Below, piece after piece: positions 1 through 64,000 of a stretch of DNA of 64,000 bases. The stretch is from Aliikangiella coralliicola (lineage in GTDB: Bacteria > Pseudomonadota > Gammaproteobacteria > Enterobacterales > Kangiellaceae): positions 1 through 64,000 of the forward strand of contig NZ_ML660161.1 of NCBI RefSeq assembly GCF_007004725.1. Direction: 5' to 3'. The notes beneath the pieces are model-generated. The model saw nothing but the letters and a program-made list of their open reading frames with translations. It was not told where the DNA came from and ran no database searches. Position numbers and translations under genes: made by a program. Each line of letters begins with the position of its first letter. Position 1 is the stretch's first letter.

Positions 1-2
1 AC

Positions 3-1250
3 AAATCTTATGACCCGTTTGGCAAACCGAGGAAAGGCAATCTGGAAAGTGTTGAACCACCGACTTTAAGAGACGTGGCTTATCAGAGTGGTTTTATTTC
101 AGAACCGGATGATTTAAAACTCGAAACGAGAAGAGGCTTTACTGACCATGAGCATCTGGATGATGCGCAGTTGATTCATATGAATGGCAGAGTGTATGAC
201 TATAACGCTGGCAGGTTCCTCAGTGTTGACCCTTTCATACAATCTCCGGGTAACAGTCAGAGTATGAATCCCTATTCTTACATTATGAATAATCCACTCG
301 CAGGGACGGATCCGAGTGGTTATAAGGCAAATTGCGGTGGTGTATATGATATAAATTGTGTTGATCCAACAGAGCAATACTATGCAGGTCTTAAAGCATT
401 TGTATCCTCGGAAAAACACAATGGCTCTGCTTGTAAAGTTGGGACATGTGGTGGTCAGGCAGCTATGAAAGCAACAATAAATATTCTCAATGTGGAAGAC
501 ATTAAAACCTCATTAAGCGAAAAAGAAGCTAGAAAACTTGGGGAGAGAATTGTTAAACTAATTTCGACTGGAGGGACTAGAAAAGTTATTAGTTTGAATG
601 AGGCTGGCAACAGTCAGAATAACCAAGGAAATAATGAGGCTGGTTTTTGGGAAAAGGCTGGCAACTGGTTAGGTGGAAAGGGATATGTTTCTGACTTACA
701 AGTTCAGAAAGATATGGAAGCTCGTTGGGGAAGTCCTGGTGGGTGTTCAAGTGATTGCATTGACAAGGAGTATATAGAGCAATATCAAGAATATGCCGAA
801 ATGGCACTTGGTGGGGCTTCATTCGGGCCGATTGTAGTTTCTTCCGGACAAAGAAGTATTGCTGCCTTTCGTATTAGTCGTGGTGGGAAAACAGAACCTT
901 TCCAATATTTTGGCGGAGATGGTCACACATATTTGCTTGGAGAAATCAGTGAAAAAGGAATTGTTTCCTTTGATATACAGGCCGGGAAAAGCATAAGAGG
1001 AGGGGATTTGTTCAAAGTAATGATGAAGCATTTTGGTGGAAATGTTAAGGGTGTTGAAGGGTATTGGGTTGGTGGAACTAATCTAGATAGAGTGAACAAG
1101 CTAACATCTCAAGGCGTATCACTTAAAGATGCTGTTCATAAGACTTGGACTGCTAATCAAGCATCTAAATATGGCTTTAAATCAGGTAAAGTCGTATCTA
1201 GTTATGGCGAACATGGAAATTATCAAATGGTAAATGTTGTGTTTCAGTAA
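3..1250 (+). CDS. RHS repeat protein, C-terminal part with polymorphic toxin tip (5' end outside window)
   Basis: The frame is open to the left edge, so only the end of a large RHS/YD-repeat protein is present. Before the first internal GTG (position 75) it reads YDPFGKPR, typical RHS sequence. The RHS core follows: GRVYDYNAGRFLSVDP and NPYSYIMNNPL..DPSGY, where such proteins release their variable C-terminal toxin. The roughly 310 residues after DPSGY are the variable tip. Its last 130 residues (from about GQRSIAAF) contain GYWVGGTNLDRVNKL, TWTANQASKYGF and a YQMVNVVF end, a pattern I associate with tips of RHS and contact-dependent toxins, but I cannot name the activity. The tip is AT-richer than the core, as expected of an exchanged cassette. 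The next gene is a likely cognate immunity gene. Probably secreted by type VI or as a free RHS toxin; no secretion gene is in the window. Confidence 0.85.
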   Translation, partial: KSYDPFGKPRKGNLESVEPPTLRDVAYQSGFISEPDDLKLETRRGFTDHEHLDDAQLIHMNGRVYDYNAGRFLSVDPFIQSPGNSQSMNPYSYIMNNPLAGTDPSGYKANCGGVYDINCVDPTEQYYAGLKAFVSSEKHNGSACKVGTCGGQAAMKATINILNVEDIKTSLSEKEARKLGERIVKLISTGGTRKVISLNEAGNSQNNQGNNEAGFWEKAGNWLGGKGYVSDLQVQKDMEARWGSPGGCSSDCIDKEYIEQYQEYAEMALGGASFGPIVVSSGQRSIAAFRISRGGKTEPFQYFGGDGHTYLLGEISEKGIVSFDIQAGKSIRGGDLFKVMMKHFGGNVKGVEGYWVGGTNLDRVNKLTSQGVSLKDAVHKTWTANQASKYGFKSGKVVSSYGEHGNYQMVNVVFQ

Positions 1251-1270
1251 ATTATCAGGTGGATAACATA

Positions 1271-1540
1271 ATGAATTTGAACTACGACTTGATACAAGAA
1301 CTTCGCCATATGAATGGCGAAAATGCTAGTATTCTAGATATGGTAAAAAGAATAAAAAAAATTCACGGAGAAGAGTATATTAAACTCTATTGTATGCAGT
1401 ATTTAATGGAAGCATTTAACTTAACTTTACGTGAAGTTCAAGCTGTTGGAGGTTTTAAAGAGCTAGGTGGGGAGCTTGAAGATTGTGTAGTGTATGAACT
1501 TATGTCTCTCACAATTGAAAAAATAAAACGTTCAGCCTAG
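1271..1540 (+). CDS. Putative immunity protein for the RHS tip
   Basis: A small 89-residue, apparently all-helical protein starting 20 bp after the RHS stop, the standard place for a cognate immunity gene. I chose the ATG at 1271 over the in-frame GTG at 1259 because an AGGTGG Shine-Dalgarno lies about 8 bases before it. The core motif is YLMEAFNLTLREVQAVGGF, resembling small immunity-type proteins that follow RHS tips of this style; this is a family impression, not a search result. No signal peptide or membrane segment, so it should act in the cytosol by binding the toxin tip. Immediately downstream begins debris of another toxin tail. Confidence 0.65.
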   Translation: MNLNYDLIQELRHMNGENASILDMVKRIKKIHGEEYIKLYCMQYLMEAFNLTLREVQAVGGFKELGGELEDCVVYELMSLTIEKIKRSA

Positions 1541-1593
1541 CCGAGCAAGGGGAGCAGAACAATTGCGACTAACGATGGCTGTAAAAAACAAAT

Positions 1594-1650
1594 AAGGGGT
1601 CAAGCCTATCTTATAATAAATAAGCTCGAAGCCTTGTTCAGATGAATCAG
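1594..1650 (+). pseudogene. Displaced toxin C-terminus fragment, copy 1
   Basis: A 57-bp stretch almost identical to 3222-3278. Read in frame it encodes RGQAYLIINKLEALFR followed by a stop, the tail of a different toxin tip. No start or upstream domain is present here, so it is a relic of an earlier RHS tip pushed downstream by cassette exchange. Confidence 0.6.
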
Positions 1651-1774
1651 CAAGTAGCCTCGATGAAAATCGAGGTTTTCTTAGCGCGTGTGAAATAGCT
1701 GACTCATTTGATAAGTTTTGTTGTTTCCAATTTTCTGTAAAGTTTGTCCCTTGATTTCCTAAACTCAATCAAGG
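1651..1774 (+). repeat. Intergenic repeat module A, copy 1 (with terminator)
   Basis: About 124 bp nearly identical to 2344-2465, with a dozen or so differences by eye. It begins with the terminator hairpin and continues through AAGTTTTGTTGTTTCCAATT. The copies lie downstream of two different immunity-type genes, so the module apparently travels as the 3' border of each toxin/immunity cassette and could serve as homology for exchange. Confidence 0.8.
1658..1682 (+). terminator. Rho-independent terminator in repeat A copy 1
   Basis: Perfect 7-bp stem CCTCGAT/ATCGAGG closed by a GAAA tetraloop and followed by TTTTCTT. It lies after the immunity gene ending at 1540. Confidence 0.7.
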
Positions 1775-1864
1775 TTACCTAGCTGGAGTTAATAGAAGCC
1801 AATTTAATACTTGGAAAAGCAACTATTGGAAACATAGAGCAGATGATTTTTAAGGTAGGTAGCG

Positions 1865-2326
1865 ATGAGTGAATTTTCTTGTGAAGAAGTAAAAAAATTA
1901 ATTAATTTAAATCTTGGTATTATTGAGCTTGGTACGTCAAAAGATGCTGTTGATGTCCGTTGGTTTGAAGAAGCTGAAAAAATTCTTGGTGTGAAGTTGA
2001 CGGAATCATATTTATGGTTCTTAAGAAATTATTCCGGTGGAGAAATTGGCGGTGAAGAAATTTATAGCATATATGGGGTGGACTTTGAAACAGTTAACGG
2101 TGGAGATATTGTTTATCACCATATAGTTAATCAAAGAAGCGGCTTAACTAAACCAGATCATATTGTAGTTTTGGAAACGGATTTAGGCGAGGTGTTTTTC
2201 TTTGATTACTCTGAATTTGATGGCAAAGAATGTCCTATAAACTTAAGGTTGCCATCGGGTGACGTAGAGCATTACGCTAAAAACTTTTATGAGTTTTTGC
2301 AAAGACGGATAGAAGTTTTTTCATGA
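1865..2326 (+). CDS. SMI1/KNR4 (SUKH) family immunity-type protein
   Basis: A 153-residue protein with the SUKH signature: WFEEAEKILGVKLTESYLWFLRNYSGGEI near residues 23-57, then a YSIYGVDFE strand and a C-terminal FYEFLQRRIE helix. SUKH proteins are common immunity proteins in polymorphic toxin loci and bind nuclease-type and other tips. A good ribosome site (AAGGTAGG) precedes the ATG. The gene is not next to an intact toxin; it sits between two copies of repeat A and behind the RHS tip, so it is probably an orphan immunity gene retained after its toxin tip was replaced. It could still protect against sibling strains. Confidence 0.85.
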   Translation: MSEFSCEEVKKLINLNLGIIELGTSKDAVDVRWFEEAEKILGVKLTESYLWFLRNYSGGEIGGEEIYSIYGVDFETVNGGDIVYHHIVNQRSGLTKPDHIVVLETDLGEVFFFDYSEFDGKECPINLRLPSGDVEHYAKNFYEFLQRRIEVFS

Positions 2327-2343
2327 CGATTATAGGGCTGTAG

Positions 2344-2465
2344 CAGGTAGCCTCGATGAAAATCGAGGTTTTCTTAGCGCGTGTGAAATAGTCGGCTTAT
2401 TTGCTAAGTTTTGTTGTTTCCAATTTTCTGTAAAGTTTGTACCTTGATTTCGTAAACTCCATCAA
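2344..2465 (+). repeat. Intergenic repeat module A, copy 2 (with terminator)
   Basis: Near-identical to 1651-1774. It starts 17 bp after the SUKH gene stop and contains the same hairpin and downstream AT-rich sequence. Confidence 0.8.
2351..2375 (+). terminator. Rho-independent terminator in repeat A copy 2
   Basis: The same CCTCGAT-GAAA-ATCGAGG hairpin with a TTTTCTT tail, following the SUKH gene. Confidence 0.7.
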
Positions 2466-2512
2466 ATCTACTTAGATGGATTTACCCAAATGATATCTAG
2501 TGTAGTGTTTAA

Positions 2513-2791
2513 ATGATAGAAAAAAATAACTTAGTAGTTAAGTATTACAATCTCAAAATGTTTTTAACAACAGATTTGAATACATTTATGAAAGTATTGA
2601 TCAATGAGTACGGGGCCATTTTTAACGTAGAATATAGAGAGATGAATGAAAATGAACAAAGAGAATCAAGTTACATTCAAGATGGTATAACTTTAGTCAA
2701 AGATCGTTTTTGGCTTTTAGAGTCACTGGTAACTTCGACTAAAAGAAGAAAAGATCTAGAAGCTAAAATTATTGACGAGGGGCAAAAGTAA
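2513..2791 (+). CDS. Small hypothetical protein in RHS tip array
   Basis: A 92-residue charged protein with no recognised domain, signal peptide or membrane helix. The start has no clear Shine-Dalgarno. Its position after a repeat-A module matches that of the orphan immunity gene upstream, so an orphan immunity role is plausible. The adjoining frame opens before this one closes, so this and the next entry may be halves of one frameshifted gene. Function unknown. Confidence 0.4.
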   Translation: MIEKNNLVVKYYNLKMFLTTDLNTFMKVLINEYGAIFNVEYREMNENEQRESSYIQDGITLVKDRFWLLESLVTSTKRRKDLEAKIIDEGQK

Positions 2792-2819
2792 AACTCAAAA
2801 AGCGAGCTGTAGGAATTGT

Positions 2820-3065
2820 ATGAGGCCAGATGATTTTGTCAGAATGGTTGGTAGTTTTAAGCCTTCGCTTGAAAAACTAGAGCTAGAAGGGCTTTCTAAA
2901 ATTGAAGCAAAAGAGTTTCAAAAAAGCTATGAAGTGCCCAAGAGAGAAAAACCTTTGCAAATGAATCTAGAAAATGAATTTAGCAATGAACTGTTTGGTT
3001 TCTATAATCTGTCTTCGCTAGAGATAGGTGCAAGTTTTTATAAGACAGGCAGGAAACATTATTAG
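2820..3065 (+). CDS. Small hypothetical protein or frameshifted continuation
   Basis: An 81-residue open frame starting MRPDDFVRMVGSF, with a TAGGA about 6 bases before the ATG; the frame is open further upstream to 2772. Strongly charged and helical by composition, no recognised family. Two readings are possible: an independent immunity-type gene, or the C-terminal half of the preceding gene after a +1/-1 slip near 2780. The end (after GFYNLSSLEIG) runs into the toxin-tail remnant in another frame, suggesting a recombination joint near 3030. Confidence 0.35.
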   Translation: MRPDDFVRMVGSFKPSLEKLELEGLSKIEAKEFQKSYEVPKREKPLQMNLENEFSNELFGFYNLSSLEIGASFYKTGRKHY

Positions 3066-3273
3066 TAAAAATTCAGTCGCATCTGCGTCCTATGCTCGAT
3101 TACAGAAGCAGGGAACAGAATTACGATTTGTAAGCGATCCTGAAATGCCCCAAATGGGAATATTCGAAGGAGCACGCAATAGGATTACGATAAACACGGC
3201 TCGTCATTCTTCTGCAGAATCAAGGGGTCAAGCCTATTTTATAATAAATAAGCTCGAAGCCTTGTTCAGATGA
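3028..3273 (+). pseudogene. Displaced toxin tip fragment, copy 2
   Basis: An 81-codon frame without a credible start (GTG just after a TAG). It reads like the end of a toxin tip: KNSVASASYARLQKQGTEL, then IFEGARNRITINTARHSSAE. The 'NRITIN..RH' stretch is reminiscent of tips that lead into a metallopeptidase-type helix, but no HExxH follows, so that helix is absent or replaced. The last 17 codons match copy 1 at 1594. Interpreted as a decayed, displaced RHS tip. Confidence 0.55.
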
Positions 3274-3278
3274 ATCAG
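3222..3278 (+). repeat. Toxin-tail repeat B, copy 2
   Basis: Nearly identical 57-bp partner of 1594-1650. Beyond GATGAATCAG the two copies diverge: copy 1 joins repeat A, copy 2 joins RHS-like sequence. That marks a recombination breakpoint. Confidence 0.75.
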
Positions 3279-3362
3279 GTGAAAACCCATATTGCCGGCA
3301 CCGATTACACCTTAAAAACGCAATATGATGGCAATTATGGCCGGGTCAAAGTAAAACCTTAA
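3270..3362 (+). pseudogene. RHS/YD-repeat remnant
   Basis: A 30-codon frame ending at TAA whose translation includes TLKTQYDGNYGRVKVKP, resembling a YD repeat. It has no RHS core and overlaps the preceding toxin-tail stop by 4 bases. Probably a scrap of an RHS gene left at the end of the array. Confidence 0.4.
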
Positions 3363-3461
3363 GCGGACACTCTGCCTAATAAAAGTCTATTTTGCTAAAC
3401 AGAGTGTTTTTTAATTTAGAAGCTAGAAAATATGGTTAGTTTTTAGCCGCGAGAGGATAAA

Positions 3462-3719
3462 ATGGCACTGATTAATTGCGATAAACATGGGAAGCAAGGT
3501 GTAATCCACCTTTGCACACATTTACACAAACAATTTGAGAAAAAAACGGAATTAGATATCACACACCAAATAAAAAAGGATCTTTCTGGAATGACGATTT
3601 ATTTGTGCGATGAGTGTGTAGATAAGAATAATCTAGAAAATATTGAAATATTAGATTTCGATGACTTACAGAAAATTGGAGATGATTTATGGCCGATTTG
3701 TGGGAAATGTTTAATTTAA
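3462..3719 (+). CDS. Small cysteine-rich hypothetical protein
   Basis: An 85-residue soluble protein with a GAGAGG ribosome site about 7 bases before the ATG. It carries CDKHG at the N-terminus, CDEC near residue 50 and CGKC near the C-terminus, an arrangement suggesting a zinc ribbon. It is followed at once by a terminator of the same design as those after the immunity genes upstream, which supports a role as another orphan immunity gene. No family recognised; the immunity role is inference from context. Confidence 0.55.
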   Translation: MALINCDKHGKQGVIHLCTHLHKQFEKKTELDITHQIKKDLSGMTIYLCDECVDKNNLENIEILDFDDLQKIGDDLWPICGKCLI

Positions 3720-3753
3720 CACCTGAATTCGTACCATAAATATAGCGAGGTAG

Positions 3754-3777
3754 CCTTGATGGTAATCAAGGTTTTCT
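3754..3777 (+). terminator. Rho-independent terminator, diverged sister of repeat A hairpin
   Basis: Stem CCTTGAT/ATCAAGG with GGTA loop and TTTTCTC tail. Preceded by GAGGTAG and followed by TTTTCT as in repeat A, but the downstream part of the module is missing. Confidence 0.65.
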
Positions 3778-3782
3778 CAAAG

Positions 3783-3930
3783 TGGACTCTGTAAATTATT
3801 TTGTGTAACTGACAATTTAAATGTGGTCAATTAAGCGGTCTTCAAGCTCAATCATAAAACGATTTAAGGCCGCCTTCCAATTTCTGATAGACATTGTCCA
3901 TAGTTTCGAAGCTTGCTCCACAATCTTAAG
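3783..3930 (-). mobile_element. IS256-family remnant: inverted-repeat end and transposase C-terminus
   Basis: On the minus strand the in-frame codons 3927-3817 encode IVEQASKLWTMSIRNWKAAL and on to NRFMIELEDRL before a stop, the characteristic C-terminus of IS256-family transposases. Outside the stop, the sequence GACTCTGTAAATTATTTTGT is a typical terminal repeat of this family in gammaproteobacteria. Everything upstream of about residue -37 has been replaced by the tandem repeat at 3931, so the element is dead. Confidence 0.75.
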
Positions 3931-4987
3931 AAAAAATAAGTAGACACTCTACTTATAGTGGCTAATTTGGGAAAAAGAGGGCCTAACTAGTAGAATGAGA
4001 GGGATATAAAAATCAAATTTAGCGTGTTTTTTTAGTCAGCTGGTCAGTTTTTTTGGTTAAGTTTATCGATATGTTTTAGTATTTAAGATTTTGGCGCAAT
4101 GGAATGCCTTCCTGTAATGGAATTCGAAACAGAATAATGGATGTGGTTAAGTCAGGCTTCAGATGTTGTTGAGTAAAGCAATTTAGCCGCGCTAATGCCT
4201 CGTAAACAACGCAGTTCTAATTGCCTGGCCTTTTCTCGAATTTTGGCGATGGGACCTACGACTCGGTAAAACTGTTTACCATAACTTTCAATCTGTTTGA
4301 GCCAGTGATTTTGTTGTAAGTTGAGTCGGTTTAGTACCGGTGAAATATGAGCTGGAATTGATGTCTTATCGGGATAAATAATCGACTTGCCTGCCCATTC
4401 AACTAATTCGGTATATTCCCTTAAGGTAATACTGAGTTTTCGCTCCCGAAGATGACCGGCCATAGTTTCAATGGCGAATTCTAGTTTTGATTCGTCAGTA
4501 TGTGATTGAATACCATCAAGCCGCTGTTTGATAGAAGTATGGTGAGACTCTTCTAGTTTATCGGTGATTCTGGCTCTGATGGGATTTAAGTCTACATAAG
4601 CCATACAAGATAATACCGCGGCTTCGTCTAATAATGCCTGAGAATGAAATCTTCCCTCCCAGAATCGACCGGTACAAAAATCCTCCTGATTACTGAGTTT
4701 CGCCAGCGGCTCGTTGAGTCGTCGCATAAACCAGGACAAACTTCCTAAGCGCTTACGATATTTTCTCAGTTTTTCAGGACTATCAATAATTATCTGTTTC
4801 TTGATTTCGCGAAGATGCCTATTTTCAGGCCGGTCAAGACGACTGGGATAGACTTGTAACCAACGCTCAGCGACTTCTTCATCAGTCCATCGCTCTGGCT
4901 CTATTGGGTCTAGATACAGCACAATATGATAATGGTTATCCATAATGGCATAGGCATAAATCTCAACCGAGAAGATTTCGCATAAAG
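3931..4987. repeat. Tandem duplication, copy A (1056-bp offset)
   Basis: Sequence from 3931 reappears at 4987/4988 with a constant offset of 1056 bp: TAGACACTCT at 3941 and 4997, transposase stop at 4152 and 5208. The copies differ at scattered sites, so the duplication is not brand new. The unit comprises the 3' flank and all but the first ~52 codons of a transposase gene. The joint lies in AT-rich AAAATAA sequence. Confidence 0.9.
4152..4987 (-). pseudogene. RAYT/IS200-like transposase, 5'-truncated copy
   Basis: Same protein as the neighbour at 5208-6200 but lacking the N-terminal ~52 residues, including the FYHCTNRCVRRAF strand of the Y1/HUH fold. The HUH motif (DNHYHIV) and AYVDLNPIRARI helix, likely to carry the catalytic tyrosine, remain. 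A GTG at 5003 would allow a shortened product beginning in the junction sequence, but without the first strand activity is unlikely. Confidence 0.8.
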
Positions 4988-6043
4988 CAAAATAAATAGA
5001 CACTCTGCTTATAGCGGTTGATTTGGTAAAAAGAGGGCCTAATTAGTAGAATGAGAGGGATATAAAAATCGAATTTGGCGTGTTTTTTTGTCAGCTGTTC
5101 AGTTTTTCGGCTAAGTTTATCGAAGTGTTTTAGTATTTAAGATTTTGGCGCAATGGAATGCCTTCCTGTCATGGAATTCGAAACAGAATAATGGATATGT
5201 GGTTAAGTCAGGCTTCAGATGTTGTCGAGTAAAGCAATTTAGCAGCGCTAATGCCTCGTAAATAACGCAACTTTAACCGTCTGGCTTTTTCTCTGATATT
5301 ATCAATGGTCCCAACAACTCGACAAAACTGTTTGCCGTAGTTTTCGATCTGTTTGAGCCAGTGACTTTGTTGTAGATTAAGTCGCTCTAATACTGGTGCA
5401 ATATGAGCTGGAATTGATGCCTTATCGGGATAAATAATCGACTTGCCCGCCCATTCAACTAATTCGGTATATTCCCTTAAGGTGATACTGAGTTTTCGCT
5501 CCCGAAGATGACCGGCCATAGTTTCAATGGCGAATTCTAGTTTTGATTGGTCAATATGTGATTGAATACCATCAAGCCGCTGTTTGATGGAAGTTTGGTG
5601 AGACTCTTCTAGTTTATCGGTGATTCTGGCTCTGATGGGATTTAAGTCGACATAAGCCATACAAGACAATACCGCGGCTTCGTCTAATAATGCCTGAGAA
5701 TGAAATCTTCCCTCCCAGAATCGGCCTGTGCAATAGTCTTCCTGATTACTGAGTTTCGCCAGTGGCTCATTGAGTCGTCGCATAAACCAGGACAAACTTC
5801 CTAATCGCTTACGATATTTTCTCAGTTTTTCAGGACTATCAATAATTATCTGTTTCTTGATTTCGCGAAGATGCGTATTTTCAGGCCGGTCAAGACGAGA
5901 GGGATAGACTTGTAACCAACGTTCAGCGACTTCCTCATCAGTCCATCGTTCTGGCTCTATTGGGTCTAGATACAACACAATATGATAATGGTTATCCATA
6001 ATGGCATAGGCATAAATCTCAACCGAGAAGATTTCGCATAAGG
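4988..6043. repeat. Tandem duplication, copy B
   Basis: Second unit of the 1056-bp direct repeat. At its right edge the homology stops after CGCATAA and the intact gene continues. Confidence 0.9.
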
Positions 6044-6200
6044 CCAACATTTGCTTTTCTAACCAGGCTTTACGATAGTCGAAACTCCGGCCGGTATCTT
6101 TATCGAAACCGCAGAGGAAAGCGCGTCTGACACAGCGATTGGTACAGTGATAAAATCCGGGCGTTTCGTTATCGACCAGGTTCCTTCTGGCAATGGCCAT
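5208..6200 (-). CDS. REP-associated tyrosine transposase-like protein (Y1/HUH)
   Basis: A 330-residue Y1-type single-strand transposase relative of the RAYT class. Start chosen at 6200 because AAGGAAG precedes that ATG by about 8 bases; an upstream in-frame start (6242) lacks one. Order: GFYHCTNRCVRRAF strand (residues 15-28), HUH metal-binding motif H71-Y-H73 in MDNHYHIVLYL, a basic middle, and AYVDLNPIRARI, which in RAYTs contains the catalytic tyrosine. The family is usually single-copy and domesticated, acting on REP palindromes; here it lies in tandem with a truncated copy. No obvious REP hairpin array flanks it. Confidence 0.85.
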   Translation of the reverse strand: MAIARRNLVDNETPGFYHCTNRCVRRAFLCGFDKDTGRSFDYRKAWLEKQMLALCEIFSVEIYAYAIMDNHYHIVLYLDPIEPERWTDEEVAERWLQVYPSRLDRPENTHLREIKKQIIIDSPEKLRKYRKRLGSLSWFMRRLNEPLAKLSNQEDYCTGRFWEGRFHSQALLDEAAVLSCMAYVDLNPIRARITDKLEESHQTSIKQRLDGIQSHIDQSKLEFAIETMAGHLRERKLSITLREYTELVEWAGKSIIYPDKASIPAHIAPVLERLNLQQSHWLKQIENYGKQFCRVVGTIDNIREKARRLKLRYLRGISAAKLLYSTTSEA

Positions 6201-6375
6201 AATTTTCTTCCTTGAATGATTAGGCAAATATTTTGGGATCAAAGCTCGAATGTTTCAATGCCCACAAGCTGATAGAGTTATCAGTGAAAGACAATTTCGA
6301 TTGTGAGAGAATGACGATGACTCTAGTGTCTGATAAATATCGAAATCATATACAAAGCAAATCAGGAGCGAAGGA

Positions 6376-7071
6376 ATGAAGTGTTTTTTAACGATGTCTT
6401 TAATATTAATTTTTTGTGGAAGCGCTCAAGGAGAGGTTGGCCACGAAATTGTTGTTACTGGTTCGAGACTCAGTAGCGGTGATTACTACGATATGCCAGC
6501 AGTTACCATCAAAAGAAAGGCTGATTTTTTAGTTCAACGTATTCGGTTAATAAACGATAGTAGATCTCCAAAGCTGAGAAAGAAGGAAATCATAAAGACT
6601 ATAGATAACTTGTTGAAGGCTTCTAGAAAAAATGATGATATCGAACTTTCTTATGGCGAAGGCTTTCTGGTACCCGTTAATTTAAACGATGATTCGCTTC
6701 AGTTAATAGAAGATCATAAGCGATCTGATACTAGCTATGTAAATATTTATGTCAAAGTAGTATTAGATGAAAGCCGCTCCTCAAAACAACAAATCTCAGA
6801 GTTGCGATCATTTATTGCCGATGCGAAGTTGATTAGTCGTACAGAAATAGAGTATTTAGGTGATATTGGTTTAAGCATTGTCAGTCCTGAACAATATCGG
6901 TACGAAATACTTAAAAAGATCTCTGCGGAGAACGATAAAATAAAAAAGCTTGTTGGTGGTGATTGCACGATAAAAATTGGAGGACTTGAAGGTCGCGTAG
7001 AGTGGGAGCGCTCAGATGTAGCAGAGCTAACTTTGTATATCGCTTATGCGACCGAAGTTTCGTGTAGTTAG
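6376..7071 (+). CDS. Secreted protein of unknown function
   Basis: A 231-residue protein with a signal peptide (cleavage near GSAQG-EVG) and GGAGCGAAGG ribosome-site sequence before the ATG. The mature start EIVVTGSR resembles the TonB-dependent receptor plug beginning, but no plug or barrel follows. The rest is mixed alpha/beta with a long charged helix (KLRKKEIIKTIDNLLKASRK) and a pair of cysteines near the end (GGDCTIK, EVSCS) that could form a disulfide. I do not recognise a domain. It stands alone, divergent from the transposase and convergent with the cytochrome gene. Periplasmic location is inferred from the signal. Confidence 0.7.
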   Translation: MKCFLTMSLILIFCGSAQGEVGHEIVVTGSRLSSGDYYDMPAVTIKRKADFLVQRIRLINDSRSPKLRKKEIIKTIDNLLKASRKNDDIELSYGEGFLVPVNLNDDSLQLIEDHKRSDTSYVNIYVKVVLDESRSSKQQISELRSFIADAKLISRTEIEYLGDIGLSIVSPEQYRYEILKKISAENDKIKKLVGGDCTIKIGGLEGRVEWERSDVAELTLYIAYATEVSCS

Positions 7072-7240
7072 TCTAGCAGTTCAGATTGGTATTCATATCT
7101 AGTAAACAAATAACAGGTTAGGTCGCGTTTTTAATAATTAAGCTCAAACTTTTTTCTGAAATCGTCGGCCAGACACATTTTTCTACGAAGTTATAAAGTG
7201 CTCATGGTGCGTTTGCCAATATACACTTTGGAGCAAGGGG

Positions 7241-7266
7241 GAGACTGTAAATAATAATGTGTAACT
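7241..7266. mobile_element. Possible solo IS256-type terminal repeat
   Basis: GAGACTGTAAATAATAATGT followed by GTAAC is close to the end of the IS256 remnant at 3785 (CTGTAAATTATTTTGTGTAAC). No transposase codons are recognisable beside it. It may be the leftover of a second insertion or chance similarity in AT-rich DNA. Confidence 0.3.
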
Positions 7267-7339
7267 ATACCCTATCAATATGGTGAAAATGCCAAAGAGC
7301 TTTCTTCATCTACCAACCCTGATGGTTTTCAACCAACAA

Positions 7340-8116
7340 CTACTTCTGGCCGCCAGGAGTTTTTGCCAAACTATCAATTCGCTTTTTTATAAATACTGCT
7401 TTAGGATTAAGCTGAAGCGCCTTCTCATAAGCTTCACGGGCTTTGGCATTATTTCCTTTTGCTTGATAGGCTGCACCCAATGAAAAAAATCCGAAATATG
7501 AATCAGGAAAGTACTGGCTGTTGGCTTCAAGTAATTTCACCGCGTCGTCATGACTTTGTGGTTGGCTTAACTGAGATTGAGCAAACATTGGCAATACATT
7601 CTCGCTAAAATCAAAAGTATGACCGCCATAGTATTTCTTGCGAAGTTCCGCATAGGAATTAATTACACCGGAAATTCCTTTTTCAGCGAATTGCTCTGAA
7701 AGCACATCTTGAATCAGTCGTGGCTTTTGTTGTCCTCGATGACAAGTCACACAGCGAATTTCAACTCGGTCAGCTGCAGCTATTTGATCAAGCTTTCGAA
7801 CTTCTACTTCATTAAGCTGCTTAACCATTTTTAACATGATCCGGGCTTTCTTTTTTAGAGCTTTGTCATCGGCGGCGAAATCGTATGTTTGCAATGGTTT
7901 GTTGGCTTCGCCAACATGGCAGTGGTGACAACGTAACCCGAGGCCAAGGGTTATCGACTTCATTTTTTCGGCTAATTGTTCTGGTTTTATATCTTTGGGT
8001 AAAACTTTTAAATTCTTGGGAGAAGAAAAAATACTTTTTCTTTCTGCCGCAAAATTGTTCTCAATTAGTAGTGACAAAAAAATAAACAGACATACAAAAA
8101 CGGTTTTAAGTTGCAT
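7340..8116 (-). CDS. Photosynthetic reaction-centre-type cytochrome c with TPR tail
   Basis: A 258-residue periplasmic protein with an N-terminal signal peptide and a perfect AGGAGG ribosome site. Two haem-c motifs are seen, CHHCH near residue 57 and CVTCH near residue 117, spaced as in the CytoC_RC family (the reaction-centre cytochrome subunit fold), which also occurs in non-phototrophs with unknown electron partners. The usual subunit has four haems; here only two are present. The last ~70 residues contain a TPR (FGFFSLGAAYQAKGNNAKAR), suggesting docking to another protein. Divergent from the two-component system next door. A role in periplasmic electron transfer is inferred. Confidence 0.8.
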   Translation of the reverse strand: MQLKTVFVCLFIFLSLLIENNFAAERKSIFSSPKNLKVLPKDIKPEQLAEKMKSITLGLGLRCHHCHVGEANKPLQTYDFAADDKALKKKARIMLKMVKQLNEVEVRKLDQIAAADRVEIRCVTCHRGQQKPRLIQDVLSEQFAEKGISGVINSYAELRKKYYGGHTFDFSENVLPMFAQSQLSQPQSHDDAVKLLEANSQYFPDSYFGFFSLGAAYQAKGNNAKAREAYEKALQLNPKAVFIKKRIDSLAKTPGGQK

Positions 8117-8276
8117 GAACCAGCCTCCTGTCGCGTAAATTAGGCTCCCCTATTCTGCTTTACTTTAATAGAAACAGCTTCTTTGAGGTTGGAGGTTTGG
8201 TTAAAGTATTGTCAGGAAACTGTCAAGATTTGCTTGTAGAACAACATCATTTGTTGGATTTCGGCTATTATAAAGG

Positions 8277-9908
8277 ATGGCTCAGAAGGTATTCAGAATG
8301 AATCAAAAGACACCTGCCAATTCACATCAATCTAAAATACTACGTGTTTTATTGGTCGTGAATTTTTTATTAATGGTAACGCTGGGTTGGCAAGCCCTTA
8401 CTGCTATTTTACAGCAGCGAAACCTGGTGGGGAAAATGCTCCACGAATATGCTGAACTGGCAGCAGAAGAGTTTTCGCGCAGGATTATGGCGGATGTCGG
8501 TTACAAAGGCTATTTTTCTCAAATGAATCTATGGCGAGATTCGGTTGAACTGGTTACTTCAAATAAAGATGAAATCGCTCGGTGTCCTTTAACGTCACAC
8601 CCTTTATTATCGAGTGCCTCTCTAGGAAAAAAGTTTTTCTTAGTTGAAAACAATGAACTAGTCGTTATCTCAACGCTCTGCAATAAAGTTGAGTTCGCCC
8701 CCGCTATTGCTGATAAGCTAGTAAATTTTAACCGAAACGAACTCGCCGAAAAGCCGTTTGCCTTTATCCATACTAATTATTCAGGTACGCCGGTAACATT
8801 AATTGTCACTCAGTTTAAAGAGAAAAACTTACTGGGCTTCCAGGTCAACCGTGAAAGCTTAAGACGACTGTTACAATCATCTTTCGATAAATCTTCATTG
8901 CTCCCGGAAGTTATAGCCAATGGCAAGGCAACCAACTCCATAATTCTTTTATCGATGGTTGACCACACTGGGGACCTTCTTATCGGCGAAAAGATTAATC
9001 ACAATTATGATGTGGCTACCAAAATACTCGCAGATGAATATAGCGGAATTTTTCGAAATCATCAGATCCGTGTCGCAATTAAAACTGACAATATAGAGGA
9101 ACTGATTATTGGCGGCCAACCTGAGGATAATTTGCCAGTTATTTTAGCGACTATGATCATTTTAATCGTGATCTTTATCGTTACTTTTATTCAATTACGT
9201 AAAGAACAACAACTAAGCCGTTTAAGAGAAAGGTTTGTTGCTGAAGTCTCACACGAGCTAAGGACACCTTTAACTCAAATCAGAATGTTTGCTGAAACTC
9301 TGATAAAGGGGCGGGCAAGAAATGAGGAGGAATCGCAACACTATCTTCAAGTTATTAATCGCGAATCAATCCGGTTGAATCATCTCGTTGAAAACATTTT
9401 AAGATATTCCAGCAGCGAAAATACTGGTGAGCTGAAACTAACCCAATTAGCAATAGTGCCTTTTCTTAATACAATTATTGAGGAAATCAATCCAATTCGA
9501 ATCGCTAAAAATGTTGCAGTTAAATGTGATCTAGAATCTTGCGAAATTGCAATACATAAAGATAACTTTCGCAGGATTATTTTGAATCTGCTGGACAATG
9601 CCATCAAATATGGGCCAGACCGGCAAACGATCGAAATAAAAGGACAGATAATTCAGCGTTCGGGTAAAAGAACCTATCGATTAACAATCAATGATGAAGG
9701 GCCGGGCATTCCTTCGAAGTATCATACCAACATCTGGCAAGCTTATTACCGGCTGCCTCGTGAAAGTAATCAGGCGATCGCGGGGACTGGAATAGGTCTA
9801 TATTTGGTAAAGCGATTAGTCACCGAAATTAACGGGTCTATCAAGCTTAAAAATCGAGAACCTAATGGATGTTCTTTTCTGTTGGAACTCAACCTGGATA
9901 ATTCATAA
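8277..9908 (+). CDS. Sensor histidine kinase
   Basis: A 543-residue membrane kinase. TM1 lies at about residues 21-43, then a ~240-residue periplasmic sensor of no recognised type, TM2 at about 283-307, directly followed by the dimerisation domain without an evident HAMP domain. The phospho-acceptor His is in EVSHELRTPLTQ (about residue 326); N, G1 and G2 boxes are DNAIKYG, DEGPGIP and GTGIGLYLV. The response regulator follows 4 bp downstream, so the pair is one operon. The ATG at 8277 has GG-rich sequence before it; a second ATG at 8298 is also possible. The signal is unknown; the divergent cytochrome gene might be a target. Confidence 0.9.
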   Translation: MAQKVFRMNQKTPANSHQSKILRVLLVVNFLLMVTLGWQALTAILQQRNLVGKMLHEYAELAAEEFSRRIMADVGYKGYFSQMNLWRDSVELVTSNKDEIARCPLTSHPLLSSASLGKKFFLVENNELVVISTLCNKVEFAPAIADKLVNFNRNELAEKPFAFIHTNYSGTPVTLIVTQFKEKNLLGFQVNRESLRRLLQSSFDKSSLLPEVIANGKATNSIILLSMVDHTGDLLIGEKINHNYDVATKILADEYSGIFRNHQIRVAIKTDNIEELIIGGQPEDNLPVILATMIILIVIFIVTFIQLRKEQQLSRLRERFVAEVSHELRTPLTQIRMFAETLIKGRARNEEESQHYLQVINRESIRLNHLVENILRYSSSENTGELKLTQLAIVPFLNTIIEEINPIRIAKNVAVKCDLESCEIAIHKDNFRRIILNLLDNAIKYGPDRQTIEIKGQIIQRSGKRTYRLTINDEGPGIPSKYHTNIWQAYYRLPRESNQAIAGTGIGLYLVKRLVTEINGSIKLKNREPNGCSFLLELNLDNS

Positions 9909-9912
9909 CATT

Positions 9913-10608
9913 ATGACGGAAATATTGATCATTGAAGACAATAAAGATCTTGCTCTGGGCCTGAAAAATAATTTTGAGATAGAAGGCTATCAGGTAACAT
10001 CTGCTACTGATGGTCTTGCTGGTTTGGCAGCGCTGGAAGTGTGTACGCCGGCGATAATTATTCTGGACTTGATGATGCCCAATATGGATGGTTTTGAATT
10101 TCTTAAACGAATAGAAAAATTAACCATTAAACCCATGATACTGATATTAAGTGCGCGAGATACAGAAATCGATAAGGTGAAGGGGTTAAGGCTCGGCGCC
10201 GATGATTTTGTGACTAAACCATTTGGGTTAATGGAGCTTGTTGCGCGTGTTGAAGCATTAGTGCGTCGACAGAAAAAGATAGGTGATGAAGATTCGTCAT
10301 CCCGTGCCGATGTGTTTTCAATGGAAGATGTGACAGTTTGCTTGCGGTCTCGTCGGGTATTAAAGCGAGGTGAAGAAGTGGAGTTGGCGCCAAAGGAATT
10401 TGATTTGTTGGTCAAGTTATTCGAGTCCCGCGGCGAAGTGGTATCCAGGTTAACTTTAATGCAAAAAGTGTGGGGGCATTCAGCAGCAGTGGAAAGCAGA
10501 ACAATTGATACGCATATCGGTGAACTGAGGAAAAAATTGGAAGCTGATAGCGCTAACCCCAAAATTATCAAGACAGTTCGTAAGATAGGCTATCGAATTG
10601 ATAATTAA
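9913..10608 (+). CDS. OmpR-family response regulator
   Basis: 231 residues: receiver domain with the acidic pair ED (8-9), phospho-acceptor Asp52 in ILDLMMPN and Lys near 101 in FVTKPFG, then a winged-helix DNA-binding domain with APKEFDLL and IDTHIGELRKKL. The start at 9913 gives a normal receiver N-terminus (MTEILIIEDN); the frame is open upstream into the kinase gene, but those residues are not receiver-like. Partner of the kinase ending at 9908. Regulon not identifiable here. Confidence 0.92.
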   Translation: MTEILIIEDNKDLALGLKNNFEIEGYQVTSATDGLAGLAALEVCTPAIIILDLMMPNMDGFEFLKRIEKLTIKPMILILSARDTEIDKVKGLRLGADDFVTKPFGLMELVARVEALVRRQKKIGDEDSSSRADVFSMEDVTVCLRSRRVLKRGEEVELAPKEFDLLVKLFESRGEVVSRLTLMQKVWGHSAAVESRTIDTHIGELRKKLEADSANPKIIKTVRKIGYRIDN

Positions 10609-10762
10609 ACTTGGCTGACTGAAAGAGATTTTTATCAACAAGCGCGCTAAAAGCTGGCATACACATCCGATGGTGCTGACGCTAAATTGACAATTCCAGC
10701 GAATTAGTTTGCTTTCGGTTACAATGGCGTTAATTTTTATACTATCGATTAAGGCTTAGCCG

Positions 10763-11557
10763 TTGGAACTTTGGGTTATCTTTATTCTGGCCGGGCTTCT
10801 TGCTGGTTTTCTGGCCGGATTATTAGGAATTGGTGGGGGTTTTGTGGTGGTGCCGGTGTTAATCTGGGCGCTACCAGCTGCGGGGGTTAGCGTCGAACAC
10901 GTTGCCCATTTTGCTATTGGCACTTCGCTGTTGTCGATTTGTGTTACTGCCATTTCATCAGCCCGTGCTCATCATAAAAAACAAGCTGTCGACTGGCGCT
11001 TATTTGCCATTATTGCGCCGGGGTTGGTGATTGGTTCATTGGCTGGCGCAGCGCTCGCTGCTGTACTGAGCGGACGACTGCTCATAATTGTCTTTGTAAC
11101 CGGGGCGATATTGACCGCTATTTATCTGTTGTCAGGTCACAAGCCAAAGGCCCATCCAACGGAATCTCGCTGGCCTTTCTTTAGCTATGGCAATTTCACC
11201 GGTGTCGTTTCTGCCTTAATCGGTATTGGTGGTGGCTCGGTTTTGGTGCCTTTCCTGGTCTATAAAGGAAAATCGATGGTGCAATCGGTGGGAACCGCGG
11301 CAGCGTGCGGCTTTCCAATCGCCCTGTTTGGCGCACTCGGTTATGGTATTTCTGGCTGGCAGCAAAAAATCAATGTTGAATATTCTACGGGTTACCTCTA
11401 CTGGCCTGCTTTTTTCGGGATTGTTGTTTTTTCAAGTTTAAGTGCGCCTTTGGGGGCCAAACTCGCGCATTTTGTTTCTGAGCAGCGTCTGAAACAAATA
11501 TTCGCCGTATTTTTGTTTTTCACCAGCGGCCAAATCCTTTATAGTCACTGGTTTTAG
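10763..11557 (+). CDS. TSUP family transporter (TauE/SafE type)
   Basis: A 264-residue, multi-pass inner-membrane protein with the duplicated TSUP motif: GLLAGFLAGLLGIGGGFVVV near the N-terminus and GVVSALIGIGGGSVLVP in the second half. TSUP proteins move sulfite, sulfonates or other small anions; the substrate is not predictable. It begins with TTG at 10763. It lies 70 bp before lgt on the same strand and may be cotranscribed with it, a neighbourhood often seen in proteobacteria. Confidence 0.88.
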   Translation: MELWVIFILAGLLAGFLAGLLGIGGGFVVVPVLIWALPAAGVSVEHVAHFAIGTSLLSICVTAISSARAHHKKQAVDWRLFAIIAPGLVIGSLAGAALAAVLSGRLLIIVFVTGAILTAIYLLSGHKPKAHPTESRWPFFSYGNFTGVVSALIGIGGGSVLVPFLVYKGKSMVQSVGTAAACGFPIALFGALGYGISGWQQKINVEYSTGYLYWPAFFGIVVFSSLSAPLGAKLAHFVSEQRLKQIFAVFLFFTSGQILYSHWF

Positions 11558-11627
11558 AGTGTCTTGTTAACCGTTTTTCTAACAAGTTAAAAATCTAATA
11601 ATTATTAATTAATGGTGTTGAGCATTC

Positions 11628-12437
11628 ATGGAATTTCCAAATTTTGACCCGGTCATTTTTCAAATCTGGGGGCCTATCGGCCTCAACTGGTATGGGCTAA
11701 CTTACCTGATGGGATTTGCCGGTGCCTGGTATATGGGGAAAGCACGCAGCAAGCAGCCTGGCAGCCCATTTACTGCAGAACAGGTGAGCGACTTTTTGTT
11801 CTATGGTTTTCTCGGCGTGGTGCTTGGGGGGCGTATAGGCTATGTCCTCTTTTACCATCTGGATTTCTTTATCGAAGATCCGATGTACCTGTTTAAGATT
11901 TGGGATGGTGGGATGTCGTTCCATGGAGGATTATTGGGAGTTCTGGTTGCCTTTTGGTACTTTTCGCGGAAATCAAAAACAACCTTTTTTCAAAGCGCCG
12001 ATTTCTTCGTACCTATGGTGCCAATTGGATTAGCCACTGGGCGATTTGGTAATTTTATCAACGGTGAATTATGGGGGCGTGTTACTGATTTGCAGTCAAC
12101 TCCCTGGGCGATGCATTTCCCTCACGACCCGGCAGGGGTTTATCGCCACCCCTCAATGCTCTATGAGTGTTTTCTAGAAGGCATAGTGCTATTCATCATT
12201 TTGTATATTTACAGTAAAAAACCAAGACCACCAATGGCAGTGAGTGGCCTGTTTGCCCTGGGTTATGGCGTGTTTCGATTTATTATTGAGTATTACCGAG
12301 AGCCCGATGCGCATTTAAAGGAGCTGGCTGAGTTTTTATCGATGGGGCAAATTTTGTCGCTACCCATGATCATTGGCGGTGCAATAATGATTTACCTGGC
12401 CTATAAAAAAAATGATCAGGTTGTCAAAACAGCCTAA
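11628..12437 (+). CDS. lgt: Prolipoprotein diacylglyceryl transferase
   Basis: A 269-residue integral membrane enzyme that transfers diacylglycerol from phosphatidylglycerol to the lipobox cysteine of prolipoproteins. Signature motifs are visible: WYGLTYLMGF, FHGGLLG, the Lgt signature GRFGNFINGELWGR (about residues 137-150) and HPSMLYE. Length matches the family. The window holds several lipobox proteins (serine hydrolase, BamE, FKBP, two adaptors) that would be its substrates. Followed 92 bp later by thyA. Confidence 0.97.
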   Translation: MEFPNFDPVIFQIWGPIGLNWYGLTYLMGFAGAWYMGKARSKQPGSPFTAEQVSDFLFYGFLGVVLGGRIGYVLFYHLDFFIEDPMYLFKIWDGGMSFHGGLLGVLVAFWYFSRKSKTTFFQSADFFVPMVPIGLATGRFGNFINGELWGRVTDLQSTPWAMHFPHDPAGVYRHPSMLYECFLEGIVLFIILYIYSKKPRPPMAVSGLFALGYGVFRFIIEYYREPDAHLKELAEFLSMGQILSLPMIIGGAIMIYLAYKKNDQVVKTA

Positions 12438-12529
12438 CTGTTAAAATCAATTATTGAGTGACGCCACACTGATATTTAAGCGGAACTCGATAAGCATTAG
12501 TAACTAAGATTAATTGTTGTGAGTAGTGA

Positions 12530-13381
12530 ATGAAACAATATCTGGATTTATGTCATAAAATTATCGAACAGGGTGTCTGGGTCGAAAACGAACGCACTGG
12601 TAAACGCTGTTTAACTTTAATTAATGCTGACCTTGAATATCATGTTGGTGCGAACCAATTTCCTTTAATAACAACACGTAAAAGCTATTGGAAAGCGGCT
12701 ATTGCTGAAATTATCGGCTATTTACGAGGCTACGACAATGCGGCCGATTTTCGCAAACTTGGTACTAAAACCTGGGACGCGAATGCCAATCTGAATCAGG
12801 CGTGGCTTAACAATCCCCATCGTAAGGGTGAAGATGATATGGGGCGGGTATATGGCGTTCAGGGAAGAAGCTGGAAAACACCGGAAGGGACAACGATCGA
12901 TCAACTGAAAAAAATTGTTGATAACTTATCTGACGGAATCGATGATCGCGCAGAAATTCTAACATTTTATAATCCCGGCGAGTTTCATATGGGCTGTTTG
13001 CGACCTTGTATGCATACCCATAATTTTTCACTATTGGGCGATACTTTGTATCTTACCAGCTATCAGCGATCGTGCGATGTGCCCTTAGGGCTCAACTTCA
13101 ATCAAATTCAAGTGTTTGTTTTACTAGCGTTAATCGCACAAATTACGGGTAAAAAGGCCGGCATGGCTTACCATAAAATTGTCAATGCCCACATATACGA
13201 AGATCAGCTGGCATTAATGCGAGATGTTCAGTTAAAACGTGAGCCTTTCGAGCCTCCACAGTTGAAAATTAATCCTGAAATAAAGACGCTTAAGGATCTT
13301 GAAACCTGGGTGACTATGGATGACTTTGAAGTCCTGGGTTATCAACATCACGAGCCAATCCAATATCCATTTTCGGTGTGA
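12530..13381 (+). CDS. thyA: Thymidylate synthase
   Basis: 283 residues; methylates dUMP to dTMP with methylene-tetrahydrofolate. Visible motifs: N-terminal folate/phosphate region with RTGKRCL, the catalytic cysteine in [10 protein letters not shown], and the [18 protein letters not shown] signature. It is somewhat longer than the 264-residue E. coli enzyme and replaces the usual PCHxFFQF by PCMHTHNF, a known divergent branch of the family. Immediately upstream of folA, which regenerates the folate it oxidises. Confidence 0.97.
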
Positions 13382-13459
13382 GTTGGTATTTTGGGAGTGA
13401 GTGATCTTAAAAAGCACAATTGGGTTGTAATGTGCTTAATCTAAAGGTGAGTAGAAAAC

Positions 13460-13954
13460 ATGAGTAAACCTGTTATTTCGCTAGTGTGTGCAATGGCGAA
13501 AAACCGTGTGATTGGTAAAGATAATCAAATGCCTTGGCATCTTCCCGCCGATCTCAAACATTTTAAGTCGGTTACGCTGGGAAAACCGATAGTGATGGGC
13601 CGTAAAACCTATGAGTCGATAGGGCGTCCGCTGCCAGGCCGGCGTAATATTGTGATAAGCCGAAATTCTGACTATCAAGTTGAAGGTTGCGATACGGCAA
13701 CTTCGCTCGAATCAGCTTTGGCGCTGCTCGAAGGTGTTGAAGAGGTGATGGTGATTGGTGGCGGCCGAATTTATTCACAGGCCCTGGCGATGGCTGACAA
13801 ACTCTTTCTGACTTTTATTGATCTTGATATTGAAGGCGATACGCATTTCCCCGAGTTTGAGCATTTAGCATTGAACGAAGTGAAACGCGAAATTCACGAG
13901 CCAGACGAAAAGAATTTATACCGTTGTGAATTTGTCGATTTCGAGATCGGCTAA
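13460..13954 (+). CDS. folA: Dihydrofolate reductase
   Basis: 164 residues with AMAKNRVIGKDNQMPWHLPADL (residues 10-31, substrate Asp in PADL), GRKTYESIGRPLPGR (NADPH binding) and VIGGGRIYSQ. Normal family length. Reduces dihydrofolate produced by ThyA, encoded 78 bp upstream. GGTGAG precedes the ATG. Confidence 0.97.
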   Translation: MSKPVISLVCAMAKNRVIGKDNQMPWHLPADLKHFKSVTLGKPIVMGRKTYESIGRPLPGRRNIVISRNSDYQVEGCDTATSLESALALLEGVEEVMVIGGGRIYSQALAMADKLFLTFIDLDIEGDTHFPEFEHLALNEVKREIHEPDEKNLYRCEFVDFEIG

Positions 13955-14013
13955 TTTTATTCCTGAAGCTCACTATGGCTGTCAGGTTAAAGTAATTATT
14001 TAAGGGGGTTATT

Positions 14014-14217
14014 ATGTCGGGTCAGGGTTCAGCTGGAAATGTATTAGCCGCGCTGTGCAGCTTTTTTATTCCTGGTTTGGGACAGCTATTACAAGCTCGA
14101 ATATTGATGGCTATAGCGCATTTTGTACTCGCAGGTCTCTTATGGTTAGTCTGGCTGGGATGGATTATTCATTTGTGGTCGATAATTGACGCAGCTAAGT
14201 TTAAGGCGAGAAACTAA
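14014..14217 (+). CDS. Small two-helix membrane protein
   Basis: 67 residues with two hydrophobic segments: a loop-rich AALCSFFIPGLGQLLQ and a second helix through AHFVLAGLLWLVWLGWII. The FFIPGLGQLLQ motif is common in small TM2/YqaE-like membrane proteins. A strong AGGGGG ribosome site precedes the ATG. Function unknown. Confidence 0.65.
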   Translation: MSGQGSAGNVLAALCSFFIPGLGQLLQARILMAIAHFVLAGLLWLVWLGWIIHLWSIIDAAKFKARN

Positions 14218-14255
14218 GTCTTTGACAGTCGTCATTTAAATAGCTGTCATTTAAT

Positions 14256-14747
14256 ATGTGTTCACTGGTTGGTATCGGCAGTCAACAAGCGCGGCTAGCG
14301 GTCTACATAGCAAACCGCCCCCCATTACCCGAATTTACAGGTCTCAACGACTTTCGCCCGATGGTTAGTGGTGAGATAAAGTGTATTGCAGATTTAACTG
14401 GCAATCATTGGCGTAAAATTTTTAATTGTTACGCCAAGTTGTCCTTCTTGTTAGATTCAAATAATTACTCCAGCTGGCAGGAATTACGTGATAATCAGCT
14501 ACTTCAAAGCAACGGTAATGAACAGTTATTGTTTTCGCCGCCTGATATTAATGAGTCCCGCATAATAAAAATTATTTGTGGCCGAACTTATTTTAAAGAT
14601 CTGAATCTCAATATTAGTGTCGATTGGGTTGACTCTTATTTTGGGCTAAACTTTGAAAGCAAGCTGATAGTGACGCCATATTTCGATTATCGCCAATTAA
14701 CGAATCAACGGATCGAACAGTTAGTTGATTATATTAAGATGGGATAA
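14256..14747 (+). CDS. Conserved hypothetical protein (DUF6942-like)
   Basis: A 163-residue soluble protein with YIANRPPLPEF near residue 17 and GNHWRKIFNCYAKLSFLL near residue 49. I recall this combination in an uncharacterised gammaproteobacterial family (DUF6942); the name is from memory and should be treated as tentative. No catalytic motif is evident. Start codon ATG at 14256 has no strong ribosome site. Confidence 0.6.
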   Translation: MCSLVGIGSQQARLAVYIANRPPLPEFTGLNDFRPMVSGEIKCIADLTGNHWRKIFNCYAKLSFLLDSNNYSSWQELRDNQLLQSNGNEQLLFSPPDINESRIIKIICGRTYFKDLNLNISVDWVDSYFGLNFESKLIVTPYFDYRQLTNQRIEQLVDYIKMG

Positions 14748-14762
14748 ATAAACAGGTTTTAT

Positions 14763-15119
14763 ATGGAACAAAGCGATCTTTATGCGGCACCCAAAAGCAA
14801 GTTAATTGACAAGCATAATGATCCACTTCGCCCGAGTGCATCGATAATAACATTAACCATTTTTGTTGTTTTTATTGAGTTAGTGCTTTCTCTAGCCGTT
14901 GCCGCCAGCCGTTCGTTTAACAAAGCGGTGCCGTTCAGCACGTTAACTTTAATTGCTTATGTGCTATTTATTGTGGTAATTGGACCGTCTATTTTCACTT
15001 TGCTCTTCCAAATGAAAAAAAAATTTCAAAATGCAAAATCGCGAGCAAATTTATTTTTCTGTAGCTCATTGATTTTTATGATGTTACAAATCGCGTTCCT
15101 GATTGATTCAGCAAGTTAA
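14763..15119 (+). CDS. Small membrane protein, unknown
   Basis: 118 residues with about three hydrophobic segments (IITLTIFVVFIELVLSLAV, LTLIAYVLFIVVIGPSIF, FFCSSLIFMMLQIAFLI). The short N-terminus MEQSDLYAAPKSKL is of the 'YxAPxS' type found at the head of many small unknown membrane proteins. Starts 15 bp after the previous gene, so probably cotranscribed. Function unknown. Confidence 0.6.
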   Translation: MEQSDLYAAPKSKLIDKHNDPLRPSASIITLTIFVVFIELVLSLAVAASRSFNKAVPFSTLTLIAYVLFIVVIGPSIFTLLFQMKKKFQNAKSRANLFFCSSLIFMMLQIAFLIDSAS

Positions 15120-15206
15120 CGGCGGCTCTCTCCAGGTAGGAATTTACAAACTATAATAATTGATATTGCATGATAAAATGGCCGATTATCCGGTCGGGTA
15201 TTCTTA

Positions 15207-17066
15207 ATGATAATTTCTAGATTTCTTTGTGCTACTGCTTTGTTCCTAATGACATTTCAGGTAGTTTGGGCGTACGAACCACTTGAGCACTATAAAAAGT
15301 TGCTGGAAAGTGTTGAAAAGCCTGAACAGGCAATCGAGTTGTTGAATAACGCGAGTGATTCGATGTCAACCTGGGAGCAATTAGAACAAGGTGAATACTT
15401 TGTGATTCTTGGCAGCAGGCTGGAGGCTTTGAGTAGAATTGATGATGCTTACCAGAGTTACAGCAAAGCCATTGAGATTCTGACGCCTCTGCCCGTTTCA
15501 GAGTTTTTGATTGAGGCGCACTCTTCTCGTTCCTATATCCAATATTTAAAAACTTTCGACACCAGTGTTTATTGCCCGGAACGAGAAGTTGCACTGGAAT
15601 ATGCAAGGAAGTTGCAAGATGATGAAATTCTGGCTAAAGCACTGACTTCACTCGCATTTTGTTACCAGACAAAGAAAAATTTTTCTAAAGGAATTTTTTT
15701 ACTAGAAGAAGCAATAGAGATAGCACAAAAAAAATCTCTTTCTGCAAATCGACATGCGATGATTTATAACGCGACGGCAATATTATATCGTGTTAACTGG
15801 TTGCTTGAACCTGCGTACGAGTACAATCGAAAGGCATATAATTTATGGGCGTCTGTTGATGATCGCCAGGACATGTTCAATATGCTTCATTCGATGACGG
15901 TTCTCGCCATTAGTATGGGGAAGGAGGAACTCGCTGAAAAGCATGTTGAGGAATTATTTGAACTTGCCGACACATCTCCAGAATTTAAGGATTTTCATTT
16001 TTTTGCTAATTATGATGCGGGTTCGGTGGCCCTGCTCAGCAAAAAATTTGAGCGTGCAATTCATTACTTTGAACGCGCATTAGCATTAGCAAATACAACT
16101 AACGAAAAAATATTTACTATTCGAGCTCATGCTTTTCTTGCAGAAGCATTTTTCCGCAATAAAGAAATGGAACGTGCTTATCAATCGGCAAGAAAATACC
16201 TACAAAGTAATCCGAATGAAAAAAGTGAGAAACAGTTAATATTAAAGACGCAAGCTATCGTATTGGCTGAGAGGAACAATAGTGCAGAAGAATTGGAAAA
16301 GCTTTTTTTATTACTTGAAATGGAAAAAGAGAGTAAGAGAAATGCCAGTTCAAAATTGATCGCTAGTCGTTCTGTTGAGCATGACGATAGGATCATAAAG
16401 TTCGAAAAGCAATTGCTAGAAAAACAATTGGCAATTAACCAACTGGAATTAGAAAGGCAAAAAGATCGACAGCGTATATCAAGACTAACCATCGCCACCA
16501 TTGGACTAGTGGTCATTGTTCTATCGACGATTATTATTTTCTTGTTTCGTTCAAGAATGCTATTTAAGCAGCGCTCCCAGACCGATGTTCTGACGGGAAT
16601 CGCTAATCGCAGCTATATTTTTGAAAAAGGGAAAAAGTTGATTAGTCATGCGGTCAATAATCAAAAAGACTTTTCTGTCATTCTATTTGATATCGATAAG
16701 TTCAAATCAATCAATGATACTCATGGGCACTACATTGGCGATGAAGCGATTATTGCGACTGCTAACCAGGCTAAACATTGGTTGCGTAATAAAGATATGG
16801 TTGGAAGAATTGGTGGTGAGGAATATCTTATTTTACTTCCCGGTACCGGACACGAGGAAGCTTTTGAAATCGCGGAACGGCTACGTCAGGGAATTGCCGA
16901 GAAGAACTTTGAGTTTGGTATGGTGAATATTAACTACACTATCAGTCTGGGAGTCGCTTCGCTGTCCGATAAAAATAACAAACTACCACGACTTGTTAAG
17001 CTGGCAGATGAAGCGCTTTATCGTGCTAAAAGCGATGGTCGAAATTGCACTAAAGTCGCCAATTAA
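15207..17066 (+). CDS. TPR-containing membrane diguanylate cyclase
   Basis: 619 residues: signal/TM start (residues ~4-22), a long periplasmic array of degenerate TPR helices to about 340, a coiled coil, one TM at about 425-447 and a cytosolic GGDEF domain. The active site is GGEEY (about residue 535), an accepted active variant. An RNKD I-site lies exactly five residues upstream, so product inhibition by c-di-GMP is expected. DxxxFKSINDTHGHYIGDE is the substrate loop. The sensor half probably binds a peptide or protein through TPR. Monocistronic; ligand unknown. Confidence 0.88.
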   Translation: MIISRFLCATALFLMTFQVVWAYEPLEHYKKLLESVEKPEQAIELLNNASDSMSTWEQLEQGEYFVILGSRLEALSRIDDAYQSYSKAIEILTPLPVSEFLIEAHSSRSYIQYLKTFDTSVYCPEREVALEYARKLQDDEILAKALTSLAFCYQTKKNFSKGIFLLEEAIEIAQKKSLSANRHAMIYNATAILYRVNWLLEPAYEYNRKAYNLWASVDDRQDMFNMLHSMTVLAISMGKEELAEKHVEELFELADTSPEFKDFHFFANYDAGSVALLSKKFERAIHYFERALALANTTNEKIFTIRAHAFLAEAFFRNKEMERAYQSARKYLQSNPNEKSEKQLILKTQAIVLAERNNSAEELEKLFLLLEMEKESKRNASSKLIASRSVEHDDRIIKFEKQLLEKQLAINQLELERQKDRQRISRLTIATIGLVVIVLSTIIIFLFRSRMLFKQRSQTDVLTGIANRSYIFEKGKKLISHAVNNQKDFSVILFDIDKFKSINDTHGHYIGDEAIIATANQAKHWLRNKDMVGRIGGEEYLILLPGTGHEEAFEIAERLRQGIAEKNFEFGMVNINYTISLGVASLSDKNNKLPRLVKLADEALYRAKSDGRNCTKVAN

Positions 17067-17250
17067 TTGGTGCTGTTGGTAGTCTGTCTCTTGAAGTCGT
17101 TCAGGTATATATCTGCTTACAAAATACAAGGTTACTAGCGATTAGTTCTCGGTAGAATACATCCTATGCTTGGTTTGTCGACTATGAACGACGATTTAGA
17201 CCGATGGCCTTGAACGACAATTTAGAATGATAATAATGAGGGATAATCCC

Positions 17251-18426
17251 ATGAAAAAGCCACTCTATATTTTTTTACTTTGTTCTTTGTGTTTTATCTC
17301 AAATGTTGTGTTGGCTAATGATAAAGGAGAGATTGATACAAGAGAAATTTATTTAGTAAGACATGCAGAAAAACAGCCAAGTTCGGGCAAAGATCCTTCG
17401 CTAACCGAAACCGGAAAAAAGCGAGCACAACACCTGGCCGAACTATTAAAGTCGCGCTCAATTTCCGCTGTTTACTCAACCCAATACAAGCGTACACTTG
17501 AGACTGCGACTCCCCTTGCCAATCAGCTTAATCTTAAAGTTCAACACTATGATCCCAGAAAGCTTAAGGAGTTTGCGGAAGAAATAAAAAATGCTTCCGG
17601 TAATGTTTTGATTGTCGGTCATAGTAATACAACGCCATCGCTAGTTTTTCTTTTAGGGGGAGACCCACATGGCGACATTGACGACTCCTACTACGAGCGT
17701 TTATACCAGCTCAATTTTACCGGGAATAAAGTGGCTACTCAGTTGTTAAAAACCAAACCTCAGGTGAACAGAGCAAAGCCTGGAAAGATTCAGTTTAACC
17801 CTGAAAGGTTTTTTAACGGGCAATTGAAATATCGAATGAGTATGCGTGGAAAGCCGGTTGGCGAGTCGACTCACTATTTCAAAAGACAGGGCAATGATTT
17901 TCTGCTTCATGAAAAGACTGTGTTAAAAGATTTTAATATTGATGCAGATATTAATGTTGTTGTTGATGGGAAAACTTTTTCTCCAAAGAAAATGGAAATG
18001 AAAGGCTCTATGGGAGCGCCGGTTGATATTCAGCTTGCCTGGAGCGACCAGCAAGTTCGAGGTCACAGTCTAATGTCTCGCGCACAGTTTAAAACACAGG
18101 GAAAGATTAAGGTTGATAGAAAACTCTCTCCCAATGTGGTCGAACGAACTGCTTCTATTATGCTTGCGCATTTAGTTAAACTTGATAAGCAAAAAGCGTT
18201 CGCTGTTCAGTGGTACAACGGGTACGATAACACCACTCGTGACATTGAAATCAGCTATCAAGGCGAAGAGAAAGTAGTTGTTCCTGCGGGGACTTTCGAT
18301 ACCTATAAGATACGTTATCAAGGTGGTGCACCGTCGCAGCTTTTTTATATCGCGAAAGGAAAACAGCCTAAAGTGGTAAAAATAGAAGTGATTGCCAGCC
18401 CCTGGCTGTATGAGCTTATCGAGTAA
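17251..18426 (+). CDS. Histidine phosphatase fused to DUF3108-like domain
   Basis: 391 residues. The ATG at 17251 is chosen because it begins a clean signal peptide (MKKPLYIFLLCSLCFISNVV) after a GAGGG; a start 24 bp upstream would bury it. Residues ~30-165 are a phosphoglycerate-mutase-type histidine phosphatase with EIYLVRHAEK (nucleophile His), TQYKRTLETA and VGHSNTTP (second His). Residues ~185-390 resemble the beta-rich DUF3108 domain (GQLKYRMSMRGKPVGES, VVPAGTFDTYKIRY). Both halves would lie in the periplasm. The combination is unusual; substrate unknown. Confidence 0.75.
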   Translation: MKKPLYIFLLCSLCFISNVVLANDKGEIDTREIYLVRHAEKQPSSGKDPSLTETGKKRAQHLAELLKSRSISAVYSTQYKRTLETATPLANQLNLKVQHYDPRKLKEFAEEIKNASGNVLIVGHSNTTPSLVFLLGGDPHGDIDDSYYERLYQLNFTGNKVATQLLKTKPQVNRAKPGKIQFNPERFFNGQLKYRMSMRGKPVGESTHYFKRQGNDFLLHEKTVLKDFNIDADINVVVDGKTFSPKKMEMKGSMGAPVDIQLAWSDQQVRGHSLMSRAQFKTQGKIKVDRKLSPNVVERTASIMLAHLVKLDKQKAFAVQWYNGYDNTTRDIEISYQGEEKVVVPAGTFDTYKIRYQGGAPSQLFYIAKGKQPKVVKIEVIASPWLYELIE

Positions 18427-18461
18427 TTTATACCGGTTATTAGCTGTTCATAGATTAAATT

Positions 18462-18482
18462 CCCTCTCCTGGAAGGAGAGGG
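18462..18482. repeat. Palindromic CCCTCTCC repeat
   Basis: CCCTCTCC-TGGAA-GGAGAGGG is a perfect 8-bp stem, followed by CCAGGGAGAGG. This motif occurs as an interspersed palindrome in many gammaproteobacterial genomes. No T-run follows, so it is not a standard terminator; it lies between convergent genes. Confidence 0.6.
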
Positions 18483-18601
18483 CCAGGGAGAGGTTGAAGG
18501 TCTCAGAATATAGTTTATGTCTAAGAGATTTTAGGCTTCTTTTCACTATCCCCTAATCCCTAAAAATACCGTACCATCCAGAGATAGAGGGCTAACTGAA
18601 T

Positions 18602-19744
18602 TTATTCGACATCGGAGTTAGTGTTCGTTTGATTCGACTGCTGAAATTGTTTTGGTGTAACGCCGGTCCAGCGTTTAAAAGCGCGATTAAAAGCGCTTTG
18701 ATCGTTGAAACCAACAATACCACTAATATGACTAAGTGGTTGTTCCTTTTCATTGAGTAGTTTTATTGCGAGGGACATTCTTGCGTTATCAAGTAATTGT
18801 CGAAAGTTTTTATTTTCTTGCCTCAAATGGCGTTGCAGGGAGCGAGAAGTCGTATTAAGACTTTGTGCCACAGTTTCAATCGTGGCGTTCCCGGAAAAAA
18901 TCAAACCAGGCAGTAACGCAATAATTTTTTCTGAAATTGATGCCGCTCCCGCTGAGATTTCTTTTACCGCTAAATCGGCTTTCTCCTGTATTGCCTGACG
19001 AACTAAGGGCTCTGCCTGGCGTAGCGGCTGTTTAAAATAGTGTGACTGAATGCAAATGTAGTTTTCATGATCATTGAGAGTAACAGGACAACCAAAAAAT
19101 TCTTCATAGGGCGCAATTGAAACCGGCCGTGGAGATAGGTGAACTGAATTAAGTGATGCTTTCTCGCCGATAAACTTCCAGCCAAAACTTACCCACCCTG
19201 CCAGCACGCCGTCAATAACCTGGGTTGAACAGTTAAGGACACTCGGACGTGGCCGCCAGTAAATTTTAACTAATTCGTCGTGATGTTTTGAGTGGGGAAT
19301 AATTTCTGTTTCAAGTTTGCCTATCTCACTGACCAATACGCCGTATTGATTAACGGCTTGTGATGCTTGTTCCAGGGTCGCACTCGCCATCGCCAGATAA
19401 CCAAGCAAGTTGAACGACGCGATATCGATTTGTTGGCCAAATTTCAGGCCGAAACAGGGCTCATCGAGTTGCTTTCCAGCTGCCTCAAGTAATTCCTCAA
19501 ATAATGCGGCTTCGACCCGTTGATAGCTGTTTGTTGGTTTGTTCTGTTCAGATGGCAATTTTGTCGGAAAATGGTTGTCGGCGGATGAGTTTTTTTGAAT
19601 AACTCTCTCTGGCTGGAAAGCTTGTAACCAATCGTCCCTAAGCGATTTTTCTCTCACTAAATTTTTCGCAAAATCCAGCGCGCTTTGATAGTAACTAAGT
19701 GCAACTGTCGCCGATTTATCTGGAAGATTGGTTTGGGGTTCCAT
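18602..19744 (-). CDS. AraC-family regulator with arabinose-binding-like N-terminus
   Basis: 380 residues. The N-terminal part (to about 230) resembles the Arabinose_bd domain of the OruR/ArgR type (FGLKFGQQIDIASFNLLGYL). The C-terminal AraC HTH has IETVAQSLNTTSRSLQRHLR and GIVGFNDQSAFNRAFKRWTGVTPKQFQ, the typical second helix-turn-helix. It is transcribed away from the fatty acid hydroxylase gene at 20038, its most likely target; in related arrangements this regulator type often controls lipid or amino acid catabolism. The ligand is unknown. Confidence 0.88.
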   Translation of the reverse strand: MEPQTNLPDKSATVALSYYQSALDFAKNLVREKSLRDDWLQAFQPERVIQKNSSADNHFPTKLPSEQNKPTNSYQRVEAALFEELLEAAGKQLDEPCFGLKFGQQIDIASFNLLGYLAMASATLEQASQAVNQYGVLVSEIGKLETEIIPHSKHHDELVKIYWRPRPSVLNCSTQVIDGVLAGWVSFGWKFIGEKASLNSVHLSPRPVSIAPYEEFFGCPVTLNDHENYICIQSHYFKQPLRQAEPLVRQAIQEKADLAVKEISAGAASISEKIIALLPGLIFSGNATIETVAQSLNTTSRSLQRHLRQENKNFRQLLDNARMSLAIKLLNEKEQPLSHISGIVGFNDQSAFNRAFKRWTGVTPKQFQQSNQTNTNSDVE

Positions 19745-20037
19745 TAACTGGTTTGTCTGGTTAGTGAAGACTATTAATAAAATACTAACACAGCCAGTGA
19801 CTATAGCTGAATCAATATCAGAAAGCAGGAAGTGAGGATACCTGCCCCTGGTTGCTCTATCTCAACTTAATCTACCCAGAACTTGCAGACAACGAAATAG
19901 AGATTAATCTGGCGGATTGAGTTAAAAATTCGTCACTTAAAGACAATAAAAAAGGCATTTTGTTGGTTATGCTATTCCTAGTGTCGGTTTAAATTAAACG
20001 AAAAGTTTTCTCTTTCAAAATAGAGTTTGTCAAAATT

Positions 20038-20784
20038 ATGAATCCTAACAATCTTGAACAAAATCAGGCATTTCGGCGTAATTATCGAGAGACACAGATT
20101 AGTGCGAGTTACAAAGGCTGGCTGCATTTAAGTTTTACACTAACTTTTGCCATCGGTATCGTGATAATCGCTATTTCTCAACTGGAATCAGTGACTAGCT
20201 GGGAATATCTTACCATTCCGATAACATTTATTTATGCGAACCTGGTTGAATACTTTGTGCATAAAGGTCCCATGCACCGCCCCTTCAAAGGGCTGGATAT
20301 TATTTATAAAAGACATGCTACCCAACACCATATCTTTTTTACCGATCAATTTATGCGGTTTGACTCAACGCGCGATTTTAAAGCGGTATTATTTCCGCCA
20401 ATGTTAATTGCGTTTTTCCTGGTGTTTTTTGCGTTGCCCGCTGGCTTGCTGATCCGTTTGCTGTTTACCGCTAATATCTGTTATCTGTTTGTGGTGACGG
20501 CGTTTAGTTATTTTGCGCTTTATGAAATTCTGCATACAACTTATCACGTGCGCAGCGACTCCTGGATTTATCGGCTGCCTTTTCTAAAATCGCTAAGGCA
20601 ATTACACCAGGATCATCATCGGCTAGACTGTATGGCGCATAATAATTTTAATATTACCTTTCCAATTGGTGACTGGATATTTGGGACTTATTATCGTGGG
20701 CCTAAAGAGCCTGGGCTTAAAGAGGCTGAGCTTAAAGAGAATCGACAGACACAAAAAAGTCAGGCGGAGTTTAAATCTGGGTGA
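20038..20784 (+). CDS. Sterol desaturase / fatty acid hydroxylase family protein
   Basis: 248 residues with two or more membrane spans and the clustered histidines of the di-iron hydroxylase superfamily: EYFVHKGPMHRP, KRHATQHH, HTTYHVR and LHQDHHRL. Such enzymes hydroxylate or desaturate lipid chains using O2. C-terminal tail contains near-tandem GLKEAELKE repeats from a 15-bp DNA duplication. Divergent from the AraC regulator. Precise substrate not deducible. Confidence 0.85.
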   Translation: MNPNNLEQNQAFRRNYRETQISASYKGWLHLSFTLTFAIGIVIIAISQLESVTSWEYLTIPITFIYANLVEYFVHKGPMHRPFKGLDIIYKRHATQHHIFFTDQFMRFDSTRDFKAVLFPPMLIAFFLVFFALPAGLLIRLLFTANICYLFVVTAFSYFALYEILHTTYHVRSDSWIYRLPFLKSLRQLHQDHHRLDCMAHNNFNITFPIGDWIFGTYYRGPKEPGLKEAELKENRQTQKSQAEFKSG

Positions 20785-20808
20785 ATTTCAGGTGGGTTAA
20801 CTACTAAG

Positions 20809-20850
20809 CCAGACTAACTTTTAATCCAGACTAGCTCTTAATCCAGACAT
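20809..20850. repeat. 17-bp short tandem repeat
   Basis: CCAGACTAACTTTTAAT is followed by CCAGACTAGCTCTTAAT and then CCAGACAT, about 2.4 units. It covers the stop codon of the SUKH gene, so slippage could alter the C-terminus. Confidence 0.6.
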
Positions 20851-21232
20851 CTTCCGCCCACTCCCAGATATCTTCCCATTGCTCATCGCCAAACTCGCCG
20901 TGTTGCCAGGATAAAATATTTCCCTCCTGGTTAATACAGTAGTAACAATGATTCGTCTGACAAATAGGCATCAAATCTCTTGGCAGACCTTGGGCCCAGG
21001 CCTCGGCAGTCACTTCCGGCAAGTGAGTATGAGCGTGGGGATCGCACACCGTCACCGGTTCAATCGAACCACATACCAGATCACTTACATTTAACAGAAA
21101 GGTTTTAAGCGCGGCAGGTATTGGTAGCAACAACTGCTCTTCGATTTCGACCAGGTCGTCTTCATCGGGCAAATCCAGAGGAATTGTCTGGGTAATTGCG
21201 GCTTCTTTGAGTGCTTCGATAACTTCGTTCAT
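20831..21232 (-). CDS. SMI1/KNR4 (SUKH) family protein
   Basis: 133 residues. LVEIEEQLLLPIPAALKTFLL near residue 27 is the SUKH head, and the body ends with the tryptophan-rich WEDIWEWAEDVW. Unlike the RHS-linked SUKH gene at 1865, it stands in a housekeeping context without a toxin, and seems a stable chromosomal member of the family. Role unknown. Its 3' end overlaps a 17-bp tandem repeat. Confidence 0.8.
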   Translation of the reverse strand: MNEVIEALKEAAITQTIPLDLPDEDDLVEIEEQLLLPIPAALKTFLLNVSDLVCGSIEPVTVCDPHAHTHLPEVTAEAWAQGLPRDLMPICQTNHCYYCINQEGNILSWQHGEFGDEQWEDIWEWAEDVWIKS

Positions 21233-21467
21233 TGATTACCTGCTTTTTCTTGAATCGATTGCAAAATCACTACTTGATTTAGACTCGATAGCTAAATACG
21301 GCCTAAAGTTTACAGAGAATTTTGTTGAATTTGCAAACTATTGCAGTGCGATGCTTGAGAAAAATAAAACCACGAGATATGTTAGAAAATAATCAGAAAA
21401 GCGATTGCGTTCAGTGTGTTGTCGGACAGATCTATTGTCATACCTAAATAATTGAGAGGTGAACACA

Positions 21468-22664
21468 ATGAAAAAAACATCTGTTATCGTTAACTGGGTG
21501 CTTTGTGTTTGCGTAGCTGTCTGGTTGTCCGGGTGCGGTGGCGGTTCGTCGGGTGATCAAACACAGACGCCGCCGGTTGAGTACAAATATAGCCCGCCGC
21601 TGGACATAGGTGATGGGTGGCAGGTTGGAGATTTAGACCAGCTGAATATTGATCCGACGGCTTTAGAAATCTTAATCAAAAATATTCAAAATAAGTTTCC
21701 GGGTTATTTGTATATTGATTCGTTGGTCATTGCGCATAATGGTCAATTAGTACTCGAAGAGCAATTGAGAACTTCGTTGGATTTTGCTGACGGCTGGGCG
21801 AGTAATCAGGATATCGATTTACACGTGATCAATTCGGTGACAAAAAGTTATACCTCGGCATTGATTGGTATTGCTATCGACCAAAACCTTATTACGGGCG
21901 TTGACGTTCCCGTTCATGATTTTTTCCAACACAAACAACCGCTGGCCAACTGGAGTGAATCTAAAGCCTCAATTACTTTAGAGCATTGGCTAAATATGCA
22001 ATCGGGTTATAACTGGGATGAATGGAATGTCAGCTACCTGGATTCGACTAACCTCAACAGTCAGATGAATAATGCGCTTGATCCCATTCGTTTTTTGCTG
22101 GAGCGACCGATGGCGACTGAGCCGGGAACCACTTTCGCTTATTCAACCGGCATATCCTTTGGTATCGGTCGAATTTTGCAGTTGGCGAGTGGTATGAGTG
22201 TGGCTGATTTTTTAAGAGAACACTTGCTCATACCGCTTAACATCACCAAGTTCGATTATTGGAGTCTTGATAATCAATTACATACTGGAAGTGCACTCTA
22301 TCTGACCACTCGAGATATGGCTAAATTTGGCCAGTTATTTCTGGATGGCGGCGTCTGGAATGGGGCTCGAATTATTTCTGAAGACTGGGTGGCTCGGTCC
22401 ACCACGCAAAGAGTCAATTTAAATGAATCGGGATCTTTTGGTTATGGCTACCAGTGGTGGATGAATGAATATCATGTTGGGCAGCAAACTTTCAAAAGCT
22501 ATTCGGCGAACGGTTATGGCGGCCAGTATATTTTTGTTTTTCCAGAAATTGAGCTGGTTATTGCGATGACAGGCAGTGCCTATCTTGATGGGCAAACTTC
22601 AGGACGTGATATACGAGCCATTTTACAGCAGACTATTTTGCCCAGTTTTGTTAATGCTAACTAA
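21468..22664 (+). CDS. Beta-lactamase-like serine hydrolase lipoprotein
   Basis: 398 residues from the ATG at 21468, which follows GAGAGG by a normal distance; the in-frame GTG 9 bp earlier overlaps that site. Signal peptide with lipobox LSGC, so an anchored lipoprotein. The serine beta-lactamase/class C fold is shown by the catalytic SVTK (near residue 124, in NSVTKSY), YSTG in place of YxN and a C-terminal AxGYGGQ strand. Members act as esterases, D-aminopeptidases or penicillin-binding-like proteins; antibiotic resistance should not be assumed. Confidence 0.85.
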   Translation: MKKTSVIVNWVLCVCVAVWLSGCGGGSSGDQTQTPPVEYKYSPPLDIGDGWQVGDLDQLNIDPTALEILIKNIQNKFPGYLYIDSLVIAHNGQLVLEEQLRTSLDFADGWASNQDIDLHVINSVTKSYTSALIGIAIDQNLITGVDVPVHDFFQHKQPLANWSESKASITLEHWLNMQSGYNWDEWNVSYLDSTNLNSQMNNALDPIRFLLERPMATEPGTTFAYSTGISFGIGRILQLASGMSVADFLREHLLIPLNITKFDYWSLDNQLHTGSALYLTTRDMAKFGQLFLDGGVWNGARIISEDWVARSTTQRVNLNESGSFGYGYQWWMNEYHVGQQTFKSYSANGYGGQYIFVFPEIELVIAMTGSAYLDGQTSGRDIRAILQQTILPSFVNAN

Positions 22665-22746
22665 CCCCAGCTGTACTAGGGTGAATGAGCTGGTTAATTG
22701 AATAGATAGCACTGAGCAGAGTTTGTTGGCGCCTACTATCGCTATT

Positions 22747-23943
22747 TCACCCTTTTTCTAAGCTTTTGAGCTTAAGGGAAATCAAAGCGCAAGCACCAAT
22801 CATTATCGCTGATCCGGTAATACAGGCGATAAACCCGCACCATTGGTAGATCAGTCCAGAGAGTAAGGTTCCTACCAGACGCCCGGCAGCATTCGACATG
22901 TAATAAAAACCAACATCTAAAGAAACGTCGTCTTTGGTTGAATAAGCGAGCACCAAATAAGAATGTATAGCGGAATTGACTGCAAAAATGACCGCAAAAG
23001 ACAATAATCCGCCAATAATAACCACGGTCATATCAACGCCAAGCTTAGCGGCAATGATCATTAAGACTGGTGCAATCAATAAGATACCAACGGCTTTGGC
23101 TGCGGTCTGGCCATCTGGTGCGTGTTCTGGTTTTTTAAAACCCAAAGCTCTAGGAGTGGATGATTGAACCAATCCGTAAAGGATAACCCAGACTGCCATT
23201 AAAATGCCTACTTCGGCGTGAGTCCACAGAAGTGATGCCTGTAAAAATACTGGTAGTGCGACAACAAACCAGATATCTCTGGCACCAAAAAGAAAAAATC
23301 GTGCGGCTGATAAGCGATTAATCGACTCGCTTTTGGAAAATAAGTGCTTAATTTTCACTTTGTATTTTTGGGGCGCTAAATCGGCTGGTAGTAATAATGC
23401 ACAAACGATAAAAATTGCCACGAGACCGCCTGCCATACTAAGTAAAGCCGCCTGATAGCCCAGCCAGGATAATAGTAACCCGCCCAAAAAGAAGCCAACA
23501 CCTTTTAAGGTATTCTTTGAACCGGTTAAAATGGCGACCCATTTGAATAATTGGCCCTGGGTATCTTCAGGAACCAGTAATTTGAGGCTACTTTTGGCGC
23601 TCATTTTATTGAGATCTTTGGCTATCCCGGAAATCGCTTGAGCTGCCATAACGTAAGGAACCGAAAGGTAGTTTTCCAGACTGAGTAAATAGAGCGCAAG
23701 AATTTGTAAAATAAGGCCGGAAAAAAGCGTTTTGTTCAGGCCAAAGCGCGCAGCCAGCCAGCCGCCGAAAAGATTGGTGACAATGCCAAAAAATTCGTAA
23801 AAAAGAAAAAGAAATGCAATATCTAAAGCGGCGTAGCCTAGTTGATGAAAATACAAAACAACCAACATGCGCAGGGCACCGTCGGTGAGAGTAAATCCCC
23901 AATAGGCTGCGGTAACAGTCGCGTAGCTTTTTATGGCACTCAT
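22747..23943 (-). CDS. arsJ: ArsJ organoarsenical efflux permease
   Basis: 398 residues, about 12 TM helices of the MFS type. ArsJ features include the N-terminal AYWGFTLTDGALRMLVVLYF and the GIAKDLNKMSAKSSLK loop. It exports 1-arseno-3-phosphoglycerate, made when a dedicated glyceraldehyde-3-phosphate dehydrogenase uses arsenate in place of phosphate. That enzyme is encoded 71 bp upstream on the same strand. Together they give arsenate resistance without reduction. Confidence 0.9.
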   Translation of the reverse strand: MSAIKSYATVTAAYWGFTLTDGALRMLVVLYFHQLGYAALDIAFLFLFYEFFGIVTNLFGGWLAARFGLNKTLFSGLILQILALYLLSLENYLSVPYVMAAQAISGIAKDLNKMSAKSSLKLLVPEDTQGQLFKWVAILTGSKNTLKGVGFFLGGLLLSWLGYQAALLSMAGGLVAIFIVCALLLPADLAPQKYKVKIKHLFSKSESINRLSAARFFLFGARDIWFVVALPVFLQASLLWTHAEVGILMAVWVILYGLVQSSTPRALGFKKPEHAPDGQTAAKAVGILLIAPVLMIIAAKLGVDMTVVIIGGLLSFAVIFAVNSAIHSYLVLAYSTKDDVSLDVGFYYMSNAAGRLVGTLLSGLIYQWCGFIACITGSAIMIGACALISLKLKSLEKG

Positions 23944-23967
23944 TTTATTGTTGTCATTTTAGTTAAT

Positions 23968-23990
23968 GTGGCACTTAAGTAATATGCCAC
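23968..23990. repeat. Dyad in gapdh-arsJ gap
   Basis: GTGGCA and TGCCAC separated by 11 bp in the 71-bp gap between the two genes. It might be a small mRNA hairpin or an operator; nothing further supports either. Confidence 0.3.
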
Positions 23991-24014
23991 CTGGTGGTGA
24001 CATATTCAGAGTGA

Positions 24015-25028
24015 CTACTCTGCTATTTTTTCTGCGATCATCAAAGTTATGTCTTTCATTCGCTCAACGTAGTTGATTTCATTATCATACCAGGCGATGA
24101 CTTTAACCATGTCGCCCTGAGTGACCTGGGTTGATAAGGCATCAACAATACCTGAGCGTTTATCATCTTTATAATCAACCGATACCAGCGGCCGAGTTTC
24201 ATAACCGAGAATGGTATTCAGTTCATTTTTTGCAGCTTTTTCAAAAGCATCATTAACTTCTTCTACGGATGTTGTTCGACTGGTTTTAACAACCAGATCA
24301 ACAATTGATGCGTTAACGGTTGGCACTCGAACAGCCAGACCATTAAGCTTACCTTCCAGCTCTGGAAATATTTTCATAATCGCGGTAGTGGAACCGGATG
24401 AAGTCGGGATCAATGATTCACCACATGAACGAGCGCGGCGCAAATCTTTATGCGCGCTGTCGATAATCCGCTGTGTATTGGTGATATCGTGAATGGTGGT
24501 CATCGCGCCTTGTTCGATACCAAAATTTTCCAGTAATACTTTGATCACCGGTGCCAGACAATTGGTGGTGCAAGATGCTGCTGTCACCAGGTGGTTTTTT
24601 TCATGTTCGTAAAGCTGGTGATTAACGCCGTAAGCGATATTTAAGGTCCCTTCATCTTTAACCGGGCATGACACCAGAATTTTTTTCACACCTTGATTGA
24701 AAACCGGGTTAAACAGTGCGGTTTTTCGGTATTTACCACTACAGTCAACTAACAGATCCACCTTGTTCCAGTCGGTTTCACTCATATTGTCATGCTGGGT
24801 GTGTTTGACTCGTTTGTTGCCGATTAAAATTGAAGTGTCTTCAACGGTAATTTGTTCGGGCAAAAACTTCCCATGTACCGAATCAAATTCCAATAAGTGA
24901 GCACTGCATTCAATGGTACCCTCAGGTTCATTGATGTGGACGATTTCGATGCCAGGTGTATCCCAAAGTGTGCGAAAAAACAGTCGGCCCATACGACCAA
25001 AGCCATTGATTGCGACAGTTAAAGACAT
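24015..25028 (-). CDS. ArsJ-associated glyceraldehyde-3-phosphate dehydrogenase
   Basis: 337 residues from the ATG at 25028 (AAGGAA before it), giving the proper Rossmann start MSLTVAINGFGRMGR. The catalytic cysteine is in AASCTTNCLAP; NEPEGTIECSAHLLEFDSVHG is typical of the arsJ-linked branch (glycolytic GapA usually reads D in place of E after N). It forms 1-arseno-3-phosphoglycerate from G3P, arsenate and NAD+ for export by ArsJ downstream. No ArsR or ArsC gene is nearby. Confidence 0.9.
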   Translation of the reverse strand: MSLTVAINGFGRMGRLFFRTLWDTPGIEIVHINEPEGTIECSAHLLEFDSVHGKFLPEQITVEDTSILIGNKRVKHTQHDNMSETDWNKVDLLVDCSGKYRKTALFNPVFNQGVKKILVSCPVKDEGTLNIAYGVNHQLYEHEKNHLVTAASCTTNCLAPVIKVLLENFGIEQGAMTTIHDITNTQRIIDSAHKDLRRARSCGESLIPTSSGSTTAIMKIFPELEGKLNGLAVRVPTVNASIVDLVVKTSRTTSVEEVNDAFEKAAKNELNTILGYETRPLVSVDYKDDKRSGIVDALSTQVTQGDMVKVIAWYDNEINYVERMKDITLMIAEKIAE

Positions 25029-25091
25029 TGATGTTTTCCTTAGTGACAATTAATAAGTTACTGTGTGCGGGTAGAACTAAGCCGATAAATG

Positions 25092-25754
25092 TCAGTTCTT
25101 TGATTCGGTTTGCTGATTTAATGACGCTAATATTTCATCTTGATTAACAAAACCATACCAGACCTTAAGTTTGTTAATTAATTCTTCCAAACCTATTTTA
25201 TGGGTTGCTGAAAAGATCTGACTGGTTATTTTTTCTGATATTCTGGCAAGATGTTTATTAACCGAGAGCAAGGCTGTTTTGCGTGCGCCGGACTTTAATT
25301 TATCTGCTTTACTCAAAACGACATGTACTGGCAGGTCTGCACTAACCGCCCATTGAATCATTTGTTTATCGGTTTCTTTTAACGGGTGGCGAATATCCAT
25401 AAACACAACCAGAGCCTGTAAACAAAGCCGCTCTTGCAAATAGGTGCTGAGTGTCGTTTGCCATTGCTCCTTTATATCTTTTGAGACTTTGGCAAAACCA
25501 TAACCAGGTAAATCGGTAATACGGCTGTCATCATCCAACCGAAAAAGATTGATTAATTGAGTTCGTCCTGGGGTTTTACTGGTCTTTGCCAAGTTTTTTT
25601 GATCAGTAATAGCGTTTAAAGCCGTTGATTTTCCTGCGTTTGAGCGGCCAGCGAGAGCAACTTCCACTCCCTGATCAGGCGGCAGTTGAGACAGCTTGGC
25701 TGCGCCCATTAGATAACGAGCGACTCGAAACGGATTGTTGTTAGTATTCTTCAT
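25092..25754 (-). CDS. engB: Ribosome biogenesis GTPase EngB/YsxC
   Basis: 220 residues from the ATG at 25754 (a GTG 39 bp upstream extends without homology). GTPase motifs: G1 AGRSNAGKST (about residue 39), G3 DLPGYGFAKV, G4 LSKADKL. EngB is essential for assembly of the large ribosomal subunit. Divergent from cytochrome c4 and near a dsbA-like gene, an arrangement conserved in Pseudomonas and relatives. Confidence 0.96.
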   Translation of the reverse strand: MKNTNNNPFRVARYLMGAAKLSQLPPDQGVEVALAGRSNAGKSTALNAITDQKNLAKTSKTPGRTQLINLFRLDDDSRITDLPGYGFAKVSKDIKEQWQTTLSTYLQERLCLQALVVFMDIRHPLKETDKQMIQWAVSADLPVHVVLSKADKLKSGARKTALLSVNKHLARISEKITSQIFSATHKIGLEELINKLKVWYGFVNQDEILASLNQQTESKN

Positions 25755-26040
25755 GAGCTGTGGCTTTTTATATCTGGTTTGCCTATAATTCACGCATTCT
25801 GGCCAGATAGCAAAATGGTTAGCTGATAATCGAAATGATTAATAACTGCATTTGTTAATAATCGATTCAGTCGATGACCAAGGGTTAACAAGTATCTAGA
25901 GTATAAGTTTATCGACCCAAGGTTATCAATGCTACTGCTAATCAAGGATTATTGAAAATTCCGGGGTCAACTGAATAGAAAATATCCATTAATTGCTATC
26001 AGGCACGTTATAAGAGATCTCTATCATCAAAGGTATAATA

Positions 26041-26637
26041 ATGAATAGAACAATAGGCTTAGTATTGGCTGTCGTTTTTGCGGGAAGTGTTTCAGCTGGG
26101 GATGCCGCAAAGGGAAAAGAAAAATCGGTCACTTGCGCCAGTTGCCATGGTCCTGATGGAAATAGTCCCCTGGCGATCAATCCAAAATTAGCGGGACAAA
26201 GCGAAAAGTATCTGGTTAAGCAGTTGAAAGAGTTTAAGTCTGGTGCGCGCAAAAATGCGACTATGGCACCAATGGCTAGCATGCTGTCTGATGAAGACAT
26301 CGAGCATGTTGCAGCTTTTTATGCTTCGCAAAAGGTTCAGCATGCTGCGGTAAATGATGAATATATTCAATTAGGTCAGCGTTTGTATCGCGGTGGAGAT
26401 GCCGATAGAGATATTCCAGCCTGTATTGCTTGTCATGGTCCAAAAGGTCAAGGTATGCCTGCTGCTGGATTTCCGGCATTAGGTGGACAACACCCTGGAT
26501 ATACAAAAGCGCAGTTGTTAGCTTTCAGAGATGGTTCGCGCGACAACGATTTGAACAGTGTTATGCGTGATATTGTTGCTAAAATGAGCGATCAGCAAAT
26601 AGAAGCCTTATCCCAATATTTGGTCGGCCTACACTGA
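26041..26637 (+). CDS. Cytochrome c4
   Basis: 198 residues with a signal peptide (to about VSAGDA) and two class I haem domains: CASCHG near residue 38 and CIACHG near 130, with axial Met in MAPMAS and VMRDIVAKMS. Di-haem cytochrome c4 carries electrons from the bc1 complex to terminal oxidases in the periplasm. Followed by a strong terminator. Confidence 0.94.
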   Translation: MNRTIGLVLAVVFAGSVSAGDAAKGKEKSVTCASCHGPDGNSPLAINPKLAGQSEKYLVKQLKEFKSGARKNATMAPMASMLSDEDIEHVAAFYASQKVQHAAVNDEYIQLGQRLYRGGDADRDIPACIACHGPKGQGMPAAGFPALGGQHPGYTKAQLLAFRDGSRDNDLNSVMRDIVAKMSDQQIEALSQYLVGLH

Positions 26638-26670
26638 TTGGCTTAGACAACCGGCTTAGGCAAATATCCG

Positions 26671-26700
26671 AAGAAAAGCGACTTTTTGTCGCTTTTCTCA
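26671..26700 (+). terminator. Terminator after cytochrome c4
   Basis: Stem GAAAAGCGAC/GTCGCTTTTC of 10 bp with a TTTTT loop; the arm itself ends in TTTTC. Lies 33 bp after the c4 stop. Confidence 0.7.
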
Positions 26701-26777
26701 TTTATGGGTCTTTATCAAATGTCGCTTATGCGTATAATCTGAACTCCGTTACTCTCCTAATCAAAAAATAAGAGTCT

Positions 26778-27479
26778 GTGAGTTTGTCATTAATTCCTAA
26801 ACTGTTCCTCTTCACCTTTCTGCTTGCTACTCCGCTGTTGTCAGTGCAAGTCGTCAAAGCTAGCGAATCTGTGACTGCTAACCAGTTAGCCAATAACGAT
26901 CAACCTGACAATTTTATTGAAGGGGTCGACTACCGTTTATTACAAAACGCTTCCATTGATAACGCTATCGAACTCGATCAACTACAACAGGTGGTTGATA
27001 TTGAAATTTTCTATTGGTACGGTTGTGAACCTTGCCAACAAACAGAGCAAGCGTTAAGCGAATACTTACAAACACGGTCTGAATTGACCGTCAGAAGAAC
27101 GCCATTGGTGGCGTATCTTAGTTGGCGGCCCCAAGCTTATCTCCAACCAATGTTAGAGCAATTAGAAGGTTCTGTGCAATTACCTTCTCAGGATGAACTT
27201 TATCGCCAATGTATAGAAGATTGCAGTGTTTTTAGTGATTTGCCCGCCTCCATAGAGTGGATAAAGCAGCGGTATAATATTAATGAGATGCCGCGGCTTG
27301 ATGAATCTAAAATCTGGCAGACGGAAAAAAACTACCGAAAACGGGCTAATTCGTTTTCCATTTCTCAGGTTCCGACTATTATTATTAGGGAAAGCTATAT
27401 AACGGATGCGAATTCGGCGAAGAGCTTACCTCGATTAATGGCTATCATTGAGCATTTACTGGGTAAGAGTCCTAATTAG
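26778..27479 (+). CDS. DsbA-like thiol:disulfide interchange protein, CEPC active site
   Basis: 233 residues beginning with GTG, signal peptide ending near VKASES. Thioredoxin-fold features: IEIFYWYGCEPCQQTEQAL (active site C-E-P-C near residue 85) and the cis-proline loop SQVPTIIIR. The gene occupies the classic dsbA place next to cytochrome c4 and engB, but the active site is CEPC in place of CPHC, and a further CIEDCS pair lies in the helical insert. Oxidase function with DsbB (49269) is likely but redox potential may differ. Confidence 0.82.
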   Translation: MSLSLIPKLFLFTFLLATPLLSVQVVKASESVTANQLANNDQPDNFIEGVDYRLLQNASIDNAIELDQLQQVVDIEIFYWYGCEPCQQTEQALSEYLQTRSELTVRRTPLVAYLSWRPQAYLQPMLEQLEGSVQLPSQDELYRQCIEDCSVFSDLPASIEWIKQRYNINEMPRLDESKIWQTEKNYRKRANSFSISQVPTIIIRESYITDANSAKSLPRLMAIIEHLLGKSPN

Positions 27480-27493
27480 CAAACCACAAGACT

Positions 27494-28330
27494 ATGGTAA
27501 AACCTATAAACACTGCAGAAGATTTAACTAAATTTAACTACGAAGCTGATAGCCGGCTAAAGCTATTGAGTTATAACGTGCAGGTTGGCATCGGCAGCCA
27601 GGGGTATCGAGACTATGTCACCCAGAGCTGGCGGCATATACTACCGGATTCGCGCCGACAGGCTAATTTAACTGAGATTGCACACTGGCTTTCCGAGTAT
27701 GACATTGTTGCCTTGCAGGAAGTTGATGCCGGCAGCATTCGAACACACTATATCAATCAGGTCGCTTTTCTAGCGCAAAAAGGTGGCTTTCCACACTGGC
27801 ACCATCAACAAAATCGGCATTTCGGTAAATTGGCTGCCCATTCGAATGGATTACTCGCGAAACATCCGGTGGATCATATTATTCATCATAAGCTACCTGG
27901 TAGAATCGCAGGTAGAGGCGCATTACAGGCAACTTTTGGGCATGGCGATAGTCAATTACTAGTATTGTCAGTCCATTTAGCGTTGAGCCCCAAGGCCAGA
28001 CGCAAGCAACTGGCTTATATTAGCGAGCTGGTGATTGACTATCCTTATTTTATTATTATGGGCGATATGAATTGTCGCCATTCGCAGGCGCAGGCTGAAT
28101 TTGCCAAGCAGGGACTAGCTGTACAGGCCGGTAATAGTTGCCAGCCTACCTTTCCACGGTGGAAACCCAAGTATCACTTTGATCAAATATGGGTTAGCGA
28201 AGGTTTAAGAATTGTGAGCTGCGAAGTGATGGATTTAGGCGTGTCTGATCATTTGCCAATAGCCATTGAAATTGAAATTCCGGAACAATTACAAAATATC
28301 AAGTCGCTGCCTGAGCATTATCTGAATTAG
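27494..28330 (+). CDS. Endonuclease/exonuclease/phosphatase family protein
   Basis: 278 residues with EEP-fold motifs: LLSYNVQVGIG, ALQEVDAG (metal Glu), LSVHLALS, MGDMNCRH (Asp-Met-Asn) and the terminal SDHLPI (Asp-His). Cytosolic, no signal peptide. Starts 14 bp after the dsbA-like gene, so in the same transcript. Substrate (DNA, phosphoester or lipid) is not predictable; homologues sit in the same conserved cluster in related genera. Confidence 0.85.
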   Translation: MVKPINTAEDLTKFNYEADSRLKLLSYNVQVGIGSQGYRDYVTQSWRHILPDSRRQANLTEIAHWLSEYDIVALQEVDAGSIRTHYINQVAFLAQKGGFPHWHHQQNRHFGKLAAHSNGLLAKHPVDHIIHHKLPGRIAGRGALQATFGHGDSQLLVLSVHLALSPKARRKQLAYISELVIDYPYFIIMGDMNCRHSQAQAEFAKQGLAVQAGNSCQPTFPRWKPKYHFDQIWVSEGLRIVSCEVMDLGVSDHLPIAIEIEIPEQLQNIKSLPEHYLN

Positions 28331-28430
28331 AACCTGTTTATCTGTCTTTCCGGTTCATGCAGAGTTTTATTCGCTCGGGAGTAACCGCGAGATCAGAACT
28401 AAGAACATTTGCTATGACAGAAATAGTGCT

Positions 28431-29990
28431 ATGACAGAAATTGGAACCCCGCAAGAAACTCACTCACTCAATGAGTTAAAACGCAGTATCGCTCGCCTAA
28501 GTTATATCGGCATGGGACTGTCGCCTGAAATGGACGGCAGGCTCAATGAGTTACGAAAAGCAATTAAGTCTGATGCAAATCACGAAGAAATTAATCAACT
28601 GGTCGATAAAATTAGCAAGACGCTACGTACCTTAGAAGATACGACTGAGTCAGAAAAAGTTGAAGTTGCTGAGCAAGAAGTTGATTTGTTAAAGCTGTTA
28701 TTATCCCAGCGGTTGCCGGCGAAATTGAAGAAAACATTAAAATCAATGCAGCGACAGTCAGAAAATATGGATGCAGCAGCAGTCGCAAATAATATCGTCG
28801 ATGCCATTCAAAAATTTTTACAGCAAGCCCAGCAAAATGAAAAATCTGAGCCCGGATTATTGGGGCGATTATTCAAACGAAATAAAACGGAACTTAACAA
28901 AGTACAAAATCAACCGGCTGTTTCTGAAGATGAACATTGGTTGTCAGAAGAACTAAAGTCCTCATTGCTACACTTGGTTGATCAATTATCTGTTATGGAT
29001 AAGTATTCGGAATTGGCAGTCAAGCTGACGGAGAAAGTTGTCCAGCTGGAGAAGATTACCGATTTAGCTGATATTCTGGAATTGATTACCAGTGCTTTTG
29101 TTGAAGTCAGCGGTCATGAACACGAACAGTTTGAAAAATTCCTCAAGTCGCTGAATAAAAGAATTGATCGCGTTAACGAATTTATCGATGGCACCGTCAA
29201 TTATAGTCAACAGGTGACAGCGCAGAGCAACCAACTGGATCTTGATCTTCAAAATAGTGTGACTGAAATTAAAGATAGTTTTGAAGCCTCTAGCTCATTG
29301 ACCGAAGTTAAGCAAAGCTTGTTTCAAAAAATGGATTCGATTGTCTCCCGTGTTAACTCTTTTTGCGAAGCACAAGCTGCCAATCAACAACAGCTCAACC
29401 AAAATATGGTTAACTTGCGTGAACAACTTAGAGCGACCGAAGATGAATCATCACGATTGCGCGATGATCTGGCTGCACAAAGAGTCAGAGCGCAAACTGA
29501 TCCATTGACACAACTTCCTAATCGTTATTCTTATAACGAACGACTCACCCAGGAATACAATCGTTGGCGTCGATATCGAAGTCCGTTAAGTTTGGTGGTT
29601 GGTGATATCGATTACTTTAAGAAAGTTAATGATGAGTATGGGCATACTGCTGGAGATGAAGTACTTCGAGTGGTCGCCTTGTTCTTGCAAAACGGCTTAA
29701 GAGAATCTGATTTTATTGCGCGCTTTGGTGGTGAAGAGTTTGTGATTTTGTTGCCCGAAACTTCGTTGGTTGATGCGACTAAAGCAATTAATAAACTACG
29801 CCAGGGAGTGAAAGACGTTAAGGTTGAATTTGAAGCGCTTATCATACAGGTTGCTATGTCTTTCGGGATTGCCGAGTTTGAAAATAACGATACGCCAAAA
29901 GCGGTGTTTGCCCGAGCGGATCAAGCACTCTATCGCGCCAAAGAAAAAGGTCGTGACCAGGTCTGTTGTCAAAGAGCAAAATTAAACTGA
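28431..29990 (+). CDS. Diguanylate cyclase with long helical N-terminus
   Basis: 519 residues, no membrane segment. Residues 1-340 are helical and coiled-coil rich (for example AQRVRAQTDPLTQLPNR leads into GGDEF). The catalytic site is GGEEF near residue 432, and RESD five residues upstream is an intact I-site. The position after engB-c4-dsbA-EEP parallels DgcP of Pseudomonas, which has the same helical N-terminus; orthology is likely but inferred. Next gene begins 10 bp later. Confidence 0.88.
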   Translation: MTEIGTPQETHSLNELKRSIARLSYIGMGLSPEMDGRLNELRKAIKSDANHEEINQLVDKISKTLRTLEDTTESEKVEVAEQEVDLLKLLLSQRLPAKLKKTLKSMQRQSENMDAAAVANNIVDAIQKFLQQAQQNEKSEPGLLGRLFKRNKTELNKVQNQPAVSEDEHWLSEELKSSLLHLVDQLSVMDKYSELAVKLTEKVVQLEKITDLADILELITSAFVEVSGHEHEQFEKFLKSLNKRIDRVNEFIDGTVNYSQQVTAQSNQLDLDLQNSVTEIKDSFEASSSLTEVKQSLFQKMDSIVSRVNSFCEAQAANQQQLNQNMVNLREQLRATEDESSRLRDDLAAQRVRAQTDPLTQLPNRYSYNERLTQEYNRWRRYRSPLSLVVGDIDYFKKVNDEYGHTAGDEVLRVVALFLQNGLRESDFIARFGGEEFVILLPETSLVDATKAINKLRQGVKDVKVEFEALIIQVAMSFGIAEFENNDTPKAVFARADQALYRAKEKGRDQVCCQRAKLN

Positions 29991-29999
29991 CTATCATTT

Positions 30000-31169
30000 A
30001 TGTTGTTTGATATTAACTCCTGTTCACACGAAATTTCCCTTCAGCTAATTAATCACCAGCGCCGACTAACAAAATTTGCCGATCTGCCATTAACGCATTC
30101 ACAAAAAGAAAAAGACCTTTATCAGCTAGACTGTCAAAAATTTCTGAGTCACTTACTCATCGACTCCATTCATGGCGGCTTCTATTTCGAACGAGAGGGT
30201 AAGCTGGTTTTCTCTGCATTGCGTAATGCTGTTTTAGCGGAATACTTTCTTTGTGCAGGCAAAACATTTTTTGACGGCGAGCTTATTTTTCAGGGCGTTA
30301 ATTTACTAAAGTCAATTCACCAACACTTGTTTGATAGACAGAAAAAAAGCCTGATTAACGAGTTGTCTTATCAACCGGATCAGCTACCTTTCAACTTTAG
30401 TGGCGAGTTATTGTCATCAAGTCTGGACGATAACGAAATGTCCTTGTTGTTGGCATTAATTAAGAAAACTCAACTCGATCAGGGCAAGAGCAATTTGATC
30501 AGTTTTAAGTTGCCGCTTGTGAAGGCTGCCGCTCAAGCTGGTATTCATTTTAAACAGGCGCAAATCCTTGAGGCGACGTTAGTCAATAAATTAATGGGTT
30601 TAGCAAAACGCCAATACGATGAGACAACTGCCACAAGAGAAAATCGTTTGCCGCTGGCGGATCACCGAATCAACGCTCAAGTACTATCAAGTTTTATTTA
30701 CGCAACATTATGGCATCAAATAGATTATTTCAATTTAACGGTTGAGTCGTTAACAAAGACCTTGATTGAATTTTTTCTTGATAACAAGTACTCAAAAAAA
30801 CAGGACATAGTGGCTAAGCTTCATACCAGTTATGCCCTGCTTGACGCTTGTCAGTTACAATATGATGCGCAACTGGTTGTTAGCATTTCACAATTTATTC
30901 AGCAACAAGAATGGCCAGAGCTGATCGAAGTTGGAGACAACCATAGCCAGCTGATCCTTTTTCGTGTTATCAGTACCCTTACTCAACTAAACCTGTTAGA
31001 ACAAGCGTTTTCGAATAGAATAGAAAAATGCAATTTATCATTCGACGATGATAGTCAGGTTAACATTGTATTGTTATCGGGCTCTGTCGTGGAAAAAGAA
31101 CAACAAAAGCAGAAGTTTTTTTCGAGTTATCAATTTAATTCAAAATTATATGATATCGGTCGATGCTGA
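30000..31169 (+). CDS. Uncharacterised helical protein coupled to the diguanylate cyclase
   Basis: 389 residues, soluble, helix-rich. IHGGFYFEREGKLVFSALRN and FDGELIFQGVNLLKSIHQHLF give a faint resemblance to the (alpha/alpha)6 barrel half of YyaL/SSP411-type proteins, without the thioredoxin half. That resemblance is weak. It begins 10 bp after the cyclase stop, so both are probably made together. Function unknown. Confidence 0.55.
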   Translation: MLFDINSCSHEISLQLINHQRRLTKFADLPLTHSQKEKDLYQLDCQKFLSHLLIDSIHGGFYFEREGKLVFSALRNAVLAEYFLCAGKTFFDGELIFQGVNLLKSIHQHLFDRQKKSLINELSYQPDQLPFNFSGELLSSSLDDNEMSLLLALIKKTQLDQGKSNLISFKLPLVKAAAQAGIHFKQAQILEATLVNKLMGLAKRQYDETTATRENRLPLADHRINAQVLSSFIYATLWHQIDYFNLTVESLTKTLIEFFLDNKYSKKQDIVAKLHTSYALLDACQLQYDAQLVVSISQFIQQQEWPELIEVGDNHSQLILFRVISTLTQLNLLEQAFSNRIEKCNLSFDDDSQVNIVLLSGSVVEKEQQKQKFFSSYQFNSKLYDIGRC

Positions 31170-31180
31170 GTTTTGGTTAT

Positions 31181-31795
31181 TTATGAACGCGCCATCCATT
31201 CTGTTTTTAATAGACCCATGATGATGTCATCACACCACTCACCTTTAAAAAAGACCGATTGTTTTAAATGCCCTTCTAAGCGAAAGCCACTTTTTTCAAA
31301 TAATTTCATCGACGCCTGGTTACGTGCATCAATTGAGACGTGGATTCGATGCAAATCGAATTGATTAAAAAGAAAATCGACCAGGCCGGTGATTGCCTCA
31401 GATGCCAGTCCTTTTCGCTGAAAAGCCGTATCCAGAGCAATGCCAAGTTCCGCCTGTTTTTGTGTATCTGTTTCAATACAAAAAGCGACATCACCGACAA
31501 TACCACCTGATTCATTCTCCGCACTTTTGATATCGAGATTATTGAATTCCTCCGGGTTTAATTGAAGAATTACTTGATACCAAAAACCTGGCGCGCCGAC
31601 GGGCCGCTCGCGCATTCCTGTTGCATAATTTGCGACTTCCTGTTGGTTTTCGGGCGTCCAGCCCTGGAATATTGATACCGCCGGTTGATTGCGGTAATCA
31701 TAGACTCTTCTAGCATCAGTCGTTCGCATTGGGCGCAATGTTAACCGAGGCGTTTGAATTAATGCCTGTTCGTGCGAAATAATACTCTCTGTCAT
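31181..31795 (-). CDS. GNAT family N-acetyltransferase (RimJ/RimL type)
   Basis: 204 residues. TPRLTLRPMRTTDARRVYDY is the RimJ/RimL-type start; LGIALDTAFQRKGLASEAI carries the acetyl-CoA binding Q-x-x-G-x-A; NQASMKLFEKSGFRLEG is the conserved C-terminal strand-helix. Probably acetylates an amine of a protein or small molecule; substrate unknown. Convergent with the previous gene, 11 bp apart. Confidence 0.9.
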   Translation of the reverse strand: MTESIISHEQALIQTPRLTLRPMRTTDARRVYDYRNQPAVSIFQGWTPENQQEVANYATGMRERPVGAPGFWYQVILQLNPEEFNNLDIKSAENESGGIVGDVAFCIETDTQKQAELGIALDTAFQRKGLASEAITGLVDFLFNQFDLHRIHVSIDARNQASMKLFEKSGFRLEGHLKQSVFFKGEWCDDIIMGLLKTEWMARS

Positions 31796-31898
31796 TTTCC
31801 GGCAACTATTGGTAAAAATATTGACTATAGTTTACTGCTTGAGCAGTAATGTTTAAACCAGTATGCTGTGAATGGAATGAGAAAAGGAAAAAAAGAAG

Positions 31899-33221
31899 AT
31901 GAAATTAAGCGCCAAACAATTTTTTACCGCGGTTACCGTATTACCATTTTTATTATTGGCAAATCATGTTTATAGCCAACAGCGTGATCAAAATATTTCT
32001 TTAGACTCACTGGTAGACTCTGTTGAGAATAAAGTGATTAAGTGGCGTCGTCACTTTCATCAATTTCCCGAATTATCAAACCGTGAATTTAAAACCGCAA
32101 AAACCGTCGCAGCGCATCTACGTTCCTTGGGATTAGAAGTTAAGACCGGGATCGCTCACACTGGTGTGGTTGGTATTTTACGGGGGGGCTTACCCGGTAA
32201 AGTTGTGGCGTTGCGAGCTGATATGGATGCATTGCCGGTAACAGAGAGGGTTGATTTACCTTTTGCATCTACTCAGGTAGCCGAATACGCAGGACAGAAA
32301 GTGGGTGTGATGCACGCCTGTGGTCACGATACCCACACTGCGATTTTAATGGGGGTGGCTGAAGTATTATCAAAAATCAGAGATAAAATTCCGGGCACGG
32401 TTAAATTTATCTTCCAACCGGCTGAAGAAGGCGTTCCAGTTGGCGAAGAAGGTGGCGCCGAATTAATGGTCAAAGAAGGCGTACTTAAAAACCCCGATGT
32501 CAGCGCGATTTTTGGTCTTCATATTTCCTCCCAGACCCGAGTGGGAACGATTGGTTATCGGCCGGGTGGCATGATGGCGAGTGTTGACGATTTTAGAATT
32601 TTGGTGAAAGGTCAACAGACTCATGGATCAGCCCCCTGGAATGGTGTTGATCCTATTGTTATCTCCAGCCAGATTATCAATTCGCTGCAAACCATTGTTT
32701 CTCGTCAGATGCAATTAACCAAGCAAGCAGCTGTGGTTACCATTGGAAGTATTCATGGTGGCGTTCGTTCCAACATTATCCCTGAAGAAGTCGAAATGAT
32801 TGGCACAATTCGCGCTTTGGATGCCGATATGAGAGAAAAAATTCATCAGAAAGTCCGGCAAATCGCCACGGGGGTCGCTGAGAGTATGGGAGCCAGTGTA
32901 AAAATCGACTTACCCATGTCTTCCAGTTATCCCGTTACCTACAATACCCCGGAGCTGGTTAAGCAAATGTTGCCAACGATGAAACGCCAGGCCGGGGAAG
33001 GCAGAGTCGTGCTAATTGATGCGATCACCGGTGCTGAAGACTTTTCTTTTTTTGCCAAAGAAGTGCCTGGTTTCTATTTTTTCCTGGGGGGGCGCCCCGT
33101 AGATGTACCGCCAGAGAAAGCGCCGGCTCACCATACGCCAGATTTTTATATTGACGAATCAGGAATGAAGCTTGGCGTGCAAACGCTGGCGAACATGGCG
33201 CTGGATTATTTGCAAAACTAG
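31899..33221 (+). CDS. M20 family amidohydrolase, exported
   Basis: 440 residues with a signal peptide (cleaved near VYSQ). M20D peptidase/amidohydrolase: RRHFHQFPELS, metal-binding GVMHACGHDTHTA, QPAEEG and a C-terminal ITGAEDFSFF. The family hydrolyses N-acyl amino acids or small dipeptides; related enzymes include hippurate hydrolase and IAA-amino acid hydrolases. Periplasmic export suggests scavenging. Good AAGGAAAAAAAGAAG stretch before the ATG. Confidence 0.9.
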   Translation: MKLSAKQFFTAVTVLPFLLLANHVYSQQRDQNISLDSLVDSVENKVIKWRRHFHQFPELSNREFKTAKTVAAHLRSLGLEVKTGIAHTGVVGILRGGLPGKVVALRADMDALPVTERVDLPFASTQVAEYAGQKVGVMHACGHDTHTAILMGVAEVLSKIRDKIPGTVKFIFQPAEEGVPVGEEGGAELMVKEGVLKNPDVSAIFGLHISSQTRVGTIGYRPGGMMASVDDFRILVKGQQTHGSAPWNGVDPIVISSQIINSLQTIVSRQMQLTKQAAVVTIGSIHGGVRSNIIPEEVEMIGTIRALDADMREKIHQKVRQIATGVAESMGASVKIDLPMSSSYPVTYNTPELVKQMLPTMKRQAGEGRVVLIDAITGAEDFSFFAKEVPGFYFFLGGRPVDVPPEKAPAHHTPDFYIDESGMKLGVQTLANMALDYLQN

Positions 33222-33247
33222 TTAAGACAAAACGATAAGAGATACCG

Positions 33248-33769
33248 ATGTCGAATTTGGAGCTTTCTAAAAAAGTAGCCGATTTTTGGCAGCGCTCTAC
33301 CAGCTTTTATTCAATTGCCGCGGTTAGAGAATTACTGCTTCAATTGCAAAATGACCATCAAAAAAATATTAACAGGCTTTTATTTGCGCTCTGGTTCAGC
33401 TCTGAGGAAAGGCGATATTTGAGTCAAAATGAAACCCGCGCGATTAAGCATTCGGTGCAACCGGTTGAGAGTTGGATAATTCAGGCCAGAAAAATTCGTT
33501 TTGAGATAAAAGCTCAACAGGAGACCATTGAAAATTACCCAAGTATTCGAGAAGGCCTCTTAGCCAGCGAGCTAGCATTAGAAAAGTTACACCAACAGCG
33601 TATTTTGCAGGGGGTTTATGAGTTGGTTGAGGATATTAAATCACCAATCAATCAAACCAATGCACCGGAGGTTATGTTAGGAAATATCCACCGAATGTGC
33701 GGTCAAACTCAAGAAGCTGAGAATTTGTATCTCCAATTAATTCAACTTTGGCAAGATTTTGAGAATTAA
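33248..33769 (+). CDS. Hypothetical soluble protein
   Basis: 173 residues starting 26 bp after the amidohydrolase, with ribosome site GAGA(TACC)ATG. It has tryptophan-containing helices (KKVADFWQRSTSFYS, LLFALWFSSEER) and a C-terminal tail NIHRMCGQTQEAENLYLQLI resembling a single TPR. No recognised family; possibly the TIGR02444-type DUF2390 group, which shares a 'FW..s...Y' beginning and 'lLf..WL', but I am not certain. Confidence 0.55.
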   Translation: MSNLELSKKVADFWQRSTSFYSIAAVRELLLQLQNDHQKNINRLLFALWFSSEERRYLSQNETRAIKHSVQPVESWIIQARKIRFEIKAQQETIENYPSIREGLLASELALEKLHQQRILQGVYELVEDIKSPINQTNAPEVMLGNIHRMCGQTQEAENLYLQLIQLWQDFEN

Positions 33770-33838
33770 AACCAGGCGCTATTGCCTGTAGACCTTTCAT
33801 CTCAACAGAAGATAAATGGTTAAATTATCAACATTCTC

Positions 33839-33870
33839 TTGACCCTGAAGTTCACTTTAGGGTTTATAAT
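33839..33870 (+). promoter_or_regulatory. MerR-type promoter/operator of the merR-permease operon
   Basis: TTGACC (-35, 33839-33844) and TATAAT (-10, 33865-33870) are separated by 20 bp, the overlong spacer used by MerR activators. Between them lies the dyad ACCCTGAAG/CTTTAGGGT (33842-33863), one mismatch. Layout matches known ZntR promoters. The start codon begins only 8 bp after the -10 box. Confidence 0.85.
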
Positions 33871-33877
33871 TCAACCC

Positions 33878-34315
33878 ATGCAAAAAAATTACTACAAAAT
33901 TGGTGAGCTTGCGAAAATTGCTGGTATCACCGTTGAATCGCTCAGGTTTTATGAAAGCGAAGGCCTGGTGGCGGCTGCACAGCGAACCTCGAGTGGATAT
34001 CGTCTTTATAGCGAAACTGAAGCACAGCGGCTTTATTTTGTTGTCCATGCTAAAAAAGTCGGCTTTTCCTTAAAAGAAATCAAACGATTACTGAATCTTC
34101 AGATCAATAAAGATCAGCACACCTGTGAAGAAGTGAAACATTATACCGGTGAAAAAATAGCGGAAATTCAGACTAAAATTCAAGATCTTCAGAAAATACA
34201 GCAAGCGTTAAAGAGTTTACACGATGTGTGCTGCGGTGGGCAGGAAAGCGCGAAGAACTGTTCGATATTGCACACCCTCGAAGATCCCAACTATTTTAAA
34301 AGAAAACAGGATTGA
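33878..34315 (+). CDS. MerR-family metal-responsive regulator (ZntR/CadR-like)
   Basis: 145 residues from the ATG at 33878 (MQKNYYKIGEL). N-terminal winged helix IGELAKIAGITVESLRFYESEGLV, dimerisation helix, and a C-terminal metal loop DVCCGGQESAKNCSILHTLE. The CC...C..H pattern is that of Zn/Cd/Pb-responsive members and not of the copper group. It autoregulates from the overlapping promoter. The permease starts 3 bp after its stop. Confidence 0.92.
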   Translation: MQKNYYKIGELAKIAGITVESLRFYESEGLVAAAQRTSSGYRLYSETEAQRLYFVVHAKKVGFSLKEIKRLLNLQINKDQHTCEEVKHYTGEKIAEIQTKIQDLQKIQQALKSLHDVCCGGQESAKNCSILHTLEDPNYFKRKQD

Positions 34316-34318
34316 CCC

Positions 34319-35512
34319 ATGTATCAGTCACTTAGCGATTTTCTTAGTAATTTTCTCGATCTCTTTCAAGAGTCGGCGCCCTGGTTGTTACTCGGACTAC
34401 TAATTGCTGGGTGTATGAAATGGTTGGTACCGATTGAATTGCTTAAAAAGCATATGGGAAAAGGAAGTATTGGCGCGGTGATAAAAGCGGCATTAATTGG
34501 TGCCCCACTCCCCTTGTGTTCCTGTGGTGTCATACCTGCCGCAGTCGGATTAAGACGTGCCGGTGCTTCAAAGTCAGCCAGTGTTTCATTTTTAATCGCG
34601 ACACCGGAAACCGGTGTTGACTCAATTTCAGTTTCTTACGCCTTGTTAGGGCCGTTTATGGCGATAATCCGCCCTATTTCGGCAATTTTAAGCGCGATTT
34701 ATGCTGGCATATTGGTGATGTTTTTCACTTCAGACAATTCCAAAGCACAGTCACAAACAGCCGATGGCAAGAATATTCAGGGATCTGAGCCAAATAATGC
34801 TCATAAACAAGCAACTAGCGACTGTTGTGAAAAAGTTGAAATTCAACCCGTTGAAAGCTGTTGTGACAAAAGTGGAAATAATGGCGACAAACTTCAAAGT
34901 ACAGAGGCCTCAATACCACCCGTCAGTTTACAGCAACGACTCGTTAGCATTCTAGAGTTCAGCAGCGGCAAGTTACTTGAAGATATTACCAAGTGGCTGC
35001 TTCTGGGGTTAATCATCGCTGCGATTATCAAAACCTGGGTGCCAGTTGATTTTTTAACCCAATGGGGTAGCGGCCTGGTGGCGATGTTGGTCATGGCGTT
35101 GGTCGGGGTTCCTATGTATATATGCGCGACAGCTTCCACACCATTGGCCGCGGGGTTTTTGGCTGCTGGCGTTTCTCCTGGTGCTGTGCTGGTGTTTATG
35201 CTTGCAGGCCCGGCGACCAATTTATCGACAATGGGAATGATAAGACAAGAGATGGGAAGTGGCGTTCTGGTGGCTTATATTGCGGCGATATTAACGGCTA
35301 GCATAGGATTCGGATATTTTACCAATTGGGCGGTTGCGGCCTTCGGATTTGAGATCTATCAGGTAGCGGCATCAACCCACCAACATGAAGGCTCCTGGGT
35401 TTATTCCTTATCTGCAATCGTTCTGGGCGCCATGATGTTACGAAATGCGATAAAAATGGCGCTAAAATCGCAAAAAGAAGCATCTATGATAAAAAAGAGC
35501 GCACATCATTAA
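34319..35512 (+). CDS. SO_0444-type Cu/Zn efflux permease
   Basis: 397 residues, two bundles of TM helices (permease family DUF318/ArsP-like). The PLPLCSCGVIPAAVGLRRAG motif near residue 63 and VGVPMYICATASTPLAAGF in the second half are the paired signature loops. The cytosolic linker between the bundles is cysteine-rich (SDCCEK, ESCCDK), a likely metal-binding site. In one operon with the MerR regulator, implying metal-induced export, most likely zinc, cadmium or lead. Confidence 0.88.
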   Translation: MYQSLSDFLSNFLDLFQESAPWLLLGLLIAGCMKWLVPIELLKKHMGKGSIGAVIKAALIGAPLPLCSCGVIPAAVGLRRAGASKSASVSFLIATPETGVDSISVSYALLGPFMAIIRPISAILSAIYAGILVMFFTSDNSKAQSQTADGKNIQGSEPNNAHKQATSDCCEKVEIQPVESCCDKSGNNGDKLQSTEASIPPVSLQQRLVSILEFSSGKLLEDITKWLLLGLIIAAIIKTWVPVDFLTQWGSGLVAMLVMALVGVPMYICATASTPLAAGFLAAGVSPGAVLVFMLAGPATNLSTMGMIRQEMGSGVLVAYIAAILTASIGFGYFTNWAVAAFGFEIYQVAASTHQHEGSWVYSLSAIVLGAMMLRNAIKMALKSQKEASMIKKSAHH

Positions 35513-35817
35513 ATATTTCTGGCGCAACAATCAGCTCTAACAAGAAAATCGGTAGCAAGGATGCTAATTGAGTGTTTTGCCTCTCTCTTACGTGCCAACT
35601 GGTAGTACCATTTGTTTGTCTGAATAGAAGAAGATCCTGAAACTTGTGGTTAAATGACGCTAAATTGCTAAAAAATTGACAGTATTTGTTTGTAGTGGTT
35701 ATTTTGGCTGGAGTTCTCAATTTGAAATACATTGTGCTAGTGTTCTTGCCAGTTAAGCGAAATTGGCGTATTTTAGCAACATAATAATCAAACACTGTTA
35801 GCTGGCAGCCCAATTCA
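35513..35817. other. Intergenic region before aroQ
   Basis: 305 bp without a gene. Only the candidate promoter at 35676-35704 stands out. No terminator with a clear T-run is seen after the permease. Confidence 0.5.
35676..35704 (+). promoter_or_regulatory. Candidate sigma-70 promoter for aroQ-accB-accC
   Basis: TTGACA, 17-bp spacer, TTATTT. The -35 is perfect, the -10 weak (4 of 6). It would start an mRNA about 107 bases before aroQ. Confidence 0.35.
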
Positions 35818-36255
35818 ATGACTGTATTGATATTAAACGGCCCAAATCTCAATTTATTAGGTACTCGTGAACCCGAAATATACGGCGCAACCACTTTGCC
35901 TGAAATTGAACAACTTACATTGGCGAAGTTGAAAAGTGCTGATTTGAGCGGAATGTTCTTTCAATCGAATGCAGAGCATGAAATTGTTGATTCAATTCAG
36001 AAGGCGCCAGAAAATGATGTTGATTTTATTATTATTAACCCGGCTGCATTTACTCACACCAGCGTCGCAATTCGTGATGCGCTAGCGGCTGTTGGTATTC
36101 CTTTTATTGAAGTTCACTTATCCAATCCTCATTCACGAGAACCATTTCGTCAACATTCGTATTTTTCTGATATTGCGGTTGGAGTGATTGCCGGTTTTGG
36201 AGTTAACAGTTATTTGATGGCGTGTGATATGGCCATTGAGCGATTACAAGATTAA
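35818..36255 (+). CDS. aroQ: Type II 3-dehydroquinate dehydratase
   Basis: 145 residues. [17 protein letters not shown] (catalytic Arg/Tyr loop), [28 protein letters not shown] and [14 protein letters not shown] are the family signatures. Dodecameric cytosolic enzyme of the shikimate pathway. Immediately upstream of accB-accC, an arrangement conserved across gammaproteobacteria. Confidence 0.97.
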
Positions 36256-36290
36256 CGGTTTATAAATTTAATTTTTAAGGTGTAGTTATT

Positions 36291-36752
36291 ATGGATATTC
36301 GAAAAGTAAAAAAATTGATCGAATTATTAGAAGAGTCAGGTGTGGCGGAAATCGAAATCAAGGAAGGTGAAGAGTCCGTCAGAATCAGTCGGGCGACAGC
36401 ACCGATTGCTGCTGCGCCGATGCATTATTCTACCGCACCAGCGCCTGCTCCAGCGGCGGCACCTGCAGCGTCAAGTGATGCTGCTGCACCAGCTGCCCCT
36501 GCAGCTGAAGAAGTATCTGGGCACCAGGTTAAATCGCCGATGGTCGGAACTTTCTACAGTGCTTCTTCGCCGGGCGCTAAGCCGTTTGTTGAGGTGGGCG
36601 ACCAGGTTAAAGTTGGCGATACTCTGTGTATTGTTGAAGCGATGAAAATGATGAACCAGATTGAAGCAGATGCCGCTGGTACGGTAAAGGCTATCTTAAT
36701 TGAAAATGGCGAGCCGGTAGAGTTTGACGAGCCACTTTTTATCATTGAATAG
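36291..36752 (+). CDS. accB: Biotin carboxyl carrier protein of acetyl-CoA carboxylase
   Basis: 153 residues: N-terminal domain, an Ala/Pro-rich flexible linker at about residues 35-72, and the biotinyl domain with the biotin-accepting lysine in [10 protein letters not shown] (about residue 119). AAGGTG precedes the ATG. Works with AccC encoded next; the carboxyltransferase genes accA/accD are not in the window. Confidence 0.97.
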
Positions 36753-36857
36753 GCGCGAGTAAGCCCTGTTAAATGAGTTCATCAAATTGATGAAACTGAC
36801 GAATACTCAATTGGATAGTTAATTGACTGTCCATGTAATTAATTTTTGGAAACTACG

Positions 36858-38201
36858 ATGCTAGATAAAGTTGTAATTGCCAATCGCGGAGAAATAGCGC
36901 TTCGAATACTCAGAGCTTGCCGTGAACTTGGCGTTAAAACGGTGGCAGTACATTCGACCGCGGATGAGAACTTAATGCATGTGAAATTAGCTGATGAATC
37001 TGTATGCATTGGCCCGCCGTCGCCACTTGAGAGTTACCTGAATATTCCTGCAATTATTGCCGCAGCAGAAGTAACCGACGCCGTCGCGATTCACCCTGGT
37101 TATGGGTTTTTAGCTGAAAATGCTGATTTCGCAGAACAGGTAGAACGAAGTGGATTTACTTTTATCGGCCCAACGGCAGAATCGATTCGCCTGATGGGAG
37201 ATAAAGTTTCAGCGATTACCGCGATGAAGCGTTCAGGTGTCCCTTGCGTTCCTGGTTCTGACGGACCTCTGGGAGATGATGATAAAGAAAACCTGATTAT
37301 CGCCAAGCGCATTGCTTATCCTGTCATTATTAAAGCCTCTGGCGGTGGCGGCGGTCGCGGTATGCGCGTTGTGCGTCGTGAAGAGGATTTGATTGAAGCG
37401 ATTGCCATGACTAAATCGGAAGCTAAAGCCGCGTTTAATAACGATATGGTTTATATGGAAAAGTTCCTCGAAACGCCCCGACACGTGGAAATTCAGGTGT
37501 TAGCAGATAATCACGGAAATGTTATCTACCTGGGCGAGCGAGACTGTTCCATGCAACGACGCCATCAAAAAGTGGTGGAAGAAGCGCCTGCTCCTGGAAT
37601 TACTGAAGAAAAACGCCGCTTTATCGGTGAGCGATGCGTTCAGGCCTGTAAAGAGATTGGTTATCGTGGCGCGGGTACTTTTGAATTTTTGTACGAGAAA
37701 GGTGAGTTTTACTTTATCGAAATGAATACAAGGGTTCAGGTTGAACATCCTGTGTCTGAAATGATTTCTGGCGTTGATATTATTAAGGAGCAGTTGAAGG
37801 TTGCAGAAGGCCAGCCGCTTTCTTACAAACAGGAAGATATTAAACTGCGTGGCCACTCTATCGAGTGCCGAATAAACGCTGAAGATCCTAACACTTTTAT
37901 TCCTTCTCCCGGCACGATTACCCGGTATCATGCCCCTGGTGGTCCAGGTGTTCGGTGGGATTCTCACATTTATTCAGGTTATAAAGTTCCGCCTTTCTAT
38001 GATTCGATGATCGGTAAGTTGATCAGCTATGGGGAAACTCGTGAAGTGGCTATGGCGAGAATGCAGATGGCGCTTGATGAAGTCGTCATTGATGGAATTA
38101 AAACTAATATTGAGCTACAGCGCCGAATAATGGCTGATGAGAATTTCCATAAGGGCGGCACCAATATTCACTATCTGGAAAAAAAGCTTGGGATAAGCTA
38201 A
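36858..38201 (+). CDS. accC: Biotin carboxylase of acetyl-CoA carboxylase
   Basis: 447 residues from the ATG at 36858; the in-frame TTG 12 bp earlier is unlikely. ATP-grasp enzyme: [13 protein letters not shown] start, [10 protein letters not shown], the glycine-rich [12 protein letters not shown] loop, [12 protein letters not shown] and [16 protein letters not shown]. Carboxylates the biotin of AccB, first step of fatty acid synthesis. Confidence 0.97.
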
Positions 38202-38234
38202 AGAGCCGGAATTTGGGATAAAGAAAATAACATT

Positions 38235-38275
38235 GAGGCTTTCCCGTTCAGGGAGCCTCATCGCTGTTTTACCAC
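38235..38275 (+). terminator. Probable terminator after accC
   Basis: GAGGCT and AGCCTC arms with inner CCC/GGG pairing, then a weak T-run (TCGCTGTTTT). Confidence 0.45.
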
Positions 38276-38352
38276 CGACGCTCTGGCATTGATTTTACCC
38301 ATCGATAAATTTGCCCCTTTTGAGCAAAGCCGTCACTAGAAATTCTATACAG

Positions 38353-38382
38353 GCAAAAAAAAATGCCCGCAATCTAGCGGGC
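38353..38382 (-). terminator. Terminator on the minus strand, end of the DUF4124 gene
   Basis: Read on the minus strand: GCCCGC-TAGATT-GCGGGC followed by A and about ten T. It lies some 270 bases after the gene's stop; no other gene is between. Confidence 0.7.
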
Positions 38383-38648
38383 GAATCAGGGGTTGAAAAA
38401 TCAAGTATTCAAAAAATTTAAGTTAGATTTCAGTAAATCTGAGTTCATTTTAGGGAATCACATTCGATTTTTCTGAGACGAGTTTAACAATAATAAATTT
38501 AAAAACTCGTGAAAAATGAGATATTTACGTCAAAATCGCAGGGTGAGCTTGTAACCGGCGCTGGATTGATTTGCTACTCGATGTCCTGTTTTGAACTGCA
38601 GGGTTTTGATTTAGCGCTATTGCTTTTATCGGGCAGATATTTAGCTTA

Positions 38649-39218
38649 TCACTTTCTTTGATTGCGAATTTTCGGATTGATATTGTGAAGTAAATTGAAT
38701 TTGATTGTTTCGCTGCTTTGGAGCTGTTTTCCGGTAGCGTCGACCACGATGAAACTCGCTGAGTGGGTGCCATAGGCAACTTTTGTAGCAACAAATTCAC
38801 CAGATTTGAGGTCGTCAGTGACCGGCTTGCCATCCAGAAAGAGCCGAATTGAATGGCCCTCTAGTAGTGTGGGCTCAATTTGAATTTTAAAACTCACTGC
38901 AGAGGCGTTGTTGCGTACAACACCATCAGCCTGGGGTTCGAGGAATGTCAGTGAGCGATAGGCATTTGAGAATTCTTGGTATCGGGCTGGCTCTGGTTTT
39001 TCAAGTAATACTTTATGCTTAGTGTCTATCTTCGGCTTTTTCATTTTTATCGCCGGAATTTCTTTCATTTCAATTTCATCAGCGCCGGCTCTGGGTTCAT
39101 CCGAATAATGTACGTTGCCATGTTTATCGACCCAACGATAGAGTTTTTTCTTCTCTTCTGCTGCAGCAGAACTGCTTAGTATGAGAAGGCCTAGTAAAGA
39201 AATAACGCACTTTTTCAT
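38649..39218 (-). CDS. DUF4124 domain-containing secreted protein
   Basis: 189 residues from the ATG at 39218, which gives a clean signal peptide ending in SSAAA. Residues ~25-60 are a DUF4124 domain (LYRWVDKHGNVHYSDEP). The C-terminal half is a beta-rich module with SIRLFLDGKPV and YGTHSASFIVVDATGK, resembling immunoglobulin-like periplasmic domains. Function unknown; DUF4124 proteins are periplasmic. Sits next to glnA on the same strand, as in several gammaproteobacteria, but has a terminator between them. Confidence 0.8.
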   Translation of the reverse strand: MKKCVISLLGLLILSSSAAAEEKKKLYRWVDKHGNVHYSDEPRAGADEIEMKEIPAIKMKKPKIDTKHKVLLEKPEPARYQEFSNAYRSLTFLEPQADGVVRNNASAVSFKIQIEPTLLEGHSIRLFLDGKPVTDDLKSGEFVATKVAYGTHSASFIVVDATGKQLQSSETIKFNLLHNINPKIRNQRK

Positions 39219-39316
39219 GATAGTCACCAAAGTGTGGATATCATTCTAAACTACCAAAATCTGACGATTTTGCAAAATATCCTGCGAATAACGATGAAAA
39301 ATGCGACTAACCGCAT

Positions 39317-39345
39317 AAAAAAAAGACCCAACCGGTGTTGGGCCT
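39317..39345 (-). terminator. Terminator of glnA
   Basis: On the minus strand: CCCAAC-ACCG-GTTGGG, then TCTTTTTTTT. 51 bp after the glnA stop. Confidence 0.85.
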
Positions 39346-39395
39346 TCATGTTTTGTGTAATCGGCCTAAACTTTGACAGTTGAGGCTTTGCCCGA

Positions 39396-40805
39396 TTAAA
39401 GGCTGTAGTACATATCAAACTCAGCTGGGTGAGTTGTCATGTTGACATAATTGACGTCTTCCAGCTTAAGTGCGATGTAGGAATCGATGTAGTCATCACT
39501 GAAAACGCCGCCTTTGGTTAAGAATTCACGGTCTTTGTCCAAAGCATCAAGGGCCATCTCAAGAGAACTGGCTACAGTAGGGATTTCAGCAGCTTCTTCG
39601 GCAGGTAGGTCATACAAATCTTTATCCATTGCGTCACCAGGGTGGATCTTGTTCTGAATTCCGTCAAGACCAGCCATCAACATTGCGGTAAATGCCAGGT
39701 ATGGATTCGCCATAGGGTCGGGGAAGCGCACTTCAATTCTGCGTGCCTTTTCGCTCGGTACATGTGGAATTCGAATAGAGGCGCTTCGGTTTTTCGCTGA
39801 GTAGGCGAGCATTACCGGTGCTTCAAATCCGGGTACCAGGCGTTTGTAAGAGTTAGTCGAAGGGTTAGCAAGTGCATTGATAGCGCGAGCATGTTTGATG
39901 ATGCCGCCGATATAGAAAAGAGCTTCTTCTGACAAACCACCATATTTGTTTCCAGCGAAGATATTAACACCATCTTTAGCAAGTGACTGGTGACAGTGCA
40001 TACCGCTTCCGTTGTCACCAACAACCGGCTTAGGCATAAAGGTTGCGGTCTTTCCATAGGCATGTGCAACATTATGGACAACGTATTTTAATACTTGAGT
40101 TTCATCGGCTTTTTCAACTAACGTGTTGAATTTAGTCGCAATTTCATTTTGGTTCGCAGTTGCTACTTCGTGATGGTGCGCTTCGGTTTTGATGCCTAAT
40201 TCTTCGAGAACAAGACACATTTGTGAGCGAATGTCTTGTGAAGAGTCAACTGGTGGTACTGGGAAGTAGCCGCCTTTGACACGTGGGCGATGACCCATGT
40301 TACCGTCATCGTAACGACGCTCTGAGTTCCATGCTGCTTCATTAGAGTCAATTTGATAAGACGCGCCTCTCATATCGATGCTGAATCGAACGTCGTCAAA
40401 AAGGAAGAACTCAGGCTCAGGACCAAAGAATACTGTGTCGGCAATGCCTGTTGATTTAAGATAGGCTTCTGCGCGCTTTGCAACAGAGCGAGGGTCACGA
40501 TCATAACCTTGCATAGTGGTCGGTTCTAATATGTCACAACGCAGGTTTAAAGTTGCGTCTTCGCAGAAAGGATCGACTACTGCTGTTTCTGGATCGGGCA
40601 TTAAAACCATGTCAGATTCGTTAATACCTTTCCATCCTGAAATTGATGAACCGTCAAACATCTTTCCTTCTTCGAGAAAATCTTCGTCAATGCAGTGTGC
40701 CGGTAAGGTTACGTGTTGCTCTTTTCCTTTTGTGTCAGTAAAGCGTAAGTCTACAAAAGAAATGTCATTTTCTTCGATCATCGCGAAGATATCTTTTTTA
40801 CTCAT
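39396..40805 (-). CDS. glnA: Glutamine synthetase, type I-beta
   Basis: 469 residues. Makes glutamine from glutamate, ammonia and ATP; dodecamer in the cytosol. Motifs: [24 protein letters not shown] (metal Glu), [42 protein letters not shown] (ATP) and the adenylylation tyrosine in DKDLYDLP at about residue 397. Its promoter region carries a consensus sigma-54 site and two NtrC-like dyads, so nitrogen control by NtrBC is expected. Confidence 0.98.
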
Positions 40806-40874
40806 GGTGGTTTCCTCAAAGAATTAAATCTGGGTAACTTTTATAAAAATATTTAGCAAGTGTGGCAACATTAA

Positions 40875-40890
40875 AGCAAGTTAGGTGCCA
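40875..40890 (-). promoter_or_regulatory. Sigma-54 promoter of glnA
   Basis: On the minus strand TGGCAC-CTAAC-TTGCT, an exact -24/-12 match. It predicts a start near 40864 and a leader of about 58 bases. Confidence 0.88.
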
Positions 40891-40918
40891 ATTATGTAGA
40901 AATTGGATTTTCCAATTT

Positions 40919-40935
40919 TGCACCGTTTCAATGCA
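40919..40935. promoter_or_regulatory. NtrC-like site 2 (proximal)
   Basis: TGCACCG-TTT-CAATGCA, matching the TGCACCA-N3-TGGTGCA consensus well on one arm and partly on the other; about 55-71 bp upstream of the predicted start. Confidence 0.55.
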
Positions 40936-40993
40936 ATTATAGCCAGCAAAAATAAAATTGATGACTTAATTTGGTGCGTTTAGGATTTATTTT

Positions 40994-41010
40994 TGCACTG
41001 TTTTGGTGCT
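40994..41010. promoter_or_regulatory. NtrC-like site 1 (distal enhancer)
   Basis: TGCACTG-TTT-TGGTGCT, 11 of 14 consensus arm bases. It lies about 130-146 bp upstream of the predicted start, the usual enhancer distance. Confidence 0.7.
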
Positions 41011-41207
41011 TTTGGTGAATTAAGCTTTTAATCTCAAAAAAAATCTGAAACGCCAATTTATTTCGTTTGAGCTCAAAGGCTATCACTGTTGATTTGGGTT
41101 TTGTCCACTGCACCGGATTTGACGTTGTAAAACAAGACAATGGATCTTTTATCAGGTCTATTTGGGAGCAAGCCAATGTTTCAAATCGTCTTAATATTAA
41201 TGCGCGA

Positions 41208-41552
41208 TTATGAGCGCGCTTTTTTCCCGAACAATCGACTGAGTTCTGCGGATAATTGTCCCGTTGCCGCGAGATATAGCATTTTATAGTCTCCCCGCAG
41301 TGACCAAAAAGGATGTTTAAAAGTCGCAGGTCGGTTTTTTTCGATAAAAAAGTGACCAATCCATGCGGGCCCATAGCCAACCAGCAGAACAATCGGTAAC
41401 CAGTGCCATAGTTGAAAGATTAGCAAGTAAACGAGCAATAGGTGAGAGAGAACGGTGCCCATATAATGCAATGCTCTTGAAAGCCGCATTTTATGTTCAC
41501 CGAGATAAAAAGGCCAAAACTCGCTAAACGAATGATATTCAGGTTGATTCAT
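41208..41552 (-). CDS. Mpo1-like / DUF962 membrane protein
   Basis: 114 residues from the ATG at 41552 (MNQPEYHSFSEFW). The family signature is FWPFYLGEHKMRLSRALHYMG near the start, then HFFIEKNRPATFKHPFWSLRGDYKM. Two to three hydrophobic spans. Yeast Mpo1 is a 2-hydroxy fatty acid dioxygenase with conserved histidines, several of which (EH, LHY, GH, HP) are present here; bacterial roles are not settled. Confidence 0.85.
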   Translation of the reverse strand: MNQPEYHSFSEFWPFYLGEHKMRLSRALHYMGTVLSHLLLVYLLIFQLWHWLPIVLLVGYGPAWIGHFFIEKNRPATFKHPFWSLRGDYKMLYLAATGQLSAELSRLFGKKARS

Positions 41553-41628
41553 TGTCGGCCTGTTAACTGTAAGCCCCACGGAAATGAGGCTTAGCTATTT
41601 TGCTGTCGGCTGTTAGCGTTATTTGTTG

Positions 41629-42426
41629 CTATTTGCCGCTTGTTTCTGGTTTTACGATTTCCAGTAATTCTACATCAAAGACTAAAATAGAACCGCCTGG
41701 AATAGGACCACGATCACTATTACCGTAACCTAATTCTGGTGGTACAACAAATTGGTATTTGCTACCCACGTCCATCAATTTAACCCCTTCAAGCCACCCT
41801 TGAATAACGCCGCCTTTTAGCGAGAATTCAAAAGGATTTTTGCCAACTGAGCTATCAAATTGGCGGCCATCGGTAAAGGTACCGGTGTAATGAACCTTTA
41901 CGGTATCGGTCGCTGATGGTTTCGCTGCGCCCTTCTTAGCGGCTTCAACCACTTTATACTGCAGGCCAGACTCTGTCTGTGTAAATCCTTTCTTCAGATT
42001 TTCGTCAAGGTAGACTTTATTTTCCGCCGTTTTGGCCGCTTGCGATTCCTGGCGTTTTTGCTGCTCAGCTAATCTGATTTTTTGTTGGAAAATCTGGAAT
42101 TCTTGGGCAAGTTCTTCACTAGTTAATTTTGACTGATTATCGAGCTGATCCATAAAACCCTGTTTAACTTTTTCGATATCCATGCCAAGGGACTTATACT
42201 CAGTGTTAAGACCGATAATATTATCTGCCATCTTTGCACCCAGCGCATATGCCATTTTGTGCTCGGCTTTTAATTCACCGCCGGCAGGAGCTTTGGTTGC
42301 TTTTTCTTTAGATGCTGTTGTTTGAGCATCTTTGACCTTGGAATCTGCAGCTTTTTCGGCTGATTGTTCTTGCTGACACCCTACGATAAGAGAGCTCATA
42401 GCAAGTGCTAAGATATATTTTTTCAC
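41629..42426 (-). CDS. FKBP-type peptidyl-prolyl isomerase lipoprotein
   Basis: 265 residues from a GTG at 42426 with AGAGGT before it; this start yields a lipoprotein signal (LIVGC), whereas the longer frame does not. Structure: charged linker, the FKBP N-terminal dimerisation helices (about 65-150), then an FKBP domain with VKVHYTGTFTDGRQFDSS, GWLEGVKLMDVGSKYQFVVP and GPIPGGSILVFDVELL. Similar to FkpA/Mip-type periplasmic foldases, here membrane-anchored. Confidence 0.9.
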   Translation of the reverse strand: MKKYILALAMSSLIVGCQQEQSAEKAADSKVKDAQTTASKEKATKAPAGGELKAEHKMAYALGAKMADNIIGLNTEYKSLGMDIEKVKQGFMDQLDNQSKLTSEELAQEFQIFQQKIRLAEQQKRQESQAAKTAENKVYLDENLKKGFTQTESGLQYKVVEAAKKGAAKPSATDTVKVHYTGTFTDGRQFDSSVGKNPFEFSLKGGVIQGWLEGVKLMDVGSKYQFVVPPELGYGNSDRGPIPGGSILVFDVELLEIVKPETSGK

Positions 42427-42654
42427 TGTAAACCTCTGGTTATTTTGCGGAGTCTGAGCCTCAATAGTTGAATCGCAAAAGTTTGCTGAAGCGCATATAT
42501 GAACGCGTCTTTTTGTTATCAACTATCTCAGACTGAATATTCTCGGTTTAATTGAGCGTATCAATTTCCCTTAAAGAGTAGGCAGTCTATACTCTAACAA
42601 GATAAAAAAGAAGACCCTACTACTCATACTCAGTTAATCAATTAAGGAATATCA

Positions 42655-43656
42655 ATGATCTTAAGCGGTCTTTGGCGACTAACACTTCTGATTTGCTTGA
42701 GCGCGATGCTTACAGCTTGTCAGCCAGAGAAAAAATCGATAGCAGAATGGCCCCATTCTGCAGTAGGGACTTTGGACGCGGCCATTTCACGAGATGGTCG
42801 CTTTGCATTAGTTTCATCGGTTAATTTTGGAGCAGGATATTGGGATCTTGAAAAAAATCAGCTTAAGTTTCAGTGGACTCATAACGACAACCCGGAAGAT
42901 GGAATTATTGCTGTAAATATCTCACCAGATGGAAGTCGGGCCATTACTGCGGACAAGCGAACATTCATTATCTGGAATACCAATTCAGGCAAAGCCTATG
43001 GTTATTGGGAAGCACCTGCTGACATTCGTGCGGTGGCCATTGCCAATAAAGGGCGCTATGTTTTGCTTGGTTTAGGCAGTGGAAAGGCGATTCATATTGA
43101 TATGAATACTGGCCGTCGGCTTGAGTTCACCGGGCATCGTAATGAGGCCGTTGCTAGTGTCGATTTATCTGCCAATGGCGTTTGGGCTTTTACCGGCGGC
43201 AACGATTATCGTGCGGTATTATGGAATACAAAAACAGGTAAACCGAGGCATTTATTTGAGCACGATACCAGGGTAACTCAGGTTAAATTAGGCATTTCAG
43301 GTAAAAAAGCTTTTACTTCAGGTACTTTAGGTAACGCAACCATTTGGGATATTCAATCAGGCGCGGAGATATCTCGATTATCGTTGAGACCGAGAGAGTA
43401 TGTGATTAGCGCAGCGAGTTTTTCTGAAGATGGCGGACAATTGTTGACCGGCGCGCCAGGCAAGGATATCAGTTTGTGGGATGTTAGTAGTGGCGAACGC
43501 TTGTTCCGTTGGACTGCGAGAACAAGAAAAGAAGGAAAGCCGGGGGGCGCGATTATTTATGCGGTCGGGTTCTCCGAGGATGGAAGACACGTATTGAGCG
43601 AGAGTTCTGCGGGTTATGGTGAGAAGTGGTCGTTGGCTGACGCTCGAACAAATTGA
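42655..43656 (+). CDS. WD40-repeat lipoprotein
   Basis: 333 residues with signal and lipobox LTAC (Cys about residue 22). Six or so WD40-like blades follow, each with a 'GR.A...S...W' rhythm: SRAITADKRTFIIWN, GVWAFTGGNDYRAVLWN, GKKAFTSGTLGNATIWD, GGQLLTGAPGKDISLWD. Probably an envelope protein-binding propeller, ligand unknown. It precedes the sigma factor gene by 279 bp on the same strand. Confidence 0.82.
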   Translation: MILSGLWRLTLLICLSAMLTACQPEKKSIAEWPHSAVGTLDAAISRDGRFALVSSVNFGAGYWDLEKNQLKFQWTHNDNPEDGIIAVNISPDGSRAITADKRTFIIWNTNSGKAYGYWEAPADIRAVAIANKGRYVLLGLGSGKAIHIDMNTGRRLEFTGHRNEAVASVDLSANGVWAFTGGNDYRAVLWNTKTGKPRHLFEHDTRVTQVKLGISGKKAFTSGTLGNATIWDIQSGAEISRLSLRPREYVISAASFSEDGGQLLTGAPGKDISLWDVSSGERLFRWTARTRKEGKPGGAIIYAVGFSEDGRHVLSESSAGYGEKWSLADARTN

Positions 43657-43935
43657 CCGGTAAAGAAGAACGCATTGCGATGCAAAATTAACCCAGCGTT
43701 TTGCTAGAGTTAAAGAGTCTGTTATCCTGTGCCGAAAGAGTGATACCTCGCCGCATAGATAGATAAGAAAGCGCTGGCAATTTTGATAGAAGAGACAAAG
43801 CATTTTTATGTTTTCTTCGTGATAGTTTGCTAATGCCTGGGTCGTTTGCGCGGGTATGATAAATACCAGTTTTGAAAATGTTGTTGGTGACACTGAACAT
43901 TTTGAAAACGAATAAGCATTTTTAGGGGCTGTAAA

Positions 43936-44568
43936 TTGTCTAATTCAGAGCGGTCTAAATCAGAAAAAGCACAATCAGAAAAAGACCTGATCAAAAATTT
44001 GCTGGCTGGTGATGAAGCAACTTTTGAGTCCACGTTCAATCAATATTATTCCCTGATGTTTTCTGTCGCTCAGTCGATTGCTGGTAGCTCGATTGCCGAT
44101 GAGGTCATTCAGGAAGCCTGGATCTCAGCATTAAGAGCATTGCCCAAGTTTGAAGGGCGGTCTTCGCTGAAAAGCTGGCTTATGAGGATTGTTGCTAATG
44201 AAGCGAAAACACGGCGACGCAAAGAATCCCGCTCGGTTTCGCTGGAATCGATGCAGGAAAGTTGGGCGACAGATCCTCGGTTTGACGAGAAATCCCACTG
44301 GGTTAATCCAAGCTCTCAATGGCATGGAGATACGCCGGAAGATTTATTGTTAGCTAAAGAATTACAGGATTGTATTAGTAAAAATCTTGAAAAGTTGCCA
44401 GAGAATCAAAGAGCAGCTTTACAGATGCGAGATGCGGCGGGATTATCAATGGATGAATTGTGTAACATCCTCGATGTTAGCCCGTCTAATGTTAGAGTTT
44501 TGTTACATCGCGCGAGAGATAAAGTTTTGCAAGTTATTGATCATTTTGAGCTGACGGGAGAATGCTAA
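43936..44568 (+). CDS. RNA polymerase sigma factor, ECF type
   Basis: 210 residues starting at TTG 43936 with AGGGG nine bases before. Region 2 is FNQYYSLMFSVAQSIAG to ADEVIQEAWISALRAL, region 4 is LPENQRAALQMRDAAGLSMDEL with DVSPSNVRVLLHRARDKV. The linker between is long and charged. The stop overlaps the start of a zinc-finger gene, a translationally coupled anti-sigma arrangement. Regulon unknown. Confidence 0.9.
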   Translation: MSNSERSKSEKAQSEKDLIKNLLAGDEATFESTFNQYYSLMFSVAQSIAGSSIADEVIQEAWISALRALPKFEGRSSLKSWLMRIVANEAKTRRRKESRSVSLESMQESWATDPRFDEKSHWVNPSSQWHGDTPEDLLLAKELQDCISKNLEKLPENQRAALQMRDAAGLSMDELCNILDVSPSNVRVLLHRARDKVLQVIDHFELTGEC

Positions 44569-44831
44569 TGTTGCCATCATGTAAACAAGTAGCAGAGCAG
44601 CTTTCCGAAAACATTGATCAGCCAGTGACCGGTTTTCGTTGGTTAAAGTTAAAGTTGCATTTGTTAATGTGCGCTTATTGCCGCCGGTATGGTAGTCAAA
44701 TTGAGATTTCGTCTAAAACCATAAATCTGATGGGTCAGGAGAAAAAGCCTAGTGAAGCACTCAAGGAAAAGATGATGGCTCACTACCGCGATTGCCGGTG
44801 TGATGATAAGGATGATAATGAGTCGCGTTGA
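44568..44831 (+). CDS. Zinc-finger anti-sigma-like protein
   Basis: 87 residues from the ATG that shares its A with the sigma gene's stop (TAATG); an ATG at 44562 in the same frame is an alternative. The zf-HC2 motif HLLMCAYC (H-x3-C-x2-C) lies near residue 29, preceded by a CKQVAEQLSE helix. No membrane segment, so a soluble ZAS-type inhibitor that could sense thiol oxidation or metal. Confidence 0.8.
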   Translation: MLPSCKQVAEQLSENIDQPVTGFRWLKLKLHLLMCAYCRRYGSQIEISSKTINLMGQEKKPSEALKEKMMAHYRDCRCDDKDDNESR

Positions 44832-44872
44832 AACTTCGGCTAAGCTCTCGTCAGAGCTCGATTTTAATTAGT

Positions 44873-44900
44873 AAGGCCGGATATTAATCCGGCCTTTTTA
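44873..44900. terminator. Bidirectional terminator between anti-sigma gene and bamE
   Basis: Near-perfect 10-bp stem AAGGCCGGAT/ATCCGGCCTT with ATTA loop and TTT on the plus side. It sits between two convergent genes. Confidence 0.85.
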
Positions 44901-44911
44901 ATTTAGGTAGC

Positions 44912-45235
44912 TTATTGGGTTTTTAAGCTTTCGGGTATATCATAGTCGCCGGCGGCTGATACCAGTTTATCCCCGTCAAAAACCAGCTCCAGCTTCTTTT
45001 TAACCATTGTTCCGCGGTTAGAGTTCTTATAGCTATACAGGTAAATCCATTTGTCATCGGCAAAGGCATCGTCAACAACCGGCGAGCCCAGAACAAATAC
45101 CACCTGGTTTTTTGTCAATCCGGCCCTGAGTTTGTCTATGTCTTTCTGGGCAAGAATATTGCCTTGTTGAATATCAAGCCGGTATACGCATGCGCTTAAG
45201 ACAAACACCAAAATGATCGACAGCTTTTTAATCAT
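44912..45235 (-). CDS. bamE: Outer membrane assembly lipoprotein BamE
   Basis: 107 residues from the ATG at 45235; lipobox LSAC near residue 14. BamE/SmpA/OmlA features: VYRLDIQQGN, DIDKLRAGLTKNQVVFVLGSP and KWIYLYSYKN. Accessory of the BAM complex that inserts beta-barrels in the outer membrane. Divergent from fur, as in many gammaproteobacteria. Confidence 0.94.
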   Translation of the reverse strand: MIKKLSIILVFVLSACVYRLDIQQGNILAQKDIDKLRAGLTKNQVVFVLGSPVVDDAFADDKWIYLYSYKNSNRGTMVKKKLELVFDGDKLVSAAGDYDIPESLKTQ

Positions 45236-45373
45236 GTAACTTCCCAAGCAAATTATTTCTAAAGAATTATGTGATAATGTTTTTAACGCGTTATGAAATA
45301 CAATTTCATAGTCTGAGACGTATTCTATATGAATTTGTGCAAAATGCTTCAAAAATTGAATATAATATGCCAC

Positions 45374-45423
45374 ATATACCTAAACTACGCGGAAGAACAG
45401 CTTTCACAGTAGTTTGGGTATAT
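45374..45423. repeat. Long dyad in the bamE-fur gap
   Basis: ATATACCTAAACTAC and GTAGTTTGGGTATAT pair over 15 bp with one G-T, separated by 20 bp. It lies about 70 bases before fur. Either a DNA-binding site or a hairpin in the fur leader. Confidence 0.7.
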
Positions 45424-45492
45424 AGTCAACGGAGAGACTAAAAGATTCCAATTTCCAGCTAATTTTCCTGACAAATATTTTCGGAGTGTACT

Positions 45493-45894
45493 TTGAGCAA
45501 TCAACAACTAAAAGATGTCGGCCTGAAAGTGACCCTGCCAAGATTAAAAATCTTAAGTATCCTGGAGCACAGCGAGCAGAAGCACTTGAGTGCAGAAGAC
45601 GTCTACAAGCTTCTTTTAGAAGCCGGAGAAGATGTGGGGTTAGCGACGGTTTACCGTGTTTTGACCCAATTCGAATCTGCCGGATTAGTCGCTCGCCATA
45701 ACTTTGAAGATGGGCATGCGGTATTTGAGCTCAATAGTGATGACCACCACGACCATATGGTCTGTGTTGATTCTGGAGACGTCATTGAGTTTGTTAATAA
45801 GCAAATCGAAGAACTACAGCACCAAATTGCTGAGGAACATGGGTATGAGCTTATTGATCATAACCTGGTACTGTACGTTAAGAAGAAATCATAA
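45493..45894 (+). CDS. fur: Ferric uptake regulator
   Basis: 133 residues starting with TTG (CGGAG nine bases upstream; no in-frame ATG nearby). DNA-binding domain LKVTLPRLKILSIL..AEDVYKLLLEAGEDVGLATVYRVLTQFE; metal sites HDHMVCVDSGDVIEF. It has only one cysteine in that motif and lacks the C-terminal CxxC of E. coli Fur, as in Pseudomonas Fur. Represses iron uptake genes when Fe2+ is bound. Confidence 0.95.
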   Translation: MSNQQLKDVGLKVTLPRLKILSILEHSEQKHLSAEDVYKLLLEAGEDVGLATVYRVLTQFESAGLVARHNFEDGHAVFELNSDDHHDHMVCVDSGDVIEFVNKQIEELQHQIAEEHGYELIDHNLVLYVKKKS

Positions 45895-45933
45895 CCCCTT
45901 CCAATTATTCAAAGCGTGACCGAAAGATAAGTT

Positions 45934-45957
45934 GGCTGGATTTGAACGAATCCAGCC
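45934..45957 (+). terminator. Hairpin after fur
   Basis: GGCTGGATT-TGAACG-AATCCAGCC, 9-bp perfect stem, but no T-run follows. Possibly a terminator of weak type or an mRNA-stabilising hairpin. A second hairpin (AGTCAGATC/GATCTGACT) is at 46031-46058. Confidence 0.4.
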
Positions 45958-46104
45958 ACCGATGTACCCTGCCTTAAATTCGACGGTTTTATCCTGTCAT
46001 ATGATGTTGATTCAGATCTAGTTGTGTGAAAGTCAGATCTGCTTTATCTGATCTGACTTCGTGTGAATTAACCTGGATGGTTTGGAATAGCGGGCAATCG
46101 ATGG

Positions 46105-46401
46105 TTAGCTTAGTAGCTGACTACTTTCTAATACGGTAATTTTTTCGTCGTTCTCCAGCAATGGTCTCATGTCAGACATTACTGCTTTGCGCTCTTCAGA
46201 ATTTAACCAACTCTCCCACGATTCACAGTTTTCCCAGCTGGAAATAATAACTGCATGATTTTCGTTCGATTTTTCATGAAGTAATTCACCGGCAATAAAG
46301 CCGTCGATTGCTGTTGCCTGTTTTCTCGCACGTCGAATGAGATCAAGGTAATCGTGAAAGCATCCATCGTTAATTTGTCGCTCGATGATCACTCTTATCA
46401 T
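46105..46401 (-). CDS. Antibiotic biosynthesis monooxygenase (ABM) fold protein
   Basis: 98 residues with the dimeric ABM ferredoxin-like fold pattern: IRVIIERQINDGCFHDYLDL, ATAIDGFIAGELLHEK, HAVIISSWENCESWESWLNS. Members include quinol monooxygenases and small stress proteins. Monocistronic. Function not assignable beyond the fold. Confidence 0.8.
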   Translation of the reverse strand: MIRVIIERQINDGCFHDYLDLIRRARKQATAIDGFIAGELLHEKSNENHAVIISSWENCESWESWLNSEERKAVMSDMRPLLENDEKITVLESSQLLS

Positions 46402-46508
46402 TAATGAGATTCCTGTTTAGTCGTTGTTGAAAGCTGGTGGTTGTTATCGTTAATCGATATTTTCTAATAATCAGCGATTACGCTAATCAATATCGACTAG
46501 CGCGAAAA

Positions 46509-46967
46509 TTAGTGTTTAGAACGTAATGTGTCGATCAAACTATCTTCTAGTTCTACCCTTTTTGCAATTGCTTCACCCAAAAGGGAAAGATCGTCGTCCA
46601 GAGAAGTCATTAACGCATTGTCAGAATTTTGAGAATACTTATCATTAAAATCTACGACAATATCGGTGGTTTCAGAAATCTGAGGATAGAGCTTTTCTAA
46701 CAATTGCATACTGGAAGGACCATTGACTTCGCAGGCGCCGACAATTTTTTCATAAACTTCAAAGTGGCCCGCGGACACATAGTCGATAAGAATATCGCAA
46801 AATATATTAACTTGTTGATATTCAGGTAGTTGTGGTTGATTTCGATTGCCAGAAAGTTTGCAAAATTGAATGATTAGTTGACTTCTTTCTGCCAGCCAAT
46901 CGCTTACTGCGGCATTTTTGCATAAATCTTCAATACTCTCGTTTATGTTTATTTCTGACATTCGCAT
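46509..46967 (-). CDS. rsd: Anti-sigma-70 factor Rsd/AlgQ
   Basis: 152 residues from the ATG at 46967 with AAGGAG at ideal distance; the long upstream extension is not coding. Rsd/AlgQ pattern: SDWLAERSQLIIQFCKLSG, FCDILIDYVSAGHFEVYEKIV and LLGEAIAKRVELEDSLI. Rsd binds sigma-70 and shifts polymerase toward alternative sigma factors. It could matter for the ECF sigma factor and sigma-54 glnA promoter in this window. Divergent from the PAS kinase. Confidence 0.88.
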   Translation of the reverse strand: MRMSEININESIEDLCKNAAVSDWLAERSQLIIQFCKLSGNRNQPQLPEYQQVNIFCDILIDYVSAGHFEVYEKIVGACEVNGPSSMQLLEKLYPQISETTDIVVDFNDKYSQNSDNALMTSLDDDLSLLGEAIAKRVELEDSLIDTLRSKH

Positions 46968-47185
46968 CAGACTCCTTAAGTCTTGCCAGGGTTTTATTAA
47001 GTTTTTACCACAATAAACGGCCGCTGCAAAATTTTTTTCTTGAAAGTCGATTTTTGACAGATAAACGAATAACACTAAACTGATAAGGATGAGCAATATT
47101 TTTGATACTGGTAGCGATCTAAAGTAGTTTGGAGCGATAGATAATTTATGTTTTTAATAACCGGTTTTGAGTTACACTAATTATT

Positions 47186-49144
47186 ATGCAACGAGAGCTG
47201 AACACTAAAACCAATACTCGCTTTCAATTTGCTCGCTATTGGACCATTCGAGGGTTTACCGCTTCACTCATTGTTATTGCCGCTCTGTTACCGGTGGTAA
47301 GCGCTTTGAGTATCAGTTTTTGGCTGGACGGTGAATACAATTGGCGAGAAGCGGCGTTAGAACTAGGGGTTGCCTGTTTAACCCTGTCCTTAATTGCTTA
47401 CCCGGCATTTTATCTCCTTAATTGGGAATCTGATCAGGCGCAGCGTTGGGACGAAACGCAACAGGACTTTCGTCTGCTGATCGATCAGGCGGTGGATATG
47501 GTTTTCCTGGTGTCACTTGATGGTCGTATTGTTGAAGTGAATCAACGTGCGTGTGAATCGATGGGTTATTCAAAGGTAGAACTAAAAAATCTATCAATAC
47601 TTGATATTGATATCGACTGCTACCTTCACCGGCACCCTAAATTGGTCAACCAGATGCAAAATGGTGAAAGTATCACCTACCAGACTCGTTATCGCTCTAA
47701 AAGTGGCAATCGAATTCCTGTGGAAAGTAGAGCAAGGATGGCAAGCTGGCTGGAAGAGCCTCACTACCTTGAGTTTGTTTCTGATATTTCCCATCGCCTT
47801 GAAGTAGAGAAGCAGATTGATGAATCTCGCGAAGCGCTGGAAAAAACCCGCAATATTTTAGAACGTCGAATTGCTGAACATTCAAGCGAATTGAAACGGC
47901 AAAAACAAAGTCGGGAAATGGCAGAAAGATATGCCAATTCAATTCAAAATTACCTGGAAAAATTGATCGACTCGATGCCGTCCGCGATTATCGCAGTGGA
48001 TGAGGACCATCAGGTTATGCAGTGGAATATTGAAGCCGAAAAAATGACTAATATTCAGGCGAAAATGGCTATTGGTGAGAAATTATCCAACCTCTTCCCT
48101 GCTTTATATCAGCACATGCAAAGTGCGAATAGCAGTAAAGATTTGCTGCAACAAAGCTTAAATTTTCGATTTAATACTCGGATTAATCACGAAAATCGAA
48201 CTTTGGAAGTCATGATTTACCCCATTTTCACATTACGTGAAGAAGAGCAGGGAGAGGTTATTCGAATTGATGATATTACCGAGAAAGTCAAAATTGATGA
48301 AACCCTGGTACAAACCGAAAAGATGCTATCACTCGGCGGGCTAGCGGCCGGTATGGCTCATGAAATCAATAACCCGCTGGGCGCAATTATGCAGAGTACC
48401 CAAAATATTAAACGACGGCTTTCAAATACGCTGGCGAGAAACCAGATGGTTGCGCAAGAAGTCGGATTGAGTCTTGATGCCCTTCATTTGTATCTGGAAA
48501 AGCAGAGAATACTCGAGTTTCTTGAAGGCGTGATGATTTCGGGGGAAAGAGCGGCGCATATTGTTGGCGATATGTTGAGTTTTGCCAGGCCAGCCAACCA
48601 GGAATCAACCCAGGTATCACTGCAAGATGCATTGGACGCTGCCGTTCGTTTGTCAGCTAAAGACTACAATCAACGCAAGCAGTTTGATTTCAGAAAAATT
48701 GAAATGCGTAAAACCTACTCTCCGCTTGTCGGTTGCGTGTTAGCGCAAAAAAATCAGCTTGAGCAGGTGTTTCTCAACATGTTGATCAATGCTGCTCAGG
48801 CGTTGGCGCTAAATAAGGACGAATCGTTTCACCCGCTGATAGAATTGATAATTCGCCGTGAGGGAAATATGGCCTGCGTTGAGATTATTGATAATGGCCC
48901 GGGTATGGATGAAGCAACCCGTAAGCGGGTTTTTGAACCATTTTTTACTACTAAAGATGAAAATGTCGGTACTGGGTTAGGATTATCAGTTTCCTATTTT
49001 ATTGTTTGTGAACAACTTGGTGGGCGATTAAGCGTCGAGTCTCAACCAGGCAAGGGCTGCCGATTTACGATTCACTTACCGCTCGTGAGAACTGAAAGTA
49101 GTGCGCAGGATGCTCATGATGAACAAATAGAATTACCGCTTTAG
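47186..49144 (+). CDS. PAS-containing sensor histidine kinase
   Basis: 652 residues: two TM helices near the start (about 30-50 and 62-82), PAS1 at about 95-205 (VDMVFLVSLDGRIVEVNQ), a coiled coil, PAS2 at about 260-370 (SMPSAIIAVDEDHQVMQWN), then HisKA with MAHEINNPLGAIMQ (His near 391), N box MLINAAQAL, G boxes DNGPGMDE and GTGLGLSVS. The HEINNPL type is of the NtrB/HPK4 class, which often uses NtrC-family partners. No response regulator lies adjacent, so the partner is unknown. Confidence 0.9.
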   Translation: MQRELNTKTNTRFQFARYWTIRGFTASLIVIAALLPVVSALSISFWLDGEYNWREAALELGVACLTLSLIAYPAFYLLNWESDQAQRWDETQQDFRLLIDQAVDMVFLVSLDGRIVEVNQRACESMGYSKVELKNLSILDIDIDCYLHRHPKLVNQMQNGESITYQTRYRSKSGNRIPVESRARMASWLEEPHYLEFVSDISHRLEVEKQIDESREALEKTRNILERRIAEHSSELKRQKQSREMAERYANSIQNYLEKLIDSMPSAIIAVDEDHQVMQWNIEAEKMTNIQAKMAIGEKLSNLFPALYQHMQSANSSKDLLQQSLNFRFNTRINHENRTLEVMIYPIFTLREEEQGEVIRIDDITEKVKIDETLVQTEKMLSLGGLAAGMAHEINNPLGAIMQSTQNIKRRLSNTLARNQMVAQEVGLSLDALHLYLEKQRILEFLEGVMISGERAAHIVGDMLSFARPANQESTQVSLQDALDAAVRLSAKDYNQRKQFDFRKIEMRKTYSPLVGCVLAQKNQLEQVFLNMLINAAQALALNKDESFHPLIELIIRREGNMACVEIIDNGPGMDEATRKRVFEPFFTTKDENVGTGLGLSVSYFIVCEQLGGRLSVESQPGKGCRFTIHLPLVRTESSAQDAHDEQIELPL

Positions 49145-49176
49145 GGCGTATGTAATCAAGAATAATCCAGAATTAA

Positions 49177-49240
49177 GCTTCACCTTGTGAAGCCGTTTTC
49201 ATTTGAAACCCACCCGAACCTTACAGTTTAAGTGGGTTTT
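49177..49240 (+). terminator. Twin hairpins after the PAS kinase
   Basis: First GCTTCAC-CTT-GTGAAGC then CGTTTT; second ACCCAC/GTGGGT with TTTTT. Tandem terminators are likely. Confidence 0.6.
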
Positions 49241-49268
49241 TCGCTCGTATGTCTTGTCTGTTCAGCGA

Positions 49269-49793
49269 CTAAAAGATGTGTTTACTGGGACGGTAATGCC
49301 GGTAGAGGTTCCAGATCATTAAACCTGCGACACTCACAAAGAAAATTAACACCCACATGGGCATAGAAATTCCCATGAAGCTCCAGGATACCTTGGCACA
49401 CTCGCCATCGCCGGCCAGTACCGTACTGATGACTTCTGTTACGGGCAGCATTTCTACCAGGTAGTCTAGCGCCGGACCGCACGCAGGGACTTCGCCTTCC
49501 GGGAGATTTTGCAGATAAACATGTTTTCCTGACACAATACCGCCCAGTATTGCGCTGATTAAGCCAAGAATAGAATAAGTCGGTCGCCACTTGCTGCCAG
49601 CCAGGGGATTATGAATTCCCCGGATTAGGAACCAGATGCCAACGAATAAAACGCCGATACGCTGAAAAATACATAACGGGCAAGGCTCCATATTCTCAAC
49701 ATATTGAAAATAATAGGCCGTCACCAATAGTTGGTAACAGACGAAAGCCATAAACAGGTTAAACCCACGAGACTCAAACATTGAGTATTCCAT
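49269..49793 (-). CDS. dsbB: Disulfide bond formation protein DsbB
   Basis: 174 residues, four TM helices. Catalytic pairs CPLC near residue 37 (MEPCPLCIFQRIGV) and the second periplasmic pair in PACGPALDYL and DGECAKVSW. It reoxidises DsbA and passes electrons to quinones. An internal ATG four codons in is an alternative start. The likely partner is the DsbA-like protein at 26778. Confidence 0.94.
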   Translation of the reverse strand: MEYSMFESRGFNLFMAFVCYQLLVTAYYFQYVENMEPCPLCIFQRIGVLFVGIWFLIRGIHNPLAGSKWRPTYSILGLISAILGGIVSGKHVYLQNLPEGEVPACGPALDYLVEMLPVTEVISTVLAGDGECAKVSWSFMGISMPMWVLIFFVSVAGLMIWNLYRHYRPSKHIF

Positions 49794-50041
49794 CCAGTTC
49801 GTTTTATTTGGCTTCGAAGACTAGCAGAATTCGAAGACACAAAAAAGTAGCGGAATATTGAAAAAGAATTGCCATTAATTCTGAAAAGCGGCTGTTTTTA
49901 AGTGAACTTAATTATGATTAGCGAGTCACTAGTTAAAGAGAAATGACCAGTTTGCAACCGATGTTCAAGAGCTGGCCTTTGTTCGATTTGAAAGGTCGGT
50001 TTTATCTTTAATTGACACTTTTTGACATTTTAAAGTGGGCA

Positions 50042-50067
50042 ATAAAAAAGCCTCTTAAAAGAGGCTT
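50042..50067 (-). terminator. Terminator of tex
   Basis: On the minus strand AGCCTCTT-TT-AAGAGGCT followed by TTTTTT. 143 bp after the tex stop; the rest of the 416-bp gap (49794-50209) shows only the dsbB upstream region. Confidence 0.75.
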
Positions 50068-50209
50068 ATAAAAGTTTCCAGTCTGCAGGTCCCAGTACTC
50101 TGGGCTTCTTGTATTCGCTAGCGTTGGCTATTTATAACAAACTGATATGAGGCTTGCAACATAAATTTACAAAATGCGCCACTTTTTTATCTCAAAATCG
50201 GATAATTAT

Positions 50210-52537
50210 CTACTTTTTACCTTTTAATGCATCAGCCAATGCCATGCCAAAAGCTGTATTGGTGGGCTTTTTAGGCTTTTGAGATGCTGGCTTAAATCCT
50301 CGACCTGTTTTAGATGAGCGCTGAGATTTATCTTTCGATTGGCCTCTCGGCGCAGCGTTTTCCGGGTTTGGCCCTACCATTGATAAACTAATTCTCTTAC
50401 GCTTCGGGTCGACTTCAGTGACATGCACTTTCACGATATCACCTGTTTTAACCACTTCTCTCGGATTAGAAATGAACTTGTCACTCATCAGGGAGATATG
50501 GACTAAACCATCCTGATGAACACCAATATCGACAAATGCACCAAAATCGGTCACGTTGGTTACACTACCTTCTAGTGCCATACCCGGAGAGAGATCCGAG
50601 ATTTTTTCGACACCTTCTTTGAATTTCGCAGCCTTAAAATTACCGCGAGGATCACGTCCAGGCTTATCAAGTTCGGCTAAAATGTCGTTAATTGTCGGTA
50701 AACCGAACTTATCTTCGACAAAGTCCGCGGCATTGAGCTTTTTTAACTCTGATGAATTACCCATCAGGCCGTCAATATTTGCCTGAATTTTATCGAGCAT
50801 TTTAGTCACAATTGAATAAGTTTCAGGATGCACGCCCGAGCGATCTAGTGGGTTATCGCCGTCAGTAATACGGAGGAAACCTGCGGCTTGTTCAAAAGAT
50901 TTTGGCCCAAGACGTTCAACCTGTGTGAGCTGCTTTCGGTTGGAAAAGCGACCATTTTGCTCTCGATAGCGAATAATGTTTTGCGCGAGGGTCTTATTGA
51001 GACCGGAAACATAAGTGAGTAGCGGCGCTGAGGCTGTATTGAGGTCAACACCGACGGCGTTTACACAATCCTCAACCACGCTCCCCAGAGTTTTTCCCAG
51101 TTGGCTTTGACTGACGTCATGCTGGTACTGGCCAACGCCAATTGCTTTGGGCTCAATTTTTACCAGCTCAGCGAGTGGGTCTTGTAAACGTCTGGCGATA
51201 GAGACAGAACCGCGGTAGCTAACATCTAAATCTGGAAATTCTTCTGATGCTAATTTTGAAGCCGAATAAACTGACGCACCAGCTTCATTGACCACTATTT
51301 TCTGGAGGCCCAGAGAAGGATATTTTTTCATTAACTCAGCAACAAGTTTGTCGGTTTCGCGCGACGCAGTTCCATTACCAATACTGACCAATCTAACCTT
51401 ATGTAGCTCACAGATAGTGGCTAGCTTGGCGATTGAAGAATCCCATTGATTTTGTGGTGCATGTGGGAAAATAGTTGACTGAGTGAGCAGTTTTCCAGTG
51501 TCATCAACGACGACAATTTTAACCCCGGTTCTGAGTCCAGGGTCCATACCCATGGTGGTAAATTTGCCTGCTGGCGCAGCCATTAACAGGTCTCTAAGGT
51601 TGCTGGCAAAGACGCCGATTGCTTGTAATTCGGCGGTTTCTCTCAGTTTGCCCAAAAGTTCGGTTTCGAAGAAATTATGTAGTTTGACTCGCCAGGTCCA
51701 TAGCACAACCGTCTGTAACCAACTGTCAGCAGGTCGACCTTGATCACTTATGTTGGCGAACTTTGCGATCAAATATTGGGCATGGTTGGATGCTTTTTCG
51801 TCTTTAAGCAGGTTTTGATCAACGACCAGTTCCAATGACAAAACACTTTCATTTCTGCCACGAAATAAGGCGAGCGCACGATGGCTTGGAATTTTGCTCA
51901 GTTGTTCAGAGTATTCAAAGTAATCGCGGAATTTGTGCCCGGCATCTTCTTTACCAGCAACAACGGTCGAACGAACAATCGCATGTTCTTCCAGGTAGTG
52001 GCGGATTTCCGACAATAAAGGCGCGTTTTCCGCGAACTCTTCCATTAAAATCTGTTTGGCGCCGTCCAGTGCTGATTTACTGTCAGTAATCCCCTTCTCT
52101 TCATTAAAGTAATCTTGTGCTACCTGTTCCGGATCCTGAGCAGGATTTTCCAGTAAGCTATCTGCTAAGGGTTGCAGCCCAGCCTCTCTGGCTATTTGCG
52201 CTTTAGTCCGACGCTTCGGCTTGTATGGCAGGTAAAGATCTTCTAACTCGCTTTTAGTTTCTGCCTGAACAATACTTGTTTTTAGTTCGGGTGTTAGTTT
52301 TTCCTGTTCATCAATGCTTTTCAGTATCACTTGACGGCGGTCTTCCAGCTCACGAAGATAACCGAGTCTCTCTTCAAGTGTGCGCAGCTGGGTATCGTCT
52401 AGCCCACCTGTGACTTCTTTTCGGTAACGTGCGACAAAAGGGACGCTTGCTCCTTCATCAAGCAGGGTGACTGCAGCACTAACCTGCTCTTGCTTGACAC
52501 CAATTTCTTTGGCTATTTTTTCCGCAATATTGAACAT
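50210..52537 (-). CDS. tex: Tex family RNA-binding transcription accessory protein
   Basis: 775 residues. N-terminal Tex helices ([20 protein letters not shown]), a YqgF/RNase H-like domain with [11 protein letters not shown], helix-hairpin-helix repeats ([16 protein letters not shown]), and one S1 domain near 650-720 ([20 protein letters not shown]). Full family length. Tex binds nucleic acid and influences transcription and toxin expression in other bacteria. Divergent from ompR, a conserved gammaproteobacterial layout. Confidence 0.95.
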
Positions 52538-52885
52538 AGACTTTCCTAAAAAACTACTTATTCTTTGATGAACCGGCTTCGATGATTAATAATCATTCAA
52601 ATGATTTGGATTAGTGGTTTTGACAGAACCAGATGAAGTGGCGATTATAACCATTCTGTCGGGAAATTCAGCAGGAATCGGTAATAAATTGAACTAACTT
52701 CGAAAATAGAGATGAGGCCATTGACAATGGTTTTTTTGAAAGATTGAAACTTAGGTTATACTCTGTAACAAATGATTGAAAAATATCTTTGCCTTTCAAT
52801 CGTTTATTCACGGAAAATCGGGATCGGCTTAGACCAAACGTAAAATGATTATTTTGCGTCTAGATAAAAAATAAGTGAGGGGAAT
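52538..52885. other. tex-ompR divergent promoter region
   Basis: 348 bp. A TATACT box (52757-52762) preceded by TTGAAA at a short 15-bp spacing could serve ompR; nothing else stood out. Confidence 0.35.
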
Positions 52886-53608
52886 ATGATGAGTGAAGAA
52901 ACGCAAAAAATCCTGGTAGTCGACGATGACTTGCGTTTACGCAGTTTATTGGAGAGGTATTTCAAGGAACAAGGCTACATTGTAAAAGCCGCTGCAGACT
53001 CTGAACAAATGGATAGGTTTCTTGAACGTGAAAACTATCATCTTATGGTGCTTGATTTAATGTTGCCTGGCGAAGACGGTTTATCCATATGCCGCCGTCT
53101 GCGAGCTGAAGATAATAGTATCCCTATCATTATGTTGACAGCCAAAGGTGACGATGTTGATCGAATCATCGGTCTTGAACTTGGTGCGGATGATTATCTT
53201 GCCAAACCTTTTAATCCCCGCGAATTATTAGCGCGAGTTAAGGCGGTGTTGAGAAGGCGAACTGCGGAACTGCCAGGGGCGCCAAGCGGTGAAGAAAAAG
53301 TGATTGAGTTCGGCGAATTTAAGCTAAACTTGGCGACCCGCGAAATGACACGAAATGGCGAACCCATGACCTTAACCAGCGGTGAATTTGCGGTATTAAA
53401 GTCGCTGGTGACTAACCCACGTCAACCACTCTCACGAGATAAATTAATGAACCTTGCGCGAGGGCGTGATTATAGTGCGCTAGAAAGAAGCATTGATGTC
53501 CAGGTATCACGGTTACGCAGAATGATAGAGGAAGACCCGGCAAAACCGCGTTATTTACAAACGGTGTGGGGGATTGGCTACGTTTTTGTTCCTGATAGTG
53601 AAGACTAA
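52886..53608 (+). CDS. ompR: OmpR response regulator
   Basis: 240 residues (or 239 from the next ATG). Receiver with DDD 13-15, phospho-acceptor Asp57 in MVLDLMLPGEDG and LAKPFNPRELLARVKAVLRR; winged helix with TSGEFAVLKSL and SIDVQVSRLRRMIEEDP, closely OmpR-like. In most relatives envZ follows immediately; here the next gene is on the other strand and unrelated. The cognate kinase must lie elsewhere or be lost. Confidence 0.9.
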   Translation: MMSEETQKILVVDDDLRLRSLLERYFKEQGYIVKAAADSEQMDRFLERENYHLMVLDLMLPGEDGLSICRRLRAEDNSIPIIMLTAKGDDVDRIIGLELGADDYLAKPFNPRELLARVKAVLRRRTAELPGAPSGEEKVIEFGEFKLNLATREMTRNGEPMTLTSGEFAVLKSLVTNPRQPLSRDKLMNLARGRDYSALERSIDVQVSRLRRMIEEDPAKPRYLQTVWGIGYVFVPDSED

Positions 53609-53653
53609 ATTTCTTGTCTCCGGTTTCTCAACCGACCATTCTTGTCCTCATTT

Positions 53654-53678
53654 AAGCCTGTGTGAAAGCAGGCTTTAG
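53654..53678. terminator. Terminator between ompR and the convergent gene
   Basis: AAGCCTG/CAGGCTT arms with an 8-base loop; short T-run on the plus side. Confidence 0.5.
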
Positions 53679-53688
53679 CTACTCTCTA

Positions 53689-54132
53689 TTAGACTTCTTC
53701 CTCTTCACCATCAATGATAAAACCAATACGTCTTTTTGCAGCTTGTTGTTCCACCTTTTTCACAAAACAAAGCATTTGCACCGTTGATTGATGAGCTAGC
53801 AGCATGCAAGGGCTTCCGTTCATATTGCCTTCAATCCGAATACCGTGGAAGCTTTCCTGGGCAAGCCGCTCGACATTTATCTGGATGCCGCCATACATTA
53901 CAGCTAATATCGCCGGTTCTTCGTCTTCCGGCAGTTGTTGACGCCATTGAGTGATGGTGTCCGCAAGGCGACGCATTAAAACACCCGCAGAGCGATATTC
54001 ATTGGCTTCTTTCAACCCAGAAGATTTTTGTGGAAGACTCAGACTGGGCAGAGGCCTCTGGGGAACAACTTGCTCTTTCAGGATTTGTTGAGTGTTCTGG
54101 TATTCGGGTAAATTATTCTGATCTTGTTCCAC
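53689..54132 (-). CDS. Conserved hypothetical protein
   Basis: 147 residues, cytosolic. A proline/glutamine-rich N-terminal third, then a compact domain: VLMRRLADTITQWRQQLPED, ILAVMYGGIQINVERLAQES, FHGIRIEG, and an acidic end. No recognised family. Occupies the place after ompR where envZ would be expected, on the opposite strand, so it is not its replacement in function. Confidence 0.6.
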   Translation of the reverse strand: MEQDQNNLPEYQNTQQILKEQVVPQRPLPSLSLPQKSSGLKEANEYRSAGVLMRRLADTITQWRQQLPEDEEPAILAVMYGGIQINVERLAQESFHGIRIEGNMNGSPCMLLAHQSTVQMLCFVKKVEQQAAKRRIGFIIDGEEEEV

Positions 54133-54281
54133 GAGCTTTCCTCTATAGATTGAACTGGTTCCACTTTCCGTGCCGGATATTGATTTAGCGACAAATAACC
54201 TGAGCGATTATCTCGACCCAAGGATAGGTAATCCGATGATAGCGCCATGGGCAACCAACGGGTAAGGGGGTTAACAAAAGC

Positions 54282-54920
54282 TTACCGTTTTCGTTGCACA
54301 CCTATCGGTAAATTTTCGACCCGATCCATTTCTTCATCTCGAAAGTTTGTCGGGGCATGTAAGTAGTCTAATAACATCTCGAACGCATCTAACCCCCAAA
54401 AAATTTCACCGGGCTGGTCTTTAACCATAAATGTCGGGACGCCAAAAATCTCATTGTTTGCTGCTTCTTCAGTATTAATGCGAAGTTGATCTTTAACAGA
54501 TTGTGCTGAAGTGAGCACATCGAGGTTTTTGATTTGCAGGTGTTTTTCCAGGTATCTGATAGCTTCGTTAGAATCTGAAGCCAGCCCTTCTTTCCAGATA
54601 CTCTCGAAAATTATCTGGATGTTTTCTCTCTGGTTATTCGTTGCTATTGCTAAACGTAGCGCAAATAAAGAATTAAAAGGGTGCGCCGGTGGCATCTTAA
54701 ACGGGATACTAGCCCTTCTTGCTTGCCAGTAACAATGCTTATAGGTGAACTTTCTTTTCGGCGCAATTTCAGCCGGTCCGACATTTTGCCAGTGATTCAA
54801 CAACCCGGCAAACAAGATAGGTTTGTATTCTATATTGACGTCTGTGGGAAGCCTGTCGAACTGGCAATGTTGCAAATAGGCAAATGGCGAAATGAAATCA
54901 AAATACCAGACTAGTTTCAT
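54282..54920 (-). CDS. 2-hydroxychromene-2-carboxylate isomerase-like DsbA-fold protein
   Basis: 212 residues, cytosolic. WYFDFISPFAYLQHCQF at the N-terminus carries the catalytic Ser of HCCA isomerase/kappa-GST enzymes in place of the DsbA cysteines; EEAANNEIFGVPTFMV contains the cis-Pro loop. Members use glutathione in aromatic degradation, but many are of unknown substrate. No aromatic pathway genes are nearby. Confidence 0.85.
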   Translation of the reverse strand: MKLVWYFDFISPFAYLQHCQFDRLPTDVNIEYKPILFAGLLNHWQNVGPAEIAPKRKFTYKHCYWQARRASIPFKMPPAHPFNSLFALRLAIATNNQRENIQIIFESIWKEGLASDSNEAIRYLEKHLQIKNLDVLTSAQSVKDQLRINTEEAANNEIFGVPTFMVKDQPGEIFWGLDAFEMLLDYLHAPTNFRDEEMDRVENLPIGVQRKR

Positions 54921-55024
54921 TGGACACGCTTCTCTTTAGTGTTGTTAATCGAAATGGGATGGTCAGCAAAGCCACCGGGTGCTGAGAACCAACTCGTCAG
55001 CCAAAGACTCCCTTCAATCAAAGC

Positions 55025-55339
55025 TTAACGGCCTTGCTTTGCTTTTCTCCTGGCGTTAAAGGCATCCATTTGTTCTTGAGTCGCTTCAGTCTGGAATTTT
55101 TCCTTCCATTCGGCATAGGGCATACCGTAGACTTTTTCTCTTGCCTGTTCGTAATTTAACTCAACATTTCTTGATTCCGCCTCGGTTACCATCCATTTTG
55201 CCAGACAATTCCTGCAAAAGTCGGCCAAAATCATGAGTTCTATATTTTGCACTTCTTTGTGATTATCCAGATGGGTTAGCAGCCTTCTAAAGACCGCCGC
55301 CTCAATGGCTTCTTGCTGGTTTAGTTGTTCGTTCAAAAT
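55025..55339 (-). CDS. DUF1244 family protein
   Basis: 104 residues from a TTG at 55339 that has AGGTG just upstream; the frame is open to a GTG at 55420, whose extra 27 residues do not look like the family. DUF1244 hallmarks: EAAVFRRLLTHL, VQNIELMILADFCRNCLAKW and YGMPYAEWKEKFQTEAT. Small conserved proteobacterial protein of unknown function with a CRNC motif. Confidence 0.8.
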   Translation of the reverse strand: MLNEQLNQQEAIEAAVFRRLLTHLDNHKEVQNIELMILADFCRNCLAKWMVTEAESRNVELNYEQAREKVYGMPYAEWKEKFQTEATQEQMDAFNARRKAKQGR

Positions 55340-55833
55340 TACACCTGTGACTGTTTGGGCGTTTATGTGCCTGGCATTGCCATCCAGCAACAGAATCAAT
55401 ATCCTACTAGAAATCGGCACTTAGGAAGTTTTCAATTATTGGGAGCGCTTATTGATCTCAGGGCGCAAATGCCTCGAGAATAATAGCTAAAATTAAAAGC
55501 CTTAGCCACCGCTTTGTCTATCCCGCCGAAAGCTAGTCATTTAACGATTGCCGCTAATTGTATTGTTACAACTTCCCTCTCGCCGATTAATTTTAAATCG
55601 TTTAACCTCTTGTGCTGATTTTTACGTTAAGAGTATGTGCTTAGCAAAAAAGATGTTATTTATAGAAACTATCAGTATTGCTGGAAGGTCTGAATAAGTT
55701 AATAGCCGTTGAACGGCCAACCTTGGTTTAACTTAATATCAACCAAAAATAATGAAATAATAAAGCGCTAATAATAAAACTAAAAAATTTACGCAGTCGA
55801 TTAACAAAGAAGTAGCAAAAGGACGTTATTTAA
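55340..55833. other. Intergenic region upstream of the ABC exporter operon
   Basis: Nearly 500 bp, increasingly AT-rich toward the ABC gene. A small hairpin GCCGT-TGA-ACGGC lies near 55705. No promoter of convincing quality and no credible precursor-peptide gene were found. Confidence 0.4.
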
Positions 55834-56511
55834 ATGATCCGTGTCAGGGGTATATCGAAAACTTACCAAATGGGGAATACGCTGGTTAAAGCGCTGGATG
55901 GCGTTGATTTGCATATCCCTCAAAACGAGTTTGTCGCGATAATGGGGCCGTCAGGTTCAGGTAAGTCAACATTAATGAATATTCTTGGGTGTCTTGATCA
56001 ACCCGATAATGGGAGTTATCAGCTCGCCGGAGAAGAAGTTGCCAGTATTGATGATGATCAGCTCGCATCGCTACGCAATCGTTCTATCGGATTCGTATTT
56101 CAAACCTTCAACTTGCAAGCCCGTCGTACCGCATTAGAAAATGTTATGTTGCCGCTTAGATTTTCAAATTGTCCAAAAGTCGAAGCGAGAGAAAGGGCAA
56201 CGCAAATTCTTTCGAAGGTTGGCCTGGCGGAAAGAGCGCATCACCGACCATCAGAACTTTCAGGCGGACAACGACAACGGGTCGCGATAGCGCGAGCGCT
56301 GATCAACCAGCCTGAAATTATTCTGGCTGATGAACCCACAGGTAATCTGGACAGTAAAACCACAGAAGAAATCATGAACCTGTTTCATCATTTACATCAG
56401 CAGGGGCAAACGATAGTCGTTGTTACTCATGAAGATGAAATTGCTCAACATGCGCAAAGAGTCGTTACATTGAGAGATGGAAAAATCAAGGAGGACAAAT
56501 TCAATGATTAA
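55834..56511 (+). CDS. ABC exporter ATPase (MacB/LolD type)
   Basis: 225 residues. Walker [10 protein letters not shown] (about 38-46), Q-loop FVFQTFNL, signature [15 protein letters not shown], Walker [13 protein letters not shown], switch VVVTHED. Closest in style to the MacB and LolD exporters (FtsX-type permease partner). First gene of a five-gene operon; overlaps the following adaptor by 8 bp. Confidence 0.93.
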
Positions 56512-57538
56512 ACATTTGGCTATCATTATTCCGCTAATGTTTTCCACAGTTGTTGATGCAGAAAGTGATTCAGCTGATAGCGTCATTCTGACCGGCAAAA
56601 TCAAAGCCGGTGATGTACAGAACTTTACGACTCCCTGGTCGGAAAACTGGCGATTGCAGATTAAATGGATGAAGCCGGAAGGTCAGATGGTTGAGCAAGG
56701 AGATTTGGTTGTACTGTTTGATACTGCAAGTTTAGACACCCAGATTGAGCAACAGAAAGTGAGCTTGCGGCAAGCGCAAGAAAAAGCCAAAGAAAGTCGG
56801 CTTAGACTGGAACAGGAAGTCATCGATGCTGAGCATGCTTTAGTGAAAGCTCAATTAGAATTTCAACTAGCCAAGTTATCTGTCAATGTACCGACAAAAT
56901 TTCGCAGTGATTTTGAAAAAGATAATATCGGGTTTGATTTTAAAAAAGCGAACAAAATGTTGGAGCAAGCAAAAACCAAATTGAAAACGGCTCAAGCTGC
57001 ATTGGTAGCTGAAGAGAAAAAGCAGGTGTTAGAAATAAAAAGAATTGGGGCAATTCTAAAGAAAAAAGAATCGGAGTTGGCGTTTATGCAGTTAAAGGCG
57101 CTAAGAAAAGGAACCGTATTACATGCGATGCATCCCTGGAATGGGAGTAAAATTACTGAAGGTCAATCAGTACAAACTTCGTGGAATGTTGCTTCAATTC
57201 CCGGTGCTGGGGATGAGTCGGTACGAGCATGGGTGAATGAAGTTGACTGGCACAAAATTGGCGTAGGCCAGATAGTTACATTGACGTTAGATGCATTTCC
57301 CAATGACCATTTTAAAGGAAAAATTCGAAAAGTTGGCCAGCAGGCGGAATCTAAAAAAGAATGGGGCAGTGCGACCTATTACGATGTCGATATTGAAATC
57401 ACAGAGCCTTCCAAGCATTCCCTTGTGCCAGGTATGAGCGTGAGAGTTGAAATACCAGAAAACGGCGTCGGCGCTGAGAATAATTCGATTACCGAAAACT
57501 CTTCAGCAGAAAAAAATATGACAACGGAGGCTGGCTAG
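56504..57538 (+). CDS. Membrane fusion protein 1 (HlyD-type adaptor)
   Basis: 344 residues from the ATG at 56504 (AGGAGG before it). Signal peptide without lipobox (MFSTVVDA). Barrel-sandwich strand [20 protein letters not shown], a long coiled coil about residues 75-185, then ALRKGTVLH and beta-barrel [20 protein letters not shown]. Ends with an asparagine/glutamate-rich tail. One of three adaptors made together, presumably periplasmic. Confidence 0.85.
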
Positions 57539-57539
57539 T

Positions 57540-58562
57540 ATGTTAAGAATAACTTTGTTGGTGGGTGCTCTGTTGTTGGTCTCTGGTTGTGAGCAGCAAG
57601 ACTCCAGTATAAATAGTCAAACACAACTTAAGGTGTCGGGCATCGTTGAAGCTAACGGCGAACTGGCTTCAAGTGATACTGCCGTCGTGAGTCCGCCAGC
57701 CGTACGAAATCAATGGCGATATAAAATTACTTTTCTAGCTGCCGAAGGAAGCCAGGTCAATAAAGGAAAGCCAATTGTCAGTTTCGACGTAAGCGAGCTT
57801 AATCAGAAACTATCGATGAAAAAAAGTGAGTTAAAAACAGCACAAAAAACATTGGAAAATACGTTGTTGACGAACGAAGCTAAACTGGAAAAACAAAATC
57901 TGGAACTCGCAGAATCCAAAATGAAGCAGGATAAAGCCTATCGAAAGTGGCAGCAATCTAAAAATCTGGAAAGTAATCTGGAGACTAAAAAACTAAATCT
58001 TCAATTTAAAATCGCAGAAAATGAAACCCAACGATTAGAGAAGACTGTCGCCAAGACGATTGAATCAAACAAGGTTAAATTAGCCATTTCGAAAAGTAAT
58101 AATGAACGGCTTCAAAGTGAAGTAGATCAATTGAAGTCGGGCATTGGCAAAATGACGATTAAAGCGCCTAAATCAGGCATTATCATTTACAAACCGGACT
58201 ATCAGGGAAAGAAAATTTCGATGGGAGATACTGTGTGGATGGGGAGACAAATTATTGGTTTACCGTCACTCGATCAGATGATAGTAAAAGCGAAAATCCT
58301 CGAAGCAGATGCCGGTAGCGTAAAGTTAGCACAGAAAGTGGAAGTCGTGTTAGATGCCGTGCCTGAAAGGGTTTTTATTGGCAAAGTGACTAAACTCGGG
58401 AAAGTTTTTCGGCGCAAAAGTAAAGATCAGCCAAATATTATTTTTGATGCAGAAATTACTTTGGAGAATCCTGACATCGATTTGATGCGGCCGGGTATGG
58501 CTGCAAGAATAAAAATACATGTTGATGACGCGCAGCAATCATCAGCATTGGCGTTGCAGTAG
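57540..58562 (+). CDS. Membrane fusion protein 2 (adaptor lipoprotein)
   Basis: 340 residues, lipobox VSGC. Start 1 bp after the previous stop, translationally coupled. Lipoyl-like strand YKITFLAAEGSQVNKGKPIV, coiled coil about 85-195, APKSGIIIY and beta-barrel QKVEVVLDAVPERVFIGKV. Same domain order as adaptor 1 but clearly diverged. Confidence 0.85.
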   Translation: MLRITLLVGALLLVSGCEQQDSSINSQTQLKVSGIVEANGELASSDTAVVSPPAVRNQWRYKITFLAAEGSQVNKGKPIVSFDVSELNQKLSMKKSELKTAQKTLENTLLTNEAKLEKQNLELAESKMKQDKAYRKWQQSKNLESNLETKKLNLQFKIAENETQRLEKTVAKTIESNKVKLAISKSNNERLQSEVDQLKSGIGKMTIKAPKSGIIIYKPDYQGKKISMGDTVWMGRQIIGLPSLDQMIVKAKILEADAGSVKLAQKVEVVLDAVPERVFIGKVTKLGKVFRRKSKDQPNIIFDAEITLENPDIDLMRPGMAARIKIHVDDAQQSSALALQ

Positions 58563-58572
58563 GTGGTAGAGA

Positions 58573-59838
58573 ATGAACGATATAAATAAAGGAACAGTCG
58601 GCAGGTTAAAATACACTTTCGCATCCTTGACGCTTTCCAGTGTATTAACTTTGTCTGGATGTGCTGAAAACTCGAGTGCTGATACGATTAAGATGGTTGT
58701 GGCAAAGGCTGATTTTATCGTAAAAATTCCCGGTTCTGGAGAGTTAGAAGCGGCAAAAGCAACCAATATCAGTATGCCCGGTGGCGTGTTTGAAGCTCAG
58801 GTTATCGAATGGCTTGCGGAGGAAAATACACTGGTTAAGAAAGGACAGGTTGTTGCCCGTTTTGATCCGAAAAAATATAGGCATCAAAGCGAGCAAGAAC
58901 AATTTCAAATCGATAAAGCCAATATTGGCTATCAAACAAAAGAAAACCAACTCGGTAACGAAAAGCGAGAAATCTCTAATGATGCGCAACTAATTAAAGA
59001 CGAGCTTAATATTGCTAACCGGTACTCTGTTGATGATTTAAGAGTTTATTCGCGTAACGAAATTATCGACCAAATGAAAAATCAAGCCTACCTGGAAGCG
59101 AAGCAAGGTTATACCGAATGGCGTGGCGAGAGTCATGACGACAAATCACAATCTGAACTTGAGTTGTTACGACTGAAGCAAGGTCAGCATTCTGCAAAAT
59201 TAGGCATGTATCAAGACGCGTTAACAAAATTGGAAATCACTGCACCACATGATGGACTTTTTGTTTTAGAAAAAAACTGGCGTGGAGAAAAGCCGCGTGT
59301 TGGTGACACTACCTGGCCAGGTAGAAAATTAGGATCGCTGCCTGATTTATCAAAATTACAGGCGAGAATCTTCATTCTTGAATCGGAAGCCGCGGGACTG
59401 AAAGTTGGACAAAGAGTGGAACTAAAGTTAGACGCATATCCCGATCAGCTTATTGAAGGAAAACTGGCGCAAATTGATAGTATTGCTAAATCTCGAAATA
59501 ATAAAAACCCTGTCAAATATTTTGAAGCGGTCGTTAGTATCGATGGTGAAAAACTGGAACATTGGCGACCAGGTAGCCAGTTGAAAGCGATAGTCTTCGC
59601 TGCTGAAAAGCGTCAGGTGATTAGTATTCCTTCACAAAGTATTTCAGTCAAAAATGGTCAGTATTTTGTGTATGTAGAAGAATCTGGAGATTGGGTTAAG
59701 CGGGAAATTCAAATTGGATCTCGTAACACTGCTAAAACAGAAATAACTCAAGGATTAGAGTCAGGTGATATAGTCGCGTTGTTTACGCCGCAATCTGTCG
59801 TACAGCAAAATACGGGAGGCAATCATGGCGTTCTTTGA
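58573..59838 (+). CDS. Membrane fusion protein 3 (adaptor lipoprotein)
   Basis: 421 residues, lipobox LSGC. Lipoyl strand AQVIEWLAEENTLVKKGQVV, helical hairpin about 100-215, TAPHDGLFVLEKNWRGEKPR, beta-barrel QRVELKLDAYPDQLIEGKL and a full membrane-proximal domain (RQVISIPSQSISVKNGQYFV) that the two shorter adaptors lack. Overlaps the permease start by 14 bp. Confidence 0.85.
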   Translation: MNDINKGTVGRLKYTFASLTLSSVLTLSGCAENSSADTIKMVVAKADFIVKIPGSGELEAAKATNISMPGGVFEAQVIEWLAEENTLVKKGQVVARFDPKKYRHQSEQEQFQIDKANIGYQTKENQLGNEKREISNDAQLIKDELNIANRYSVDDLRVYSRNEIIDQMKNQAYLEAKQGYTEWRGESHDDKSQSELELLRLKQGQHSAKLGMYQDALTKLEITAPHDGLFVLEKNWRGEKPRVGDTTWPGRKLGSLPDLSKLQARIFILESEAAGLKVGQRVELKLDAYPDQLIEGKLAQIDSIAKSRNNKNPVKYFEAVVSIDGEKLEHWRPGSQLKAIVFAAEKRQVISIPSQSISVKNGQYFVYVEESGDWVKREIQIGSRNTAKTEITQGLESGDIVALFTPQSVVQQNTGGNHGVL

Positions 59839-61060
59839 TGCACTAAGAGATGCTTGGGAAGAACTTTGGCATCATAAGATGCGTACCGCATTGACGTTGC
59901 TTGGAATGATTTTTGGCGTCGGTGCGGTAATTGCCATGCTAAGTATCGGTGAAGGCGCCGAACAGGAAGCACTGGAATTGATCGACTCTATGGGACTGCG
60001 AAATGTAATCGTCAATGCTAAGAAAATGGACTCGCAACAGCTCGCAGAAATTCGCGATCATTCTGTCGGTCTCTCGCAAAGAGATGTTGAGGTGGCTAGC
60101 GAAACTCTACCTTTTGTGGAACAGGCTAGTGCGGAAAAAGTGATTAAGACATTTATTGTTTTCAGTCATGGTGTTAAAAGCGACGCATCTGTTTATGGTG
60201 TTACCCCGAGTTATTTTGAATTGAGTGGATTTAATGTTAGCGCCGGAAGGCTCTTTGACGTTGATGGTGAAGCAAGATATCGACAGGTGGCGGTGTTAGG
60301 AGCGCACACGGCAAAAGTATTGTTTGCGGATAAAGACCCTCTTGGGCAATTGGTTAAAGTCAATCATGTGTGGTTACGTGTCATTGGGGTATTAAAAGAT
60401 AAGTCACTTAACAAAGACGAATTTGAAGGGATCAAATTAGGCGGAGAGAAAAACAGAATATTTGTTCCGTTAAAAACCGCGCTGAAAAAGTTTCGCTTTC
60501 CCGACCTCGACAATGAAATTGATACTTTCAGAATAAAAATTACCAAAGATACCGATCCGAACATGGCGGCAATTGCTCTTAATCATTTGCTTAGCCAACG
60601 TCACGGCAAAGTGGATGACTATGAAATTGTGGTACCGGCAAAATTAATGGAACAGCATCGGCAAACTCGTCGCATCTTTACCATTGTGATGTCTTGTGTT
60701 GCGGGGATTTCATTGTTAGTCGGCGGTATTGGTATTATGAATATTATGTTAGCGACCGTGTTGGAGCGGACTAAAGAAATTGGTTTGCTGCGGGCCGTTG
60801 GTGCGCGCAAAAAAGATGTGATGAACCTGTTTATGGTCGAAAGTTTTACCGTCGCCGCCATTGGTGGATTATTAGGCATTATTCTGGGTTATATTATTGC
60901 GCAGGTGATCGCGGTTTATGCCGACTGGACTGTTGGTTGGTCGTTATCTGCGATCTTATTATCGGTGGGTGTTTGCGCCATTGTTGGCTTAACTTTTGGT
61001 ATTTATCCTGCGTTAAAAGCATCCAAGATGGATCCCATTGAGGCATTGCAACGGGATTAA
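59825..61060 (+). CDS. MacB-type ABC permease
   Basis: 411 residues: one TM near residue 22-45 (ALTLLGMIFGVGAVIAMLSIGEG), MacB periplasmic core domain to about 280, then three C-terminal TM helices of the FtsX domain (VMSCVAGISLLVGGIGIMNI; VGARKKDV coupling loop). Partner of the ATPase at 55834, which is encoded separately and not fused as in MacB. No TolC gene follows. Confidence 0.92.
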   Translation: MAFFDALRDAWEELWHHKMRTALTLLGMIFGVGAVIAMLSIGEGAEQEALELIDSMGLRNVIVNAKKMDSQQLAEIRDHSVGLSQRDVEVASETLPFVEQASAEKVIKTFIVFSHGVKSDASVYGVTPSYFELSGFNVSAGRLFDVDGEARYRQVAVLGAHTAKVLFADKDPLGQLVKVNHVWLRVIGVLKDKSLNKDEFEGIKLGGEKNRIFVPLKTALKKFRFPDLDNEIDTFRIKITKDTDPNMAAIALNHLLSQRHGKVDDYEIVVPAKLMEQHRQTRRIFTIVMSCVAGISLLVGGIGIMNIMLATVLERTKEIGLLRAVGARKKDVMNLFMVESFTVAAIGGLLGIILGYIIAQVIAVYADWTVGWSLSAILLSVGVCAIVGLTFGIYPALKASKMDPIEALQRD

Positions 61061-61065
61061 AAGTA

Positions 61066-61524
61066 TTAGCTATCCTGGGGCGACCTTTTCATACGGTATT
61101 CGTCAATTCCCTGATAAATACCGTCTGGAACAATTTTGAAGGTTTCAAACCCAAATTTTTCAAAAAAACCATGGGCCTTACCGGACGTTTTGATATAGAT
61201 TTCAACGGGTCCATAAAGCGCTTCAATTTTTTTTATTCTGAAGTTCAACAACTCGCTGCCGAGCCCCTTCGTGTGTTGGGCATTATCGACGATTCCCCAA
61301 CGTAAAAAATAGCCTTTGTCCTGTTTATCCCAACCGCCGCAAGCGATGATTTGTTCATGATGAAAACCAACATAATAATGGGTGTTTTGGTCAAGGTTTT
61401 CCAGAAATAGCTGAAAGTCTGACACTTCTTCCGGAGAAAAATACCCGGTTAGATTAGTGTTAAACAAACTCAGGCATGCATTTAAGTGTTCAGGTTTAAA
61501 TGGAACAAAAGATAATCGACTCAT
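61066..61524 (-). CDS. GNAT family N-acetyltransferase
   Basis: 152 residues. Acetyl-CoA loop WGIVDNAQHTKGLGSELL and the C-terminal TSGKAHGFFEKFGFET are GNAT motifs. Substrate unknown. Its stop lies 5 bp from that of the ABC permease (convergent). Confidence 0.88.
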   Translation of the reverse strand: MSRLSFVPFKPEHLNACLSLFNTNLTGYFSPEEVSDFQLFLENLDQNTHYYVGFHHEQIIACGGWDKQDKGYFLRWGIVDNAQHTKGLGSELLNFRIKKIEALYGPVEIYIKTSGKAHGFFEKFGFETFKIVPDGIYQGIDEYRMKRSPQDS

Positions 61525-61781
61525 CGGTAACCTCTTATTTTACTAAGTTAACCTTTTCCGTTGATTCATTTTGAACTCGACTTGACCAACTGTCCAATTG
61601 ATTGTGTTAACTTTCTATTGAATATGGCGCTAGATGGATGAACTAACGAGACTAAAGTTTTTTAAACATGAGATATTGTCAATTGTTCTGCTTTTATTTG
61701 AATCCAACAATAGCAGGCTCTTTTATTATCAGGCCTCAATGGGCATAATAGTCCGCAGAATTCTCTAACCTGAAAATAATT

Positions 61782-62441
61782 ATGACGAGCTGGTCCGATA
61801 TTTTAGCTGCTGAAAAACAGCAAGACTACTTCAAGCAAACTCTGCAGTATGTTGCCGAGCGAAGAGCGCAAGGCGTTACCGTTTATCCGCCAAAAGAAGA
61901 AGTATTCAATGCGTTTAAAGTGACGCCGCTGGAACAGGTTAAGGTGGTTATTATTGGGCAGGATCCCTACCACGGCCCCAACCAGGCCCATGGACTATGT
62001 TTTTCGGTAAAGCCCGGTATTGCCCCTCCACCGTCGTTGGTCAATATGTATAAAGAGCTTGCCAATGATATTACTGGCTTTGAAATTCCACAGCACGGGT
62101 ACTTGCAACCCTGGGCCGAACAAGGCGTATTGTTACTTAACACCGTGCTTACCGTTGAACAGGGGCAAGCCCATTCTCACAAACATCTGGGGTGGGAGCT
62201 GTTTACCGATAAAGTGATTCAGGGATTAAGCGATCAGGGAGAAGGGTTAGTTTTTCTGCTGTGGGGATCTCATGCACAAAAAAAGGGAAACACCATCGAC
62301 ACGAGCAAACATCATGTATTGAAAGCCCCTCATCCCTCACCTCTTTCTGCTCATCGAGGTTTTTTTGGAAGTAAGCATTTTTCTAAGGCCAATGAACTAC
62401 TTATGGCTCAAGGTAAAACGCCTATTGATTGGTGTCTTTAA
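61782..62441 (+). CDS. ung: Uracil-DNA glycosylase
   Basis: 219 residues. Motif [19 protein letters not shown] (catalytic Asp) and motif [14 protein letters not shown] (His) are intact; [10 protein letters not shown] is the uracil-binding Asn strand. Removes uracil from DNA. Normal family length. Confidence 0.97.
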
Positions 62442-62451
62442 ACTGATTGTC

Positions 62452-62479
62452 GGTGGCTAACATTCAGTGTGTAGCCACC
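62452..62479. terminator. Hairpin between ung and the DUF349 gene
   Basis: GGTGGCTA/TAGCCACC, 8-bp perfect stem with a 12-base loop, between convergent genes; no clear T-run on either side. Confidence 0.4.
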
Positions 62480-62493
62480 CCATCAAAATCAGT

Positions 62494-64000
62494 TTACAAA
62501 TCAATTCTGGTAAATATTTTATCGAATCGCTGATTTATTATTGTTCTGGCAGCGCTTTGAATAAAACCATAGGATGCCCACTGGTAGAACATCTTGTGTA
62601 ATTCCTGGTTTAATTCATCCTGAGATAATCGGCTGGTTAAACCTTCCTGTAATCGTTGAAGTTGTAATGCCATTCTCTCGTTTTTAAATGATTCAGGCGA
62701 TTCAGTTTCTGACAGAATTTCGGCTTCTAATGCCAATTTTTCCAGTTCAGTGACGCCTGAAATATTTTCACTAAATTCGTTGTCGTTAATTGCCGTTTTT
62801 AAATGCTGCAAACGTGGTTCAAGAACACGTTTACCTTTTTCATCAATTGGCAATTGAGCCAGTTGTTCTTCGATGAATGTAATATCGACGGCCTGTTTTT
62901 CAAGTAATGTTTCTTCTGCCTGTTGCAGCAGAAGTGCGCCGTCTTTAATAGCTTTTAACCGCTTTTTAAGTTGGCGTTCTCCAATGCCCGAATAGCGATC
63001 TCGAAAGTGTTGGCAGGCTTTTTCGAACTCATTGATTAGTTTTTTCGCTGAGTTTCTGGGGAGCTCAATTTGTTTATCCCATTGCTGACGAAGCGAGTCG
63101 AACTCTTCTAACTTTTGGTTTAATTCACTATCTTCCAGTTCACTAAGAGAGCGGATCTGAGTTGTTAATGATTTGATTTTTTGTTCGCTGGACTTCAATT
63201 CGTTTTTAAAAGCTTGTTTTTGCTCATCTCTTTGTGCGAAGATTTGATCGATTGCTTTACGAAATTGATGCCATTGTTCTCGATCAGCTTTGAAGAATGT
63301 AATGCCCAGGTTTTTCCACTCTTGTTGAAGGTGCTTTGAAATTTCGATGGCTTTTCGGTTGTCTTCTAAACTAACTAATTTTTCAGCCTTGGCAACCAGC
63401 TCTACTCGCTCATCAAGATTTGCCTGTTTCTCCGAGTGAATCAGCCCTTTTAACCCATTAAAGCTTTTATTAAAGCGTTTTTGAATGGTTTTTCGTTCGT
63501 TGTTAGGCACGGGGTCGTATTGCTGCCACTCTTTGGTCAAATCGCGGAAGTTTTTGTCCAGCGACTTCCAGTCAATGGATTGGCTGGTTGTTTCAGTAGC
63601 TGTTTTTGCACTCTCTGCTACCTCTTCACTAGAATGGGACTGCTCGACTTTCTCGTTGTTGGAAATCGAGTTGCGTAAATCTGCGATCTGTTTTTCCAGC
63701 CGCTCACATATTGCTATTTTCTGTTTTAAATTGTCCGCTTTAACTTGATCTTGTTCAGCGTAATAAACAAGACAAGGCTGATAAGCTTTGTCGGCAGCTT
63801 GCTTGAACTTATCCCAGAGTGCTTGATCAGCGGCTGCATCTGAGGAAATTAATTCACGCCATTGTTCTTGAAGTTCGTGAACTTTTTCTGCGAGCACCAG
63901 AGGGTCCAAGGAATTCTCGCTGAGCTTTTCCATAGCACTACAAAGAGATTCTTTTTTGGGAGTCGTGGCAAAAGCGTGCCAATCTCTCAATTCATTCAAG
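62494..64000 (-). CDS. DUF349 domain protein, C-terminal part (5' end outside window)
   Basis: The frame is open to the right edge; the apparent start at 63999 is a TTG inside the gene. About 500 residues of a coiled-coil protein with repeated DUF349 modules, each with a 'W..l...f..l...W' helix pair: LQEQWRELISSDAAADQALWDKF, DLTKEWQQYDPVPNNERKTI, LQQEWKNLGITFFKADREQW, LRQQWDKQIELP. LRDWHAFATTPKKESLC is the typical internal motif of gammaproteobacterial members. Function unknown; soluble. Confidence 0.88.
   Translation of the reverse strand, partial: LNELRDWHAFATTPKKESLCSAMEKLSENSLDPLVLAEKVHELQEQWRELISSDAAADQALWDKFKQAADKAYQPCLVYYAEQDQVKADNLKQKIAICERLEKQIADLRNSISNNEKVEQSHSSEEVAESAKTATETTSQSIDWKSLDKNFRDLTKEWQQYDPVPNNERKTIQKRFNKSFNGLKGLIHSEKQANLDERVELVAKAEKLVSLEDNRKAIEISKHLQQEWKNLGITFFKADREQWHQFRKAIDQIFAQRDEQKQAFKNELKSSEQKIKSLTTQIRSLSELEDSELNQKLEEFDSLRQQWDKQIELPRNSAKKLINEFEKACQHFRDRYSGIGERQLKKRLKAIKDGALLLQQAEETLLEKQAVDITFIEEQLAQLPIDEKGKRVLEPRLQHLKTAINDNEFSENISGVTELEKLALEAEILSETESPESFKNERMALQLQRLQEGLTSRLSQDELNQELHKMFYQWASYGFIQSAARTIINQRFDKIFTRIDL

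Follow-up and report, generated by a model that had tools for sequence, protein, structure and literature searches.

A conserved ABC exporter operon with three paralogous adaptors in Gammaproteobacteria

MacAB-TolC, a macrolide and peptide efflux system of E. coli and its relatives, pairs a MacB-type permease, with its periplasmic core and FtsX domains, with MacA adaptors encoded by one gene. TriABC-OpmH, a triclosan pump, is an RND system with three-fold symmetry, and its pump component is not known to be homologous to the permease described below. According to passages on MacAB-TolC, a MacB dimer carries six identical copies of MacA and symmetry matching is not needed (PMC8062640), and MacA carries an N-terminal helix (PMC5985334). 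A section of the latter text deals with the Gram-positive MacAB-like systems YknWXYZ and Spr0693-0695, in which an adaptor gene and a MacB homologue share one operon; there is one adaptor and no outer membrane, and in YknXYZ the ATPase and the permease are separate. More than one kind of adaptor is found in TriABC-OpmH, for which parts of several reviews describe TriA and TriB, both required, and give the complex either as 3:(3+3):3 or as a hetero-oligomeric hexamer in which the roles are unequal (PMC13328181, PMC8277102, PMC4446572, PMC4338810).

The locus studied here lies on the forward strand at positions 55834-61060 of the window, that is, the whole 64,000-nucleotide stretch of Aliikangiella coralliicola DNA that was analysed. 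It is a compact unit of five intact genes in the order ATPase-MFP1-MFP2-MFP3-permease. The first gene (55834..56511, 225 aa; ABC_tran 9.6e-36) encodes, apart from the permease, an ABC ATP-binding subunit of the MacB/LolD/FtsE type. Three adaptor genes follow: MFP1 (56504..57538, 344 aa; HlyD_3 5.1e-8), with a plain signal peptide, and the lipoproteins MFP2 (57540..58562, 340 aa; HlyD_D23 1.2e-12) and MFP3 (58573..59838, 421 aa; HlyD_D23 1.5e-11), with the lipoboxes VSGC (Cys17) and LSGC (Cys30), respectively. The last gene (59825..61060, 411 aa; MacB_PCD 7.5e-36, FtsX 3.3e-21) encodes a MacB/FtsX-type permease with a periplasmic core domain. We place the start of MFP1 at 56504 rather than at the longer ORF start, 56477, because a GGAGG ribosome-binding site can be read before it at 56490..56494 and a clean signal peptide results. 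The ATPase gene and MFP1 overlap by 8 nt, MFP1 and MFP2 are 1 nt apart, MFP2 and MFP3 are 10 nt apart, and MFP3 and the permease gene overlap by 14 nt. The first-pass annotation had described one ATPase, one MacB-type permease and three adaptors (one with a plain signal, two lipoproteins) in coupled or overlapping genes and with no adjoining TolC; all of this holds, with Pfam support for each of the five genes and no TolC-family gene in the unit. Scans for promoters and terminators gave site numbers not above those of shuffles, PADLOC returned generic ATPase and FtsX-like matches only, and a distant blastn search of E. coli genomes gave 0 matches to 55834-59800.

The ATPase scores over the ABC_tran cut-off and its translation shows the Walker A motif, the LSGGQ signature and the Walker B motif, which places it with the nucleotide-binding domains of MacB-type (type VII) ABC transporters. 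Its best NCBIfam scores are to MacB (equivalog, 264.1 bits; cut-off 966), LolD (254 bits; cut-off 307.75) and DarD, every one below cut-off. The permease exceeds both of its Pfam cut-offs (MacB_PCD 124.8 bits, FtsX 76 bits), which likewise assigns it to type VII, and its best sequence match is MacB (phmmer against MacB structures, E 2.6e-56; NCBIfam MacB 225.6 bits, cut-off 966; LolC/E 51.3 bits). Among the matches listed, the window proteins stay below the cut-off of every NCBIfam equivalog model. The locus falls outside a strict definition of MacAB: the MacB equivalog score is under cut-off, the nucleotide-binding domain and the permease are on two genes rather than fused, and three different adaptor genes, present in 41/41 loci of the family described below, stand in place of one. 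It also differs from MacAB-TolC in gene order, with the ATPase first and the permease last, and in having a cleaved signal or a lipid anchor where MacA has its helix. The separate ATPase and permease recall YknXYZ, and the shared operon of adaptors and MacB homologue recalls YknWXYZ and Spr0693-0695, whereas these have one adaptor and TriABC-OpmH has two.

The same arrangement recurs in other genomes. In a family sample of 41 loci (40 genomes and one Pseudoalteromonas replicon) the order ATPase-MFP1-MFP2-MFP3-permease, with all three adaptors, is present in 41/41, one ATPase being cut by a contig end, and the five-gene unit is therefore beyond chance. With machine-chosen starts, neighbouring genes overlap or lie within 10 nt of each other at MFP1-MFP2 in 41/41 loci, at MFP2-MFP3 in 40/41 and at MFP3-permease in 40/41, and the lowest identities to the window across the loci are 25-32% for the adaptors and 52% for the permease. 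A reverse search of 394 genomes, in which MFP2 was the only one of the three adaptors used and scoring was limited to the top candidates of each genome, placed MFP2 and the permease in the same 31 genomes, with one match each, and never MFP2 without the permease. The family is discrete: its permeases score at least 580 bits, against at most 274 bits for 40 weaker matches outside it, and all 20 outside loci that were read (20 of the best 24 of these 40) have one adaptor per operon. Single-adaptor relatives of the operon are present in the window's own genome and in one other (G019). Flanking genes, clustered over the 41 loci, include none common across lineages; the largest clusters (8/41 and 7/41 loci) are all from the family that we label f6 and were judged lineage-specific, one of them presumably an acetyltransferase from its appearance by eye. 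The first-pass annotation had proposed a survey for the five-gene order and had counted adaptors found singly in relatives against its view of one pump with three distinct adaptors as a less described system; the survey did not refute this view, which gains support from an order and a set of three adaptors kept in 41/41 loci. The three-adaptor exporter is a conserved system.

The three adaptors share a common ancestry. In a tree of adaptors from 19 of the 41 loci and 22 control adaptors (20 from the window's genome, 2 from other genomes), MFP1, MFP2 and MFP3 form one clade apiece and jointly one clade against the controls, with SH-aLRT values of 99-100. All three score over the HlyD_3 cut-off and align with one another over the hairpin, the split lipoyl halves and the beta-barrel, which assigns them to the HlyD/MacA adaptor family, with the fold modelled for MFP1 alone. 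MFP2 and MFP3 are also over the HlyD_D23 cut-off, with MFP1 slightly below (29.5 vs 30 bits). In an AF2 model of MFP1 (mean pLDDT 79.6) the hairpin helices span residues 75-128 and 136-195 (54 and 60 residues), and the best solved match to the predicted fold is MacA of MacAB-TolC (5nik_D, TM about 0.5).

The adaptors divide by membrane-proximal domain and anchor. Called by the length of the C-terminal stretch, this domain is present in MFP3 in 41/41 loci and in MFP1 in 0/41; in MFP2 it is present in 26/41, short in 14 and intermediate in 1, is missing from the window copy, and, when mapped on the permease tree, was gained or lost 6 times (at least 4 forced), with no adaptor lost alongside. MFP1 has no clear lipid anchor. 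A comparable adaptor, EmrA, serves an MFS pump as its single adaptor. In a passage of PMC4158417 it is, like MFP1, without a membrane-proximal domain. MFP3 is the strongest match of the three to the MacA profile, aligns with it to near the MacA C-terminus and scores 104.4 bits against RND_mfp (cut-off 94.9); its G394, which is G in 41/41 loci, aligns with MacA glycine 353, a residue needed for stimulation of the MacB ATPase in the account given in part of PMC4338810. At the position that we align with the MacA gate glutamine, MFP1 has Q in 37/41 loci, MFP2 has F/Y/Q/W in 35/41, and MFP3 has W in 33/41 and F in 7/41. In E. coli, lipoproteins without Asp at +2 go to the outer membrane. Asp is mostly missing at +2 of MFP2 and MFP3, and outer-membrane sorting on this basis was dropped as evidence because two other lipoprotein adaptors in the window's genome (CSDD, CSDN) are also without it.

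The locus probably encodes a MacAB-like tripartite exporter, of the type VII (mechanotransmission) ABC class of Gram-negative bacteria, with a tube that would combine all three adaptors, perhaps as 2:2:2 to match a permease dimer. A single adaptor gene would have been triplicated within the operon long ago, the copies then specialising. An ATPase dimer would power a permease dimer, whose periplasmic domains would push the substrate, possibly small or peptide-like, into a periplasmic tube built jointly from MFP1, MFP2 and MFP3, which the coupled genes may supply in similar amounts. MFP3, lipid-anchored and always with the membrane-proximal domain, would dock on the permease and stimulate its ATPase; MFP2 would be a second anchored subunit, and MFP1, apparently unanchored, would complete the ring and the hairpin barrel. 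Judged from the sequences, the fixed split of domains and anchors makes a hetero-oligomeric tube more likely. The simplest count would be two of each adaptor in a six-membered ring whose two-fold symmetry is that of the permease dimer. An obligate 2:2:2 hetero-hexamer of this kind, with two MFP3 docked on the two periplasmic domains and an inner gate formed by a mixed ring instead of six equal glutamines, is a tentative proposal that we would lean against; that symmetry matching is dispensable in MacAB-TolC counts against the argument from symmetry. It is unlikely that MFP3 alone forms the ring on the permease, with MFP1 and MFP2 as accessories that form a collar or a second, tube-lengthening ring, or that help in assembly. 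In favour are the complete set of MacA-like domains in MFP3, its invariant glycine and its MacA profile match, as well as the repeated loss or gain of the MFP2 domain; however, the shared alignment of hairpin, lipoyl and beta-barrel regions favours side-by-side packing, if with MFP1 as the one modelled adaptor, and equal gene coupling suggests similar amounts.

In the mixed-tube exporter, the outer end would dock on a TolC-type channel encoded elsewhere. The TolC-docking motif RxxxLxxxxxxS/T, with the spacing given in a passage of PMC3391258, occurs near the hairpin tip in 0/41 loci for each adaptor (shuffles 0.7-1.1). This absence is weakly informative, since 6/22 control adaptors have the motif anywhere and 16/22 are also without it. 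A search covering the 40 carrier genomes gave TolC-family matches in 40/40, and each of the matches listed is more than 8 kb away from the operon. In the window's genome, 3 TolC-family genes (6 half-matches) lie on C6 and C9, whereas the window is on contig C2. HlyD_D23 matches in that genome number 30, spread over about 29 proteins, and with so many adaptors for few TolC-like genes sharing between parts is expected. The adaptors of the operon might then be interchangeable, each forming its own six-membered ring on the same permease and picked by substrate, condition or outer-membrane channel, and their hairpin tips do differ, each with conserved residues of its own. A pump that uses its three adaptors singly, in turn, would be consistent with their joint retention and coupling as well. 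We nevertheless give interchangeability little credence: MFP1 is not equivalent to MFP3, since it has the membrane-proximal domain in none of the loci and no clear lipid anchor, and optional modules should sometimes be lost, whereas 0/41 loci lost one. A LolCDE-like machine handling lipids or lipoproteins in the inner membrane or periplasm, with no outer-membrane docking, is very improbable. LolCDE has a type VII permease and a related ATPase, and in favour of this reading the ATPase here scores near LolD, the tips are without the TolC motif and no linked channel was found among the matches listed. Against it, the permease match to LolC/E is weak beside that to MacB, the modelled MFP1 hairpin is long and LolCDE is not known to have adaptors. 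The LolCDE permease is also a heterodimer, in a passage of PMC8277102.

A mixed tube of three adaptors bears on two questions: why pumps whose transporter has two- or three-fold symmetry carry six adaptors, and whether all six behave alike. If the 2:2:2 arrangement is true, no earlier pump is known to us that combines adaptors of three kinds with an adaptor ring matched in symmetry. One review calls it unclear whether pump complexes of this sort need asymmetry (PMC4338810), and TriABC, with two adaptors, is the one studied natural multi-adaptor case that we have met in print. With three ancient, jointly kept paralogues, each ring position could be separately labelled, changed or deleted, which is impossible with six copies of one gene. 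With this operon, the export systems of Gammaproteobacteria gain a further discrete family.

The forward-strand operon (55834-61060) encodes, in order, an ABC ATPase (55834-56511), three adaptors with HlyD-type domains, numbered MFP1 (56504-57538), MFP2 (57540-58562) and MFP3 (58573-59838), and a permease with MacB_PCD plus FtsX domains (59825-61060). The first-pass annotation had read one ATPase and one MacB-type permease encoded with three adaptors; all five are seen in the window and the Pfam domains agree. The nearest NCBIfam models are MacB, LolD and RND/HlyD adaptors. A curated cut-off is passed by MFP3 only (RND_mfp), and among the matches listed (for the ATPase, the best 25 of 199) no protein of the operon reaches an equivalog cut-off. 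Pairwise identity among the three adaptors is 22-26%. An ORF for an OmpR-type response regulator, recognised by eye, lies 2.2 kb 5' of the operon (52886-53608).

We compared 41 family loci, all chosen by their permease: 31 from a search of the same order, nine from the family of genome G829 and one Pseudoalteromonas replicon. The survey of gene order proposed earlier gave a uniform result, since ATPase-MFP1-MFP2-MFP3-permease runs in a single direction in 41/41. Adaptors found singly in relatives had been named as evidence against the system; none of the three is missing from any of these 41 loci. At one locus (L070) the ATPase ORF (32-364, 110 aa only) is truncated where the contig begins. 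Assignment used five profiles made from six of the loci, so that it is independent for the remaining 35; there, across 105 proteins, each adaptor's own profile outscored the runner-up profile by a factor of 1.9 to 4.3. Searching the other way round, with MFP2 as the profile (E <= 1e-50), returned the identical 31 of 394 genomes as the permease, with one match per genome.

Matches to the permease profile at E <= 1e-90 were present in 31/394 genomes of the order, 1/274 of the class (the window itself), 2/200 of the phylum (G829 besides the window) and 9/61 of the family of G829, numbers that do not prove absence in any single genome because the large searches scored only the top few candidates per genome. 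The permease is present in two of seven genomes of the own genus, and a Kangiellaceae MAG (L026) is the nearest titled genome. The plasmid records gave matches in two Pseudoalteromonas replicons, one of which (L028) was taken into the locus set and the other left out.

Judged by profile score, the permeases form a discrete family, with 580 bits or more inside against 274 bits for the best permease outside (158 class genomes). Outside permeases gave 40 matches at E <= 1e-60, and we compared 20 of the best 24 loci, detecting adaptors with a purpose-built profile. Every one of these 20 operons has one adaptor, either as adaptor-ATPase-permease (16/20) or as adaptor followed by a fused ATPase-permease (4/20); none is a two-adaptor intermediate. 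One (L168) has an additional adaptor-like ORF on the opposite strand. Another (L179, genome G100, 5646-8834) encodes one adaptor, one ATPase and two tandem MacB-type permeases, possibly a permease heterodimer. One-adaptor operons also occur in the window's own genome (L033) and in G019, where the three-adaptor operon is followed, on its own strand, by the one-adaptor MacAB-like operon (L032, 3869-6982).

For an adaptor tree, 19 of the 41 loci supplied 57 family adaptors; the 22 controls comprised 20 of the window genome's 26 other adaptors and two from other genomes. MFP1, MFP2 and MFP3 each form one group (support 100, 99 and 100), and jointly they form one group against the controls (support 99). 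The simplest reading of this tree, with its quick method and long control branches as a caveat, is two duplications within the operon that predate the family's spread. The permease tree scatters each of the host families f16 and f200 over distant clades, which suggests that the five-gene unit moved horizontally as a block.

The three adaptors differ in anchor and domain set. Signal peptides and lipoboxes were read by eye or from the alignment, and the earlier reading of one plain-signal adaptor and two lipoproteins extends to most of the 41 loci. MFP1 has a plain signal peptide in 37/41 loci; three are ambiguous, with a cysteine close to the signal end (L074, L080 and L082), and L076 is not clear. 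A lipobox cysteine is found in 41/41 aligned rows of MFP2 and in 40 of MFP3, the MFP3 lipobox of L088 being present but displaced in the alignment. The membrane-proximal domain was measured as the length of the post-beta-barrel stretch, which is 76-88 residues in MFP3 and 8-44 in MFP1 (41/41 each). In MFP2 it is 60 or more in 26/41, below 40 in 14/41 and intermediate in one, and the trait changes six times on the permease tree, at least four changes being forced by well-supported branches. From these lengths and changes across 41 loci, the family tolerates loss of the membrane-proximal domain from MFP2 and not from MFP3, while no adaptor is lost. MFP3 G394, conserved in 41/41, is the alignment partner of MacA Gly353, which is required for stimulation of the MacB ATPase (PMC4338810).

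A predicted model of MFP1 from nine sequences (mean pLDDT 79.6) places the hairpin helices at residues 75-128 and 136-195; among solved structures it matches MacA from MacAB-TolC best (TM-score about 0.5). When the MFP2 profile is aligned with MacA, the constriction loop pairs with W233. This column holds Q in 37/41 MFP1, F/Y/Q/W in 35/41 MFP2, and W in 33/41 or F in 7/41 MFP3 sequences. We take the MacA constriction glutamine to be Q209. As this identity is assumed and HMMER sets the gap elsewhere in the MFP3-MacA alignment, a correspondence in gate residues is a lead rather than a finding. The lipoyl loops of MacA form a constriction with conserved glutamines, and their replacement by alanine leaves erythromycin resistance unaffected (PMC5985334).

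The operon appears to stand alone, with no flanking gene common across lineages, because the largest flanking cluster is limited to 8/41 loci, all of one host family. TolC had been noted as not adjacent, and indeed the three TolC-family genes of the window's genome are all on other contigs. This genome has about 29 HlyD-type adaptor genes (30 HlyD_D23 matches, two being pieces of one protein) to three TolC-like outer-membrane channel genes. TolC-family matches are present in 40/40 carrier genomes, the nearest to an operon, among the matches listed, being about 8 kb away (G865). By default we expect the channel to be a shared one.

In the literature searched, which covered a minority of subscription papers and no bioRxiv preprints beyond those in PubMed Central, no listed paper describes a three-adaptor pump. 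As an example of a pump with several adaptors, the reviews consulted give TriABC (PMC8277102, PMC13328181, PMC4446572, PMC4338810), which has two adaptors whereas the present operon has three. The suggestion of a less described system is supported: conserved in 41/41 family loci, the operon is a real MacAB-type variant, undescribed in that literature.

In the MacAB model, the permease dimer closes when ATP binds, and substrate is pushed into the adaptor tube (PMC5985334, PMC8062640). By homology the pump mechanism would be alike here, with ATP binding closing the permease dimer and the closing permease driving substrate into the tube; the novel part is the tube itself. Paralogues that build one ring would be expected to be retained together, translated in a coupled way, descended from a common origin and unequal in domain set, as these adaptors are, and we infer that MFP1, MFP2 and MFP3 likely form one mixed ring, in which two copies of each adaptor would give six subunits, matching the permease dimer.
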